Shown here: one piece after another, positions 1-64,000 of the stretch | How the letters are laid out: each line of letters begins with the position of its first letter | How positions within the stretch are numbered: the stretch's first letter is position 1 | Assembly: GCF_015244705.1 (NCBI RefSeq) | Contig: NZ_JABCQF010000006.1 | Span: 1-64,000, forward strand | Length of the DNA stretch: 64,000 nt | From: Gluconobacter potus | Lineage (GTDB): Bacteria > Pseudomonadota > Alphaproteobacteria > Acetobacterales > Acetobacteraceae | Direction: 5' to 3' | The notes under the pieces: model-generated | Seen by the model: the letters and a program-made list of their open reading frames with translations, nothing else | Told to the model about the DNA's origin: nothing | The model's database searches: none | Translations under genes and position numbers: made by a program

Positions 1-16
1 ATTCAATTTTCAAAGA
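1..16 (-). promoter_or_regulatory. rRNA-operon-like leader element (tail of leader, edge of window)
   Basis: On the minus strand these bases read TCTTTGAAAATTGAAT, which resembles the conserved leader element found shortly before 16S rRNA in many bacteria. It lies about 60 bases downstream of the strong minus-strand promoter at 76-104. The expected 16S gene would lie outside the window to the left, so this call is an inference from resemblance and position. Confidence 0.4.
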
Positions 17-75
17 CCATCTTCCCCGCCGCTCCAGAACCCCTCGAAGTGGGCCCCGCCGCGTCGGTGAACGGG

Positions 76-104
76 CTTATACGGGGACCTCAGCAGAGTG
101 TCAA
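76..104 (-). promoter_or_regulatory. near-consensus sigma-70 promoter reading out of the window
   Basis: On the minus strand a -35 box TTGACA (99-104) and a -10 box TATAAG (76-81) are separated by exactly 17 bases, followed by a GC-rich discriminator. This is the best sigma-70 match I saw in the window. Its strength, the GC-rich discriminator and the TCTTTGA leader downstream fit a stable-RNA (rRNA operon) promoter. Confidence 0.6.
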
Positions 105-202
105 ACAGAATCAGACTCACACTTGTCCACATTCCGAAAGCCCTGAAATCCTTAACAAAATCCACTTATCCCCATGACCCATTCCGATTTAGAAATAATA
201 AA

Positions 203-235
203 AAGACAAAAAAAGCGCCTTTTGGGCGCTTTTTC
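203..235. terminator. bidirectional intrinsic terminator
   Basis: A GCGCC/GGCGC stem with a short TTTT-containing loop is flanked by an A-run on the left and a T-run on the right, so it could stop transcription in either direction. It lies between the leftward promoter region and the structured segment at 300-485. Confidence 0.65.
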
Positions 236-299
236 CTGGCATTTTCTTTGAATTTCCCAGTTTGGCGTTCCTTCATCGCCTGTTGGGCAGCCAGAAGCC

Positions 300-485
300 G
301 GCGTTATGACGCCTATCGCCTCACAGAGCGTTCTTGGGGAAAGTCCTCTCCTGCTCCGGGATAGGGTACTAGAGCGAAGCTATGAGGCTTCTGAGTATGA
401 AGCAGCAGGCGTCCTCACTTCCCCAAAGCTTCTGGACACACCCAGATAATACGCTTGATGGTGAGAGACGACGTCATTTCAGGCA
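300..485 (+). ncRNA. candidate structured RNA (6S-like fold), strand uncertain
   Basis: No convincing protein is encoded in 110-588. This segment folds into one long interrupted rod. Nested pairs are ATGACG 306-311 with 472-477, CTCAC 320-324 with GTGAG 461-465, AGCGT 327-331 with 451-455, TTGGGGAA 334-341 with TTCCCCAA 419-426, and CCTGCT 350-355 with AGCAGG 404-409. A small side hairpin (431-435 with 442-446) sits on the 3' arm, and an apical GAAGC/GCTTC hairpin lies near 375-392. A closing stem, a bubble carrying a 3' side hairpin and a long apical stem are the architecture of 6S RNA. I have no primary-sequence match to 6S. Plus strand is preferred because the terminator at 530-566 would follow it. 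Confidence 0.35.
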
Positions 486-529
486 ACCACGCATGCCTGC
501 GGATGAAGGGTTTTGGAAAAATGGCAAAG

Positions 530-566
530 AAAAACCCGCTTCACCTTGCGATGAAGCGGGTTTTTC
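530..566. terminator. bidirectional intrinsic terminator after atpC
   Basis: AAACCCGCTTC pairs with GAAGCGGGTTT, with A/T runs on both sides. It lies 20-odd bases beyond the atpC stop and is the obvious end of the minus-strand ATP synthase operon. The T-run on the plus strand would also end any transcript coming from the 300-485 segment. Confidence 0.8.
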
Positions 567-588
567 AAATGTGGTCTGAAAAATCGGA

Positions 589-1005
589 TCAGGCCGGACC
601 GTGTTCCTGAACGGCTTCCAGTTCGGCACGGACCGACTGCAGTTCGCGACTGATCTGGTCGTGCATGTCCACGTCGTTCGGACCGATTTCGGCCCAACGG
701 CTTTCCAGGTCGCGCAGACGGCTCTTTGCTTCATCCACGGACAGCTCACTCATGAGCTGCGCGGAGTCGGCCAGAATGGTGCAGTGATCAGCGCCCATAT
801 CGGCAAAACCGCCCGTCACGAAGTAACGGTCTACGATCTTGTCACCCTGATAAAGGGCCACAACGCCGCCCCGCAGCTGAAGCATCAGCGGTGCGCGGTC
901 CGGCATGGCTGCAATATCGCCCTCCATGCCCGGGACCACGGCCATGTCGACTTCACGTTCGACAAGGCGCTTTTCCGGGCTGACGATCTCGATGCGAAGC
1001 GGCAT
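589..1005 (-). CDS. atpC: F1 ATP synthase epsilon subunit
   Basis: Epsilon is the small central-stalk subunit that sits against gamma and modulates ATP hydrolysis. The 138-residue product has the family length. It begins with the beta-sandwich segment (LRIEIVSPEKRLVEREVDM, then PGMEGDIAAMPDRAPL and GGFADM) and ends in a charged two-helix region (residues 90-135). It is the last gene of atpHAGDC, four bases after atpD, and is followed by a terminator. Identification rests on sequence and operon position. Confidence 0.97.
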   Translation of the reverse strand: MPLRIEIVSPEKRLVEREVDMAVVPGMEGDIAAMPDRAPLMLQLRGGVVALYQGDKIVDRYFVTGGFADMGADHCTILADSAQLMSELSVDEAKSRLRDLESRWAEIGPNDVDMHDQISRELQSVRAELEAVQEHGPA

Positions 1006-1009
1006 CGGA

Positions 1010-3386
<2,377 letters not shown>

Positions 3387-3395
3387 GGGCTATCC

Positions 3396-4930
<1,535 letters not shown>

Positions 4931-4934
<4 letters not shown>

Positions 4935-5503
4935 GCGGCTCCCTTCATGGCGTTCTGCAGGCGGGTCAGGCGCCCGGCGATCGAAGTATCAAACAGTGTG
5001 GAACCGATCCGCACGGTCATGCCGCCAAGCAGGGCGGCGTCCGTACGTTCGGTCATGGACACGCGGCTGTAGCCGGCTTCGGCCAGACGGGCCTGAAGCT
5101 GGATGCGCTGCGTATCGGTCAGAGGCTGTGCGGAGCGGACCTCGGCAACGACTTCACCACGAAGGGCGGAATCAAGCGCCAGGACACCGTCCAGAATGGA
5201 TGCAAGATCAGGCAGGCGACGGTTTTCGGCGATGACACCAACAAAACGGCGCAGGACGTCCCCGAAACCGAGCTTCGACATCAGGACGTTCGAAACCGTC
5301 CGGCCCTGACGGATATCCATCCGGGCATCAGCCAGGAATTTCCGCAGATCGTCGCTTTCGGCAATGGCGGCACGCAGCGCCTTCACTTCACCCAGAACGT
5401 CGGAAAGATTTCCCTGCTCCGAAGCGAGGTCATAAAGCGCACGGGCATAGCGCTGGGCCAAGCCCCCTGTATGTCCAACCTGCGGCACCTGTGTCACCGT
5501 CAC
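4931..5503 (-). CDS. atpH: F1 ATP synthase delta subunit
   Basis: Delta caps the F1 head and joins it to the peripheral stalk. The recognisable family sequence starts at [18 protein letters not shown] and ends at [20 protein letters not shown], both hallmarks of AtpH. The open frame extends upstream to an ATG at 5635, but that would add about 44 residues unlike the family. I chose the GTG at 5503, giving 190 residues; GTG 5497 is also possible. It is the first gene of the F1 operon and overlaps atpA by 4 bases. Confidence 0.93.
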
Positions 5504-5831
5504 ACGCGTGTTCCGTCTCACTAAATCCGCCGCAGAGTGCGGCCGGAACCGGCTTATCCGGCTCCTTGCATCAAAACTGTCCGGACCGGGCATACACGTT
5601 CCTGCGCAGGATTCGTCTGAAACCCGGTCCTCCACTTGGCGCCGCCTCTAGCACGCTGTCCTGTTCCTGCGCAACCGAGACGATACGCAAATCCCCCTTC
5701 ATCCGCCCACCAGTCGGACGAAGGTTTGCGTTTTCCCCAGCCGGACTGGCATGACGGGGGTTCCACAGTGATTTTTCGGGGGTTCTTTACTTCCGTCCAA
5801 CACACTCCCTCCCAACAGCCACGGAAACCCG
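5504..5831. promoter_or_regulatory. intergenic region between divergent atpH and exported cupin
   Basis: About 330 bases with no convincing gene. It must contain the promoter of the leftward atp operon and that of the rightward cupin gene. I could not pick out a clear -35/-10 pair. A loose inverted motif (CAGTCGGAC, later CCGGACTGG) lies at about 5711-5750. Confidence 0.4.
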
Positions 5832-6395
5832 ATGACCATCCAGAAGCGCCTCTTTTTCCTGCTGGGCGCCCTGTCCGTCCCCGCCCTTCCTGTCCCGGCC
5901 CTGACCACGGCGGCCCGAGCGACCCCTGTCGAGGACAAACCGTCTTTCCCGACCATTTCCTACTGGGACAACTGGACCGATCCGCAGGGCGTCACGCATC
6001 TGACCAAGTGCAAGATGTCGACATTCCATGAGGATTCGATCACGCCGACCGAAGCCCCGGACGCAGACAAGGTCATGCTCAGCACTCCCCATGACGGACC
6101 TGCAACGGTGACGATACGGGTTCAGCCCCCGCACTGGAAAGGCGGGTGGAACGAGAGCCATCAGGTCCAATGGATTGTACCGCTGTCGGGAATCTATTTC
6201 GTCAAGGCGATGGACGGGACCAGCGTGGAACTGAATCCGGGTGACGTCCTGCTCAGTGAGGATGTGGCTCCGGTCGCTCACGGTACCGATCCGAAAGGCC
6301 ATCAGTCAGGCAATGTAGGAGATGCCGCTGTCGCCCTGCAGATTCTCAAGTTCGGAGAAGCGACACCATCACATGTCCCCTGTCAGGGGCAGTAA
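5832..6395 (+). CDS. exported cupin-fold protein of unknown function
   Basis: A 187-residue protein with an N-terminal signal peptide (MTIQKRLFFLLGALS, cleavage likely after the ATPAR/ARA region near residue 30). The mature part reads like a single small beta-barrel: WNESHQVQWIVPLSGIYFVKAMDGTSVELNPGD is the usual cupin pattern in which a ligand-binding strand is followed by a glycine turn and a G-D strand. The second cupin motif has VAPVAHGTD. No catalytic role can be assigned. RBS GGAAA lies just upstream. Transcribed alone, convergent with tRNA-Gly. Confidence 0.7.
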   Translation: MTIQKRLFFLLGALSVPALPVPALTTAARATPVEDKPSFPTISYWDNWTDPQGVTHLTKCKMSTFHEDSITPTEAPDADKVMLSTPHDGPATVTIRVQPPHWKGGWNESHQVQWIVPLSGIYFVKAMDGTSVELNPGDVLLSEDVAPVAHGTDPKGHQSGNVGDAAVALQILKFGEATPSHVPCQGQ

Positions 6396-6423
6396 GGCGA
6401 CGATATCGATTTTGGAGGGAATC

Positions 6424-6497
6424 TGGAGCGGGCGAAGGGAATCGAACCCTCCTAAGAAGCTTGGAAGGCTACTGCATTACCACTATGCTACGCCCGC
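6424..6497 (-). tRNA. tRNA-Gly (anticodon TCC)
   Basis: On the minus strand the 74-base segment folds as a cloverleaf. The acceptor stem is GCGGGCG/CGCCCGC, the anticodon loop contains TTCCAA with anticodon TCC, and the T-arm has GGTTCGATTCC. The 3' CCA is encoded. It lies downstream of, and convergent with, the exported cupin gene. Confidence 0.96.
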
Positions 6498-6666
6498 TCA
6501 GATGGGAGTGTCCTTACTCCAACTCTTCCCGCGCCCGCAAGAGGGGAAAATCCAAAATGGAAATTCCACAACAAAGATGTTCAGGGCACTTGACTTTTAC
6601 TCCTGAACATTCTCTTTTGCGGCCACTGTCGCTGGCATGACGTTTCAAGACGTCCTGCCCGATGAT

Positions 6667-6743
6667 AGGGGTGTAGCTCAATTGGCTAGAGCGCCGGTCT
6701 CCAAAACCGGAGGTTGAGAGTTCGAGACCCTCCGCCCCTGCCA
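6667..6743 (+). tRNA. tRNA-Trp (anticodon CCA)
   Basis: A 77-base cloverleaf with acceptor AGGGGTG/CGCCCCT, the D-arm AGCTCAATTGGCTAGAGC, an anticodon loop TCTCCAAAA giving anticodon CCA, the T-arm GAGTTCGAGAC, and an encoded CCA. It directly precedes secE, a linkage seen in many bacteria, and is probably cotranscribed with secE-nusG. Confidence 0.97.
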
Positions 6744-6805
6744 CTCCTTCTCGCCGGATGTCCTTCCCGACACCGGGAGCGGGATTTTCACTTGATTCGA
6801 GGACG

Positions 6806-7060
6806 ATGGTGTCGGTCAGTACCCCGAAAGACGAGTCGCGGAAAACGGCGCCTCAAAAGAGCGGATCCGGCTTCAATCTGGTGGCCTACGTCCGTGACGT
6901 GCGCGCCGAAGCGAAGCGTGTCACGTGGCCGACCCGTCGCAACACCCTGATCACGTCAGGTGCCGTGCTCGTCATGGTTACGGTGACCTGCATCTTCTTC
7001 TTCATCGTGGACCAGGTGATCGGCCTCGGCGTCCGCGAACTTTTTGGCGTTGGAGGCTAG
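6806..7060 (+). CDS. secE: preprotein translocase subunit SecE
   Basis: SecE is the small clamp subunit of the SecYEG channel in the inner membrane. The 84-residue product has the conserved amphipathic segment VAYVRDVRAEAKRVTWPTRR followed by one membrane helix (SGAVLVMVTVTCIFFFIVDQ). I chose the ATG at 6806, preceded by GAGGA, over an in-frame ATG at 6758 because the latter adds an unrelated 16 residues. It lies 9 bases before nusG and downstream of tRNA-Trp. Confidence 0.95.
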   Translation: MVSVSTPKDESRKTAPQKSGSGFNLVAYVRDVRAEAKRVTWPTRRNTLITSGAVLVMVTVTCIFFFIVDQVIGLGVRELFGVGG

Positions 7061-7069
7061 GTTCGCACC

Positions 7070-7600
7070 ATGGCGAAGCGTTGGTACGTTGTGCATGTCT
7101 ATTCCGGATTCGAGAAGAAGATCGCGAGTCACATCCAGGAACAGGCTGCACAGAAGGGCCTTTCCGACCATTTCGAACAGATTCTTGTTCCTTCCGAAGA
7201 CATCACGGAAATGCGCCGCGGCCGTAAGGTCAATGCAGAGCGCAAGTTTTTCCCGGGCTATGTTCTCGTCAAGATGGAGCTGACGGACGAGGCCTGGCAT
7301 CTCGTCAAGGATACGCCCAAGGTGACGGGCTTCCTCGGAACCCGCAACCGTCCGACCCCTATTACGGCAGCCGAAGCCGACCGGATCATGAAGCAGGCCC
7401 AGGAAGGCGTTGAGCGTCCCCGTTCCAGCCTGTCCTTCGAGATCGGCGAGCAGGTTCGCGTGGCCGATGGTCCGTTCACGTCCTTCACCGGCATGATCGA
7501 GGATGTCGACGACGAGCGTCAGCGCCTCAAGGTCAGCGTCTCCATCTTCGGCCGCTCCACGCCGGTCGATCTGGACTTCACACAGGTCGAGAAGCTCTAA
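7070..7600 (+). CDS. nusG: transcription termination/antitermination factor NusG
   Basis: NusG binds RNA polymerase, suppresses pausing and bridges to Rho or the ribosome. The 176-residue protein has the NGN domain (KRWYVVHVYSGFEKKI, FFPGYVLVKMELTDEAW, VTGFLG) and a C-terminal KOW domain (GEQVRVADGPFTSFTGMIEDV). Length is normal. It follows secE by 9 bases. A terminator follows directly rather than the rplK gene that usually comes after nusG. Confidence 0.98.
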   Translation: MAKRWYVVHVYSGFEKKIASHIQEQAAQKGLSDHFEQILVPSEDITEMRRGRKVNAERKFFPGYVLVKMELTDEAWHLVKDTPKVTGFLGTRNRPTPITAAEADRIMKQAQEGVERPRSSLSFEIGEQVRVADGPFTSFTGMIEDVDDERQRLKVSVSIFGRSTPVDLDFTQVEKL

Positions 7601-7624
7601 GTCTTTTCAGGTTCTATTTTTTCC

Positions 7625-7663
7625 AACAAAAAAGGCTCCCTTTCGGGAGCCTTTTTTGTTGGT
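7625..7663. terminator. bidirectional intrinsic terminator between nusG and pqiC
   Basis: The stem AAGGCTCCC/GGGAGCCTT with loop TTTC is flanked by AACAAAAA and TTTTTGTT, so it forms a long perfect hairpin readable from both sides. It ends the rightward secE-nusG transcript and the leftward pqi operon. Confidence 0.9.
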
Positions 7664-7679
7664 GCACCTGCTGATTTTC

Positions 7680-8297
7680 TCAGTCCTTCAGGGGCGCCGG
7701 CAGAACGCGCAATTTTGCGGCCGCCTGATCCGCGATGCTGGCAACACCCTGACTAAGCGCTGCTGTCAGCTTTGCCGTGCTGGACGCGACGGGCTCTGGC
7801 GACTGCCACACCACAGGCGTGGTCATCACGGGACCGATCATCTTTCCGGCCGGATGAACGGACAGCATTCCCGTCACGAGTGCGTGTCCGGCCGAATCGG
7901 CTTCGAAATTACGGATGGTCAGTTCCACATAGGCCGCAGGCGTCGTCGTGACTGCATCATCCTGCGCGAAGACGGTCGTGCCCGGCAGACGCTGCGCCAG
8001 ATCGGTCATCAGCGTATGGCCCAGCATGTCCGGAAGCGCCTCGCTCCAGCTGCTGCCCGAAGCCAGCTTGGTCTGGTAATCCTCACTGGCCTTCACGATC
8101 GTGTCGCGATCAAGTCGCGCGCTCACAACAGGCGTCCGGACCTCGACCACGGCGGGACCTCCCGCCTGGGACACACCCGGCAGAGGGGCCAGCGTATAGA
8201 GCGTCGGATCGCTGCTGCAGGCCGAGAGGAGGCCCGTCAGCCCCAGAGCCCCCACCAGGGACAGGAAACGAAGGCGGGACGTCGAAGACTGTGTCAT
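7680..8297 (-). CDS. pqiC: PqiC-type outer-membrane lipoprotein (ABC transport auxiliary component)
   Basis: A 205-residue lipoprotein: signal peptide with lipobox LLSAC (Cys near residue 27), followed by the ABC-type auxiliary lipoprotein (DUF330) pattern YTLAPLPG, VVEVRTPVVSARLDRDTIV, and DMLGHTLMTDLAQRLPG. In E. coli PqiC works with the MCE protein PqiB and the membrane protein PqiA in phospholipid movement between membranes. It is the last gene of pqiA-pqiB-pqiC, 3 bases after pqiB. Confidence 0.88.
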   Translation of the reverse strand: MTQSSTSRLRFLSLVGALGLTGLLSACSSDPTLYTLAPLPGVSQAGGPAVVEVRTPVVSARLDRDTIVKASEDYQTKLASGSSWSEALPDMLGHTLMTDLAQRLPGTTVFAQDDAVTTTPAAYVELTIRNFEADSAGHALVTGMLSVHPAGKMIGPVMTTPVVWQSPEPVASSTAKLTAALSQGVASIADQAAAKLRVLPAPLKD

Positions 8298-8300
8298 GGC

Positions 8301-9983
8301 TCAGTTCCTGCGGCCGGTGATGAGAGCGGAAGGATGGTGATCCAGATAATCCGTGAGGAACCGCAGGGAGCGGGACATCTGGGTCAGCTGGGTGATCATG
8401 TTCTGAAGGCTGCGGTGGAAATCCGTATCGCCGCCATAAGCCCCCAGAACCGACTGGGCGTTCGCCAGCGTGCCCTGCAGACCCTTCATCAGCGCCGGCA
8501 GGTTCTGGTTGGCGGTTTTCGTCAGCCTGCTCAGGTTCTGTAGCGAATCGCGCAGCGCCGCGAGGGACTGCGTGACTTCCGGGCTGTTCAGACGGCCATC
8601 TGCATGCGCCAGAAGATCGTTCACGTGACCACCGATTTCGGTCAGCGGCATTGCCGCGATCTTGTCGGTAATGGTGGAGACAGACTCCATGATTCCGTCC
8701 ATTCCCCCAGCCTGGCTGGGGAGAACGGCAACGTCGCCTTCATAGGTCAGGGCCGTGACAGGGGCGTTCTTGACGAATTGCAGGGCGATCATGGATTCGC
8801 CGGTCAGGAAGCTGGCGCTCTGAACCGAGGCGCGCATTCCGTCAGCCACAAAGGCCTGGAGATACTTCTCGACGGGCGGCTCCTTGCTGTTCTCGATCCG
8901 GTCATCCCAGTTGGACAGCATACGCTCCGGCTCAAGCTCCATATCCACACGAACGCGGGGAAGCTTTGTGGGACCTTCGAGAAGGAGCCGGACATCGGTG
9001 ACAGTGCCGATCTGCAGGCCGAACATGGTGACCTGACTGCCGTTCGTCAGGCCTTTGACGGAGGAGTTGATGTAGGTCACGACACGCAGGCGCTTGTGAT
9101 AGCGCGCGTTATCGGCGTCAGCTTCACTGGCATAGAGCTTGAAGACGGAATTGGCCGGCGCATCGGGCAGATCGATGTTGCGACGACGCTCCGGCAGACC
9201 AAAGGCAATGCCGCCAGAGAACAGGGCCTGAAGCGATTTGAGCTGGACCTTCAGACCACCGGCACCGAGACCGACCTGAACGCCGGAGACGTTCCAGAAA
9301 CGGCTGTCCGTGCGCAGATAGTGGTCATAGGGCTCCTTGACGAAAGCCTGGATGACGATGGGCCCCTTCCCGCCCGGCGGCATCGTGTAACCCAGCACCT
9401 CACCCACCTGAAGGTCGCGGAAAAAGACCGGCGATCCCGGACCGAGCGAGCCCAGCGACGGGGACACGAGCCAGAACGTCTCGCCTGGCTGGTCGGACCG
9501 CACGCCCGGCGGGGATTCGAGGCCCTTGAAGAATTTCTGGTAGTGGCCGTCATCGCTTCCCGGATCCAGGGCGATATAGGCGCCGGAGAACAGTGTATCG
9601 AGACCGGTGATGCTGGCGCCGTTGATCCGCGGACGCACGACCCAGAACCGGGTGTGGTCGGTCAGGATATGCGCGCTGTTGGCGTTCATCTGCACCGTGA
9701 CGTCGACATGTTTCATGTCGTCACTCAGGGTGATGTCCTGAACCGTACCCAGCGTCACGGCCTTGTTCTTCACCTGCGTCTGGCCCGGAGTCAGGCCATC
9801 CGCCGTTTCAAACGTAATGGTGATGACGGGACCACGCGTGGCAAAATGCTCCCACGCCAGCCATCCGGCGATGAGGATGGCCACCACCGGAATCAGCAGA
9901 ATGAGGGAGAAGCGGGTGCGGCGCACCGGGGCTTCCTTCGGCGAGACCGTTGGCTCCCCCCGGTTGTTTCGGGAATCGCTCAC
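8301..9983 (-). CDS. pqiB: MCE-domain lipid transport protein PqiB
   Basis: A 560-residue protein with a cytoplasmic N-tail, one membrane helix (FSLILLIPVVAILIAGWLAW, residues 25-44) and three periplasmic MCE domains, each recognisable by a strand such as GPVITITFETADGLTPGQTQ or VVTYINSSVKGLTNGSQVTM. The C-terminal 130 residues are helical (NDLLAHADGRL, LAALRDSLQNLSRLTKTANQ) and would form the needle seen in PqiB. It overlaps pqiA by 4 bases (ATGA). Confidence 0.93.
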   Translation of the reverse strand: MSDSRNNRGEPTVSPKEAPVRRTRFSLILLIPVVAILIAGWLAWEHFATRGPVITITFETADGLTPGQTQVKNKAVTLGTVQDITLSDDMKHVDVTVQMNANSAHILTDHTRFWVVRPRINGASITGLDTLFSGAYIALDPGSDDGHYQKFFKGLESPPGVRSDQPGETFWLVSPSLGSLGPGSPVFFRDLQVGEVLGYTMPPGGKGPIVIQAFVKEPYDHYLRTDSRFWNVSGVQVGLGAGGLKVQLKSLQALFSGGIAFGLPERRRNIDLPDAPANSVFKLYASEADADNARYHKRLRVVTYINSSVKGLTNGSQVTMFGLQIGTVTDVRLLLEGPTKLPRVRVDMELEPERMLSNWDDRIENSKEPPVEKYLQAFVADGMRASVQSASFLTGESMIALQFVKNAPVTALTYEGDVAVLPSQAGGMDGIMESVSTITDKIAAMPLTEIGGHVNDLLAHADGRLNSPEVTQSLAALRDSLQNLSRLTKTANQNLPALMKGLQGTLANAQSVLGAYGGDTDFHRSLQNMITQLTQMSRSLRFLTDYLDHHPSALITGRRN

Positions 9984-11464
9984 GCGCGTCCAGGCTCCAT
10001 GTCAGTAGGGTCAGAAGAAGGCAGGTGCGGCACAGGATCGGACGGAGACGACGTCTCCGGCTCCCTGGTGTCCGCTGCGGGGCCTGCGACCGCGCCGTTG
10101 AGGCCGGCTGCATCCCACATGCCGCGGGGATCGAAAAGCTCTGCGGCGAAAATGGTCAGGATCACGACCAGCGCAAAGCAGACCATCCCCGGATCGGCTG
10201 TGACATTGGCCAGAAAGCCGAAATGCACGACAGCGACGAGGATGGAAATCATGAAGACGTCGATCATGGACCAGCGGCCGATGATGACGACGAGACGGTA
10301 GAGTTTCGCCAGATGCCTGAGCTGCCAGCGGCCTCCGAGGCGGGTGCTGATGATCATGATCGTCAGGGCGACGATCTTGAGGACGGGCACGGTGATACTG
10401 GCGAACAGCACCAGCAGGGAGAGCGGGATCATTCCCGCCTGCCACAACTCGATCACGCCACTGATGATGGTGCTGGGCGCACCGTGGCCGACCTTGGTGT
10501 AGGTCATGACCGGCAACAGGTTGGCCGGCAGATAGAACACGACGCCAGCCACGAGAAGACATGTAGCCGAGGCGAGGCTCTGTGGCTTGCGACGACGCAG
10601 AATCTGCCCGCAACGGGGACAGTCACCCATGTCCTGTTCCTGCGGCACGGTATGGTCGAAGGCCAGGACCAGATTGCAGGCGTGGCAGGACAGCATGTTC
10701 TCCACGGGGGGGATGACGCCATTGCGGGCGTCCAGATGAGCGACATCCAGCAGATGACCCTGATGGTCATCGAGCTGGGAACGGATATCGCGGCTGCGCC
10801 AGATCCGTTCGGCGTCGAAAGTCGAGTCCACGGCGGCCATGCTCAGCATCAGGCCACCCAACAGATAGACGCCAGGCTGAAGGATGACGAGAGCGAGGTC
10901 CACGAGCTTGGTGTAGGCCACCAGAACGCCGAGGACATACACCTCCACCATCGACCAGCCGCGCAGGCGGTCGTACCAGGTGAGGAGACGCGGGGTCCAG
11001 TCAGGCATCTGGGGACGGGAGGCACCAAAAAGGATAGCCGCCATCAGACCAATGATGACGCCGGGCATAAGGATCGTCACCAGAGCGACGAGAACGCCGA
11101 TCGCACCATAGCCCTGATGGCCGAGTTCGATCGGGCCGCTCATCAGTGAGACCGTGTTTTCACGTCCGTAGACGTTCAGGGTCATGAGGGAACTGATGAG
11201 GAGCGTGACGTAGAGCGCGGCGGACGTAATGCAGAAAGCGGCGGGGGCACCGATCAGGGATGTCCTGCGGCGACGGGCAAGCTGGCAGCCGCAGCGCAGG
11301 CATTCGGCGAGATGACCGGGTTTCAGGCGCGGAACATGCTGGAAGAGACCGCAGGTCGGGCATTCCCGCAGACCTTCCACCGCGTGGATGGATGCGTGGG
11401 GCTCCTGACTGCGGGAAAAGCTGACGGCGTTGCGCCACAGTCGTTTATGAAAACGGTCAGACAT
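9980..11464 (-). CDS. pqiA: paraquat-inducible protein A family membrane protein
   Basis: A 494-residue inner-membrane protein made of two PqiA repeats, each with a rubredoxin-like zinc ribbon followed by four membrane helices. The first ribbon is CPTCGLFQ...CLRCGCQ (residues 37-62); the second is CHACNLVL...CPRCGQIL (about 265-290). It is first in pqiABC. PqiA probably anchors the MCE complex in the inner membrane. The neighbouring MCE and lipoprotein genes make the assignment firm. Confidence 0.93.
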   Translation of the reverse strand: MSDRFHKRLWRNAVSFSRSQEPHASIHAVEGLRECPTCGLFQHVPRLKPGHLAECLRCGCQLARRRRTSLIGAPAAFCITSAALYVTLLISSLMTLNVYGRENTVSLMSGPIELGHQGYGAIGVLVALVTILMPGVIIGLMAAILFGASRPQMPDWTPRLLTWYDRLRGWSMVEVYVLGVLVAYTKLVDLALVILQPGVYLLGGLMLSMAAVDSTFDAERIWRSRDIRSQLDDHQGHLLDVAHLDARNGVIPPVENMLSCHACNLVLAFDHTVPQEQDMGDCPRCGQILRRRKPQSLASATCLLVAGVVFYLPANLLPVMTYTKVGHGAPSTIISGVIELWQAGMIPLSLLVLFASITVPVLKIVALTIMIISTRLGGRWQLRHLAKLYRLVVIIGRWSMIDVFMISILVAVVHFGFLANVTADPGMVCFALVVILTIFAAELFDPRGMWDAAGLNGAVAGPAADTREPETSSPSDPVPHLPSSDPTDMEPGRA

Positions 11465-11705
11465 CGGGCTCCTAACCTAACGCAGGGAGCCGTCTTTTGA
11501 CAGTCCGCCCTCCTCGGGCAGCCCTCCGCATCGGGATATCGGGACTCATCGTAGTCCCATCTCAGGCGGATTGCCCAGAGGAAGCCGGTTTTATCGGCAA
11601 TATTTTGAAAAATTGTGAAGATCCGGGAACCAGCGCATCAGATAATCCCTCTGCCTGCATGACAGGAGAAAGGTATCTCTGATCCGGATTTTCGGAAGAC
11701 CTTGA

Positions 11706-11781
11706 TGGTGCCGGTGAAGAGATTCGAACTCCCGACCCCATCATTACGAATGACGTGCTCTACCAGCTGAGCTACACCGGC
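11706..11781 (-). tRNA. tRNA-Thr (anticodon CGT)
   Basis: On the minus strand 76 bases fold as a cloverleaf. The acceptor is GCCGGTG/CACCGGC, the D-arm AGCTCAGCTGGTAGAGC, the anticodon stem CGTCA/TGATG around loop TTCGTAA (anticodon CGT), and the T-arm GGGAGTTCGAATCTC. CCA is encoded. The roughly 240 bases between it and pqiA show no gene. Confidence 0.96.
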
Positions 11782-11860
11782 GCACCCATCAAGGTGGGCG
11801 CGTTCTAACCGAGCCCTCGGGGCTTGGCAAGCCGGAAAATGCACAAACCGTGTCGGGATC

Positions 11861-12787
11861 TCAATAGCCGCGTCCGGTATCGATGACGCCGGTCATGGGT
11901 TCACCGGCTTCATAGCGGCGCAGATTGGCCAGAACGGCCTCGGCTGCGGTGTCCGACTGGGCAGCGCTGGCGATATGCGGGGTCAGGAAAATGCGCGGAT
12001 GATCCCAGAACGGATGTTCGGGTGGCAGCGGTTCGGGTGTGGCGACGTCAAGCACGACCTGTGAGAGCTGACCGCTGTCGAGGGCCGGGATCAGATCGTC
12101 CTGCACCAGATGACCGCCACGGCCACAGTTGATGAGACAGGCGCCTTTGGGCAGTTTCTCAAACAGGCTGCGATTGAGGATGCCGCGCGTGGCGTCCGTC
12201 AGCGGGACGAGACAGACCAGAATGTCGGTTTCCGCCAGAAAGGCATCCAGCTCCCCTGCCCCGGCAAAGGACTTCACACCCGGAACCTCCCGGCGACTGC
12301 GGCTCCAGCCCCGGCATTCGTAGCCGAAGGAAACGAGCTTCTCCAGAACCGGACTGCCCAGTTCTCCCATGCCCATGAGGCCAACACGGTACAGCTTCGC
12401 CGGACGGTTATGCGAGCCGTCCCAGACATGTTCGCGCTGCTGGCGGGCATAGCGGAACATGTCCCGGTGAAAGGACAGAACCGCCCACAGGACATATTCG
12501 ATCATGCCCTCCACCAGACTGCTCTCCACCATACGGATGATCTGCACGCCCGGCGGCACATTGGCGAGATTGAGCTGGTCGATCCCCGCGCCCAGCGAAA
12601 ACAGGACTTCGAGATTGGGAAAAAGCGTGGCGAGATCGTCCGGTGTCTTCCAGGCCGCGAGATAACGGACATCCTCTTTCGGGCCGGTTTCGGGCCAGAT
12701 ATGGAACGGGATGTCGGGACGGGCCTTCGCGAACTTCTCGCTCCAGACCTTCGCGCGTTCGGGCGTATGATGGAAGACGATCGACAT
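11861..12787 (-). CDS. ghrA: D-2-hydroxyacid dehydrogenase, GhrA-type glyoxylate/hydroxypyruvate reductase
   Basis: A 308-residue member of the NAD(P)-dependent D-2-hydroxyacid dehydrogenases, cytosolic, likely reducing glyoxylate to glycolate or hydroxypyruvate to glycerate. The nucleotide site is VGLMGMGELGSPVLEKL with a basic SRSRRE after the second strand, favouring NADPH. The catalytic Arg is in NCGRGGHLV and the His in LTPHIASAAQ. The ATG at 12787 is preceded by GGAGAG; the frame extends 21 codons further but without an RBS. Its place beside the ureide cluster, which uses glyoxylate, may be meaningful. Confidence 0.85.
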   Translation of the reverse strand: MSIVFHHTPERAKVWSEKFAKARPDIPFHIWPETGPKEDVRYLAAWKTPDDLATLFPNLEVLFSLGAGIDQLNLANVPPGVQIIRMVESSLVEGMIEYVLWAVLSFHRDMFRYARQQREHVWDGSHNRPAKLYRVGLMGMGELGSPVLEKLVSFGYECRGWSRSRREVPGVKSFAGAGELDAFLAETDILVCLVPLTDATRGILNRSLFEKLPKGACLINCGRGGHLVQDDLIPALDSGQLSQVVLDVATPEPLPPEHPFWDHPRIFLTPHIASAAQSDTAAEAVLANLRRYEAGEPMTGVIDTGRGY

Positions 12788-12943
12788 TCTGCGTGCTCTC
12801 CAGCCGGAAATATGTCCGGCGATGCTCGCGCCGTGCGGAGTTCGGATCAACCCTGCACACCTGTTTGTGTATGACAGGATGTCGGGAACGCAGACCGGGT
12901 TCGGGCGTAGAGGAGACTGGATCTCTTACAGGAGGGCAGGATC

Positions 12944-13132
12944 ATGCCTCGTGGAGACAAGTCAGCCTATACGGACAAACAGAAGCGTCAGGCGGAGCAT
13001 ATCGAGGAAAGCTACGAAAAGCGGGGCGTGTCCGAAAAGGAAGCCGAGCGCCGGGCCTGGGCCACCGTCAACAAGGAAGACGGTGGCGGGAAAAAGAGCG
13101 GATCGGGCCGGAAGAACCATCCGAAGAAATAG
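12944..13132 (+). CDS. small charged conserved protein (often labelled plasmid stabilisation protein)
   Basis: A 62-residue, very hydrophilic protein (MPRGDKSAYTDKQKRQAEHI, then KRGVSEKEAERRAWATVNKE) ending in a Gly/Lys-rich tail (GGGKKSGSGRKNHPKK). Proteins with this start are common on proteobacterial chromosomes and are often annotated as plasmid stabilisation proteins; I know of no proven role. An RBS (CAGGAGGGCAGG) lies upstream. It stands alone between two leftward genes. The stress-protein-like composition suggests a disordered or nucleic-acid-binding protein. Confidence 0.75.
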   Translation: MPRGDKSAYTDKQKRQAEHIEESYEKRGVSEKEAERRAWATVNKEDGGGKKSGSGRKNHPKK

Positions 13133-13153
13133 GGCTTCCGGCCTGAAGACCGA

Positions 13154-14386
13154 TCAGGCAGCGTCCCAGGCAGCGCGGGCAGCATCTACGCCTGCGCCAC
13201 GGTTCAGCTTCACGCCTTCGCCGGCCAGTACGGAATCGAGGGCCGCAAGCGTGAGCAGGACCTTGTCCTTGCGGGCGTTGATGCCCATTGCCCCGATGCG
13301 CCAGATCTTGCCGGTCAGCGGACCGAAGGACGAGACGATCTCGATGCCGAAATCGTCTCGCATAAGCTGGCGGATGCGGGCATTATCCACGCCTTCCGGA
13401 ACCCAGACGCCCGTGACATTGCTCATGCGCGTGGCATCGTCGCCGTAAACCTTCAAACCCATGGCGCGCAGTCCGGCGACCATGGCACGCCCTGCCCGCA
13501 CATGACGGGCAACACGCGCCTCCACACCCTCTTCCACGACCAGACGTGCCGTTTCGCGAGCAGCATAGAGCATGGACGTGGCTTCGGTATGATGGTTCAT
13601 CCGCGCCGGAGACCAGTAATTCATCAGCATCGCCAGGTCGAAATAGTTCGACTGGATGACCGGACCATCGCCCTGGGCCTGACCCGTTGCGATTCCGGCT
13701 TCATCGTGACGGCGCTTGAGGATGGCAGCAACGGCGCGCTCGGACAGCGTGATCGGCGCGGAGCCCGGGGGACCGTTCAGGCACTTCTGAAGACCGGCCG
13801 TGGCGACGTCGATGTTCCAGGCATCGGTCTCGAACGTCATGCCGCCGAGCGTAGCCGTGGCGTCCACATAGAACAGTACATCATGTTTGCGGCAGATGCG
13901 GCCGATCTCTTCGAGCGGCTGGGCCGTCGTGGTGGAGGTATCACCATGGACGCAGGCGACCAGACCGGGCTTGTGCTCGATGATGGCAGCTTCGATGGCG
14001 GCCGGATCGACAACCTGTCCCCAGTCCACATCCACTGTACAAGGGACGCCGCCACAGCGATGGACGATTTCCGTCAGCAGCAGGCCGAAGCGGCCGAAAC
14101 GGGGGATGACGACCTTCATGCCCGGCGAGACCAACGACACCAGCGCGGCCTCAATGGCGGAGCGGGCAGAGCCGTTCACCAGCAGCGTCCAGTGGTTCTT
14201 CGTGCGGAAGACCTCGCGGTACAGGGCCATGACTTCATCCATATAGGCGGTCATTTCCGGGTCCATCTGGCCGATCACGTCATAGGACATGGCGCGAAGA
14301 ATGCGCGGATGGACGTTCGTCGGTCCCGCACCCATCAGCAGACGGGACGGCGGATCGAGTTGGGCGAAAGTCGCAGGGTGGCTCAT
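13154..14386 (-). CDS. hpxJ: (S)-ureidoglycine-glyoxylate aminotransferase
   Basis: A 410-residue class V PLP aminotransferase. The N-terminal pattern (MGAGPTNVHPRILRAMSYDV, then IGQMDP) and FGRFGLLLTEIVHRCGG closely follow the PucG/HpxJ ureidoglycine-glyoxylate transaminases rather than serine-glyoxylate enzymes. The PLP lysine is in LQKCLNGPPG (near residue 200), with the cofactor aspartate in FYVDATATLGG. It would convert ureidoglycine plus glyoxylate to oxalurate plus glycine. It overlaps the allantoate amidohydrolase by 4 bases (ATGA), which supports the ureide role. A generic alanine/serine-glyoxylate transaminase is the alternative. Confidence 0.82.
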   Translation of the reverse strand: MSHPATFAQLDPPSRLLMGAGPTNVHPRILRAMSYDVIGQMDPEMTAYMDEVMALYREVFRTKNHWTLLVNGSARSAIEAALVSLVSPGMKVVIPRFGRFGLLLTEIVHRCGGVPCTVDVDWGQVVDPAAIEAAIIEHKPGLVACVHGDTSTTTAQPLEEIGRICRKHDVLFYVDATATLGGMTFETDAWNIDVATAGLQKCLNGPPGSAPITLSERAVAAILKRRHDEAGIATGQAQGDGPVIQSNYFDLAMLMNYWSPARMNHHTEATSMLYAARETARLVVEEGVEARVARHVRAGRAMVAGLRAMGLKVYGDDATRMSNVTGVWVPEGVDNARIRQLMRDDFGIEIVSSFGPLTGKIWRIGAMGINARKDKVLLTLAALDSVLAGEGVKLNRGAGVDAARAAWDAA

Positions 14387-15618
14387 GACTGGAACTCCTT
14401 GACGAAGGCAAGCAGGGCGCGATGGGCGAGATCGACGTCTCCCACGCGGACGGTTTCATCGGGATGATGGCTCAGGCCGCCGGGGCTGCGGATGAAGAGC
14501 ATTCCCATCGGACACAGATCGACCATGGCCATGGCGTCGTGGCCGGCGCCACTTAGAAGGCGCTGGGCCGGGCGACCTGTAACGCTTGTGACGGCCCGCG
14601 CCAGACCTTCCACCAGTTCAGGCGCACAGGCGGCGGCAGGCAGATGCTGGGGCGTGTCGAACGTGATCCCCAGACCGCGCCGGGCCGCAATGGCACGCAG
14701 ATCCGTGCGGATGGCATCGGCCATGGCATCACGCGCCTCGTTGGTTTCGGCCCGCATGTCGAGCGAGAAGCGGACTTCACCGGGAATAACGTTTGACGTG
14801 TTTGGCGTAACGTCGATCTGACCAACCGTAGCGACCTGCGTCGCGCCGCCTGAGGCGCCATTGCGTTCGACCGCAAGGACCATTTCAGCCGCCGCCGCAA
14901 GAGCATCCTGACGCATACTCATGGGAGTCGTGCCCGCATGGTCGGACTGGCCGGTGACGGTGACACGCTGGCGGGTCTGGGCGGCGATGGCCGTGACGAC
15001 GCCGATTTCGCCATCCGCGTTTTCAATCGCGGGGCCCTGCTCGATATGGGGTTCAATATAGGCAACCAGTTCGTCGGGACGGCGGGCAGCTCCGGTCAGA
15101 CGGGCGGGATCGAGACCGTAGCGGATCATGGCGTCGGCCATGGTTATCCCGGACGCATCCGTCATGTTTTCGGGAATGGACTCGATCAGCCCGGCCATGG
15201 CGCGGGAGCAGATCATGGGAGCCGCAAAACGCGAGCCTTCCTCGTCTCCGAAGCCCATGACCTCAATGGCAAATGGCAGGCGCGTTCCTTCTTCATTCAG
15301 GACAGAAACAAGCTCGATCCCCAGCATGACGCCCAGATTCCCGTCGAAGGCCCCCCCATTGCGGACGGTATCGAGATGGGAGCCGATCATCAGCGCCGGA
15401 GCGCCGGGCGTCAGGCCTTCATAGCGCCCGATCAGGCTCCCGGCCGCGTCCAGACGGGTGGTCAGGCCGGCTTCTTCCATCCACTGCGCGACCTGTGTGA
15501 GGGTACGCTGATAGGCGGGGCCAAGCCAGAAACGGAACAGACTGCCCGGGGTCTCGCTGAATGGAACATCCGCGAGAATACGGCACCGCTCGACGGCGCG
15601 GGCTCCGTGGGCTGTCAT
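14383..15618 (-). CDS. hpxK: allantoate amidohydrolase (M20 family)
   Basis: A 411-residue M20 metallohydrolase of the allantoate amidohydrolase/N-carbamoyl-amino-acid hydrolase group. Metal ligands are visible in GSHLDTVRNGG (His, Asp), FDGNLG (Asp), FGDEEGSRF (Glu pair), and a C-terminal SGAGHDAMAM (His). TGQSDHAGTTPMSMRQDAL marks the dimerisation domain with its substrate-binding His. It would release ammonia and CO2 from allantoate to give ureidoglycine, the substrate of the next gene. The ATG at 15618 has a good AGGAG RBS. N-carbamoyl-amino-acid hydrolysis is the alternative. Confidence 0.83.
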   Translation of the reverse strand: MTAHGARAVERCRILADVPFSETPGSLFRFWLGPAYQRTLTQVAQWMEEAGLTTRLDAAGSLIGRYEGLTPGAPALMIGSHLDTVRNGGAFDGNLGVMLGIELVSVLNEEGTRLPFAIEVMGFGDEEGSRFAAPMICSRAMAGLIESIPENMTDASGITMADAMIRYGLDPARLTGAARRPDELVAYIEPHIEQGPAIENADGEIGVVTAIAAQTRQRVTVTGQSDHAGTTPMSMRQDALAAAAEMVLAVERNGASGGATQVATVGQIDVTPNTSNVIPGEVRFSLDMRAETNEARDAMADAIRTDLRAIAARRGLGITFDTPQHLPAAACAPELVEGLARAVTSVTGRPAQRLLSGAGHDAMAMVDLCPMGMLFIRSPGGLSHHPDETVRVGDVDLAHRALLAFVKEFQS

Positions 15619-15722
15619 GGGGGCTCCTGTCCGGGATGAAGTGTCAAGGCGGGTGGAACTGTGCTCTCATAACGAAGTCAGATCAAGTTGACCTGCCAAT
15701 AAATATGGTCCCACATATCGGG
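15619..15722. promoter_or_regulatory. divergent hpxK / LysR promoter region with inverted repeat
   Basis: The 104-base gap between the leftward hpxKJ operon and the rightward regulator contains the inverted repeat ATATG-N6-CATAT at 15703-15718, close to the regulator's start. LysR regulators normally bind such a divergent region and control both directions, so this is the likely operator. A TTGACC box at about 15688 may be a -35 element. Confidence 0.45.
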
Positions 15723-16607
15723 ATGAAAGATCAGATGCATCTCGACCCGTTCCATCTGCAATCCTTTCTCGCGGTCGCGGAAACGCTGCATTTCACCTCC
15801 GCCGCGCAGAGCCAGGGAGTCAGTCAGTCCACGATCAGCCAGCATGTCAGCCGGCTGGAGGAACAGCTTGGCACGCGCCTTCTGGCCCGGAGCACCAAGA
15901 GCGTCCGGCTGACGGAAGATGGCACGGCGCTGATCGGTCTGGCCCGGCAGCTTCTTCAGTGCGAGGACAGTATCCTGTCCCGTTTCCGGCAGGAGGCCCC
16001 ACGCGGGACGATCCGGCTGGGTGTGACGGAAGACCTGCTTCTGACGCGCTTCCCCGAAATTCTGGGAACATTCCGCGCCTCGCATCCATCACTGCAGATC
16101 ACAATGACGGTCGGTCTGTCAGCATATCTGGCCCGGCTTCTGGATCAGGGAGAGCTGGATGTCTGGTGCGGCATGCGGCGCACGACGGAAACACGTGGCC
16201 AGAAGCTGTGGACCGAGGACATGCGCTGGTACGCACCCACAGGGACGGAATTTCCGGCAGAGCAGTCCATTCCGCTCGTGACATTCCCCGATGGCAGCGT
16301 CACCCGGCGCCTGGCGATCGAGACGCTCAACAAGGCCGGACGCGCCTGGCATCTGGCCTTTACCAGCGGCAGTCTGGGCGCGCTTCTGGCGGCTGTGCGG
16401 GCCGGATATGGTGTGACGCCGCAGCCGGCTTTCCTGCGCAATGCGGAACATCTGCCGCATTGTGCGCCGGGACTGCTGCCGGAAATGCCGCAGGTGGAGT
16501 TCATCGCCTCAACCCGTCATCAGACCGCGCAAGGCCCGGAAGAGCTGCTCATCCGGACGCTATGCGCCCATATTCCACGCCTGCAACCTGACCTCCTGCC
16601 CCTGTAA
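15723..16607 (+). CDS. LysR-family transcriptional regulator of the ureide cluster
   Basis: A 294-residue LysR regulator: N-terminal winged helix (HLQSFLAVAETLHFTSAAQS, then VSQSTISQHVSRLEEQLGTR, RLTEDG) and a substrate-binding C-terminal domain of two lobes (TIRLGVTEDLLLTRFPEIL). The start at ATG 15723 gives a standard N-terminus; ATG 15705 lies inside the palindrome and the frame extends to 15561 without RBS. It is divergent from hpxKJ and 13 bases upstream of hpxW, so it probably senses a ureide intermediate and controls both arms. Confidence 0.85.
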   Translation: MKDQMHLDPFHLQSFLAVAETLHFTSAAQSQGVSQSTISQHVSRLEEQLGTRLLARSTKSVRLTEDGTALIGLARQLLQCEDSILSRFRQEAPRGTIRLGVTEDLLLTRFPEILGTFRASHPSLQITMTVGLSAYLARLLDQGELDVWCGMRRTTETRGQKLWTEDMRWYAPTGTEFPAEQSIPLVTFPDGSVTRRLAIETLNKAGRAWHLAFTSGSLGALLAAVRAGYGVTPQPAFLRNAEHLPHCAPGLLPEMPQVEFIASTRHQTAQGPEELLIRTLCAHIPRLQPDLLPL

Positions 16608-16620
16608 GGACCCCTCCGTC

Positions 16621-18213
16621 ATGCTGACTCCCAATGCCTTAGATGGAATGGTTACGTCTCCGCATCATCTCGCCAGTCAGGCGGGGCTGGATGTTCTGCG
16701 CGAGGGTGGAACGGCGATTGAGGCGGTCGTGGCTACAGCCTCCACGCTGGCAGTGGTTTATCCGCACATGACGGGGCTGGGCGGCGATGCGTTCTGGCTG
16801 ATCTGCTACCCCGATGGACGGACCGTGGCCATCGACGCCTGCGGTGCACTGGCCATGGGAGCGGAACACGCGCTCTATGCCGAGGCCGGACACACCACCA
16901 TCCCCTGGCGCGGCGGTCTGGCCGCCAACACAGTGGCGGGAACGGTCTCAGGCTGGGAAACGGCACTGGAACTGAGCAGCGAGATCCGCGATCCGTTGCC
17001 ACTGGACCGGCTGCTGCGCGATGCCATCCATTATGCCGAACATGGGCGTGTGGTCTCCGAAAGCGAGGGAGCACTTCTGGCGCAGAAACAGCCGGAACTC
17101 ATGTCGGACCCGACGCTGGCGCGGATCTGCTTTCCCGACGGCAAGCCATGGACAGCGGGCAGTATCCGCCAATCGCCCGAACTGGCCCAGACACTGAGAA
17201 TGCTGAACCGGGACGGGTTGCGCAGTTTCTATAACGGGCCGCTGGCGCGCAGTCTGGCCGCTGATCTGGCCGCGGCAGGCAGTCCGGTCCGGTCTCTGGA
17301 TCTTCTCGCGCATCGGGCGGAGGTCAAGGAACCTCTGCATGCGCAGACCAGCGACGGCTTTCTTTATAATACCGCCCCGCCCACACAGGGTGTGGCCTCG
17401 CTTCTGATCCTGGCCCTGTCGGATCATCTGAGCCGTGCGGACGGGCCGGAGAGCTTTGCCCACGTACATGGTCTGGTCGAAGCCACCAAGCAGGCGTTCC
17501 TCTATCGCAACCGCCATACGGATGGCAGCGAACACTCCGAGGCACTGGCCCGGGAACTGCTGGCCGATCCGGCACGGCTGGAAGCGATGGCCTCCCGCAT
17601 TTCCATGACCCACGCCATGCCCTGGACCGAGAAAACGCAATGGGGCGACACGACTTGGATGGGTGCGATCGACCGCAATGGCGTCGCGGTCAGCATGATC
17701 CAGAGCCTCTATTTCGAGTTCGGCTCCGGCGTAATGCTGCCGCAGAGCGGACTGTTCTGGCAAAACCGCGGATCATCCTTCCGTCTGGCCCATTCGGGCT
17801 GGAACATCCTGCGCCCCGGAGCCAAACCGTTTCATACGCTCAACCCCGCTGCGGCCCGGCTGCGGGACGGGCGCACGATGGTCTATGGCACCATGGGCGG
17901 CGAAGGGCAGCCCCAGACACAGGCCGCAATCTTCAGCCGTCACGTCCGTTATGGCGTGCCGCTTCAGGAAGCGCTCTGCCGTCCGCGCTGGCTGCTCGGG
18001 CGCACCTGGGGAGACGAGAGCCTGTCGCTCAAGGTGGAACCGGGATTCAGTCCGAATGTCATGTCGCAGCTTGAGGCGGCCGGGCATACGGTCGAAGCGC
18101 TTCCCGAACAGTCCATCATCATGGGTCACGCAGGCGCGCTGATCCGCCATGAAAACGGACGGCTTGAGGGTGCCACCGATCCCCGCAGTGACGGGGCCGT
18201 TGCCGCGTGGTGA
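16621..18213 (+). CDS. hpxW: oxamate amidohydrolase HpxW (gamma-glutamyltransferase-like Ntn hydrolase)
   Basis: A 530-residue member of the gamma-glutamyltransferase fold, which self-cleaves to expose an N-terminal threonine. The large-subunit start reads VTSPHHLASQAGLDVLREGG and TGLGGDAFWL. The predicted nucleophile is Thr344 in GDTTWMGAIDRNG. There is no signal peptide, unlike true GGT. In Klebsiella, HpxW hydrolyses oxamate to oxalate and ammonia in purine catabolism, and here it sits with hpxJ, hpxK, hpxX and hpxY, so that role is inferred. The ATG at 16621 was chosen by family start. A cytosolic GGT is the alternative. Confidence 0.8.
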   Translation: MLTPNALDGMVTSPHHLASQAGLDVLREGGTAIEAVVATASTLAVVYPHMTGLGGDAFWLICYPDGRTVAIDACGALAMGAEHALYAEAGHTTIPWRGGLAANTVAGTVSGWETALELSSEIRDPLPLDRLLRDAIHYAEHGRVVSESEGALLAQKQPELMSDPTLARICFPDGKPWTAGSIRQSPELAQTLRMLNRDGLRSFYNGPLARSLAADLAAAGSPVRSLDLLAHRAEVKEPLHAQTSDGFLYNTAPPTQGVASLLILALSDHLSRADGPESFAHVHGLVEATKQAFLYRNRHTDGSEHSEALARELLADPARLEAMASRISMTHAMPWTEKTQWGDTTWMGAIDRNGVAVSMIQSLYFEFGSGVMLPQSGLFWQNRGSSFRLAHSGWNILRPGAKPFHTLNPAAARLRDGRTMVYGTMGGEGQPQTQAAIFSRHVRYGVPLQEALCRPRWLLGRTWGDESLSLKVEPGFSPNVMSQLEAAGHTVEALPEQSIIMGHAGALIRHENGRLEGATDPRSDGAVAAW

Positions 18214-19466
18214 GAGCTCTGGCCGGAAACCTGTTCGCACAGGTTGTACTGGCGACGGTGCTCGGGCTTGGGGCCGGACTGTTCTTCCCGGCCCTCGCGG
18301 ATGATGTGGGATGGATGACGGCGCTGTTCATGCGCCTCATCATCATGGCGGTCGGGCCGCTGCTGTTCTGTATCGTAACACTCGGGATCCTCGGGGCCGG
18401 ATCACTGAAAACGGTCGGGCGACTGGGGGGACAGGCCCTGCTCTATTTCGAGATCATGACGACGCTTGCACTTGGCGTAGCGGTTCTGGTGGCGATGGGA
18501 CTTGGGATCGGTCGAGGCGTCGGGTTCGTGCCAACGGCCGAGGATGCGCGGATGATCGCGTCCTATGGCGACCATGCACAGAACCTGCGGGCCGGAGGCA
18601 TCAGCGGATTTCTGCTCTCGCTCGTGCCGCGCACCCCTGCGGAAGCTTTCGCACAGGGGAACGTCCTCCAGATTCTGGTCTTCGCGATTTTTGCCGGGTG
18701 CTGCCTGAGCGGCATGGGGGAGCGCGGCGCGCCTCTGGTCCGGCTGATCGAAAGCGTCTCCGAACTGTTTTCGCGCATGATGGGCGTCATCATCCGCGTG
18801 GCCCCTCTGGGTGTGTTCGGCGCGATGGTGACGACAACGGCGCGCTACGGGCTGGAGACGATCGGGCATCTGGCCGGGTTCACAGCGCTGTATTTCCTGC
18901 TGGTAGGTCTCTTTATCATTGGTGCGCTGGGCGGGGGCCTGCGGCTTGCAGGTGTCAGTCCACTGCGGTTTGCGCGTTATTTTCGCGAAGAACTGCTGAT
19001 CGTCGCCACGACCACGGCATCGGACGCAGTTCTGCCCAGCCTGATGACCAAACTCGAAAAACTCGGGGTGGAACGTCAGGTCGTGGGGATCGTGGTGCCG
19101 GCCGGGTATTCGCTCAATCTGGACGCACTGTCGATCTATCTGGGGATGGCAGTCATCTTTCTGGCCAACGCCACCGGAACGCATCTGACAATCTGGCAGA
19201 TCGCAACCCTTTTGGTGACGGCCCTCGTCACGTCCAAAGGCGCGCACGGGATTCCGGGTTTTGCGATCGTCATTCTGGCGGCAACGCTGGCGAGCGTGCC
19301 GTCCATCCCGCCCGCAAGTCTGGTGATACTTCTGGCCGTAGACTGGTTTGCGGGAATCGCGCGGGCCGTGGGCAATTTCGCAGGAAACTGCGTCGCCCCG
19401 GTTCTGATCGCCGCATGGGAGAAGCGCCTCGACCACACGAAAATGGCCGAGGCGCTGGGACGTTAA
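18207..19466 (+). CDS. dicarboxylate/amino acid:cation symporter (DAACS family)
   Basis: A 419-residue inner-membrane carrier of the DctA/GltP family with about eight helices and two re-entrant hairpins. Landmarks are GAGLFFPAL, FMRLIIMAVGPLLFCIVTLG, the serine-rich hairpin TTTASDAVLPSLMTKLEKLG and VVPAGYSLNLDALSIYLGMA. The start is GTG, overlapping the hpxW stop, so the two are translationally coupled. The family moves C4-dicarboxylates or glutamate. In this setting allantoate, oxalurate or oxamate are candidate substrates (inference). It ends exactly against the convergent hpxY stop. Confidence 0.87.
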   Translation: MVRALAGNLFAQVVLATVLGLGAGLFFPALADDVGWMTALFMRLIIMAVGPLLFCIVTLGILGAGSLKTVGRLGGQALLYFEIMTTLALGVAVLVAMGLGIGRGVGFVPTAEDARMIASYGDHAQNLRAGGISGFLLSLVPRTPAEAFAQGNVLQILVFAIFAGCCLSGMGERGAPLVRLIESVSELFSRMMGVIIRVAPLGVFGAMVTTTARYGLETIGHLAGFTALYFLLVGLFIIGALGGGLRLAGVSPLRFARYFREELLIVATTTASDAVLPSLMTKLEKLGVERQVVGIVVPAGYSLNLDALSIYLGMAVIFLANATGTHLTIWQIATLLVTALVTSKGAHGIPGFAIVILAATLASVPSIPPASLVILLAVDWFAGIARAVGNFAGNCVAPVLIAAWEKRLDHTKMAEALGR

Positions 19467-20801
19467 TCAGATCAGACGGGCTTCCGCCAGTCCGTCCGTT
19501 TCCAGCTTTTCAGCCAGAGCAAAGAGCTGGTCCTCGCGGCCCGGACGCGCGATCAACTGCGCACCGAGCGGCAGCCCCGGAACCTTCATCGGGACCGTCA
19601 GAACCGGGAAGCCCGCAAGGGTCAGGGGCTGCGTATAAAGTCCCAGATTGGCACGGGCAGAGACCATCTTGCCGCCGATTTCGATTTCCGGCTGATCGAA
19701 ACGCGGTGCTTCGCCGACAAGAGCCGGGGCCAGCAGGATGTCCGTCTTCGCAAAAGCCTCGTGCATCCGATCCCGGAACCAGTGCCGCAAGCGATGGGCC
19801 TGAAAGATCAGCGTGGACGGCAGAAGAGCCCCGGCCAGAAGCCGATCTCGGACAGCGGGATCATAGTCTGCGGCCTGTGTGCGCAGGCGTTTGAGATGCT
19901 GCCCCGCCCCTTCGGAGGCGCTGATGACAAACGCCGCAGCCCGCGCCCGCGCCACTTCCGGGAGTTCGACAACATCCGTGGCTCCCAGTGCCATGGAGAG
20001 CGTATCGATCGCGGTCTGCATCGGCGCAGACATGTTCTCGCCGAACCATCCACCCAGACGGGCAATGCGCAGCCTGCCCACATCCACATCCGCCAGCGAT
20101 CTGACGCAGAGAGCTTCAAAACAGGCTTTCAGTCCGCCCGCACTGTCGGCGAACGGGCCGACCGTATCGAGGCTCGGAACGAACGGGTAGCTGCCTTCGA
20201 CCGACAACCGCCCCTGCGTCGCCCGCACCCCCCAGATCCCACAGAGTGAGGCCGGAACACGAATGGAGCCGTTCGTGTCGGACCCGAGACCGATAGAGAA
20301 CATCCGCGCCGCCACACCCGCCGCCGAACCACCCGACGAACCACCGGCCAGACGCTCAGGCGCATGCGGATTGCGGGTATTGCCGTAATGGGCGTTGATC
20401 GTGGCGAACCCGTAGGCAAACTCGTCCATATTCGTCAGCGCAATGGGAATGGCCCCAGCCGCGATCATGTGAGCAACCAGTGTCGCATCCTGCATGGCGG
20501 GCGGGTCATTGGCGAGAACCTTTGACCCGGCCGTCGTGATTTCCCCCCGGACATCAAACAGGTCCTTGATGCCAAAAGGCACCCCGGCAAGCGGCCCCGG
20601 ATCCTGACCTTGCAGCACCAGCCGGTCCACGCGCTCGGCAGCTTCCAGCGCACGATGCATCAGCAGGCGCGTGACGCAGTTATAGTCTTTGTCCCGTGCC
20701 TCGATATCGGCCAAGGTCTTTACGGTCAGGTCGCGGGCGGAAATCTCGCCTTTGCGTACACTGGCCGCAAGCGCGAGGGTACGCTGCTGAAGGCCGCTCA
20801 T
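19467..20801 (-). CDS. hpxY: AtzE/HpxY-family amidohydrolase (amidase signature)
   Basis: A 444-residue amidase-signature enzyme with the full Ser-cisSer-Lys triad: Lys79 in FGIKDLF, Ser156 in GGSSGGSAA and Ser180 in GSDTNGSIR. It resembles the AtzE group (1-carboxybiuret hydrolase), which needs a tiny partner. That partner (hpxX) lies directly upstream with a 4-base overlap. Klebsiella hpxY belongs to the same pair in oxalurate/oxamate metabolism. A plausible reaction is removal of the terminal ureido nitrogen of oxalurate, giving oxamate after decarboxylation (inference). GatA of the tRNA amidotransferase is less likely given the partner and the neighbours. Confidence 0.82.
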   Translation of the reverse strand: MSGLQQRTLALAASVRKGEISARDLTVKTLADIEARDKDYNCVTRLLMHRALEAAERVDRLVLQGQDPGPLAGVPFGIKDLFDVRGEITTAGSKVLANDPPAMQDATLVAHMIAAGAIPIALTNMDEFAYGFATINAHYGNTRNPHAPERLAGGSSGGSAAGVAARMFSIGLGSDTNGSIRVPASLCGIWGVRATQGRLSVEGSYPFVPSLDTVGPFADSAGGLKACFEALCVRSLADVDVGRLRIARLGGWFGENMSAPMQTAIDTLSMALGATDVVELPEVARARAAAFVISASEGAGQHLKRLRTQAADYDPAVRDRLLAGALLPSTLIFQAHRLRHWFRDRMHEAFAKTDILLAPALVGEAPRFDQPEIEIGGKMVSARANLGLYTQPLTLAGFPVLTVPMKVPGLPLGAQLIARPGREDQLFALAEKLETDGLAEARLI

Positions 20802-20986
20802 GGTTCGTACCGGAAGGCAGGTTCGAGGCGATCTGGCAGGTCCAGCCCTTCGATCAGCGCGCCGTAGCTGCGCAAAAGCTCAAGGTTACTCCGCACGCCG
20901 GCATGAAATTCGGCAGGAATGGTCAGGCCATTTGCACGGGCGAGCACCGTAATTTCGGTATCATGGGGGTCTGTCACTATACGCAC
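20798..20986 (-). CDS. hpxX: AtzG/HpxX-like small subunit (DUF4089)
   Basis: A 62-residue protein with the DUF4089 pattern: an amphipathic helix, then LTIPAEFHAGVRSNLELLRS and a C-terminal LPDRLEPAFRYEP (the usual LPDE-EPA-F ending). AtzG, of this family, wraps around the AtzE amidase and is needed for its solubility, as GatC is for GatA. The start is GTG at 20984-20986; a second GTG nine bases downstream is possible. It overlaps hpxY by ATGA. It is easily missed by gene finders. Confidence 0.8.
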   Translation of the reverse strand: MRIVTDPHDTEITVLARANGLTIPAEFHAGVRSNLELLRSYGALIEGLDLPDRLEPAFRYEP

Positions 20987-21064
20987 TCCGGTTGCCGGTT
21001 CTGCGGAAAGAATGACAACGCGCTCAGGCGCTGTCCAGCATCTGACGATCTCGCGAGCAAGGCC

Positions 21065-21979
21065 TTACGGCCTGATCCGGTAACGCCAGTCATTGAGAAC
21101 GGCGACCAGGGTCTCATGCCAGGGAATACGCGGCGCCCAGTCCAGTGCCTGACGGGCAGCGGCGGGATTGCCCTGCATGGACGACAGGCCGGACGGACAG
21201 GGGATCGTGGCATCGACCTCAAGGGATGCGGAAATCCCGGCGACTTCCAGCAGATCACGCGCCATGGACCGCACGCTCCGGGTCACGCCGGAACAGATGT
21301 TCAGAACCGTTCCGTTCGGCAGAAGCTGGGGGAGAGCGAGCGCATCGATGTAGGCGTCACAGGCATCGCGAACGTCGGTTATGTCAAAACCGGCATCCGG
21401 ATGACCCACGGTGATGGCCGGGGCCTGCTGTCCTGCCTCGATCCGGGCGACCTGTGCCGCGAGAAACGGCAGAATGGCTTCTTCATCCTGTGCAGTCCCA
21501 GCCTGGGTGAAGGAACGCAGACGCAGGCCATGCAGCCCTTCCTGGCTCAGATTGCCGATCGCCAGATCCGCCGCGGCCTTGCTGGACGCATAAGCATTAA
21601 CCGGCGCGATGACGGCGGACTCGTCGAGCGGCTGCCCCGAGGAAAAGCTGGCGCCGTAAATCTCGGCGGTCGAGACAAACACAAAACTGGCCTGGGGAGC
21701 GTGGGTCTCGAAGGTTTCGGCCAGGATGAGCGTTCCATCGAGATTGACGGTCCAGGCCTCAGCATTTTCCGCTTTCGCACGGGCAACCGAAGACACGGCG
21801 GCCAGATGGAGACAGGCGTCGGGCTTTTCGTCTTTCACAAACCGCTCGACGGCGGCGCGGTCCCGGATGTCCATCGGATCTTCGAGCAGGACATGACCGG
21901 GAATGCGATCTTTCAGACGCGCCTTGAGGTGCTGCCCGACGAATCCCTGCCCGCCGGTCAGCAGAATCCGCAGTCCCAT
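21065..21979 (-). CDS. NAD(P)-dependent epimerase/dehydratase (extended SDR)
   Basis: A 304-residue extended short-chain dehydrogenase: nucleotide motif LLTGGQGFVGQHL at the N-terminus, HLAAVSSV, the catalytic Ser region FVSTAEIYG and the YxxxK motif in AYASSKAAADL (the tyrosine is in NAYASSK). It resembles GDP-4-dehydro-6-deoxymannose reductases and other nucleotide-sugar enzymes, but the substrate cannot be fixed. The ATG at 21979 gives the standard N-terminus; the frame continues 51 codons upstream without family sequence. It lies 78 bases before hpxX on the same strand and may be transcribed into it. Confidence 0.8.
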   Translation of the reverse strand: MGLRILLTGGQGFVGQHLKARLKDRIPGHVLLEDPMDIRDRAAVERFVKDEKPDACLHLAAVSSVARAKAENAEAWTVNLDGTLILAETFETHAPQASFVFVSTAEIYGASFSSGQPLDESAVIAPVNAYASSKAAADLAIGNLSQEGLHGLRLRSFTQAGTAQDEEAILPFLAAQVARIEAGQQAPAITVGHPDAGFDITDVRDACDAYIDALALPQLLPNGTVLNICSGVTRSVRSMARDLLEVAGISASLEVDATIPCPSGLSSMQGNPAAARQALDWAPRIPWHETLVAVLNDWRYRIRP

Positions 21980-22284
21980 TTCAGGACCGGAATGCGGAAG
22001 AGCTGTCCGCAGGGAAAGAAGCTGAAACAATCGGCATGGGGCATTCTCCAGACAGGATGGGCCCGGGCCATCAGGAATGTCGGCCCACGCCCTGCTGTTT
22101 TCGGCCACATCCCCCGACAGGGCAAGGGCCAAGCGGGAGCCATCACGCGCAAACAGTCTTTCCGCCTAGATGCAGGCGAAGACCGAGTCTTTTCAATGCG
22201 CTGGAATGACGGCGTCTTAACAGGTTTTTTACCGTTGTCGTGTTTGCTTGGGATCATACGGAACTGACGGATCTCAACTTTCCC

Positions 22285-23031
22285 ATGCGGCACGCTTTTC
22301 GACATTCGGTTCGCACTCTGGGGCTGCTCGGGCTTTTGCCGGTCCTGTCAGCCTGTAATTCCCTCGCGCAGATGTCGGAGATCGGGCGGCCTCCCCGCAT
22401 GACATCCATTACCGATCCCACGCTGGCCAATTCCTACCGGCCCGTCACCATGCCGATGCCGCCGCTTCAGGCGCCCCCCGACGAAGCCGCGAGTCTCTGG
22501 CGTTCGGGCAGCAAGGCGTTCTTCAAGGATCAGCGGGCGTCTCAGGTTGGTGATCTGGTCACGATCATCGTGGATATCACCGACAACGCCGCCTTCAACA
22601 ACGGAACGACTGCCGACCGCACCGCAGACGAGAAATTCGGCATTCCCAATCTGTTCGGGATCAAGGGCAAGGTCATCAGCGCCATCACCGGAGCGGACAG
22701 CCTGAGCACTGCCAGCAGCAGCGATTCCGGCGCAACCGGCAAGATCACGCGCAACGAGACCGTGACCCTGCGTCTGGCAGGAACGATCACCCAGGTACTG
22801 CCCAACGGCAATTTCGTCGTGATGGGAAAACAGGAAGTCCGGGTGAACAGCGAGTTGCGAGAACTGGGAGTCAGCGGCATCGTCCGGCCACAGGATATCA
22901 CTGCGGACAATACCGTAACGCATGACCGGATGGCGGAAGCACGGATTTCCTATGGCGGCCGCGGCACCCTCACGCAGCTTCAGACACCCCGCTATGGCCA
23001 GCAGGTCATGGACGCAATCCTGCCGTTCTGA
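22285..23031 (+). CDS. flgH: flagellar L-ring lipoprotein FlgH
   Basis: A 248-residue lipoprotein forming the outer-membrane L-ring of the flagellar basal body. It has a signal peptide with lipobox VLSAC, and the FlgH body: SLWRSGSKAFFKDQRASQVG, DLVTIIVDITDNA, LRLAGTITQVLPNGNFVVMG, VSGIVRPQDI and ISYGGRGTLTQLQTPRYGQQ. Length is normal. The ATG at 22285 places the signal peptide correctly. No other flagellar gene lies in the window, so it is detached from the flg operon. Confidence 0.95.
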   Translation: MRHAFRHSVRTLGLLGLLPVLSACNSLAQMSEIGRPPRMTSITDPTLANSYRPVTMPMPPLQAPPDEAASLWRSGSKAFFKDQRASQVGDLVTIIVDITDNAAFNNGTTADRTADEKFGIPNLFGIKGKVISAITGADSLSTASSSDSGATGKITRNETVTLRLAGTITQVLPNGNFVVMGKQEVRVNSELRELGVSGIVRPQDITADNTVTHDRMAEARISYGGRGTLTQLQTPRYGQQVMDAILPF

Positions 23032-23032
23032 G

Positions 23033-23070
23033 CACAAAAAAAGCCGGGAAAACCCCGGCTTTTTTTGAAT
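23033..23070. terminator. bidirectional terminator between flgH and the TonB operon
   Basis: AAAAAAAGCCGGG-AAAA-CCCCGGCTTTTTTT: a GC stem with A-run before and T-run after, so it ends both convergent transcripts (flgH rightward and the tonB-exbBDD-TPR operon leftward). Confidence 0.9.
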
Positions 23071-23086
23071 GTCTGAAACAGATGCC

Positions 23087-24328
23087 TTACTTCGCCGGAC
23101 GCGACAGAAGAAGTGACCAGAGTTCGGCAACATCGCGAGCCGGCCCATTTCCGGAAACGGACGCAAACGTCTTGATGGCTTCAGCCTTCTGACCACCATC
23201 CATCTGTGCCATCCCGTATTCGACCTGAGCCAGATCCGGATAACGCGGGTTCTTGCCCAGACCCGTCTTCATCAGAGCCAGACCGGCATCGACCTGTCCG
23301 TTCAGCACCTGATTGTAACCAGCGGTCAGAGCCGGACCTGCGTTCGGAGCAGAAGCTGCCTGCGTGACGGCAGAGGCAAGCTGGCTCCGGTTCGTTGCAG
23401 CCTGCTGGGCCACAAAGGCATGGAACTTTGCATCTGCCGCTGCAGTCGGACCATTTCCGAGCGAATGATTGGCATAACCCTGGTTCAGCAGATTGAGTGC
23501 CAACTGCGGCAGCCCCATCTGTACGGCACGCTCAGCCATGTCCTGATAATCCGACGGATCCTTCAGCACACCAGTCGTCAGACGGAGACGCTCGACATAG
23601 AAGACGAGCGGGGGCGAAAGATTCGGGTTGGCCACCAGATCGTGGATCAGCATCGACCAGTAGTCAGGCTTGGAATAATACTTGGCCAGCAGCACATAGG
23701 CATGCGTCTTCGCATCCGCGTCCTTCAGGTTCGTATAGGCCGTCGCCAGCATCTGGAGCTGGTTCTCAGGCGGAATCTTTCCAGCCTTGATCGTCGCATC
23801 CACCTGCTCCTGCGCAGCCTTGGCCGTGCCTTTCCAGTCCTGCTGCAGATAGTAGCACTGGATCAGCATCGTCTGCATGCGCGGGTCGGCGCCGTATTCC
23901 TTCAGATAACGCTCGGTAGCCGGAATCGCGCGTGTGTACTGCTTGGCGCTGTAGGCCATCGTGGCCTGCGCCATCAGCATCTGGCCCTTGGCTGCCTTCG
24001 GCGTACGGGAGCTGTTGATCAGGACATCATAGGCCTTGATGGCAGCGTCCGTATCGCCGGACTGCGCGGCGATGGCCGCACGCATCTGGGCCGTGGTGTA
24101 GGCTTCGTAATCAGTCTTGCCCTTGACCGCATCCGCGGCGTCGACGGCTTCCATTGCCTTGGCATAGTTCTTGGACGCCAGGGCGCTCTGGGCCTGCTGC
24201 AGATCCTTGCCGACGGCCTGGCCGAGGACATCGTCAGCATGCGCAGAGCCGGCAAGAGCGGCAATGCCGAAAACACCGGCCAGCAGGAGATTACGGGCGC
24301 TCAGACGGCGGTAAAGGGACAAAGACAC
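23087..24328 (-). CDS. exported TPR-repeat protein of the TonB/ExbBD operon
   Basis: A 413-residue protein with a signal peptide (LLLAGVFGIAALAGSAHA) and an all-helical mature part with tetratricopeptide-like pairs (QSALASKNYAKAMEAVDAAD, YSAKQYTRAIPATERYLKEY, MAQMDGGQKAEAIKTFASVS). The aromatic/alanine spacing is typical of TPR. It ends the operon tonB-exbB-exbD-exbD-TPR, 3 bases after the second exbD. A periplasmic scaffold for the TonB energy complex is likely, as in other operons where TPR proteins accompany ExbBD (inference). Confidence 0.82.
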   Translation of the reverse strand: MSLSLYRRLSARNLLLAGVFGIAALAGSAHADDVLGQAVGKDLQQAQSALASKNYAKAMEAVDAADAVKGKTDYEAYTTAQMRAAIAAQSGDTDAAIKAYDVLINSSRTPKAAKGQMLMAQATMAYSAKQYTRAIPATERYLKEYGADPRMQTMLIQCYYLQQDWKGTAKAAQEQVDATIKAGKIPPENQLQMLATAYTNLKDADAKTHAYVLLAKYYSKPDYWSMLIHDLVANPNLSPPLVFYVERLRLTTGVLKDPSDYQDMAERAVQMGLPQLALNLLNQGYANHSLGNGPTAAADAKFHAFVAQQAATNRSQLASAVTQAASAPNAGPALTAGYNQVLNGQVDAGLALMKTGLGKNPRYPDLAQVEYGMAQMDGGQKAEAIKTFASVSGNGPARDVAELWSLLLSRPAK

Positions 24329-24331
24329 GAA

Positions 24332-24766
24332 TTACTGTCCTTCCATGAACTGATCCAGACCGACAATCCCCAGCTTGGTCATGCCGAGACGCTGTGCATC
24401 TGCCATAACATGGGCCACCGTCTTATAGTCGGCAAGACGATCGGGATGGATATGCATTTCAGGCTGGTCCGGCATTGCTGCGGCAGCTTCGAAATGGGCC
24501 TGAAGAGCGGCCTCGGACGTGATCGGCTCGTTATTCCAGGAAATGCTGTTGTCGTAGCCGATGCTTACGGTCACGAGCTTGGGTTGTTCGGTCGATGGTG
24601 GAGGATTGCCCTGGGGCAGATCGATCGCCACCGAGTGTGTCTGAAGCGGGATGGTGATGATCAGCATGATCAGCAGCACCAGCATCACGTCGATCAACGG
24701 CGTGGTGTTGATATCGACAATGCCTTCGTCTTCGTGCGTGCTGTCAGATCCGACGCTCATGCCCAT
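24332..24766 (-). CDS. exbD: ExbD/TolR-family protein (second copy)
   Basis: A 144-residue proton-channel subunit with a short cytoplasmic tail, the conserved GIVDINTTPLIDVMLVLLIM segment containing the membrane helix with the proton-carrying aspartate, and a periplasmic domain (HSVAIDLPQG through PDRLADYKTVAHVMADAQR). A good GGAGAACC RBS precedes the ATG. It is the second of two adjacent exbD genes. Having two unlike ExbDs next to one ExbB is a known arrangement in TonB systems. Confidence 0.92.
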   Translation of the reverse strand: MGMSVGSDSTHEDEGIVDINTTPLIDVMLVLLIMLIITIPLQTHSVAIDLPQGNPPPSTEQPKLVTVSIGYDNSISWNNEPITSEAALQAHFEAAAAMPDQPEMHIHPDRLADYKTVAHVMADAQRLGMTKLGIVGLDQFMEGQ

Positions 24767-24838
24767 GACGGCGGTTCTCCAAAAGGGTGACGTGAAAGCA
24801 GGAACGGGCCGTTTCGTTCAAAACGGCCCGACACGACC

Positions 24839-25264
24839 TCAGTTCGAGTGAGGCTGCTCGGTAATGAAGTCCACGTGGGCGATCCCTGCTTCCTGGCAGG
24901 TTGCAACCACCTGGCCGACTGCCAGATACTTGGCAGCCTGGTCACCGCGGATCTGGATCTGCGGCTGCGGCTTTTTCTTTGCCGCCTCGACGAGGCGGTT
25001 CAGAAGTTCGGTGTGGTTCGGGACGAGTGTCGTGTCCCAGAACACCTGGCCGTTCGCATTCACGGCCAGGACAACATTGCCCGGTTTGGTCTGTGTCGGC
25101 TGATTGGCATCAACCGGCAGCTTGACCTTCACCGTATGCGTGGCGACGGGGATGGTGATCAGAAAGATGATCAGCAGCACCAGCATGACGTCGACGAGGG
25201 GGGTGGTGTTGATTGCCGACACCACCTCGTCGTCACCGCCGCCTCCTCCGACGTTCATTCCCAT
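24839..25264 (-). CDS. exbD: ExbD/TolR-family protein (first copy)
   Basis: A 141-residue ExbD starting MGMNVGGGGGDDEVVSAINT with the membrane segment NTTPLVDVMLVLLIIFLITI (Asp is the proton-binding residue) and a periplasmic domain ending in AGIAHVDFITEQPHSN. The ATG at 25264 was chosen because residues of the longer frame (to 25333) overlap exbB and are not ExbD-like. It lies 4 bases after exbB and 72 bases before the second exbD. The two copies differ in their tails and are not a recent duplication. Confidence 0.93.
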   Translation of the reverse strand: MGMNVGGGGGDDEVVSAINTTPLVDVMLVLLIIFLITIPVATHTVKVKLPVDANQPTQTKPGNVVLAVNANGQVFWDTTLVPNHTELLNRLVEAAKKKPQPQIQIRGDQAAKYLAVGQVVATCQEAGIAHVDFITEQPHSN

Positions 25265-25268
25265 GGTA

Positions 25269-26369
25269 TCAGACCCGCTCGCTGGTGGTGATGGTGGTTG
25301 GGACGGCCATGCCGCCCTCGCTCGGAGCAACACCGTGACGGAAACCGCCGATCAGGACGGACTGGATGTCAGCAGCGAAGTTGCGGACGCGATCCATGGC
25401 ACCCTTGTTGCGACGGACGAGCAGGTTGTAACCCAGCACGGCCGGAACAGCGGTCGCAAGACCGATGGCCGTCATGATGAGGGACTCACCAACCGGACCG
25501 GCAACCTTGTCGATGGACGCCTGACCGGAGATGCCGATGGCCGTCAGGGCGTGATAGATACCCCAGACCGTACCGAACAGACCAACGAACGGAGACGTGG
25601 AACCCACCGTACCAAGGAAGGCGAGGCCGCCCTGCATGCGGGTGTTGATGGTGTCGACCGAGCGCGAGATGGACATTTCGGTCCAGGACGGCAGATCGAT
25701 CGAGTCACGCATTGAGCCTTCGTGGTGCTCTGCGGCCACAATGCCCGTCTCGGCGATGTAACGGAACGGGGAAGACGGCTTCAGGGCAGCGGCACCGTCG
25801 TGAACGGACGGCTTGGTCCAGAACTCACGGGCAGCTTCCTTGGATGCCGCGAACAGACGGCCTTGCTCCAGGAACTTCATGACCATGATGATCCAGGTAC
25901 CAGCGGACATGATGACCATGATGATCAGGACGCCACGGGCAATCGCGTCACCATTCGCCCACAGGGCGCCAAGGCCGTACGGGTTACCCTGCGGAGCAGG
26001 AGCTTCCGGCGTTGCAGTTGCACTCTCGCCCGGCGTTGCGGCCGCGGCAGGAGATTCGTCGGCCGGAGCCGTTGCCGGAGCTGTGCTGTCGGAAGGAGCG
26101 GCTCCTGCCGGAGCGCCTGCATCGTTCGGTGCGGCAGCAGCAGGGGCGCCAGCCGGATCAGCGGACGTCGTCGGGCTGGCCGGGTTGGAAGAGGGATCCA
26201 CCGGAGCCGCTGCGGGAGCGCTCTGGTCGGCCGGAGCCGGCTGGGCGAAAGCGACAGCCGGTGCAACGGCACCGGAAGCCAGGGCCAGCGTCAGAGCCAG
26301 TGCGCTGGCCCGGACGGCACGCGCCTTCGTCGGAACGGCAAGGGCAGGAAGGCGGAACAGTCTGGTCAT
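25269..26369 (-). CDS. exbB: ExbB/TolQ-family proton channel protein with long N-terminal extension
   Basis: A 366-residue ExbB. The C-terminal 230 residues are the normal family: first membrane helix (VLIIMVIMSAGTWIIMVMKF), then LAFLGTVGSTSPFVGLFGTV and the last pair of helices ending LIMTAIGLATAVPAVLGYNL. Before that lies a signal peptide (ALALTLALASGAVAPAVAFA) and about 90 residues of Ala/Pro/Ser/Gly linker, as in extended ExbB proteins. The start is ATG 26369 or 26378, both close to a GAGG. Between tonB and exbD in one operon, it energises TonB. Confidence 0.93.
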   Translation of the reverse strand: MTRLFRLPALAVPTKARAVRASALALTLALASGAVAPAVAFAQPAPADQSAPAAAPVDPSSNPASPTTSADPAGAPAAAAPNDAGAPAGAAPSDSTAPATAPADESPAAAATPGESATATPEAPAPQGNPYGLGALWANGDAIARGVLIIMVIMSAGTWIIMVMKFLEQGRLFAASKEAAREFWTKPSVHDGAAALKPSSPFRYIAETGIVAAEHHEGSMRDSIDLPSWTEMSISRSVDTINTRMQGGLAFLGTVGSTSPFVGLFGTVWGIYHALTAIGISGQASIDKVAGPVGESLIMTAIGLATAVPAVLGYNLLVRRNKGAMDRVRNFAADIQSVLIGGFRHGVAPSEGGMAVPTTITTSERV

Positions 26370-26506
26370 GAACTCCATATCCTCGTTAGAGATGCCCGTT
26401 TTCGGAGCTTTCTGGGTTGTCGGCCATATGGAGACCGGCCCTTTTCTGAGCCCTGCCAGGCTTGGAGAACCTGACAGGGCAATTCTGTTTGACGGCAATC
26501 GAAAGA

Positions 26507-27175
26507 TCAGTCGTCGCCCATCGTAAAGTCGATGTGCAGCACGTGATGATGCTCTGTTACCGGAGCGCCGTTCACGACGGCGGGCTGGTAACGGGCCCGA
26601 CGAAGGAAGTCGAGCGCACTTTCCACGAACTCATGGCCACCGCTTGAGCTCACAATGGTGCAGTTCGCCGTCTTGCCTGTCGGAAGAATGTCACACGATG
26701 CGGTCACATGACCCTCGCGATTTTCTTCCATGGCTTCGTCTGGATAGACGGCCTGTGCGCCGTTGATCGGTCGCGCACCTGCCGAATGGTCGGGAACTGC
26801 GTCAGCGGGCGGCCCCTGCGGCGGAGCCGGAACAGGCTCTGGCGACGGAGTCGGGCTGGGCGGCACCGGATGCGGCGGCTTGACATGCGTAACCCGCTGG
26901 ACCGCCTTCGGCGGCGGCGGAACGCTGATCTTCGGCGGCGGAATGTACGGCGGTGGCGGCTGTTCCATCTGCGGCGGCGGTGGTGGCGGCGGCGGCGGTG
27001 GCGGCTTGGGCTGTTCCTTGATGACTTCCGTCTTGATAGGCGGCTTTTCCTGGACCAGCTTGCTCACGGCACCGCTCATGAGCGCATAGATCACGGCGCC
27101 CATAGCCAGCACGGCCACGACGATCGCGACAATGTAGTCTGTCGGCTTGCGCTGCTGTGCGGCGTAGCTCTTCAT
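26507..27175 (-). CDS. tonB: TonB energy-transducing protein
   Basis: A 222-residue TonB: one N-terminal membrane anchor (YIVAIVVAVLAMGAVIYALM), a proline-rich spacer with an 11-residue proline run (residues 58-68) and further PPP and PPPP blocks, and a C-terminal TonB domain with the signature YPDEAMEENREGHVTASCDI and RYQPAVVNGAPV. Two cysteines flank a central strand (CDI and NCT). It is first in the operon and would drive outer-membrane receptors such as the one at 60954. Confidence 0.95.
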   Translation of the reverse strand: MKSYAAQQRKPTDYIVAIVVAVLAMGAVIYALMSGAVSKLVQEKPPIKTEVIKEQPKPPPPPPPPPPPQMEQPPPPYIPPPKISVPPPPKAVQRVTHVKPPHPVPPSPTPSPEPVPAPPQGPPADAVPDHSAGARPINGAQAVYPDEAMEENREGHVTASCDILPTGKTANCTIVSSSGGHEFVESALDFLRRARYQPAVVNGAPVTEHHHVLHIDFTMGDD

Positions 27176-27487
27176 GTCGAAACCTTCTTACCCCTCACTG
27201 ACACCGGCGTTGATCCACATCTGCCGGGTGCGGTGCCCCCGATTTCTGTGTTTCCATCGGGTTCCCTCACCGCAGACCCATAAAATGCGTCACATGCTTT
27301 GAGAACATACCCGATATGCTGATTGGGCAGTCTAACCCGCATGCTGTCAAGCGGGTTATTGCCTTTATCGAAACGATTTTTTCATAATGACGACATATTC
27401 TTTGGTTCTGGATGCCTCCGTGCAACCAAAAATATCGCAGGCAATTACGGTAGCGCAATTTCACTCTGCGGTAGTGTGACAGATTTC
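27176..27487. promoter_or_regulatory. intergenic region upstream of tonB
   Basis: About 310 bases without a gene between prfB and tonB. It must hold the leftward tonB promoter. The middle (27340-27450) is markedly AT-rich compared with the rest of the window. I looked for a Fur-type inverted repeat and saw only a weak AT-rich candidate near 27385-27400, not enough to call. AAGGT precedes the tonB ATG. Confidence 0.4.
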
Positions 27488-27531
27488 AGAAAAAAGGGCG
27501 CCAGAACAGGATCCCTGCTCCGACGCCCCAA
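27488..27531 (-). terminator. intrinsic terminator after prfB
   Basis: Read on the minus strand, GGGGCG...CGCCC forms the base of a long hairpin whose upper part pairs CGGAGCAGG with CCTGTTCTGG (some G-U pairs), followed by TTTTTT. It lies 35 bases beyond the prfB stop. Confidence 0.75.
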
Positions 27532-27564
27532 AGAAATCTGATTACAGCCCCTCTTTCCTCTACC

Positions 27565-28696
27565 TCACTGGGCCGAAGCACTGGCCTCGGAGCGGGTCGC
27601 TCCCACACTCTGGGCCAGAGAGGCCGACATGAAGTCGTCCAGGGCCCCATCGAGCACGGCGCCCGGGTTCCCCTTCTCCACTCCCGTCCTCAGGTCCTTG
27701 ACCAGCTGGTAAGGCGCCAGGACGTAGGAACGGATCTGGTGTCCCCAGCCGATATCGGTCTTTGAGGCCTCTGTCTGGGCTGCCGCGGTCTCACGCTTCT
27801 GGAGCTCCGCCTCGTACATGCGGGCCCGCAGCATTTCCATGGCCTTGGCACGGTTACGATGCTGCGAACGGTCCGTCTGACAGGCCACCACGATTCCGGT
27901 GGGGATATGGGTAATCCGGATCGCCGAATCCGTCTTGTTGACGTGCTGTCCACCCGCACCGGACGCCCGGAACGTATCGACACGCAGATCCGAATCGTTG
28001 ATGTCGATCTCGATCGAATCATCCACGACCGGATAGACCCACACAGACGCGAACGACGTCTGGCGACGGGCCGCCGCATCGAACGGTGAGATCCGGACCA
28101 GACGGTGCACGCCGGCTTCGGTCTTGAGCCAGCCATAGGCGTTCGCACCACTCACCTGAATGGTGGCGGACTTGATGCCGGCCTGCTCGCCTTCGCTGCC
28201 TTCGATGAAGGTGACCTTGTAGCCATGCTGCTCGGCCCAGCGCGTGTACATGCGCAGGAGCATCTCGGCCCAGTCCTGGGCTTCCGTGCCACCGGCGCCC
28301 GCATTCACTTCGACGTAGCAGTCATTGCTGTCCGCTTCGCCCGAGAGCAGGCTTTCGATTTCGCGCTTGCGAACATCCTCGGCAATGGCGCGCAGGGTCT
28401 GGACGGCGTCCTGGACGAGACTTTCGTCCCCTTCCATTTCCGCCAGTTCAACCAGTTCGAGCGTGCCTTCGACCTCGGATTCGATCCGCTGGACCCCTTC
28501 GATCTGGTTCGCCAGCGTCGTCCGCTCGCGCATCAGCTTCTGGGCAGCGTCCGCGTCATTCCACAGGTCGGGGTCTTCAACGCGGTGATTCAGTTCCGCG
28601 AGGCGTGTTGTTGCGACATCCCAGTCAAAGATGCCTCCTCAGCAGTGCCACCGACTGCTTGATCTGCTCTGAAAGGGCCTCGGTTTCGGCCGACAT
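27565..28696 (-). CDS. prfB: peptide chain release factor 2, with programmed +1 frameshift
   Basis: RF2 recognises UGA and UAA stops. Translation starts at ATG 28694-28696 (RBS GGAGG) and reads 23 codons, [20 protein letters not shown] then RHL, to CTT TGA C at 28624-28630. There an SD-like AGGAGG just upstream and the slippery CTT TGA give the classic autoregulatory +1 shift; reading then continues as [16 protein letters not shown] to 27565. The joined product is 376 residues. Motifs are SPF in RISPFDAA (stop recognition) and GGQ in GAGGQHVNK (peptide release). An annotation starting at 28533 would be truncated. Confidence 0.95.
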
Positions 28697-28708
28697 AATG
28701 TCCTCCAC

Positions 28709-28735
28709 TGAAAGGGCGGCCTGTCACCGCCCCAT
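28709..28735 (-). terminator. GC hairpin between ponA/mrcA gene and prfB
   Basis: On the minus strand GGGGCGG-TGACAGG-CCGCCC is followed by only three Ts and then the prfB ribosome-binding site. It could be a weak terminator for the penicillin-binding-protein gene or an attenuator in front of prfB. The 59 bases between the two genes hold nothing else obvious. Confidence 0.4.
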
Positions 28736-28755
28736 TCGGTCTGTTCTGGTGCGTC

Positions 28756-31416
28756 TTAGTATAGGCCACCCACGCCAATGTCACCATCAGACGGAGCAGG
28801 TTTCTGGGCCTGTCCCGGAGCGGAAGCCGTGCCGCTTCCGGGGGCGGCTCCGGCCATTCCCCCACCCTGACCGGGTGTCTGGGCCATATCGCTTTCGGAA
28901 TCCGAAATCACGCTGTCGGCACCCGTATCGGCGGCGGTCAGGGCTTCCGTGCCTGCACCGAAGCCATGCAGCTCCACGGAAGCGCCTGGAACCTGATCGG
29001 TCTTGAAGCCATCCACCGCGGAGATGCGTCCCGTATCGTAGCTGGCCAGCGTGATGCCGTCAGGCACCCGGAAATCCAGCTTCGGACGGCTGGCGAGGGC
29101 AACCTTCATGATCCGGTTCCAGATCGGGCCAGCCACGCGGCCGCCATCCGAATTGCGACCCAGCGTCTGAGGCGTGTCGAAACCGACCCAGACAACCGTA
29201 ACGATATCGGGCGAGAAGCCGGCGAACCAGGCGTCATGGAAATCCTGACTGGTGCCCGTCTTTCCTGCGATAGGACGGTCAATGCCCACGCCTGCCATAC
29301 GACCAGTCCCGCGGGCAATCACGTCCTGCATCATCTTCACGATCTGGAACGTGCTCTGCTCACTGGCGAGAACCGGCCGCACATCCGTCAGGGCCGGAAC
29401 GGCCACGCTGCCCGGCGGTGGAGCCGCAGGCGTTGCGGAAGGGGTTGTGGAGGCTGTCACCGGGACTGGCGGCGTCGTGCCATCCGCGGGAGCAGGCAGT
29501 TCGGTAGGAGGAGCCTGCATGGCAGTGCCAAGCTTCAGGCCACCCGCCTGCCACAGGACAGTGCCCGCACGGTCCTGGATGTCGTCCACGAGGGTCGGGG
29601 TGACGATATGGCCGCCATTGGCGATCGTGGCGTAGGCCGCAGCCTCACGCATGACAGTCGTTTCGACAGCACCAAGAGCGGCAGGCAGCACATGGGGCAT
29701 CTGCTCCACCAGACCGGCCCGGATAGCCGTATCGGCCACAGCCTTCATGCCGAGATGGGCGGCCACGCGGATCGTCACGAGGTTGCGGCTTTCGCGCAGC
29801 GCATCATGCAGCGTCGTGGGGCCCCAGTTGTCGTGTTCGTAGTTCTGGGGATGCCAGTCGCCATAGGAAACAGGCGAATCGTCAAAGCGCTCGGAGGGGG
29901 AAATCCCCTTTTCCATGGCAGCCAGATAGACGAACGGCTTGAAGGACGATCCAGGCTGACGCAGAGCCTGTGTCACACGGTTGAACTGACTTTCATGGAA
30001 CGACCAGCCGCCAACCATCGCCAGAACGCGACCCGTGTGGACGTCCAGCGTGACAGCGGCACCTTCGACCTGCGGGATCTGGCGCAGCGCTGCGGAGCCG
30101 CCTTCCTGCGGTTCGATCATGATGACGTCACCGGCCCGAAGCGGATGCATCCGGCGCGCCCAGGCAATATCCGTCGCAAGAAGTGCGCCCTTGCGGGCCG
30201 TTCCTTCCTCGATCCAGCCCACATGCGTGCCGCCAGGCAGCACGACCGCCAGCCGCCACTCACGCAGCATACCGCCCGGAGGCGCGACGTGATCGAGAAC
30301 GCTTTCCCAGCCGTCATCCTGAATATCCGGCAGGTTGCGCAGAGGCCCCCGCCAGCCGCCATGAACGCGGTCGTAGTTCATCAGGCCTTCATGCAGAAGA
30401 CGCGTCTCGGTGACCTGAAGGCTCTGGTCGAGGCTGGTATGGACTTCCAGACCGCCCTGCGCCGCGCGCTCCTGCCCATACTGGGCAATGAGCTGACGGC
30501 GGACTTCCTCGCCAAACCACTCGGAATCCGGCAGAGGCCCGAAACGCTGTTTCTGCTGCGGGACCAGGGGCTCCTGCTTTTCCTGATCAGCCTGCTGACG
30601 GGTCAGCACGCCGGCTTCGACCATCAGATCCAGCACGAGGTTGCGGCGCGCCATCGCGGCCTGCGGGTGCAGGAAGGGATTATAATTCGTCGGAGATTTG
30701 GGAAGAGCAGCCAGTGAGGCCGCCTCGGCATCATCAAGCTGATCAAGCGGCTTGTTGAAATAGCTCTGGGCGGCGGCAGCGACACCATAGGCGCCGTTCC
30801 CAAGATAGATGCCGTTCAGATAGATTTCGAGAATCTTGTCCTTGGACAGCACCTGCTCCATTTTCATGGCGAGCAGAGCTTCCTTGATCTTGCGGTCGAA
30901 GCTCAGGACGTTGCTGTTGAGCAGCATGACCTTTGCGACCTGCTGGGTGATGGTCGAGGCCCCCAGCGGACGGCGCCCGTGGCGCGCGAAAATATCCGTC
31001 AGACCCGCACGGCCAATCGCCATGAAATCCACGCCGCCATGGGTGTAGAAATTATGGTCTTCGGTCGCGATGAAGGCATTCTTCACACGCTCGGGGATGG
31101 CGTTGATCGGCACGAAGATCCGGCGCTCGTTCGCCAGTTCCGCCATCAGCCGGTCATCGGAAGCATAGATGCGACTGACGGTCGGCGGCTGATAGGCGCG
31201 CAGGCTGTCCACGCTGGGCAGATCCGCTACCAGCTTGGCATAGGTCGTCCAGCCCAGAACTCCTGCCCCGGCAATCCCCACCAGCCCTACACCGGCGATG
31301 ATCGCCAGCGACTGCCGATAGCGGCGGAAGCGTGGGGGACGGGGCGGCGTGGCGCCAGGACCCTGTGGATTGCCAGAGCCCCGGGGATTACGGGAGCGGA
31401 AGGAACGTCGCGTCAT
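28756..31416 (-). CDS. mrcA: penicillin-binding protein 1A (bifunctional class A)
   Basis: An 886-residue inner-membrane peptidoglycan synthase. A basic cytoplasmic tail and one anchor helix (QSLAIIAGVGLVGIAGAGVL) precede the glycosyltransferase domain, which has the catalytic Glu in ATEDHNFYTHGG and STITQQVAK. The transpeptidase domain has the serine in GSSFKP, the SRN motif in ESRNLV and KTGT in IAGKTGTSQ. A low-complexity Pro/Ala loop (residues about 640-690) interrupts the transpeptidase domain, and the C-terminus is a Gly/Ala/Pro tail. Confidence 0.96.
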   Translation of the reverse strand: MTRRSFRSRNPRGSGNPQGPGATPPRPPRFRRYRQSLAIIAGVGLVGIAGAGVLGWTTYAKLVADLPSVDSLRAYQPPTVSRIYASDDRLMAELANERRIFVPINAIPERVKNAFIATEDHNFYTHGGVDFMAIGRAGLTDIFARHGRRPLGASTITQQVAKVMLLNSNVLSFDRKIKEALLAMKMEQVLSKDKILEIYLNGIYLGNGAYGVAAAAQSYFNKPLDQLDDAEAASLAALPKSPTNYNPFLHPQAAMARRNLVLDLMVEAGVLTRQQADQEKQEPLVPQQKQRFGPLPDSEWFGEEVRRQLIAQYGQERAAQGGLEVHTSLDQSLQVTETRLLHEGLMNYDRVHGGWRGPLRNLPDIQDDGWESVLDHVAPPGGMLREWRLAVVLPGGTHVGWIEEGTARKGALLATDIAWARRMHPLRAGDVIMIEPQEGGSAALRQIPQVEGAAVTLDVHTGRVLAMVGGWSFHESQFNRVTQALRQPGSSFKPFVYLAAMEKGISPSERFDDSPVSYGDWHPQNYEHDNWGPTTLHDALRESRNLVTIRVAAHLGMKAVADTAIRAGLVEQMPHVLPAALGAVETTVMREAAAYATIANGGHIVTPTLVDDIQDRAGTVLWQAGGLKLGTAMQAPPTELPAPADGTTPPVPVTASTTPSATPAAPPPGSVAVPALTDVRPVLASEQSTFQIVKMMQDVIARGTGRMAGVGIDRPIAGKTGTSQDFHDAWFAGFSPDIVTVVWVGFDTPQTLGRNSDGGRVAGPIWNRIMKVALASRPKLDFRVPDGITLASYDTGRISAVDGFKTDQVPGASVELHGFGAGTEALTAADTGADSVISDSESDMAQTPGQGGGMAGAAPGSGTASAPGQAQKPAPSDGDIGVGGLY

Positions 31417-31519
31417 GGCCTCTGCATAGCATTGTTCCGCATCCGCCGTCGCCCCCGTCTAAAAGGGTCATTTCATGACAAAGATGCAGGGCTGAAAAAG
31501 GCGGAATTTCCGCATTCCA

Positions 31520-32590
31520 TCACCCAAGTAGACGCCCGACCATCCGCGCGGTGTAGTCTACGACCGGGACGATCCGGCCGTAGTTCAGGCGGGTCGGGCC
31601 GATCACGCCGATGGCGCCCACGATCTTCTGGGCCTCGTTACGGGCTGGCGCCACGATCATGGACACGCCCGACATCCCGAACATGCCGCTTTCACGCCCG
31701 ATATAGATCCGCACACCCTCGGACGCATCGGCCAGTTGCAGAAGCTGGAGCATGGTCTCCTGCGTCTCGAGATGGTCGAACAGCATGCGGATTGTGGTCA
31801 GGCGTTCGATCTCGGTAATGTCGGCCAGCAGCTTGCCTTGCCCTTTCACGAACAGAGTCCCGCCATCCGCATCCCATGTCGCCAGCCCGCTTTCAATGAC
31901 GCTGGCAGTCAGGGCATCCAGTTCGTGACGGCTGGCATCCATTTCCGTCCGCACCCGCTCGCGCAGATTGCCGAGCGTCATGTCCCCAAGACGGGAATTG
32001 AGGTAGTTCCCGGCCTCGACCAGCGCCGAGGGGGGAACACCGGGAGGCGTTTCGATGATGCGGTTTTCCACCTGCCCGTCCGAGCCAACCAGAATGACAA
32101 GCACGCGCCCCGGACCCAACGCCACGAACTCAATATGCTTGAGGGTCGCATCCGATTTCGGCGCGAGTACCAGCCCGGCCGCAGAGGACAGACCGGACAG
32201 CAGGGACGACGCTTCGGAAAGAATGTCCTGATAGGAACGGCCATGGATATCGAGGCGGCTGTCGATGCTGGCGCGGTCTTCTTCCGTCAAAGAACTGAAC
32301 TGGAGCAGGCCGTCCACAAACAGGCGCACGCCCTTCTCGGTCGGCAGACGTCCGGCCGAGACATGCGGACTGAACAACAGACCCGCACGTGCCAGATCCG
32401 CCATGACGTTGCGGATAGTGGCAGGTGACAGGCTGGGCTGCAGGCGCTGGGCGAGGGTCTGGCTACCGATGGGTTCGCCGGTTTCGACATATTCCTCGAC
32501 GATTTCCCGCAGGATCGCGGCTTCCCGATCTCCCAGGCCATGGGACATCGGGATGGAGGGGCGGAACAGGGGAGGCAGGGGTCGCATCAT
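31520..32590 (-). CDS. hrcA: heat-inducible transcription repressor HrcA
   Basis: HrcA represses chaperone operons through CIRCE operators. The 356-residue product has the N-terminal winged helix ([57 protein letters not shown]) and the C-terminal IGRESG and [20 protein letters not shown]. Start choice is uncertain: ATG 32590 (used) or 32548; the latter matches the family more closely. It is divergent from rph by about 80 bases. No CIRCE element or grpE lies nearby; its targets are elsewhere. Confidence 0.95.
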
Positions 32591-32672
32591 GGTAAAACCA
32601 ACTGTCGGGGCTGGATGCCTTCACGTCAAACGCGGTAGAGGCGGGACATATTCGAGCACAGGATCTTTTTAC

Positions 32673-33395
32673 ATGACTGACACCGCAGGCAAGCGTCCTT
32701 CAGGACGTGCGCCGGACGAAAACCGCACTGTTTCGATCGAAACCGGCTTTGCCCGCCATGCTGAAGGCTCGGCCCTCATCCGCGTCGGCGGGACGGAAGT
32801 TCTGTGCACGGCCACGATCGAAGACCGCGTGCCGCCCTTCCTGCGCAACAAGGGACAGGGCTGGATCACCGCGGAATACGGGATGCTCCCGCGCGCAACG
32901 CACAGCCGGGGCCAGCGCGAGGCGGCCAAGGGCAAGCAGTCCGGCCGAACGCAGGAAATCCAGCGCCTGATCGCACGTTCGCTGCGCGCCTGTGTGGACC
33001 TGAAAAAAATCGGCGAGCGAACCATCACGCTCGACTGCGACGTGCTGAATGCGGATGGCGGAACGCGCTGTGCGTCCATTACAGGCGCCTGGGTGGCACT
33101 TTCCCTGGCGCTGAAAAAAGCCAAGCGGTCGCAGGCTCTGACGGCGCAGGTCGCGGCTGTCTCCTGCGGACTGACGGATGCCGGAGCCGTGCTGGATCTG
33201 GATTACATCGAGGACAGCAACGCGCAGGCCGATACGAATTTCGTCCTGACGGCGGATGGTGGCATCATCGAAATCCAGGGGACGGCCGAGGACAAGCCGT
33301 TTCAGGAAAGCGAATTCTTCGAACTTCTGCGGCTGGCAAAGCTCGGCACGGCACGGCTGTTCGAAGCCCAGAACAAGGCGCTGGAGACTGCATGA
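32673..33395 (+). CDS. rph: ribonuclease PH
   Basis: Phosphorolytic 3'-5' exoribonuclease that trims tRNA 3' ends. The 240-residue protein shows [31 protein letters not shown], the phosphate-binding [16 protein letters not shown] and [18 protein letters not shown]. The ATG at 32673 gives the standard start (about 238 residues in the family); the frame itself extends far upstream opposite hrcA. It overlaps rdgB by ATGA at its stop. The rph-rdgB pairing is common in Alphaproteobacteria. Confidence 0.97.
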
Positions 33396-33994
33396 TGCGT
33401 AAACTTTCCCGTGGTTCAAAGATCGTGCTCGCCAGCCACAATGCCGGCAAGCTCCGCGAGTTCTCCAGCCTGCTGGCCGAAAGCGGAATCACCGTAATCT
33501 CGGCCGCAGAACTAAATCTTCCCGAGCCGGAAGAAACAGAAGAGACCTTCGCCGGGAATGCCGCCATCAAGGCGCTGGCCGCAGCCCGGACTTCCGGGCT
33601 ACCCGCCCTGGCGGATGATTCCGGGTTCTGCGTTTCAGCGCTGGACAACCGTCCGGGCGTCTATTCCGCCCGCTGGGGCGGCCCGACCAAGGACATGCAG
33701 GTTGCGATGGCGCGCGTGCACCGGGAGATGGGCGATAATCCGGATCACCGGGCGTTTTTCGTCGCCGCACTCTGTCTGGTCTGGCCGGATGGCGAAACGC
33801 GGACCGTGCAGGGCGAATGTCACGGCACAGTCGTCTGGCCACCAAGAGGCGAACATGGACATGGGTATGACCCGATGTTCGTACCGGAGGGCGAAAGCCG
33901 GACGTTCGCGGAAATGACGGAAGCCGAAAAGAACGCCATCAGTCATCGCGGTCGGGCGCTGGAGAAGTTTCTGAAAGATTTTATTGAATCCTGA
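33392..33994 (+). CDS. rdgB: XTP/dITP pyrophosphatase (HAM1/RdgB)
   Basis: Cleans non-canonical purine nucleotides (XTP, dITP, ITP) from the pool, giving monophosphate plus pyrophosphate. The 200-residue protein has [20 protein letters not shown], the metal-binding [21 protein letters not shown] and the C-terminal [18 protein letters not shown] with SHRGRAL. It starts with ATGATG overlapping the rph stop, with GGAG as RBS. Confidence 0.96.
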
Positions 33995-34001
33995 CTGGAA
34001 T

Positions 34002-34040
34002 AGACCCGGCTTTCCAAGAGGAAAATCCGGGTTTTTATTT
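34002..34040 (+). terminator. intrinsic terminator after rdgB
   Basis: GACCCGG...CCGGGTTTTT: a six-base GC stem with a long A-rich loop and a T-run, directly after the rdgB stop. Confidence 0.75.
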
Positions 34041-34164
34041 TTCTCAAATCATCAGATCCGAAAATCCAAAACATAGATTTGCAGTCTACACAGTAACAAA
34101 AAATCACCGCAAATTCTGTGATTCATGTTACCATGATCGGACCAGAAACAAAAAAGGGGTCGTC

Positions 34165-35388
34165 ATGGGGAATGTGATAGCGCTGTTTGCGGATGCATTT
34201 ATATTTGTCCTTATTCCGTGGGGACTGTGGCAGCTGCTCAGACGCTCCATTCCGATTGCCATCCTGCCCATTCTGGTCGGCATTCTTCTGGCGGTCCTGC
34301 ATTTTCCAGCCTCGACCATTGGTATTCCTTCGCTTTACGGCGATTACATCGGCTGGCTGGCCGTTCTGGTTCTGGCGTTCACGGCGGGACTGGAGATGTG
34401 GCAGAACCCCACCCACGCTCCCGAGGCCGCAAATCTGCCCTCCCCGACGCTGGGTCGTCTTCTGTGCGGCGCACTGGTAGCGCTGGGAATTCCGTTTGTT
34501 ATCGGGACCATTCTGGTCAAGCTGTTCTTCCTGCCGCTACATGGCTGGCAGGCACCCCACGGCAATGGCTGGATCGGAGCCATGTCGATCGGACTGTGCA
34601 TTTCCGTCAGCGCGCTGCCGGTTCTGATCGGGATCGTGCGCGAACTGGAGCCCGTGTACCGTCCCGTGGGACAGCTTGCGCTGAAACTTGCGGTTGTAGA
34701 CGATGCCGCGCTCTGGATCGGGCTGGCCATCCTGCAATTTGCTGCACGCGGACCTGACGCCCTGCATGGCTGGACCGGGTTCGAGGGGCTGGCTGTCCTG
34801 CTGTTGATCGGCATGGCCTTTCTCAGCAGCTGGGCCACGCGGAATCTGAAAAACCCACCGATCTGGGTGATCTGGGCGGCCGTCCCGGCCTATCTCGCCG
34901 CAGGATCCTGGGCGAGCCATGAACTGGGGCTGCACGAGCTGATCGGCGCTTATTTCGCAGGAGCGCTCATGCCGCCACGCTGGGTGCGCCGCCTGCCGGT
35001 CGAGACGGTTGGCACGTTCTCGCTGATCTGGCTGGCCCCGATGTTCTTCGGCCATAGCGGCCTTCGGATCGACGGTGATGCGCTGACCTGGCCGTCGGTC
35101 ATTGCTTCGCTTCTGCTGGTCGTGATCGCCATCGTCACGAAAATCCTGGCCGTCTGGATCTTCCCGCCTGCACCGGGACTGACGCACCGGCAGGCCCTGG
35201 GGATCGGCTCACTGTTGCAGTGCAAGGGGCTGATGGAAATCGTTGCAGCGACCATCCTGCATGCGCATGGCATGATTTCAGAGTTCGCTTTCGCATCCCT
35301 GATGGTTCTGGCTGTGATTTCCACGACCCTGACGGGACCGATGTTCCGGCTAGTGTCAGGGCGTTCCCGCCCCCAGACCGCCGGGTAA
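34165..35388 (+). CDS. cation/proton antiporter (CPA2-type membrane protein)
   Basis: A 407-residue membrane protein with about 12 helices. The pattern of Na+/H+ and Kef-type exchangers is visible: FTAGLEMW in helix 3, ISVSALPVLIGIVRELEP, and the ion-binding double aspartate in LKLAVVDDAALWIGLAILQF, then IGAYFAGALMPP. No cytosolic nucleotide-binding domain is present. AGGGG precedes the ATG and an AT-rich leader (34040-34160) suggests its own promoter. The exact ion is unknown. It ends 7 bases from the convergent amidohydrolase. Confidence 0.8.
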   Translation: MGNVIALFADAFIFVLIPWGLWQLLRRSIPIAILPILVGILLAVLHFPASTIGIPSLYGDYIGWLAVLVLAFTAGLEMWQNPTHAPEAANLPSPTLGRLLCGALVALGIPFVIGTILVKLFFLPLHGWQAPHGNGWIGAMSIGLCISVSALPVLIGIVRELEPVYRPVGQLALKLAVVDDAALWIGLAILQFAARGPDALHGWTGFEGLAVLLLIGMAFLSSWATRNLKNPPIWVIWAAVPAYLAAGSWASHELGLHELIGAYFAGALMPPRWVRRLPVETVGTFSLIWLAPMFFGHSGLRIDGDALTWPSVIASLLLVVIAIVTKILAVWIFPPAPGLTHRQALGIGSLLQCKGLMEIVAATILHAHGMISEFAFASLMVLAVISTTLTGPMFRLVSGRSRPQTAG

Positions 35389-35395
35389 TCGTTCC

Positions 35396-36775
35396 TCAGT
35401 TCTTCGAACGCACGGGGCCATGGCTGACAAGCACGCCCCGCTGCCAGACCTGATCAATCTGGTCCACGGCACCAATATTTTCATCAGCATTGCCGTTCAC
35501 GACCAGCAGATCCGCCCGACGACCCGGCGCAATCACACCACGATCGGACAGATGCAGCAGAGCCGCAGCATTGCCCGTCGCCAGACTGATCGCCTGCACG
35601 GGCGACAGTCCCGCCTGCACCGTCAGGTAAAGCTCGCGATGTTCGGCAAAGCCGGGAATACGAGTGGGAGCAGCGCCGGAATCCGTACCAAAACCCACTT
35701 TCACGCCCGCACGATACAGAACGGCAAGGTTCTTCTGATTAACGGACAGCGCATAATGCGAGGCCTTGGTCAGAGGCTTGGCCATCGTCTCGGCACGCCA
35801 TTTCGGATCGGTGAACTCGCGGCGCAGGGCTGGATCGATCCCCGCCAGCACGAAGGGATTGGAGAGTAACTCAGGCTGTTCGGCATAAAGATAGTTCGCC
35901 TCATCCAGATCCAGCGTCGCGATATACCACGTCCCCTGACGGAGCATCGCGGCGATCAGATCATGATCGACAGGCTGGTCCCGTACACCATGGGCAAGGA
36001 TGTCCGCCTTTGAAGCAACGATGGCCTTGGCGACCGCAAGATCATGGATATGGACCGCAACCCGCGTGCCATGCTGATGCGCTTCGTCAATGACAGCCTG
36101 ATAAATGGCCGGAGGCAGCATCGGATAGGTCTTGCCGTCGGGCACGTCATTGCGAAAATCGTCCACCCACAGCTTCACCAGATCCGTATGCTCCGCGATC
36201 ATCTGGTCCACATCCTTGCGGGCCTCTTCGGGTGTGGTGGGACGGAAGACCTGATCAGGACCGATCCCCTTGACCATGGCTGCCGGCGGCACACCATCGG
36301 GCGTACCAATGCCCTGATCCACACCATAAAGATCCGCACCCGGATTGCGGCCGTCATGCTGCTCCTGACGCAGCGTATCAAAAAGCGGGGAGCGGTTCAG
36401 GCCCAGCGCCGTGACGGTCAAAACGCCGTAATCGGAATACTGCTTCAGGGCCGCAAGAATATTGGCGCGGGTATAGTTATCGCGACTGGCCCCCGTTCCT
36501 TTCACAAGCCCGACATGGACGTGATCGCTGATGAGGGCGGGCATAAGCGTCTTGCCCGTCAGATCCACATGTCGCGCCTTGGCCGGAGCAGGAATGCCGA
36601 CAGAAATAATGGTGCCATTATCAATAACCACCGTCGCGTCCGGCTGTGCCAGGGCACCCGTGCCATCGATCAGCCGCGCATGCTCAAACGCTACCGGCTC
36701 GGCCATCGCGCTCCCTGCACTCAGGGCAGCAGGTGTTGCGAGCAGCAGGGCGGCGAAAGCGGAACGGATGGTCAT
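35396..36775 (-). CDS. secreted metal-dependent amidohydrolase (imidazolonepropionase-like)
   Basis: A 459-residue amidohydrolase with a signal peptide (SAFAALLLATPAALSAGSAMA) that would place it in the periplasm. The barrel shows the first metal site ISDHVHVGLV (H-x-H), a possible carboxylated-lysine strand (DLVKLWVDDF), the histidine in VAVHIHDLA, ILAHGV and the distal aspartate in GFGTDSGAAPTR. The closing FGLATGNAAALLH/GVIAPGRRADLLVVNG region is typical. The substrate cannot be read from sequence. The ATG at 36775 is preceded by AGGAGA; the frame extends 49 codons further without a signal. Confidence 0.85.
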   Translation of the reverse strand: MTIRSAFAALLLATPAALSAGSAMAEPVAFEHARLIDGTGALAQPDATVVIDNGTIISVGIPAPAKARHVDLTGKTLMPALISDHVHVGLVKGTGASRDNYTRANILAALKQYSDYGVLTVTALGLNRSPLFDTLRQEQHDGRNPGADLYGVDQGIGTPDGVPPAAMVKGIGPDQVFRPTTPEEARKDVDQMIAEHTDLVKLWVDDFRNDVPDGKTYPMLPPAIYQAVIDEAHQHGTRVAVHIHDLAVAKAIVASKADILAHGVRDQPVDHDLIAAMLRQGTWYIATLDLDEANYLYAEQPELLSNPFVLAGIDPALRREFTDPKWRAETMAKPLTKASHYALSVNQKNLAVLYRAGVKVGFGTDSGAAPTRIPGFAEHRELYLTVQAGLSPVQAISLATGNAAALLHLSDRGVIAPGRRADLLVVNGNADENIGAVDQIDQVWQRGVLVSHGPVRSKN

Positions 36776-36896
36776 GCGGCGGTCTCCTGTGTGGCTCCCG
36801 TCGGGCATGCATCGTCCGGCCGGGAAAACCCAGTACGGGAGAAACGCTGCCGGACATGAAAGGATGCAAAAACCCCCTTCCCTTTCCACTTCCGTA

Positions 36897-38735
36897 TCAG
36901 GCTTCCAGGGACTGAAGCTCAAACAGGCGCCGGTAGATCCCGCCTTCCCGCTCGATCAGCGCGGCATGGGTCCCGTCTTCCTTCAGTTCGCCCTGGCTGA
37001 AGACCAGAATGCGATCCAGCTCCATGACCGTGGAAAGACGATGCGCCACGACGATGACGGTCCGGTTCTGCATGAGGCGGCGCATGGCGTCCTGCACGAG
37101 GGTTTCGGACTCGGAATCGAGGCTGGACGTCGCTTCGTCAAAGATCAGGATCGGCGCGTCAGCCAGGAAGGCCCGGGCGATGGCGACACGCTGGCGCTCG
37201 CCTCCCGAGAGCTTCACGCCACGCTCCCCGACCATGGTTTCGTAACCCTCGGGCAGACGCTCGATGAACGGCGCAGCGTTTGCAAACCGGGCGGCCTCCT
37301 CGATTTCCGCACGACTGGCATCCGGGCGCGCATAGGCAATGTTTTCCGCCAGCGTCCGGTGAAACAGGATCGGCTCCTGCGGGACGATAGCAATGTGCGA
37401 GCGCAGGGAGTCCTGCGTGACATGCGCAATATCCTGCCCATCCACCACGATCCGCCCGCCATTCACGTCATAAAGACGCTGCAGCAGCTTGGTCAGCGTC
37501 GTCTTGCCCGATCCGCTCGGCCCGACAAGCGCCACACGGGAGCCCGGCGCGATATCAATGCTCAGATCATGATAAAGCGGCTTGGCCTGTCCGGGATACT
37601 GGAAGTCCACATGCTCGAACCGGATGGCACCGTGCGAGAAATGAGCCTTCTGCGCATCGGGGGCATCCTGAATGGCGGGATCGCGGCGGAAAATCGCCAC
37701 CAGCTCCTCCATTTCGTTGACCGACCGCTGCACCTGACTGACCTGCTGCCCCAGATCGCGCAGATAGCCCTGCACGAGAAACATCATCGTCAACACATAG
37801 GCCACGTCCCCCGGCCCAGCCTTACCGTCCCACCACAGCCAGACGGCCAGTCCGATCAGCAGCATCCGCATGGCAAGCGACGCCAGAGCCTGAAGATTGG
37901 CGCTGTTCGTCCCGCGGATCCAGGTTCTCAGAGTGCGCTGACGCCAGCCGTGAATGATGCTGTCGAGCCGCTCGTCTTCACGGTCTTCCGCACCAAACGC
38001 CTTGACGACGGGGTTGCAGGTCACGGCATCAGCCATGGCCGCACCCATTTTCGTGTCCCATTCATTGGAAGCACGGGCGGTGGGCGCGACATAGCGCAGG
38101 GTCAGCATGATGGAGAGGCAGGCAAACAGCACGACCGACAGCGCCAGCACCGATCCCATGAGCGGCGAACGGAACATGAGGACAGCCGTCGTGCCCCCCA
38201 GAACCAGCACCTCAGGCGCAATCAGGAGCAGCAGCGTATCGTCCAGCGTATCAATCGCCCAGATGCCGCGGGTCAGCTTGCGAACGGTGGAACCGGCGAA
38301 ATTGTTGGCATGCCAGTCCGTCGAAAAGCGCTGCACGCGATCGAAAGCCTGATTGGCGATACGGTGCATAATGGCGAGCGTGAGATGCGAAATCCCGATG
38401 AAGGATGAGCGCCGCCCGAAGAGCCCGACCAGCCCCAGAACAATCAGCCCCCCGACCATCAGGAATGCATCGTCCCGCAGATGCAGCAGTTCGGCCGTCT
38501 GCTGCACGGCAGGGCCTGCGGCATGGCGGGAAATATCATCCACCAGACGGCCTGCCAGAATGGGCGTGCAGACATCGGCCAGCGTGGCGAGGCCAACGCC
38601 GCCAAGGGTTTTCGACAGCAGCAGGGGATGGTGACGCCAGCGACTTGAAACGAAGGAGAGGACTTCCGTGAAGGACACGTCCTGCTTGCGGCCTTCCTTC
38701 TGCTGGCGGGTCATGAGGGGGGTAGTATCGGACAC
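36897..38735 (-). CDS. ABC exporter, fused membrane and ATPase domains
   Basis: A 612-residue half-transporter with six membrane helices (residues about 40-330) and a C-terminal ATPase. Motifs are Walker A GPSGSGKTTL, Q-loop IVPQEPILF, signature LSGGERQRVAIARA, Walker B ILIFDEATSSLD and H-loop VAHRLSTVM. It resembles lipid A/multidrug exporters (MsbA/Atm1 types). No substrate can be assigned. It lies about 120 bases from the amidohydrolase and is not obviously linked to it. Confidence 0.88.
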   Translation of the reverse strand: MSDTTPLMTRQQKEGRKQDVSFTEVLSFVSSRWRHHPLLLSKTLGGVGLATLADVCTPILAGRLVDDISRHAAGPAVQQTAELLHLRDDAFLMVGGLIVLGLVGLFGRRSSFIGISHLTLAIMHRIANQAFDRVQRFSTDWHANNFAGSTVRKLTRGIWAIDTLDDTLLLLIAPEVLVLGGTTAVLMFRSPLMGSVLALSVVLFACLSIMLTLRYVAPTARASNEWDTKMGAAMADAVTCNPVVKAFGAEDREDERLDSIIHGWRQRTLRTWIRGTNSANLQALASLAMRMLLIGLAVWLWWDGKAGPGDVAYVLTMMFLVQGYLRDLGQQVSQVQRSVNEMEELVAIFRRDPAIQDAPDAQKAHFSHGAIRFEHVDFQYPGQAKPLYHDLSIDIAPGSRVALVGPSGSGKTTLTKLLQRLYDVNGGRIVVDGQDIAHVTQDSLRSHIAIVPQEPILFHRTLAENIAYARPDASRAEIEEAARFANAAPFIERLPEGYETMVGERGVKLSGGERQRVAIARAFLADAPILIFDEATSSLDSESETLVQDAMRRLMQNRTVIVVAHRLSTVMELDRILVFSQGELKEDGTHAALIEREGGIYRRLFELQSLEA

Positions 38736-38881
38736 AAAATGCTCCGCCGTCTGTCTGCCTGCGAGGTCATGCAGGGCAGGCCACGGTGTGATGGCATGGA
38801 ATTTTCAGAACTTTGCCGTATCTTGCTGTCTGTCCGGACCGGACGCAACAGCCTGCAAAACATCCCGGTGGAGCCCCTGTC

Positions 38882-39580
38882 ATGACCGATGCCCCCGCAA
38901 CCGCAAGCCGGGCCATGAGCAAGGCGGCCGCAAAAGCCTTCATCACCGCACTGGCCGAGGCTAATCCCAACGCGGAGAGCGAACTGGTGTTCCGCAATCC
39001 GTTCGAACTTCTGGTGAGCGTCGTGCTCTCGGCCCAGGCCACGGACAAATCCGTCAACAAGGCGACAAAGGGTCTGTTCGAGGAAGCGCCCGATCCAGCG
39101 TCCATGGCAGCCCTCGGCGAGGACGGCATCGCCCGACATATCCGCACCATCGGGCTATGGCGGGCGAAAGCGCATAACGTGGCCCTGCTATGCGAACAGT
39201 TGCTGGAACGGCATGGCGGACAGGTCCCGTCCGACCGCGCCTCGCTCGAAGCGCTGGCCGGCGTGGGGCGCAAAACGGCGAATGTCGTGATGAATGTTGC
39301 CTTCGGTGCGGATACGATGGCGGTCGATACGCATATCTTCCGCATCGGCAACCGGACCGGCCTGGCACCCGGCAAAACCGTGCGACAGGTCGAGGACGGG
39401 CTGGTCGCGCGAATCCCGAAAGACATGCTGCGCCCGGCACATCACTGGCTGATCCTGCACGGACGCTATGTCTGCAAGGCCCGCGCGCCCGAATGCTGGC
39501 GCTGCCCGGCGACGAAATGGTGCCTCTATCCCGACAAGCGGATGCAGGCCCCGCCTGTACGCAAGGCTGCGACCACCTAA
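38882..39580 (+). CDS. nth: endonuclease III
   Basis: Base-excision DNA glycosylase/AP lyase acting on oxidised pyrimidines. The 232-residue protein has FELLVSVVLSAQATDKSVN, the helix-hairpin-helix LAGVGRKTANVVMNVAFG with the catalytic Lys, the Asp in AVDTHIFRIGNR, and a C-terminal 4Fe-4S loop with spacing C-x6-C-x2-C-x5-C (YVCKARAPECWRCPATKWC). The ATG at 38882 gives family length. Its stop overlaps the convergent downstream gene by 4 bases. Confidence 0.96.
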   Translation: MTDAPATASRAMSKAAAKAFITALAEANPNAESELVFRNPFELLVSVVLSAQATDKSVNKATKGLFEEAPDPASMAALGEDGIARHIRTIGLWRAKAHNVALLCEQLLERHGGQVPSDRASLEALAGVGRKTANVVMNVAFGADTMAVDTHIFRIGNRTGLAPGKTVRQVEDGLVARIPKDMLRPAHHWLILHGRYVCKARAPECWRCPATKWCLYPDKRMQAPPVRKAATT

Positions 39581-40086
39581 AGAATCTGGGCCGCCGTCCG
39601 GCGAAACGCCTGATAGGATACGGAATAGACCACGACCGTATTGACGACCTGCATGTGGGTCATGACCGAAAAGCCATTGGCGTTCCAGGTGATGGTTTCC
39701 GTCATGGGCGTCCGGATATCGAATAGCGGCTGACCATATTTCTGGCGGACGGCACGCCCCCATTCCTCGGCACAGATCCGGACATCGCCGGAATCCGTAT
39801 CCGTCAGGGCATGAACCTCGACCGAAGCCAGACGGCCGCCCAAAAAATTTACATCCACATTCGACAGGCACGACCCGATCGAAGGCCCCTGCATGACATA
39901 ACGCGCAAAACCCGCTCGCGGCACCGGCGTGGGCAGCGCCATCATTTCCGGATGGCTGAGCTTTGCCTCCGGAACACTCATACCCAGAGCCAGCCCTTCC
40001 CAGATCACGGCGGGAGCGGCCTGCGCCGGAACGGCAACCATCAGTGCAAGCGCGAGCAGAACACCCGTTGCGGGTTTATAAGCCAC
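39577..40086 (-). CDS. exported protein of unknown function
   Basis: A 169-residue protein with a clear signal peptide (GVLLALALMVAVPAQAAPA). The mature part has alternating strands (SCLSNVDVNFLGGRLASVEV, TITWNANGFSVMTHMQVVNT, VVVYSVSY) and two cysteines (SCLSN and RICAEEW) that could form a disulfide. I do not recognise the family. It is convergent with nth, overlapping by 4 bases, and lies 64 bases after comEC's end on the same strand's other side. Confidence 0.7.
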   Translation of the reverse strand: MAYKPATGVLLALALMVAVPAQAAPAVIWEGLALGMSVPEAKLSHPEMMALPTPVPRAGFARYVMQGPSIGSCLSNVDVNFLGGRLASVEVHALTDTDSGDVRICAEEWGRAVRQKYGQPLFDIRTPMTETITWNANGFSVMTHMQVVNTVVVYSVSYQAFRRTAAQIL

Positions 40087-40150
40087 GATAGCGGACCTCC
40101 TTGTGCGGCGATCCTACAGGGCGATTGCTTTCCAAAAGGTTGAGAGATGC

Positions 40151-42352
40151 TCACTCAGACTGGGCCAGAGGCAGATTGGGCATGCCATGCCAGCCCACGG
40201 GGGGCACCCAGAGCCGGTTGCCCCGCCAGCTCCGGTCCGACACGACCGTAAGACCGCGCCCCGCAAACACGCTGTAGGCCCCATCCCGCCAGACCGAAAA
40301 CCGGTCGATGGACGGCACATCCGGGCAGCCTTTCCGCGCAGGCGAGGCACTGATGAACAGGCTCACGCCCTCGCACTGCTCCATGGTCGGCAGCGTATTG
40401 CCATCCGAAGCATCACGGACACGCAGCAGGACAGTCTGTGCACCAAGAGGCATCCGGCACGGACCGGACAGGCATCCTGACGGCAACGGCGCCGTAGGAA
40501 GGGCAAGGGCCTGCTGCCAGTCCTCCAGTGTGCGGCGTTGCAGGCTGGAATGGGGGCCGACCAGAAGCACACCCTGATGACGCACAGCCATCAGTCCCGC
40601 ATCCGGGGAAACGAGAATATCCGGCTTCGGCGCAAGCCAGATTGAGACCAGCCCAACTGCAATCGGCAGCAACCCAGCAAGGCATACCCTGCCTTTCCAC
40701 AGACACAGGAAACACAGCCCAAGCATCACCAGAAGCAGGCCCCAGCCCGGCATTGCGGGCACGGGTTGATGCGCCATCGGAAACGCCGCCACACGCTCCG
40801 CCAACGCCTGCACGATCCGGATTCCTACGCCCATGAGCTTCAGGAACGGGGCTTCGGCATGGAACGGCATCGCCACGAGGGCCAGAAGTCCGACCGGCAT
40901 GATCCAGACCGCCGCCAGCGGAACAGCCACAAGATTGGCCAGCACAAACCAAGGCTGAAGCGCGCCGAAATGCGCCATACTGACCGGCAGGGTCGCCAGT
41001 CCGGCCAGAAGGCTCGTCAGAACAAGCGCGGCACAGTGGGATGCCACAACGCGATACCACTCCCCCTCACCCCGCAGGCGCATAAGCGGCTCACGCAAGG
41101 CACCATACCCCGCGATCAGCCCCATCACGGCGGCAAAAGACATCTGGAACGACACATCGACGACCGAGACCGGCGAAACCAGCAGGATCAGAAGCGCCAC
41201 GATGGACAGCGAGCGCATGGACAGCACGCGCCGCCCGGTCACGATGGCCAGCGTCACGATACTGGCCATGCCCAGCGCGCGAAGGCTGGGAAGATGCGCC
41301 CCTGTCAGCATCACATAACCCACCCCGGCCAGCAGTCCGGCAACAGCGGCGATCTGCCGGCATGGCCAGCGCAGGGCGACATATTCAATAGCCGCCAGAC
41401 CACAGCGCAGCGTCACAATGACAGCCGCCATCACCAGCCCCAGATGCAGCCCGGCCACAGCAAGAAGATGCGCCAGTCCCGAAGCGGAAAACGTCTCACG
41501 CGTATGCTGGTCGATGCTTCCCGCCTCTCCTGCCAGAAACGTGGCGGCAATGGCAGCAGTCTGGTCGGACAGGGCAGCATTGGCACGCAGAGCCACGGTT
41601 TCACGCAGGGATTCAAGCCACGATTGATGGGAGGGCGCGCCTGAAAGGCTGGCCGGACCGAGCGCATAGCCGCTCCCGGCCAGCCCCGAGAACCACGCCT
41701 CCCGCTGAAGATCCCGCCCGCCGGGCCAGGAAGGCGGCGGCGGTGCGCGCAGCATGGTGCGCAGGCGGATCGTGCTTCCAGGCTCGGGAAGCAGGTCGTC
41801 ATCATCGCGCAGACGGATATGCAGCGTCCGGCGTAACGGAGCCATTCCGGCATCGACAGGCGTCTCGAACACGGCATCCGCCAGAGTCACGCGATGACCG
41901 TCATCCTCGTCGTCATTCCGGGGCGGCAGGATTTCCAGCGACTGGACGCGCCCGGTCAGGACCGTCGCGTGGGTCGGAAGGGCCGGCATCGGCGGCTGCA
42001 TCCGGGCCTGAAACGCCAGATCGCCAAACCCGATCGCCGCAGAGAGCAGCGCGAATCCCAGCAGACGCGGAAACAGCCGCTGCCAGCCCCACCAGAAACA
42101 GGCGCCCCCCGTCAGGATCGGCAGAACCGTGACGAGCACAACACACAGTACGGAAGGCTCGAACGGCAGAACCAGATACAGCATGGCCCCGAGCCCCCCC
42201 GCGACCGGAAGCCAGCAGATCATCTGCCGCCCCTGCTCCAGAAAGAACCGGATGATGGCGGACGGTGGCGTCAGTGCAGAGTCAGGGGACTCTGCACGGG
42301 CCAGAAGTTCGTCCGTATCGAGGTCCGGAACGGAAAGGGGCTCTGTCTTCAC
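40151..42352 (-). CDS. comEC: ComEC/Rec2-type DNA uptake channel protein
   Basis: A 733-residue polytopic inner-membrane protein that carries transforming single-stranded DNA in competent bacteria. The N-terminal DUF4131 region is followed by the Competence domain with FSASGLAHLLAVAGLHLGLV and about ten helices (residues 245-580). The C-terminal part (from about 580) is short and lacks the HxHxDH motif of the metallo-beta-lactamase nuclease domain, as in many alphaproteobacterial ComECs. dprA lies at 48260. Transport function is inferred from the family. Confidence 0.88.
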   Translation of the reverse strand: MKTEPLSVPDLDTDELLARAESPDSALTPPSAIIRFFLEQGRQMICWLPVAGGLGAMLYLVLPFEPSVLCVVLVTVLPILTGGACFWWGWQRLFPRLLGFALLSAAIGFGDLAFQARMQPPMPALPTHATVLTGRVQSLEILPPRNDDEDDGHRVTLADAVFETPVDAGMAPLRRTLHIRLRDDDDLLPEPGSTIRLRTMLRAPPPPSWPGGRDLQREAWFSGLAGSGYALGPASLSGAPSHQSWLESLRETVALRANAALSDQTAAIAATFLAGEAGSIDQHTRETFSASGLAHLLAVAGLHLGLVMAAVIVTLRCGLAAIEYVALRWPCRQIAAVAGLLAGVGYVMLTGAHLPSLRALGMASIVTLAIVTGRRVLSMRSLSIVALLILLVSPVSVVDVSFQMSFAAVMGLIAGYGALREPLMRLRGEGEWYRVVASHCAALVLTSLLAGLATLPVSMAHFGALQPWFVLANLVAVPLAAVWIMPVGLLALVAMPFHAEAPFLKLMGVGIRIVQALAERVAAFPMAHQPVPAMPGWGLLLVMLGLCFLCLWKGRVCLAGLLPIAVGLVSIWLAPKPDILVSPDAGLMAVRHQGVLLVGPHSSLQRRTLEDWQQALALPTAPLPSGCLSGPCRMPLGAQTVLLRVRDASDGNTLPTMEQCEGVSLFISASPARKGCPDVPSIDRFSVWRDGAYSVFAGRGLTVVSDRSWRGNRLWVPPVGWHGMPNLPLAQSE

Positions 42353-42427
42353 GGACAGGACCGTAACGGATTTTTCCGCAGGACGCGCCTCCTCACTCGA
42401 GGCCGACGTATCCCGAACAGACTTCCC

Positions 42428-43153
42428 TTACTGCGACAGGTGAAGCGCCTGCTTCAGACCAGCAACATCCTGTTCCAGCTCAAAGCCAGTGCTGCCCGGC
42501 TGAAACAGCTTTGCGGTCGCAAGATTCCCAGTCACGACAGGCTCGAATCCGGCTGCCCTCACCAGCGCTTCCACCTGCGATACTGCTCCCGCATCATCTC
42601 CGGCAACCGGCACGGCCAGCAAAGGTGGAGCACGATGCGCTTCAGAGCGGAGCGTGGTCATGTCAATCGAGTTGAACGCCCGCACCACATGCGCCGACGG
42701 GAAATAACGCTGCGTCGTCACCCCCGCCCCGTCCTTCTGCGCGGTCTCTGCGATAGGCCCGTCCCGCCACGGATAGGGATTGGACGGATCAAGCACGACC
42801 TTGTCCAGCAACGTCCGGCTGAGCTGCGGACCAAGCTTCGGGATGGCACCATAGGGCACGGCGAGGACAACGACATCTCCGTAGGCCGCCGCCTGCGCCG
42901 GGGTTCCGGCTGTGGCGAGCGGGCCCAGCGAGGTGGCCAGTGATTGTGCCTCGGTCAGGGAACGGGCTGAGACCATGACGTGGTAGCCCGCATGAACCCA
43001 GAGTTCAGCCAGCGTCGTGCCGACATGGCCGGTGCCGATGATGCCGATCCGGGTCTTCTGGGTGCCGGTATCCACAGCAACGGCATTGCTGACGGTGGCC
43101 AGACCGGCGAGCGCTGCGAGGAAGGGGCGTCGTCTGAGAGGAAAGGCCGTCAT
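42428..43153 (-). CDS. exported NAD(P)-binding reductase-like protein (F420-type)
   Basis: A 241-residue protein with the nucleotide-binding fold of F420H2:NADP oxidoreductase relatives (RIGIIGTGHVGTTLAELWVH, VVVLAVPYGAIPKLG, VVLDPSNPYPW, VVRAFNSIDM). It begins with a Tat-like signal (LRRRPFLAALAGLATVSNAV), unusual for such a fold. The ATG at 43153 overlaps the cupin stop in an ATGA arrangement (a second ATG lies at 43165). NADP in the periplasm is scarce, so it may use a preloaded cofactor or the signal may be an anchor. Confidence 0.75.
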   Translation of the reverse strand: MTAFPLRRRPFLAALAGLATVSNAVAVDTGTQKTRIGIIGTGHVGTTLAELWVHAGYHVMVSARSLTEAQSLATSLGPLATAGTPAQAAAYGDVVVLAVPYGAIPKLGPQLSRTLLDKVVLDPSNPYPWRDGPIAETAQKDGAGVTTQRYFPSAHVVRAFNSIDMTTLRSEAHRAPPLLAVPVAGDDAGAVSQVEALVRAAGFEPVVTGNLATAKLFQPGSTGFELEQDVAGLKQALHLSQ

Positions 43154-43737
43154 GAAGGATGCCATTCCCGCGCGAGAACACCTGCTGCGCCCTGGACCGG
43201 ATCAGTCTTCGGGAATGGCAGGCCGTGGATGCGCGCGCGCTGTTCTGCTGTCGGGGCGGCACGAAGGATGTCAAAGGACTGGTTTGGCGGATAGGCGCCT
43301 ATGACGGTAAAATCTTCGTCCGAGCCGAGATTACAGTGCCCCGTGCCGGCCGGAAGCACGGCGATGTCACCCCCACGCACCTCGACTGTCCGGGCCTTCG
43401 GGCCTCCGAGCATCAGGCGTGCGGAACCGTTGGAAAAGCCCAGAACCTCGTGTCCCAGGCTGTGATAGTGGTGAAACGGGTAAACCCCGTTGCGCCACTG
43501 CGGCGGCCAGCCGTTATGGGCGAACAGGTCCTCGTACACCGCCTCACGGTCCGGCCCGGCTTCGAGCGCGTTGCGATACACGATGACGGGAAGATCCGGA
43601 TTGTTCGGAACCCAGTCATTGGCCCGCAGCGTGAAAACGTCCACGCGGGAGGTCGTAGCCCTGGCATGATGGATCCTGCCCTCTCCGAAGGTCAGTCCCA
43701 GCCCTGCCAGCAGGGCGTTGAAATCGCGTCGGTTCAT
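43150..43737 (-). CDS. Tat-exported cupin-domain protein
   Basis: A 195-residue protein with a Tat-type N-terminus (MNRRDFNALLAGLGL) and a single cupin: FHHYHSLGHEVLGFSNG carries the histidines of motif 1, and VRGGDIAVLPAGTGH is motif 2. It is cotranscribed with the reductase-like gene downstream (4-base overlap). The start at ATG 43737 is fixed by the Tat signal; the frame continues upstream opposite gltX but that part is not coding. The substrate is unknown. It is a metal-binding dioxygenase, isomerase or sensor candidate. Confidence 0.78.
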   Translation of the reverse strand: MNRRDFNALLAGLGLTFGEGRIHHARATTSRVDVFTLRANDWVPNNPDLPVIVYRNALEAGPDREAVYEDLFAHNGWPPQWRNGVYPFHHYHSLGHEVLGFSNGSARLMLGGPKARTVEVRGGDIAVLPAGTGHCNLGSDEDFTVIGAYPPNQSFDILRAAPTAEQRARIHGLPFPKTDPVQGAAGVLAREWHPS

Positions 43738-43935
43738 TGGAAAGGTACCACCTACACTATTGAAGGTCAGGATAGGCAGGTTCGGCAGAGGGCAGGAAAT
43801 CACACGCGCTTGAAGAGGCTTAGCTTTTTGTAAGACACGGCGTTTTGACGGCCGGGTTCGGAATATGAACCTGCCCTGTGCCGGACCCTGCGCTGGCGGA
43901 TGGAAGCGCGGCGCAGAGCGTGATATGACGGCGAC
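43738..43935. promoter_or_regulatory. divergent intergenic region between cupin and gltX
   Basis: About 200 bases that must contain promoters for the leftward cupin/reductase pair and the rightward gltX-pyrB run. I could not identify a clear -35/-10 pair or a terminator. Confidence 0.35.
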
Positions 43936-45354
43936 ATGACCATCCGTACGCGATTTGCCCCCTCCCCGACGGGCCTGCTGCATGTCGGCAATGCCCGCGC
44001 CGCCCTGTTCAATTTCCTCTTTGCCCGCCATCACGGCGGCGAATTTCTTCTGAGGATCGAGGACACCGACAAGGAACGCTCCACCCAGAAGGCTGTGGAC
44101 GTGATCTTTGACGGTCTGGCCTGGATGGGGATCGAGGCAGATGCGGAACCGGTTTTCCAGTCCGCGCGTCAGGACCGCCATACGGAAGTCGCGCTGGAGC
44201 TTCTGGCCAAGGGGCAGGCCTACAAGTGCTTCTGCACGCCGGAAGAGCTGACCGCCATGCGCGAGAAGGCCATGGCCGAGAAGCGCCCGCCCCGTTACGA
44301 CGGCACCTGGCGGGATCGCGACCCGTCCGAGGCCCCTGAAGGCGCGCCTTATGTGGTGCGTCTGAAGGCACCGCGCGAGGGCGAGACCGTCATCAAGGAT
44401 CTGGTGCAGGGCGAAGTCCGCGTGGCGAATGCGGAGATGGACGATCTGATCCTGCTGCGTTCGGATGGCACGCCGACCTATCTGCATGCCGTGGTTGTTG
44501 ACGATCATGACATGGAGATCACCCATGTCATGCGTGGGGACGATCATCTGACGAACACGTTCCGTCAGGCCATGATCTATCGCGCCATGGGCTGGGACCT
44601 GCCGCATTTCGCGCATCTGCCGCTGATTCATGGCCCGGATGGCGCCAAGCTGTCCAAGCGTCACGGTGCGCAGTCGGTCGTGGACTTCCGTGAGGAAGGC
44701 TATCTGCCGGAAGCCCTGTGCAACTACCTGCTGCGTCTGGGCTGGGGCCATGGCGATGCCGAGGTCCTCTCCCGTGAAGAGCAGATCAAGCTGTTCGATC
44801 TGGACGGCGTGGGCCGGTCCCCGTCGCGCATGGACTACGTCAAACTGGCGCATCTGAACGGAATCTGGATGCGTCAGGCCGATGACGAGCGCCTGACAAA
44901 TGACGTCATGGAGCGCCTTCAGGGCCGCGAAGGCGTGGTGACGAACGACAAGACCCGCGCACGCATCCTTGCGATGATGCCGGGCCTCAAGGAACGCGCC
45001 AAGACGCTGGTGGAACTGGCGGATAATGCGGCCTTCGCAGGCTTCACCCTGCCACTGACCTTCACGCCCAAGGCTGAAAAGCTGCTCGGCGAAGACGGAC
45101 GCAAGGTCCTCGAAGGCGTCGGCAAGGAGCTGGCCGCTCTCAAGGATTTCACGCCCGAAGCCATCGACGCCACGCTGCGCGCCTATGCCGAGAAGCATGA
45201 AATCAAGCTTGGCTCCGTGGCCCAGCCGCTGCGCGCCGCCATGACGGGTTCCACGACGTCTCCGGGCATTGACCTGACGCTGTCGGCTCTGGGGCAGGAC
45301 GAGGTCCTGGCCCGCATTGCGGCCGTTCTGGCTGCCGGGTCTGTCGATGCCTGA
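43936..45354 (+). CDS. gltX: glutamyl-tRNA synthetase
   Basis: Class I aminoacyl-tRNA synthetase charging tRNA-Glu (and often mischarging tRNA-Gln in Alphaproteobacteria, corrected by GatCAB). The 472-residue protein has the HIGH-type motif in [17 protein letters not shown] and the KMSKS-type motif [23 protein letters not shown] and the C-terminal helical anticodon-binding domain follow. Length is normal. Its end overlaps pyrB by 8 bases. Confidence 0.97.
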
Positions 45355-46288
45355 GCGGCCTTCCGTCCCCCGGCATCTGCTGGGAATCGAGGGGCTGTCG
45401 GCTGAACAGCTCGTACCGTTCCTCGATCTGGCGGAAAGCTACGCGCTTCTGAGCCGTTCGCGTTCCGCGCCGCGTGATGCGCTGCGGGGACGGACGGTCA
45501 TCAACCTGTTCTACGAGGACAGCACCCGGACCCGCACGAGTTTCGAACTCGCGGGCAAGCGGCTGGGCGCGGATGTGATCAACATGTCCGTCGCCACGAG
45601 TTCGGTGAACAAGGGCGAGACGCTTCTGGATACGGCAGCAACGCTGAACGCCATGCGCTGTGACCTGCTGGTCGTGCGGCATGCGCAATCCGGAGCCCCT
45701 GCTCTTCTGTCGCAGAAGGTCGAGGCCAGTGTCGTCAATGCGGGCGATGGCACGCATGAACATCCGACACAGGCGCTGCTCGATGCGCTGACGATCCGCC
45801 GTCATTTTGGTCGACTTGAGGGCCTTACAGTCGCAATCTGCGGTGATGTCGGACACAGCCGTGTGGCACGGTCCAACATTCATCTGCTGACGGCGTTCGG
45901 AAACCGGGTCCGTCTGGCAGGACCGCCAACGCTCCTGCCCGGCGCCATGGCCGGACTTGGCAATGTCGAGCTGTATTCCGACATGGACCGCGCTCTTGAA
46001 GGCGCGGATGTCGTCATGTCCCTGCGCCTGCAGAAAGAGCGTATGGGGGCCGGTCTGGTCCCCAGTGCACGGGAATATTTCCACTTCTTCGGGCTGGACC
46101 GCAGACGTCTGGCGCTGGCAAAACCCGGTGCCCTCGTCATGCATCCGGGGCCGATGAACCGTGGTGTGGAAATCGCTTCGGACGTAGCGGATTCGGATCA
46201 GAGCGTGATTTCCGAACAGGTTGAAATGGGCGTGGCTGTGCGGATGGCGGTTCTGGACCGCCTGTCCCGGGCACGGATGCCGACATGA
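45347..46288 (+). CDS. pyrB: aspartate carbamoyltransferase catalytic subunit
   Basis: Catalyses the first committed step of pyrimidine synthesis: carbamoyl phosphate plus aspartate to carbamoyl aspartate. The 313-residue protein has the carbamoyl-phosphate loop [33 protein letters not shown], the [17 protein letters not shown] motif and [13 protein letters not shown]. The ATG at 45347 is inside the end of gltX. It overlaps the pseudo-dihydroorotase by 4 bases, the arrangement in which PyrC' helps assemble the complex in Pseudomonas. Confidence 0.96.
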
Positions 46289-47586
46289 GTGATATCGTTT
46301 TTGAAAATGTCCGCCTGATCGACCCGGCCTTAGGCCGCGATGAGACCGGACGGCTTGTGGTACGTCAGGGCAAGATCATCGCCTGCGAGGACGGCTCGCT
46401 TCCCGAAGGGACACGAGTCATTGACGGCGCGGGGGCCATTCTGTGTCCGGGGCTGGTGGATATGCGCGTGACGCTTGGGGAGCCGGGATCGGAATATCGC
46501 GAGAGCGTCTCCTCTGGCGCCCGGGCGGCTGTGGCCGGCGGCATCACGACCATGGCGGTCCTGCCCAACACCTCGCCCCCGATCGACAACCCGGCCCTCG
46601 TGCATCTCCTGCGGGTCCGTGGCGAAGAGACGGGTATGGTCTCGATCCATCCTTACGGCGCGCTGACACGCGGCTGCGAGGGCGGGGAAATGGCCGAACT
46701 CGGCCTGCTCCAGAACGCCGGAGCAGTAGCATTTACGGACGGGACGAGGGCCATTTCGGACGCCAAGCAGATGCGCAATCTGCTGTCCTATTCGCGCTTC
46801 ATCGACGCCATCGTGGTGCAGCATCCGGAAGAACCTTCTCTCGCCAAAGGCGCCTGCGCCACGGCCGGAGCGCGGGCGGTGCGGATGGGGCTGCCCTCGG
46901 TTCCGGCAGAAGCCGAAGCCATCATGATCGCGCGGGATCTGCGTCTGGCAGCGATGACGGGCGCACGGCTGCATTTCGCGCATGTCTCGACGGCGGAAGG
47001 ACTGGACCTGATCCGCGAGGCCAAGAGCCGTGGCATCCGGGTGACCTGCGATACGGCACCGCCCTATTTTGCCATGACCGAAGACGATATCGGCGATTTC
47101 CGCACCTATGCGAAACTGTCCCCCCCCCTCCGCAACGAAGCGGACCGCAAAGCCGTCTGCGCCGCGCTGGCGGATGGCACGATCGACGCCGTAGCATCGG
47201 ATCATGCGCCGGCGGATGCCGATGACAAGCGGCTGCCATTTGCACAGGCACGGGCGGGCGGAACAGGACTGGTCACCCTTCTGGGCGTCACGCTTGGCGC
47301 TGGGCTGCCGTTGATTGATGCCCTGCGTCTGGTGACCTCGGCCCCTGCGGCACTACTTGGCCTCAAGGCCGGAACGCTGTCGGTTGGAAGCGATGCCGAT
47401 CTGTGCCTGTTCGATCCGGAAGCCTCCTGGACCGTCGTGGCCGGAAACCTTCCGGGCCGTGCGCAGAACACGCCCTTCGATGGAAAAGACCTGAAGGGTC
47501 GCGTCCTGCGAACCTTCAAACGCGGCGTGGAAGTCTTCACCGCGGATGAGCTGTCCGGTGATGAACAGGCGGGAGCCGCTTCATGA
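46285..47586 (+). CDS. pyrX: dihydroorotase-like protein lacking catalytic residues (PyrC'/PyrX)
   Basis: A 433-residue class I dihydroorotase fold that is probably not an active enzyme. The expected DxHxHxREPG motif reads [10 protein letters not shown] at residues 59-68, so both metal histidines (now R61 and T63) and the substrate arginine (G65) are lost. Other landmarks remain: [22 protein letters not shown], and [12 protein letters not shown] (the usual His after DHAP is Ala). In Pseudomonas a similarly defective PyrC' is needed for ATCase assembly. Overlap with pyrB fits that role. A true pyrC should exist elsewhere in the genome. Confidence 0.88.
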
Positions 47587-48215
47587 GCGGCTTTCAGGCA
47601 CAGCTGATCCTGCTGTCTCTTGTATCCTATGTCATCGGGAGCATCCCGTTCGGGCTGCTTCTGACGGCCGTGGCCGGTGGCGGCGACATCCGCAAGATCG
47701 GCTCGGGCAATATCGGTGCGACCAACGTCCTGCGCACGGGCCGTCGGGGCCTGGCAGCGGCGACGCTTCTGCTGGATGCCCTCAAAGGGGCTCTGGCTGT
47801 CCTGATCGCCCGGTTTTTCTTCCCAGGCGCCAGCGAAACCACCATGGCCGTAGCGGCCGTAGCGGTTGTCATCGGGCACTGTTTCCCGGTCTGGCTCGGT
47901 TTCCGGGGCGGGAAAGGCGTTGCAACGGGGCTCGGAACGATCTGGGTCCTGTGCTGGCTGGTGGGACTGGCCTGCTGCGTGGTCTGGCTGCTGGTTGCAC
48001 GGCTGAGCCGGATTTCCTCGGCCGGAGCGCTGGCGGCATTCCTGCTGGCGCCGGGACTGATGGTACTGTTGTCCGGACGGCCACTACACACGCCGATTCC
48101 GGTGGCGACGCTTCTCATCTCGCTTCTGATCTGGGCCCGGCATTCCAGCAATATTGCCCGGCTTGTGACGGGACGCGAACCGCGCGTGAAGGTTGACCAG
48201 GCATCCCGGCACTAG
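47583..48215 (+). CDS. plsY: acyl-phosphate:glycerol-3-phosphate acyltransferase PlsY
   Basis: Integral membrane enzyme making lysophosphatidate from acyl-phosphate and glycerol-3-phosphate. The 210-residue protein has five or so helices and the family motifs GSIPFGLLL, the GSGNIGATNVLRT loop, the GHCFPVWLGFRGGKGVATGL loop with the conserved Gly-Lys, and HSSNIARL near the end. It overlaps pyrX by 4 bases. Confidence 0.95.
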   Translation: MSGFQAQLILLSLVSYVIGSIPFGLLLTAVAGGGDIRKIGSGNIGATNVLRTGRRGLAAATLLLDALKGALAVLIARFFFPGASETTMAVAAVAVVIGHCFPVWLGFRGGKGVATGLGTIWVLCWLVGLACCVVWLLVARLSRISSAGALAAFLLAPGLMVLLSGRPLHTPIPVATLLISLLIWARHSSNIARLVTGREPRVKVDQASRH

Positions 48216-48259
48216 ATTTTAAGCGTCCGTTAAGAAATCTGTCTTAAGGAAAAGATCCT

Positions 48260-49444
48260 ATGACAGCTTCTCCGGACATGCGCCCCGTTCTGCCCGCAAC
48301 AGACCGAATCGACATACTGCGTCTGGCGCGGACAACGGGCGTCGGCCCGATCAACTTTGCGCGACTGATGACGCAGTACGGCAGTGCGGGCGCTGCCCTT
48401 GCCGCCCTGCCCGGCCGTATGCGCAGGGCGGGACGCCGGGAAGATCCTGTCATTCCGACCGTCTCGCGCATGTCGGATGAGCTGGAACGCCTTGAAAAAC
48501 TGGGCGGAAAGATGCTGGTGCGGGGTGATGCAGACTATCCGCTGCTCCTGTCCTGCATCCCGGATGTCCCGCCTGTCCTGTTCACACTTGGAGACGTCCG
48601 CAAACTCTCAATGCGGTCCGTGGGAATTGTGGGAGCACGCAATGCATCTGCGGCCGGAATCCGGATAGCGGAGAGCCTTTCGGCCGAAATTGCCCATTCG
48701 GGACTGTGCGTGATTTCCGGGCTGGCACGGGGAATCGACTCGGCGGCTCACGCTGCAGCTCTTCATCCCGGACTGACGGTTGCCGCTATCGCGGGCGGTC
48801 TGGATCATGTCTATCCGCCCGAGAATGCCTCCCTTCAGCAGCAGATCGCCGAAAGGGGCTGTCTGGTGACGGAAGCCCTGCTCGGCACAGCTCCGCAGGC
48901 CCGCCATTTCCCACGGCGCAACCGCCTGATCGCCGGGATTTCGCTGGGGTGCCTGATCATTGAAGCGACGGTTGGATCCGGCACGCTGATTACGGCTGAT
49001 CTGGCCCAGTCCTATAACCGCGAACTCCTCGTCGTGCCCGGCTCACCGCTCGATCCCCGGTCACGGGGCGGAAACCAGTTGCTGAAAACAGGCCAGGCCA
49101 CGCTGACAGAAAATATTGACGATATTCTTCAAGTCCTGCCCTCGGTGCTTCCACCGCGCGAAGCAGCGCCCTGGCAGCGTTCATCCGCCCACAGCCCGCC
49201 TTTGACGGGCTTTTCCGAACCTTCCTCGCCCTGGGGCAGCCCTGCCAGCGAAGACTGGATTGATCCGGATCTGGCCCAGAAGACAGTGTGTTCCTTCCTG
49301 TCCGTAACACCGGTAGCAGTTGACGATGTGGTGCGCCGCTGCCAGTTCTCCGTGTCGGCAGTGCTTGCGACGCTGGCCGAGCTTGAGCTCGGCGGGGTCG
49401 TGGAGTTTGTGCCCGGCGGACGCGTGGCGTTGCTGCCGAACTGA
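48260..49444 (+). CDS. dprA: DNA processing protein DprA
   Basis: Binds incoming single-stranded DNA and loads RecA during transformation. The 394-residue protein has an N-terminal helical (SAM-like) domain with DILRLARTTGVGPINFARLM, the Rossmann-like core VGIVGARNASAAGIRIAESL then SGLARGIDSAAHAAAL, ARHFPRRNRLIAGIS and VPGSPLDPRSRGGNQLLK, and a C-terminal winged helix (about 335-390) as in full-length alphaproteobacterial forms. It begins 44 bases after plsY. Confidence 0.96.
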   Translation: MTASPDMRPVLPATDRIDILRLARTTGVGPINFARLMTQYGSAGAALAALPGRMRRAGRREDPVIPTVSRMSDELERLEKLGGKMLVRGDADYPLLLSCIPDVPPVLFTLGDVRKLSMRSVGIVGARNASAAGIRIAESLSAEIAHSGLCVISGLARGIDSAAHAAALHPGLTVAAIAGGLDHVYPPENASLQQQIAERGCLVTEALLGTAPQARHFPRRNRLIAGISLGCLIIEATVGSGTLITADLAQSYNRELLVVPGSPLDPRSRGGNQLLKTGQATLTENIDDILQVLPSVLPPREAAPWQRSSAHSPPLTGFSEPSSPWGSPASEDWIDPDLAQKTVCSFLSVTPVAVDDVVRRCQFSVSAVLATLAELELGGVVEFVPGGRVALLPN

Positions 49445-49469
49445 AGTGACGCGGAATACCGGAGTGGCG

Positions 49470-52166
<2,697 letters not shown>

Positions 52167-52173
52167 AAACAGA

Positions 52174-52212
52174 TCGGGTCGACAGTGTTGCCTGACGGCA
52201 CTGCCGACCCCA
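52174..52212. terminator. strong stem-loop after topA without T-run
   Basis: GGGTCGACAGTG pairs with CACTGCCGACCC (one mismatch) around an 11-base loop. There is no T-run, so it may be an RNA-stabilising or Rho-related 3' structure rather than a normal terminator. The 165 bases up to the next gene hold nothing else. Confidence 0.45.
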
Positions 52213-52331
52213 CATTCGGTCTGGCAAGTCTTTACCGTGGCTGAAGTTTGTGGCGTGGTCGCCTTACGGGAAGCAGCCTTCTTTGCCGTCCCGTCTCCAA
52301 GGACCCCGTCTTGCGTCATGCCGTCCGCCCT

Positions 52332-54095
52332 ATGATCCATTTCATGCCGCGCAGCCGCGAGGCGGCATGTCGCCCGGCTCTCTGTCTGGCGTTCTGCATG
52401 TTCATCCTGATCACCCCAGCAGGATCCGCAAAGGCCCAGACACCCCCGGATGCAGCCGGAGCCTCAGGACAGGCGGCCCCCTCCATCTCCGCCGCTGCGC
52501 CCATACCGCAGCCGACACTTTCAGTTTCCCTGACACGGGAAGTGCTGGTCGCGGCCCTTGGCTTTCTGGAGCCCCGCACGCTTGAGGCGCATTCCGCGCG
52601 GGATTTCTGCCTGTGGGGACTGGACGGGCTGACGGCCATCGATCCGACCCTCTCCATTACGGAAACGCGCCCTGAAGTATCGGCCCCCGCGCCTGCCTCC
52701 GGCGGCGCAATGGCGGCGGAAAAAACCTCTGGCGACGCGTCTGCGCAGGCGCCCACAATACTGAATGTCCTTCAGGGGCAGACGGTCGTGTTCAGCCGGA
52801 TCATGCCGGCCGCGGACAGCAACGGGGCATGGGCCGATCTGGTCACGGCAGCCATGCAGGCAGCCTGGCAGCACTCCGCCACGCTGCGGGAGGCCGGATC
52901 AGACGCGCTTCTACAGGGCTTTTTCGACGAACTTTTCAATCATCTCGACCCCTATTCCCGATATCTCGGTCCTTCCCCCGCCAGTTCGGACCGCACGCGG
53001 CGAACCGGCAATACAGGAACGGTGGGCCTGAGTCTGGGCCAGAGCGGCCGCATGCTCGTGATTACGGCCGTCAACGCCAACGGTCCCGCCTGGGAAGCCG
53101 GTGTGGATACGGGCGAGCGTCTGGTCTCCGTCAACGGCCGGTCAACGCGTGGTCAGGATGTCACCACGGTCCAGGGCTGGCTGGAGGGGGACGAGCATAC
53201 CTCCGTCACGCTGGGGATCGCCGCGAAAGGCCATCGGACAACGACGCTGAAACTGGAACGGGCACAGGTCCCGCCTGAAACCGTATTTGCCTCGACGGAC
53301 GGCCCTTTCACCGTTCTGCGCGTCACGTCCTTTTCGACCCAGACAGCGGAAGAGATCAGCCAGTATATCGATCAGGTCGTGGACGAACCGACACCGGATA
53401 CGCCGGTCCCTTCTGCCAGCAAAAACAAGACCGCGGGGATCATTATCGACCTGCGCGGGGATCGCGGCGGCGTCCTTCAGCAGGCCGTCACCACGGCGGC
53501 CCTGCTGCTGGATCATGGCGTGGCCGTGACTACGCATGGCCGGAACCCTCTGGCCAACCATATCTGGGCCGTTCAGGGTGGCGACATGACCAATGGCACG
53601 CCGGTGGTGATTCTCGTGGACGGACGGACAGCCAGCGCGGCTGAAATCCTGGCCTCCGCGCTGGCCGATCACCGGCGCGCCGTCGTGATCGGGAGCGAGA
53701 CGCTCGGCAAGGGACTCGTGCAGGTGATCGGACAGATGCCGAACGGAGGTGAGCTGTTCGTGACGTGGAGTCGCAATCAGGCCCCGCTCGGCTGGCCCAT
53801 CCAGGGTCTGGGCATCATGCCGCAGGTTTGCACGTCGCTTGGTGCCGAGTCCCTTCAGGCCCAGCTCTCCGCCCTGAAGCAGGGAAACACCCTGCAGGGC
53901 GAGGCCGTGCAGATGGCACGCGCGGCCCGCTACCCGGTTCCGGTGACGAAAATCCTCGATATCCGGAAACATTGCCCGGCCGCCATCGGCTCGGATGCCG
54001 ACATGGACGCCGCCAAGGCGCTGCTGTCTTCCCCTGCCGCCTACAGGGCGGCGCTGGAGTCTGTTCCTGACGAGAACAGCGCGCCCATCCACTAA
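52332..54095 (+). CDS. S41-family C-terminal processing peptidase with PDZ domain
   Basis: A 587-residue exported protease. A signal peptide (LCLAFCMFILITPAGSAKAQ) is followed by an unusual Ala/Pro-rich region (to about residue 150), a PDZ domain (VGLSLGQSGRMLVITAVNAN, GVDTGERLVSVNGRSTRGQD) and the S41 domain with the catalytic Ser in DGRTASAAEILASALADH and Lys in ETLGKGLVQVI. FFDELFNHLDPYSRYLGP is the conserved N-terminal motif. ATG 52332 or 52344 is the start; the frame reaches a TTG at 52248 without family sequence. Confidence 0.86.
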   Translation: MIHFMPRSREAACRPALCLAFCMFILITPAGSAKAQTPPDAAGASGQAAPSISAAAPIPQPTLSVSLTREVLVAALGFLEPRTLEAHSARDFCLWGLDGLTAIDPTLSITETRPEVSAPAPASGGAMAAEKTSGDASAQAPTILNVLQGQTVVFSRIMPAADSNGAWADLVTAAMQAAWQHSATLREAGSDALLQGFFDELFNHLDPYSRYLGPSPASSDRTRRTGNTGTVGLSLGQSGRMLVITAVNANGPAWEAGVDTGERLVSVNGRSTRGQDVTTVQGWLEGDEHTSVTLGIAAKGHRTTTLKLERAQVPPETVFASTDGPFTVLRVTSFSTQTAEEISQYIDQVVDEPTPDTPVPSASKNKTAGIIIDLRGDRGGVLQQAVTTAALLLDHGVAVTTHGRNPLANHIWAVQGGDMTNGTPVVILVDGRTASAAEILASALADHRRAVVIGSETLGKGLVQVIGQMPNGGELFVTWSRNQAPLGWPIQGLGIMPQVCTSLGAESLQAQLSALKQGNTLQGEAVQMARAARYPVPVTKILDIRKHCPAAIGSDADMDAAKALLSSPAAYRAALESVPDENSAPIH

Positions 54096-54120
54096 CCTTG
54101 CAGGACGAACGGAAACAGTC

Positions 54121-54462
54121 ATGGGCGCACGATTGAAAACGGGACTCTGGGTACGGGCTGTCCTGCGCCGTATTTCCTCGGACGGAACCTCGGCCATGGT
54201 CCTGAAGAAAGGCGATGAGGACGCCGGCGCGGTCCTGATCGTTCTGGCCGACCGCTCGGGTGGAACCGGCGTCCTGCGCGAAGACGGAAACGGGTGGGCC
54301 CGCGTGGATGCCACCGATCCGACAGGCGTGGACGCCTATCTGGAGCGGCAGAAAAAATATGACCCTGACCTGTGGATCATCGAGCTGGAGATGCGGGACG
54401 TATCCCAGCCCATAGAGCGCACACTCGGATCGCGAAGGCTCGATCTGGACGAAGAGGCGTAA
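54121..54462 (+). CDS. DUF1491 family protein
   Basis: A 113-residue small cytosolic protein matching the alphaproteobacterial DUF1491 pattern: RLKTGLWVRAVLRRISSDG, AMVLKKGDEDAGAVLIVLAD, and the C-terminal DAYLERQKKYDPDLWIIELE. Function unknown; DUF1491 members are near-universal in the group. It starts 25 bases after the protease gene. Confidence 0.85.
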   Translation: MGARLKTGLWVRAVLRRISSDGTSAMVLKKGDEDAGAVLIVLADRSGGTGVLREDGNGWARVDATDPTGVDAYLERQKKYDPDLWIIELEMRDVSQPIERTLGSRRLDLDEEA

Positions 54463-54612
54463 ACTGTGGGAGTGAAGACACAGCACATGGCGAACCTGCC
54501 ATAAAGAAAACCGCATGATGCGGCATTGTGTCGTGTGATGCGTTGCCATCGTCCGAGCTTTCGGCAAGAACACACACAGATAAGGTTGGCAGATTTGGCT
54601 GGTTGGAGAGAA

Positions 54613-55767
54613 ATGGACATGACGCAACGATCCGTTGTCAGGACCTGGCTTACCCGCGCCGGGTTCACTGCAGGCGTTTCGATGCTCGTCATGGGTGCCG
54701 CAACCGCACAGCCCGTCAAAGGCCTGTATGTTGCCGGTGAAGGTGGCGCCAGCTTCAACCAGGACCAGACCGCGCGTCTGTCCCCGGTCTTTCCGAGCGG
54801 GCGGGACCATTACCAGGCCGGTGTGACCGGCATTGGCAGTCTAGGCTACGGTCTCGGAAACGGATTCCGCGTCGAGGTCGAAGGCAACTACCGCAACAAC
54901 CGTTTGCAGCAGTTCCGCTCCAGCACCTTCCCGTCTTCAGTTGGTGGCCGTCAGCAGGGTTATGGCGTCATGGCCAACGCCCTGTTCGACATGGACATTG
55001 GCAAATCCTGGGTCTTCCCGTATTTTGGCGCCGGCATTGGTTATGGCTGGCAGGCCATGAATACCTATGTTCATGCCCCGAACGGGGCCTTTGACCAGCA
55101 TGTCGGCGGTACAAGCGGGAACTTCGCCTATCAGGGCATCTTCGGCCTGTCCTTCCCCGTCCCCTGGGTCGTGGGCCTGTCCGCCACGGCGGAATACCGA
55201 TTCTATACGCTGATGGGTCCGAACGGGCATCATGCCACGGCGACCGGAATCTATGGCGGCTGGGACAAGACCAAGGAATTCGGGGTGTCCAGTGGCAACC
55301 GCGATACCCGCACGGACTTCAACCATTCGCTGATGCTGGGGCTGCGCTACGAGTTCAATCCGGCTCCCCCGCCGCCCAAGCCGGTTGCGGCTCCCATGCC
55401 GATCCCGGGTCCGGCTCCCACCCGCACCTATCTGGTGTTCTTCGACTGGGATTCGGCTGAGCTGAGCACGCGCGCGAAAGCCGTTGTGGCCGCTGCAGCC
55501 CGCAACTCCACCTCCGTGCAGGTCACGCATATCGAGGTCAGCGGCTATACCGACACGTCAGCCGCCCATCCGGGACATCGTGGCGAGGCCTACAACATGG
55601 CGCTCTCGCAGCGTCGTGCGAACACGGTCAAGGAAGAGCTGGTCCGTGACGGCGTGGCTGCAGGGCTGATCACGACACAGGGCTTTGGTGAGAGCCATCC
55701 GCTGGTGGTCACCGCCGCCAATACCCGCGAGCCCCAGAACCGCCGCGTGGAAATCGATTTCAAGTAG
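54613..55767 (+). CDS. OmpA-family outer-membrane protein
   Basis: A 384-residue protein: signal peptide (RAGFTAGVSMLVMGAATA), an eight-stranded beta-barrel (GLYVAGEGGASFNQDQT through LMLGLRYEF), a Pro/Ala hinge (PAPPPPKPVAAPMPIPGPAP) and a C-terminal OmpA peptidoglycan-binding domain (TYLVFFDWDSAELS, HIEVSGYTDTSA, LSQRRANTVKEELV, NRRVEIDF). The periplasmic domain would tie the outer membrane to the cell wall. The ATG at 54613 follows GGAGAG. Confidence 0.93.
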   Translation: MDMTQRSVVRTWLTRAGFTAGVSMLVMGAATAQPVKGLYVAGEGGASFNQDQTARLSPVFPSGRDHYQAGVTGIGSLGYGLGNGFRVEVEGNYRNNRLQQFRSSTFPSSVGGRQQGYGVMANALFDMDIGKSWVFPYFGAGIGYGWQAMNTYVHAPNGAFDQHVGGTSGNFAYQGIFGLSFPVPWVVGLSATAEYRFYTLMGPNGHHATATGIYGGWDKTKEFGVSSGNRDTRTDFNHSLMLGLRYEFNPAPPPPKPVAAPMPIPGPAPTRTYLVFFDWDSAELSTRAKAVVAAAARNSTSVQVTHIEVSGYTDTSAAHPGHRGEAYNMALSQRRANTVKEELVRDGVAAGLITTQGFGESHPLVVTAANTREPQNRRVEIDFK

Positions 55768-55786
55768 GGTCTGCGAACAGACCCTG
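55766..55786 (+). other. perfect small hairpin directly after the OmpA stop
   Basis: AGGGTCTG-CGAA-CAGACCCT is a perfect eight-base-pair stem with a tetraloop starting at the stop codon. It precedes a second, T-run terminator by 12 bases and may protect the mRNA 3' end or reinforce termination. Confidence 0.6.
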
Positions 55787-55798
55787 ATTCCCGGTCAG

Positions 55799-55832
55799 CC
55801 GGCGGCTTTTCACGAGGCCGCCGGTTTTTTTT
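55799..55832 (+). terminator. intrinsic terminator of the OmpA gene
   Basis: CCGGCGGC...GCCGCCGG is an eight-base GC stem followed by eight Ts. Confidence 0.92.
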
Positions 55833-55857
55833 GCGTCAGCTGCACGCCCTTCCGGCA

Positions 55858-55893
55858 TAAAAAAGGGCAGAGAGAAACCTCTCCGCCCTTTCA
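55858..55893 (-). terminator. intrinsic terminator of the lipoprotein gene
   Basis: On the minus strand AAAGGGCGGAGAGG pairs with CTCTCTGCCCTTTT, followed by a T-run. It lies 25 bases beyond the stop of the lipoprotein gene, back to back with the OmpA terminator. Confidence 0.85.
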
Positions 55894-55918
55894 GCCCCAT
55901 CGACGTGATGGAAAAGAC

Positions 55919-56464
55919 TTATTTCTTGCGACGCACCGTATGACGGACGGTGGTTTTTTTGGCCGTCGTCTTCGCCGGCGTCGGAGCAACGACTGCGGGC
56001 GGCTTGGCGACAACGACGCCTGTTGCATCCACCGTGGCGTGGATCGTCAGATGCTCGCGCTTCTGGCCGCCACCGGGGATCAGCTCGGCCGTGAACGAAT
56101 CCGTTCCGGCGTAAGCCGTGGCCGGCGTATAATCCACATAGGTCTTGCCATCATAATTATAGAGGAAGGCCTTACCGTGTGTCGGCGGCGGATTGACGCC
56201 GAAGGAGGCATAGTTGCCACCCATCGGCTTCTGGATGGCGATGGAGCACAGTCCGTCATCGCTGCGGACCGTCATATCCACGCTCATCGTGCCGTCAGCG
56301 GCTTTCTTGACGGCGGAGACGTGGCAGACAGCGGAGGTCCGCTGGTAGCCGAAGGGATTCGGGGCCACGGAACGCTGGACGATCGGCTGTTGGGCACAAC
56401 CGGAGAGAAGCAGGGAAACGGCCAGTGCCGAACCCAGGGTAATGGCAGAACCTCGCAGACGCAC
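55919..56464 (-). CDS. lipoprotein of unknown function
   Basis: A 181-residue lipoprotein with lipobox LLLSGC (Cys near residue 22). The mature region has beta-type segments (SAVCHVSAVKKAADGTMSVD, KTYVDYTPATAYAGTDSFTA, HLTIHATVDAT) and a basic Ala/Pro/Lys/Thr tail (TPAKTTAKKTTVRHTVRRKK). The GTG at 56464 is preceded by a well-spaced GGAG; an upstream ATG at 56494 has no RBS. Family unknown to me. Confidence 0.72.
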   Translation of the reverse strand: MRLRGSAITLGSALAVSLLLSGCAQQPIVQRSVAPNPFGYQRTSAVCHVSAVKKAADGTMSVDMTVRSDDGLCSIAIQKPMGGNYASFGVNPPPTHGKAFLYNYDGKTYVDYTPATAYAGTDSFTAELIPGGGQKREHLTIHATVDATGVVVAKPPAVVAPTPAKTTAKKTTVRHTVRRKK

Positions 56465-56776
56465 GGTCAACTCCAACGCATCGTGACAGGACATGCCGCG
56501 TTTTCACGGCAGACAGACGTTCGCATGTAGAACAGGACTGCACGGGGCGAAAGGCTGCATGGGGACAGTGTGGCCATTTTGACGGTATTTTGTGCCCGGG
56601 GAACGATAAATTCGCCCCGGGACGTCCCTCGCCAATTTTCTGCCACGAAATCATGTTTCGGATTAAGGGCTTGCCGCACGTTCCTCAGACGCAGAATCAG
56701 CTTTCGCGGGGGGTCGACCGCAGGTAGTCTGTTCCAGTGGTTGTGGCCGGTCGATCCGGTCTTGTGGAGTCTGTCA

Positions 56777-57337
56777 ATGCCGTCGATCTTCCGTCGTTCC
56801 TTCAAGAGCCTGCTTGCTGTCGGGCTTTCCTGCGCTACGCTTGCTGCCGTTCATCCCCTGTCCGCCCGCGCTGCGGACTGCGGCAATTCGCCCGCTCACG
56901 AAGCCTTCGATGTGGCCGGCCTGAAATCCGAGCTGATGGTGACGGCGCTGTCGTGCAAGGCGCAGGAGCGTTACAATGCCTTCGTCGGCAAGTTCCGCCC
57001 GGCCCTGCTGAACGCCGACGAGCGTCTGAACAGCTATTTCCGCACGACCTATGGCCGTCGCGCCCAGGTCGAGCATGACGATTACATCACACAGCTGGCC
57101 GACATCCAGTCGCTGGGTGGGCTGAAGTCCGGCACGGTCTTCTGCCAGCAGCGCGAGGCGATGTTCGACGAGATCGACGCTCTGGAATCAGCGTCCGATC
57201 TGGCGCATTATGCTGAGGCCAAGGACGTGGCCCAGCCGGCCTCCTATGAGAGCTGCGAAGCTCCGGCGACCGTGGACCGCCACTCCCGCAAGGGCGTGAC
57301 GAAGCGGGCCGCCACCCGCCACACGAACCGCGCCTGA
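56777..57337 (+). CDS. exported cysteine-containing protein of unknown function
   Basis: A 186-residue protein with a signal peptide (SLLAVGLSCATLAAVHPLSA, cleaved near ARA). The mature part is helical with four cysteines (ADCGN, LSCKAQ, VFCQQ, ESCEAP), likely two disulfides, and a basic C-tail (RHSRKGVTKRAATRHTNRA). I do not recognise the family; it looks like an Acetobacteraceae-type secreted protein. It stands 67 bases before parE. Confidence 0.72.
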   Translation: MPSIFRRSFKSLLAVGLSCATLAAVHPLSARAADCGNSPAHEAFDVAGLKSELMVTALSCKAQERYNAFVGKFRPALLNADERLNSYFRTTYGRRAQVEHDDYITQLADIQSLGGLKSGTVFCQQREAMFDEIDALESASDLAHYAEAKDVAQPASYESCEAPATVDRHSRKGVTKRAATRHTNRA

Positions 57338-57404
57338 GCCGATCTCTGATCCTGTCGCGAAGCGTTCGCTTGACGTTCCGTGACGGGACGGCGACAACGC
57401 AGAC

Positions 57405-59420
57405 ATGAGCGATCTGTTCGAGTCAGGAAAGACAGGCAAAACCCGGACCGGCGGCGCCCGCAAGGGCACGGTCGACACGGAATATGGCGCCCACGACATC
57501 GAGGTGCTGGAAGGGCTTGAGCCCGTCCGGCGCCGTCCGGGCATGTATATCGGCGGCACGGATGATACCGCGTATCATCATCTTGCCTCCGAAATCCTTG
57601 ATAATGCGATGGATGAAGCGGTGGCCGGTCACGCCACCACCATCGACGTCAGGCTGGAAGGCCCGCGCACGCTTATGGTGCGCGACAACGGCCGTGGCAT
57701 CCCGACCGATCCCCATCCAAAATTTCCCGAGAAATCCGCGCTTGAGGTGATTTTCACCACGCTCCATGCGGGTGGAAAGTTCTCCGGCAAGGCCTATGAC
57801 ACGTCTGGCGGTCTGCATGGCGTCGGCAGTTCGGTCGTCAATGCGCTGTCTGAGAAGCTGGAAGTCGAGGTCGCACGGGACCGGACGCTGTACCGGCAGG
57901 ACTTCGTGCGCGGTGTCTCGCTGGCGCCGCTGGCGGAAGTTGGGAATGCGCCCAACCGTCGCGGGACGACCGTACGGTTTACGCCCGACCCGGAAATCTT
58001 CGGCAATCACCACTTCTCCCCTGCGCGCCTCTACCGGATGTGCTGCTCCAAGGCGGCGCTGTTCCGGGGGGTGACGATCCAGTGGAAATGTGAGCCGTCC
58101 CTCATCAAGGCCGGAGACGAGACGCCGGTCGAGGCCACCATCCAGTTCCCTAACGGTCTGGAAGACGCTCTTTCAGCGGAACTCGGGCCGGATCCGGATC
58201 TACTGACACCGATCTGGGCTGGTGATGTCGAACTGCCGGTTGCAGCGGACGGACGCACGGGCGGACGCGTGGAATGGGCTGTGGCGTTCCTTGAGAGCGG
58301 TACGGCGTCGCTCTCCTCGTTCTGCAACACGATTCCCACACCTCAGGGTGGCACGCATGAAGCCGGCTTCCGCGCGGCTCTGGTTAAAGGACTTCGCGCC
58401 TGGGGCGATCAGCGCAAGGTCAAGCGGGCGGCGGCGATTTCGGCCGAGGACGTTCTGGGATCTGTAGCCGCCAAGCTTTCGGTCTTCGTCCGCGACCCCC
58501 AGTTCCAGGGCCAGACCAAGGACAAGCTGACCTCGCAGGAAGCTTCGCGGCTGGTGGAAGGTGCGCTGCGGGACCGTGTGGATCACTGGCTGGGCGGCAA
58601 CCCGCAACAGGCTGACACCCTACTGGCTTTCATGGTGGAGCGGGCGGAAGAGCGTCTGCGCCGTCGTGAAGTCAAGGACACGGCCCGTAAAAGCGCGACG
58701 CGCAAGCTGCGTCTTCCGGGAAAGCTGACGGACTGCACACGCGAAAATGCGGCGGAAACGGAGCTGTTCCTGGTGGAGGGCGAATCGGCCGGCGGGTCGG
58801 CGCGTCAGGCGCGTGACCGCGAGACGCAGGCCGTGCTGCCGCTGCGTGGAAAGATCCTCAACGTGGCTTCCGCGACGACGGACAAGCTGCGGGCCAATCA
58901 GGAACTCCGGGACCTGACGGAAGCCCTTGGATGTGGAATCGGGGCTTCCTTCGACATCAGCCGTCTGCGCTACGGGCGCGTCATCATCATGACGGATGCC
59001 GACGTGGACGGGGCGCATATCGCCTCGCTGCTGATGACGTTCTTCTATCGTGAGATGCCGGAGCTGATCCGTCACGGCCATCTGCATCTGGCTCAGCCAC
59101 CGCTCTATCGCATCACGCATGGACCCAAGACGGTCTATGCCATGGACGATCAGGACCGCGTCCGGCGCATCAAGGCCGACTTCAAGCCAAATGCGAAGGT
59201 CGAGGTCTCCCGGTTCAAGGGCCTGGGTGAGATGCCGGTGAAGGATCTGAAGGAAACGACCATGGATCCGGCTCGGCGCACGCTTCTGCGGGTCATCACC
59301 CCGGCCGAGGACCGTCTGGCGACCAGCGAGCGTGTCGAGAGCCTCATGGGCCGCAAGCCGGAGCTGCGCTTCCGCTTCATTCAGGAACATGCCCGATCCG
59401 TTGACGAGCTCGACGTCTGA
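57405..59420 (+). CDS. parE: DNA topoisomerase IV subunit B
   Basis: ATPase subunit of topoisomerase IV, which separates daughter chromosomes. The 671-residue protein has the GHKL motifs (EILDNAMDEAVAG, RDNGRGIPTD, TLHAGGKF, GGLHGVGSSVVNALS) and the Toprim domain (LVEGESAGGSARQARDRETQ, DADVDGAHI). Near the C-terminus is RFKGLGEMPVKDLKETTMDP, a strand typical of ParE/GyrB. Length is typical of ParE, shorter than GyrB. Confidence 0.96.
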   Translation: MSDLFESGKTGKTRTGGARKGTVDTEYGAHDIEVLEGLEPVRRRPGMYIGGTDDTAYHHLASEILDNAMDEAVAGHATTIDVRLEGPRTLMVRDNGRGIPTDPHPKFPEKSALEVIFTTLHAGGKFSGKAYDTSGGLHGVGSSVVNALSEKLEVEVARDRTLYRQDFVRGVSLAPLAEVGNAPNRRGTTVRFTPDPEIFGNHHFSPARLYRMCCSKAALFRGVTIQWKCEPSLIKAGDETPVEATIQFPNGLEDALSAELGPDPDLLTPIWAGDVELPVAADGRTGGRVEWAVAFLESGTASLSSFCNTIPTPQGGTHEAGFRAALVKGLRAWGDQRKVKRAAAISAEDVLGSVAAKLSVFVRDPQFQGQTKDKLTSQEASRLVEGALRDRVDHWLGGNPQQADTLLAFMVERAEERLRRREVKDTARKSATRKLRLPGKLTDCTRENAAETELFLVEGESAGGSARQARDRETQAVLPLRGKILNVASATTDKLRANQELRDLTEALGCGIGASFDISRLRYGRVIIMTDADVDGAHIASLLMTFFYREMPELIRHGHLHLAQPPLYRITHGPKTVYAMDDQDRVRRIKADFKPNAKVEVSRFKGLGEMPVKDLKETTMDPARRTLLRVITPAEDRLATSERVESLMGRKPELRFRFIQEHARSVDELDV

Positions 59421-59422
59421 GC

Positions 59423-60313
59423 GTGTCGTCACCGGCCAGTTCCACGGAGTCTCATAGCCAGCTCAAGGCCGTCGGATGTCTGATCGGAGGGATTTCCTCC
59501 TTTCAGATCGGCGCAACGCTGGCAAAGGGTCTGTTTCCCCTGTTCGGTCCGACCGGCATGGTGGGGCTGCGCGTGTGTCTGGCGGCCATAATCCTGCTGT
59601 GCATCTGGCGACCGACACGCGGTTCGCTGACGGTCGAGCGCCTGAAACTGCTGCTACCTTATGGCGCTGCCGTCGCCGTCATGAACTTCTGCTTCTATGT
59701 GGCCCTGGTCCGGCTGCCGCTGGGCGTTGTTGTCGCCCTTGAATTCACTGGCCCTCTGACGCTGGCACTGGTTGGATCCCGTCGATGGCTGGATCTGTGC
59801 TGGGCAGGGCTTGTGGTGCTGGGGCTTTTCCTGCTGCTGCGGCCCGAGGGAGCGACGATTGGCCTGTCCTCGCTCAATCTGTTTGGCGTGGCCGCGGCCC
59901 TGCTGAGTGGGTGTGGCTGGGTGGTCTACATCCTGACCGGCACACGCATGGGCAAAATGTTCCCCGCCCCCGTCGCCACCACTCTGGGCATGAGCACGGC
60001 AGGTATTCTGCTGCTGCCCTGCCTGATTCCGACGATCCCGACCGTCCTGACCCATCCCTGGCAGGGGGGAGCCGCGCTGAGCGTCGCGGTCCTGTCCTCG
60101 GCCGTGCCCTATATTCTGGACATGATGGCGATGCGGACCCTGAACCCGCGCGAGCTGGGAATCCTGCTGAGCATGGAGCCGATGCTGGGTGCGCTTTCAG
60201 GATTCATTTTCCTGCATGAGGCGCTGTCCATCATGCGCTGGATGGGCGTTCTATGCATCGCGGCGGCATCGGCCGGGAATGTCCTGACAGGGCGCCAGAA
60301 GCCGCTCCACTGA
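59423..60313 (+). CDS. rhtA: EamA/RhtA-type amino acid or metabolite exporter
   Basis: A 296-residue membrane protein with ten helices in two EamA halves (GGISSFQIGATLAKGLFPLF, LVRLPLGVVVALEFTGPLTL, FGVAAALLSGCGWVVYILTG, GILLSMEPMLGALSGFIFLH). The pattern is that of RhtA, the threonine/homoserine exporter, but the substrate is not fixed by sequence. It begins with GTG two bases after the parE stop and may be cotranscribed with parE. Confidence 0.83.
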   Translation: MSSPASSTESHSQLKAVGCLIGGISSFQIGATLAKGLFPLFGPTGMVGLRVCLAAIILLCIWRPTRGSLTVERLKLLLPYGAAVAVMNFCFYVALVRLPLGVVVALEFTGPLTLALVGSRRWLDLCWAGLVVLGLFLLLRPEGATIGLSSLNLFGVAAALLSGCGWVVYILTGTRMGKMFPAPVATTLGMSTAGILLLPCLIPTIPTVLTHPWQGGAALSVAVLSSAVPYILDMMAMRTLNPRELGILLSMEPMLGALSGFIFLHEALSIMRWMGVLCIAAASAGNVLTGRQKPLH

Positions 60314-60416
60314 TCCCGCCTGAGCAATAATCGGCTGAAAACTGACAGGAATATAGGGCTAGGCCGTATACCGTTCCCTTGACCGGGCTGCGACACGCGC
60401 GCCAGATGCGGGCGTC

Positions 60417-60839
60417 ATGTCCCGCCTCTTTCCCTCCTCGAACCAACGGTCCAGTCTGTCTGCCCTTGCAGTCATCGCCGTGGTTCTTCTGGGATTTCTG
60501 GGGCAGCTGGTCCTTCAGGGATGCGCCTATCCCGAAGAAAGTCCGCGGGCGACGATCGAGCGCCTGACGGGGATCGACATTGCACCGTCACCCATGGTGA
60601 TGACCGGCCCCATGCCCGGAATGACGGCTGGGGAGCATCACCACCACGATTCCCATGACGGCACTTGTCCGCTCTGTCCGCTGTTACAGCTTCTGGCGGT
60701 CATCCTTGCCAGTCTGCCGCTCGTGCCCGCCCGTAGGACCACAAGCCGTCAGATCCGGCAACACCCGGGCACACCACGCGCACCGCCTGCGATCTGGCGT
60801 CTGCTTCCGCCGTCCCGGGGACCACCCCGCCTCGTCTGA
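60417..60839 (+). CDS. His-rich DUF2946-type membrane protein
   Basis: A 140-residue protein with one N-terminal membrane helix (LAVIAVVLLGFLGQLVLQGC), a short periplasmic metal-rich stretch GEHHHHDSHDGTCPLCPLLQ at about residues 70-90 and a second helix (LLAVILASLPLVPA). The HHHHDSHD plus CPLC pattern is typical of DUF2946 proteins, often found next to copper genes. It precedes the TonB receptor at 60954 by 114 bases, and a joint role in copper handling is inferred. Confidence 0.78.
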   Translation: MSRLFPSSNQRSSLSALAVIAVVLLGFLGQLVLQGCAYPEESPRATIERLTGIDIAPSPMVMTGPMPGMTAGEHHHHDSHDGTCPLCPLLQLLAVILASLPLVPARRTTSRQIRQHPGTPRAPPAIWRLLPPSRGPPRLV

Positions 60840-60953
60840 CCCCCATCGTGGTCATGGCGGAGGACGGAACTTCCTGCGGTCTGCCCGTTTCGGGCGCCCC
60901 TTCAGGACGTGATTCGCCGTGACTGGATTTCAGACCAGTCGAGGATGCGGATC

Positions 60954-63095
60954 ATGCTCCCCTTTTTCAGCGCCCGCGCAGACGGTGCACCTCACGTGCG
61001 CCCGTACCTGGCGGCCATCATTTTGACCCTGAGCGCCTTTTCAGGGGCGTCTGCTCAGGAAACCCTGCCCCAGCCGGACTCCGTCGAAGCCGGCAAAGCC
61101 GAACATCTGACCGTCAATGGTGTGCGCCAGCCCCGGACAACCAGCGCGGATACGGCGCATCTTCTGGACCATGCACTGGGCTACAGCACCTATTCCGCAG
61201 GGGGTGTTTCCGCCCTGCCCGTCCTGAACGGCATGGCCGATGACCGGGTGGCCACACTCGTGGACGGGATGCGGATTGATGCGGCCTGCCCGAATCACAT
61301 GAACCCGGCCATGTCCTATGTCGATCCGGACAGCGTGTCCCGCGCCGTGGCGATTGCGGGCATCACGCCCGTCAGTCTGGGCGGGGACAGCATCGGCGGC
61401 ACCGTGGAGATCGAGCGGAAAGACCCGCTCTTTGCGAAAGCGGGCAACATCCTCGTGACCGGACATGTGCGTGGCGACTATCGCAGCAATGGCGGCGGCT
61501 CCGGTGCTTCCGGGTCCCTGACCGTCGCCAATGACATGTTCAGTCTGCGCTATACGGCGTCCTATTCCCATGCCAGCGACTATCAGGCCGGCGGAAACGG
61601 ACAGCATGTGCGGTCCACGGATTACCTGAGCTTCAACCATGCGGTGACGCTGGGTGTGAAGAAGGCCAATCATCTGCTGGCCCTGACGTTCGGTCAGCAG
61701 GACATCCCGTATGAAGGCTTTCCCAACCAGTACATGGACATGACGAACAACCGTTCGACCTTCGTGAACGGCAAGTACAAGGGCGACTTCAACTGGGGCA
61801 CGCTGGATGTGCGCGGGTCGTGGCAGCGGGTGACACATGTCATGGACATGCTGTCGGACAAGGGCGGTCACAGTGCCACCACGGGTATGCCGATGAACAC
61901 GGATGCGCGGACGGCGGCTTATGCGATCAAGGCGACCATTCCGCTCGGGCTGAAGCATACGCTGAAGCTGGGCAGTTCCTTCGATCATAACGGGCTGAAC
62001 GACTGGTGGCCGCCTTTGCAGGGCAGCACGATGATGGGGCCTGGCACCTATCACAACATCAATAACGGCCATCGGGACCGGCTGGGCCATTTCGTGGAAT
62101 GGGATGCGCAGTGGCTGCCACGCTTTTCCACGCAGCTCGGGTTCCGCAATGACGTCGTGATGATGAATACGGGGAAGGTTGCCCCCTATTCCTGGAGCAG
62201 CATGATGTCGATGACGGATGCTGCCGCAGCCGAGACATTCAACAAGGCGTCACGCGGCCGGACGGACGTCAATTTCGATGTCACGGCAACGGGGCGATGG
62301 AAGCCGCTGGACAGCCTGTCCATTGAAGGTGGCTATGCCCGCAAGACGCGCTCGCCGAACCTGTATGAGCGTTATGCCTGGGGCATGGGCAGCATGGCGA
62401 CGCGCATGATCGGCTGGTTTGGCGATGGCAACGGCTATGTGGGGAACCTGAACCTGTCGCCCGAAATCGCCAATACGGCCAGCGTGACGGTGGACTGGCA
62501 TGACCCCAACCCGATGCAGCGCTGGGACCTGAAAATCCAGCCGTTTTACACCTACACGCACAACTACATTAACGTCCGGCGCCTGGGCAGCTTCTCGAAC
62601 GGGCTGTCGATGCTGGGCTTCGTCAACCACAACGCCCAGAGCTACGGCATCAACGCCTCTGGGTCCGTACGTCTTTGGAACAGGCCGGCTTACGGACGGG
62701 GCGAGCTTGTCGGGAACATCAACTGGGTCCGCGGCGTGGATCTGGTGACGCATTCGGGCCTGTATCACCAGATGCCGGCGAATGGCGTGATCGGGCTGCA
62801 CGAGACGTACGAGAACTGGACGGGACGCGTCGAAGTAACGCTCGTAAAGTCCAAGGACACCGTGGACTGGCTGCGCAACGAGCCCCGCACGCCGGGCTAT
62901 GCGCTGCTGGGGCTTGGGGGGAGCTATCGCTGGCGGTATTTCACGCTCAATGCCGAACTGGCGAACGTGCTGAACCAGAGATACTACCTGCCGCTCGGCG
63001 GCCTCTCACTGGGTGACTATGACGCCACGGGTATTCTGGGGCCGTTGCCGGGAATGGGGCGGTCCTTCAACATGAACATGACCGCCTCATTCTGA
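60954..63095 (+). CDS. TonB-dependent receptor, copper-receptor (OprC/NosA-like)
   Basis: A 713-residue outer-membrane receptor. Signal peptide (AAIILTLSAFSGASAQ), a plug domain (LTVNGVRQPRTTSADTAHLL, DRVATLVDGMRI, GGDSIGGTVEI) and a beta-barrel ending in a C-terminal Phe (SFNMNMTASF). The plug holds Cys112-x3-Met116 (ACPNHMNPA) and the barrel His295-x-Met297 (THVMDML), the CxxxM-HxM arrangement of the OprC copper site with the same spacing. Methionine-rich surroundings fit. I chose the ATG at 60954 by RBS (GAGGAT); a GTG at 60909 is possible. Confidence 0.85.
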   Translation: MLPFFSARADGAPHVRPYLAAIILTLSAFSGASAQETLPQPDSVEAGKAEHLTVNGVRQPRTTSADTAHLLDHALGYSTYSAGGVSALPVLNGMADDRVATLVDGMRIDAACPNHMNPAMSYVDPDSVSRAVAIAGITPVSLGGDSIGGTVEIERKDPLFAKAGNILVTGHVRGDYRSNGGGSGASGSLTVANDMFSLRYTASYSHASDYQAGGNGQHVRSTDYLSFNHAVTLGVKKANHLLALTFGQQDIPYEGFPNQYMDMTNNRSTFVNGKYKGDFNWGTLDVRGSWQRVTHVMDMLSDKGGHSATTGMPMNTDARTAAYAIKATIPLGLKHTLKLGSSFDHNGLNDWWPPLQGSTMMGPGTYHNINNGHRDRLGHFVEWDAQWLPRFSTQLGFRNDVVMMNTGKVAPYSWSSMMSMTDAAAAETFNKASRGRTDVNFDVTATGRWKPLDSLSIEGGYARKTRSPNLYERYAWGMGSMATRMIGWFGDGNGYVGNLNLSPEIANTASVTVDWHDPNPMQRWDLKIQPFYTYTHNYINVRRLGSFSNGLSMLGFVNHNAQSYGINASGSVRLWNRPAYGRGELVGNINWVRGVDLVTHSGLYHQMPANGVIGLHETYENWTGRVEVTLVKSKDTVDWLRNEPRTPGYALLGLGGSYRWRYFTLNAELANVLNQRYYLPLGGLSLGDYDATGILGPLPGMGRSFNMNMTASF

Positions 63096-63125
63096 AAAGA
63101 CCGGGCCGGGAGAACCGGGAGCGCG

Positions 63126-64000
63126 TCAGACGCTCTCGGCAACCCAGTTCCGCTTCTTTGTCGCCAGACCGATGCCCGGGTTGAAGCAGTTGCAGGGATC
63201 GAGGCTGCGGTAATGCTCGACCATTTCCTCGGGCGCCTTGTAGAGATGGCCAACATTATGTTCGGCCGGATAGCGCGCACCACGGGCATCCAGGCCGGGG
63301 AGCATGTCGTGCTCCACCTGCATGGCGTTGTAGCCCTTCTTGATCACGTAATCCTGGTGCATCACGTGGCAGAAAAAGTGACCGTAATAGAGTTTGACGA
63401 TGATCCGGTCCTCGATTTCCTTGGGAAGGACCTCGAACCACTCACGGTCATTGCGGCGCAGGGCAACGTCGAGCGCCACGATGTCTTCAGCGGTTTTCGT
63501 ATGGACCGCACGGTAACGCACGGCGGCACCGGCTGCTGCGAAACGGTGTAGGAAGGCGCGTGTGCCTTCATCCGGCGTACATTCAAAGAAGGCGCCCCCC
63601 GTGCTTGAGGCCCACTGCTCCAGATAGGCACGGACGGGTGCGGTCATGTGGGCGGAGACCTTGAGCATCAGGTGATGCTCGAAACGGTCGCGGTAATCGC
63701 ACATGCGCTGGGGAAGCTGTTTTGGCAGGAAGCGACTGAGAAACTGCATCGCCAGATCGCTGAAATGATCAGACAGGAAGGGCAGGCGCTGCGCAAAAAC
63801 GTCAAACCTAGACTTCATGGAGAAGAACATCGGCAGGTATTTCGTGCCGAAATAGCGGATAACCGCGAAGGTATCCTTGCCGTATTTTTCGGCGATATTG
63901 AACGCATCGCGGTGCAGGTACTCACCGGCGATCGGCAGCTCGTCGAAATGGGTCAGAACATGGCGGCGGAGGTCTTCGAGGTCGGATGTGTTGTTCGTCC
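63126..64000 (-). CDS. dld: D-lactate dehydrogenase (FAD, quinone-dependent), 5' partial
   Basis: The C-terminal roughly 290 residues of a membrane-associated FAD D-lactate dehydrogenase. The frame continues off the right end. Visible from the edge are EYLHRDAFNIAEKYGKDTFA and KYLPMFFSMKSRFD, and later MCDYRDRFEHHLMLKVS, KLYYGHFFCHVMHQDYVIKK, ARYPAEHNVGHLYKAPEEMV and LDPCNCFNPGIGLATKK, all close to the Dld pattern. The N-terminal FAD-binding half is not in the window. It oxidises D-lactate and feeds electrons to quinone. Confidence 0.88.
   Translation of the reverse strand, partial: TNNTSDLEDLRRHVLTHFDELPIAGEYLHRDAFNIAEKYGKDTFAVIRYFGTKYLPMFFSMKSRFDVFAQRLPFLSDHFSDLAMQFLSRFLPKQLPQRMCDYRDRFEHHLMLKVSAHMTAPVRAYLEQWASSTGGAFFECTPDEGTRAFLHRFAAAGAAVRYRAVHTKTAEDIVALDVALRRNDREWFEVLPKEIEDRIIVKLYYGHFFCHVMHQDYVIKKGYNAMQVEHDMLPGLDARGARYPAEHNVGHLYKAPEEMVEHYRSLDPCNCFNPGIGLATKKRNWVAESV

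Follow-up and report, generated by a model that had tools for sequence, protein, structure and literature searches.

The genome of Gluconobacter potus (3.42 Mb) harbors a seven-gene cluster that very probably encodes the lower half of the oxidative uric acid pathway, used to exploit a nitrogen source. On sequence evidence we give this reading a probability of about 0.88, which applies to the enzyme pathway and not to the cargo of the symporter encoded in the same cluster. The cluster lies in the window, i.e., the whole 64,000-nucleotide stretch analyzed (bases 1–64000 of contig C6), and represents a clade-specific rearrangement of a pathway already known, with the symporter gene as its main unusual feature. 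All seven ORFs were found to be open between positions 13154 and 20986. The minus strand carries hpxJ (13154..14386), encoding a putative ureidoglycine–glyoxylate aminotransferase, and hpxK (14383..15618), encoding a putative M20 allantoate amidohydrolase. The gene for a LysR-type regulator (15723..16607; PF00126 and PF03466), divergent from hpxKJ, is followed on the plus strand by hpxW (16621..18213), encoding a putative oxamate amidohydrolase (a gamma-glutamyltransferase-like Ntn hydrolase), and by a DAACS (DctA-like) symporter gene (18207..19466). On the minus strand again are hpxY (19467..20801), encoding an AtzE-like amidase, the probable catalytic subunit of oxalurate amidohydrolase, and hpxX (20798..20986), encoding an AtzG-like small subunit. 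The starts of lysR and hpxW were refined to the ATG codons at 15723 and 16621, respectively. An ATGA is common to hpxK and hpxJ, and likewise to hpxX and hpxY; the symporter starts at GTG 18207, so that its previously described overlap with the end of hpxW amounts to 7 nt, and the stops of the symporter gene and hpxY abut.

The preliminary description had presented these genes as a compact cluster of two arms around the LysR regulator. The cluster itself is real, as all ORFs are open, the expected families were matched, and the same seven genes occur in the same order in 12 of 56 named loci returned by a symporter search (L003–L013 and L027, all Gluconobacter; the other 44 are without the full set). 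Owing to this recurrence, the arrangement is not a product of chance. The closest among the fetched named loci was that of Gluconobacter oxydans NBRC 14819 (L003), whose seven proteins are 97–99% identical. The two-arm picture holds for hpxK-hpxJ (leftward) and lysR-hpxW-symporter (rightward), which are divergent; hpxX-hpxY, however, runs leftward facing lysR-hpxW-symporter and belongs to neither arm. This convergence implies at least three transcription units by orientation.

The gap between hpxK and lysR is 104 bases long and contains CAGATCAAGTTGACC (15679..15693, no strand assigned), a candidate LysR operator with the inverted repeat TCAA-G-TTGA. This sequence was identical in 18/18 aligned Gluconobacter promoters, which come from close kin and include symporter-less layouts, and the repeat TCAANTTGA had a single occurrence in the window. 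The regulator, encoded between the two divergent arms, probably acts at this conserved predicted operator. With three mismatches allowed, the number of matches to the motif was not above chance, and no such motif was seen in the region upstream of hpxX. The urate locus on contig C1 and the hpxZ gene on contig C7, both described below, had 0 matches to it.

Comparison of HpxJ with solved structures gave the highest score to the Klebsiella ureidoglycine aminotransferase 3nnk (491.8 bits), followed by PucG 3isl (407 bits) and, as next best, an AGT-type enzyme (261.9 bits). It had been stated beforehand that a transaminase grouping with serine-glyoxylate enzymes would help refute the pathway; in the tree, HpxJ instead joined PucG and the Klebsiella HpxJ in a clade supported at 100/100, apart from the AGT rows, with long branches for both PucG and the AGT rows. 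HpxK scored 600.5 bits against NF006775 (curated cut-off, 479) and, in a small tree of long branches (a very long one for E. coli AllC), grouped with its Klebsiella counterpart at 97/99 support; AllC, the carbamoylases, and the ErtE-like protein of this genome fell outside that group. The assignment of HpxK is supported by the curated model, this small long-branched tree, and the gene context. HpxY belongs to the AtzE family (PRK09201, 601.5 bits, cut-off 461; 6c62, 351 bits) and is paired in the cluster with HpxX, which matched the AtzG-like family PF13318 at 29.1 bits (cut-off, 24). HpxW matched PF01019 at 383.3 bits; its closest solved relative, matched over both chains, was the Klebsiella structure 5hft, which we take to be HpxW. 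The Thr of GD|TTW in HpxW aligned with the first residue of the small chain in 5hft. The catalytic residues, whose roles we assume from family knowledge, were in place as previously noted: the PLP Lys201 in HpxJ, Lys79, Ser155, and Ser179 in HpxY, the M20 metal motifs in HpxK, and the cleavage Thr in HpxW. The PDB name of 5hft is gamma-glutamyltranspeptidase. In two papers, HpxW is cited as acting on oxamate (PMC5270733) and HpxY is named oxalurate amidohydrolase (PMC12625717).

The proposed route would begin with allantoate made by the products of the contig C1 genes, which HpxK would cut to ureidoglycine. HpxJ would then convert ureidoglycine and glyoxylate to oxalurate and glycine, and HpxXY would take off the amide at the end of oxalurate, the way AtzGE treats 1-carboxybiuret. 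The following decarboxylation to oxamate is probably accelerated by HpxZ, whose gene is on contig C7, and from oxamate HpxW would yield oxalate and ammonia. The DAACS symporter may carry a small acid of the pathway, i.e., oxalurate, oxamate, ureidoglycolate, or allantoate. Homology, trees, and gene context support the ureide-to-oxalate reading offered earlier. As a coherent route of seven genes, it stands for the lower-half enzymes, with hpxZ and the allantoate-forming genes located on C7 and C1, respectively. The transaminase and amidases could alternatively serve another nitrogen route, such as that of N-carbamoyl amino acids or of a cyanurate/biuret-like amide, with the hpx names merely borrowed. 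Such a role would be in line with the closest solved structure to HpxK, an L-N-carbamoylase (306 bits; E. coli AllC, 188 bits), with the ErtD/ErtE pair of the same superfamilies in this genome, and with the activity of AtzE-family amidases on 1-carboxybiuret too, reported in PMC6219798. It is nevertheless very improbable, as the trees place HpxJ and HpxK with the Klebsiella Hpx enzymes and hpxX-Y-W occur together with puuE in 16 of 20 HpxW-centered regions from other genera of Acetobacteraceae. The Gluconobacter genome G014 also speaks against it, lacking PuuE and HIU hydrolase above cut-off and any match for HpxX, HpxZ, and HpxW.

The search of the genome for upstream enzymes suggested in the preliminary description was successful for PuuE allantoinase and HIU hydrolase, both above curated cut-offs, and for UraD, identified by homology; with these three present, allantoate could be made. 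On contig C1, flavoprotein-puuE-uraD-hiuH-ncs2 (NCS2 permease) make up the corresponding locus, all read in the same direction, and guaD (guanine deaminase) converges on them. PuuE and HIU hydrolase were above cut-off in 25 of the 26 Gluconobacter genomes, the exception being G014. The search did not recover a cofactor-free uricase (PF01014; 0/26 Gluconobacter genomes), so the uricase of earlier literature may be of another type, for example the flavoprotein. The C1 flavoprotein, which no NCBIfam uricase model matched at E 1e-5, is a candidate stand-in for urate oxidase; a flavoprotein gene was located 21–213 bases from hpxX in 16 of the 20 other-genus regions. Four known urate oxidase types are listed in PMC4562309, which also mentions twelve species that possess UraH and UraD yet have no enzyme of these types. 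An AllB-type allantoinase was above cut-off in 0/26 genomes, PuuE being the allantoinase instead; the 11 matches of the AllB model in the window's genome included five of full length, namely, ErtD, three dihydroorotase-like proteins, and one dihydropyrimidinase. A TIGR03212 match in locus L066 was rejected as PuuE because it reached 60.7 bits vs 424.6 and belonged to a polysaccharide deacetylase-type protein.

The cluster in the window is devoid of HpxZ, which is encoded on contig C7 (NF033625, 158.3 bits; cut-off, 135). The urate pathway genes of this genome are thus distributed over C1, C6, and C7, with hpxZ as an orphan on the last. An AtzH-like protein was present in 25/26 Gluconobacter genomes. 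Its gene was on a contig separate from hpxX in 14 genomes and adjacent to hpxX in 10, G025 being an eleventh adjacent case in which HpxX was missed by PF13318 and recovered by tblastn; the remaining genome, G014, had neither gene. In the family sample of 299 genomes drawn evenly, an AtzH-like protein accompanied HpxW in 34 of the 41 HpxW-bearing genomes and was found in 183 genomes altogether, which suggests that HpxZ may be helpful but not required, i.e., dispensable. By analogy with AtzH, thought to decarboxylate the AtzE product according to PMC6219798, HpxZ would act after HpxXY. Taken with the cluster, these loci furnish Gluconobacter, a genus prevalent in the fly gut (PMC8358223), with an almost full set of genes for a testable route from urate to oxalate.

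Four layouts of the hpx genes were distinguished within the genus; as the named-locus and genome samples overlap (e.g., G012 and L003 are the same contigs), the counts given for them are not additive. In the first layout (G003, G019, G021, and G023), hpxY-X-Z and hpxK-J-puuE-hpxW occur on a single contig, with puuE between hpxJ and hpxW. The hpxW gene of G021 is split over two frames. The second layout (G006, G007, G022, and G025) comprises hpxZ-X-Y, hpxW-lysR, and hpxK-J with no symporter. Extra DNA is present between hpxY and hpxW in G025. The third, in G011, is the second with two additions, the symporter and an OFA antiporter gene that is broken. The fourth is that of the window, with the symporter and no hpxZ. 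A close relative, G001, has the fourth layout without the symporter. The genus offers a case of one pathway cut up and rejoined. The 20 other-genus regions were chosen from 35 HpxW matches outside Gluconobacter, and three of them (L142, L143, and L151) end at contig ends. Both hpxX and hpxY were found in 17/20 regions, puuE in 17/20, uraD and hiuH in 16/20, hpxK in 14/20 (one of these, in L159, being a distant partial match), hpxJ in 12/20, and an OFA gene in 1/20. Five regions had hpxX-Y-W and puuE with no hpxJ, and hpxZ was seen in 0/20.

The window shares its enzymes and the divergence of the hpxKJ and hpxW arms with the Klebsiella hpxKJ/hpxWXYZ system. Identity to the Klebsiella locus L163 was 57% for HpxJ, 54% for HpxW, 45% for HpxK, 44% for HpxY, and 49% for the orphan HpxZ. 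The window differs from Klebsiella in the DAACS gene downstream of hpxW, in the inverted hpxXY, and in the location of hpxZ on a separate contig; in Enterobacteriaceae, hpxZ comes after hpxY, and an ABC transporter and a regulator are on the hpxKJ side. PMC6219798 describes enterobacterial ggt-atzG-atzE-atzH clusters with a LysR regulator, an ABC transporter, a transaminase, and an allantoate amidohydrolase. In L163, permease-like ORFs, recognized by reading, are placed between the arms. AtzG-AtzE-AtzH of cyanuric acid catabolism come from the three families that also include HpxX, HpxY, and HpxZ; however, no AtzD or AtzF is encoded among the seven genes, and the substrate here would be oxalurate. 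The Acetobacteraceae uric acid degradation locus, a name taken from PMC8358223, is from the same bacterial family and serves the same pathway; the window's genome differs in having these genes split over three contigs (C1, C6, and C7) and in the addition of the DAACS gene.

The symporter, a clade-specific addition to the hpx cluster, matched PF00375 at 331.6 bits and is 40% identical to E. coli DctA, a C4-dicarboxylate/orotate symporter of the DAACS family. It contains NLDAL in place of NLDGT, a motif that we take to define the DctA family, and SKGAHG in place of SKGAAG, and its TM8 motif also differs. Among 65 readings surveyed, NLDAL occurred in 34, NLDGS in 18, NLDGT in 10 (including E. coli DctA), NLDAF in 2, and NPDGQ in 1; the 34 NLDAL readings are those of the entire close group and stem from 29 different places, each in an acetic acid bacterium. 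Within the genus, the symporter gene adjoins hpx genes in 14 of the 26 genomes and is found elsewhere in 7 (57–71% identical), and 5 of the 26 have no such homolog, G003, G019, and G023 giving only 33% matches. HpxW was detected in 22 of the 31 genomes bearing the symporter at E 1e-110 vs 41/299 overall, and in 17/17 with the closest symporters, figures that are confounded by kinship.

The import of an oxalurate-type acid proposed for this symporter is plausible, with some evidence speaking against it. An ordinary C4-dicarboxylate (succinate/malate) carrier, brought beside hpxW by rearrangement and unrelated to ureides, is a strong contender at somewhat short of even odds. The best NCBIfam matches are indeed the curated DctA models, though below their cut-offs (464.6 vs 570 bits; 420.2 vs 513), the cluster of the close relative G001 is without a symporter, and none of the 20 other-genus hpx regions has one. 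Moreover, outside the window type, 10 of 14 named loci of the close group encode both an AllD-like dehydrogenase and a TonB receptor in the fetched stretch, and hpx genes next to the symporter were seen in just one of these ten, that of Acetobacter orientalis. The same A. orientalis locus nevertheless argues for a ureide connection, as TonB, symporter, AllD-like, and hpxZ genes form a run with small gaps ∼4 kb from hpxKJXY. The unchanged hpxW overlap in 12/12 window-type loci, the NLDAL motif throughout the close group, and the annotation of E. coli DctA for orotate besides C4-dicarboxylates likewise weigh against a plain C4-dicarboxylate carrier. Three Asaia loci among those ten showed distant HpxW-like matches (28–29% identity). 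In G. thailandicus and G. frateurii, a gene whose G. thailandicus copy is above the 8-oxoguanine deaminase cut-off is located ∼2 kb from the symporter, with a guanine-deaminase-like gene nearby, just under cut-off.

Export of the end product oxalate, by the symporter or by an OFA antiporter encoded beside it in a relative, was also considered and is unlikely. In G011, the stretch separating the symporter gene from hpxY contains an OFA gene that is interrupted by one or more stops and split in two. The A. orientalis contig carries OFA, hpxK, hpxJ, hpxX, and hpxY genes, the OFA gene being above cut-off and beside hpxK; no HpxW was seen within that 21 kb. The window's genome, however, has no OFA above cut-off (best, 42.9 bits vs 335), and DAACS carriers are normally uptake symporters. 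Returning to uptake, the findings draw attention to a subfamily of transporters in which the motif is altered, and we tentatively propose that these NLDAL-type DAACS proteins, found in acetic acid bacteria, might be symporters of ureide acids (oxalurate, ureidoglycolate, oxamate, or allantoate). If so, they would bring purine breakdown acids of hosts or neighbors straight to the Hpx enzymes. Literature covered at title and abstract level, with subscription papers mostly outside, contained no report on this symporter with hpx genes and none on oxalurate or allantoate import by a DctA-type protein in bacteria.

Plasmids provided further HpxW-like genes for comparison, nine regions being chosen from 115 records with such a gene. 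The neighbors were a TRAP transporter in two regions, an ABC transporter in two, and an annotated oxlT, following the HpxW-like gene, in two Paraburkholderia records, the last agreeing with oxalate export; three regions had other layouts. This hints at repeated pairing of HpxW-like genes with small-acid transporters, which is no evidence of cargo. The combination of hpxJ, hpxK, and hpxZ was confined to the Klebsiella region among the nine.

The urate loci were found to contain a gene for a Pyr_redox/Lys-Orn oxygenase-like flavoprotein adjoining either puuE (allantoinase) or hpxX. This gene is positioned at 7642–9078 of locus L101, which belongs to contig C1 of the same genome as the window, and at 2385–3845 of locus L103. 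The flavoprotein matched none of the NCBIfam uricase models, and it is regarded as a candidate uricase where the PF01014 uricase is missing.

Five regions from other Acetobacteraceae genera (L156–L160) harbor hpxX-Y-W along with puuE, uraD, and hiuH. The aminotransferase gene hpxJ is absent from all five, and hence ureidoglycine must be processed elsewhere or otherwise. In Thioclava and on a Rhodobacteraceae plasmid (L164, L167), TRAP transporter genes are directly followed by HpxW-like genes. Within the hpx cluster of the Gluconobacter genome G011, the OFA oxalate/formate antiporter gene (L080:11694–12838) is divided into two fragments and carries at least one stop. In the Gluconobacter genome G021, hpxW (L081:14672–16257) is split across two reading frames, while the remaining urate cluster appears intact.

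Downstream of hpxJ, a D-2-hydroxyacid dehydrogenase gene (PF02826; window 11861–12850) is present in all 12 named window-type loci; it was not found in the stretch from G001, which has a window-type cluster lacking the symporter. A tie of this dehydrogenase to glyoxylate is only a guess.

A repeated module of acetic acid bacteria (L015, L017, L019–L026, and L115) comprises a TonB receptor, an NLDAL-type DAACS symporter, and an AllD-like dehydrogenase, often accompanied by a GntR regulator. Contig C9 of the window's genome encodes the ergothioneine-utilization hydrolases ErtD and ErtE (L063:4859–7860), which scored 741 and 569 bits, respectively, each above the cut-off of its own curated model.
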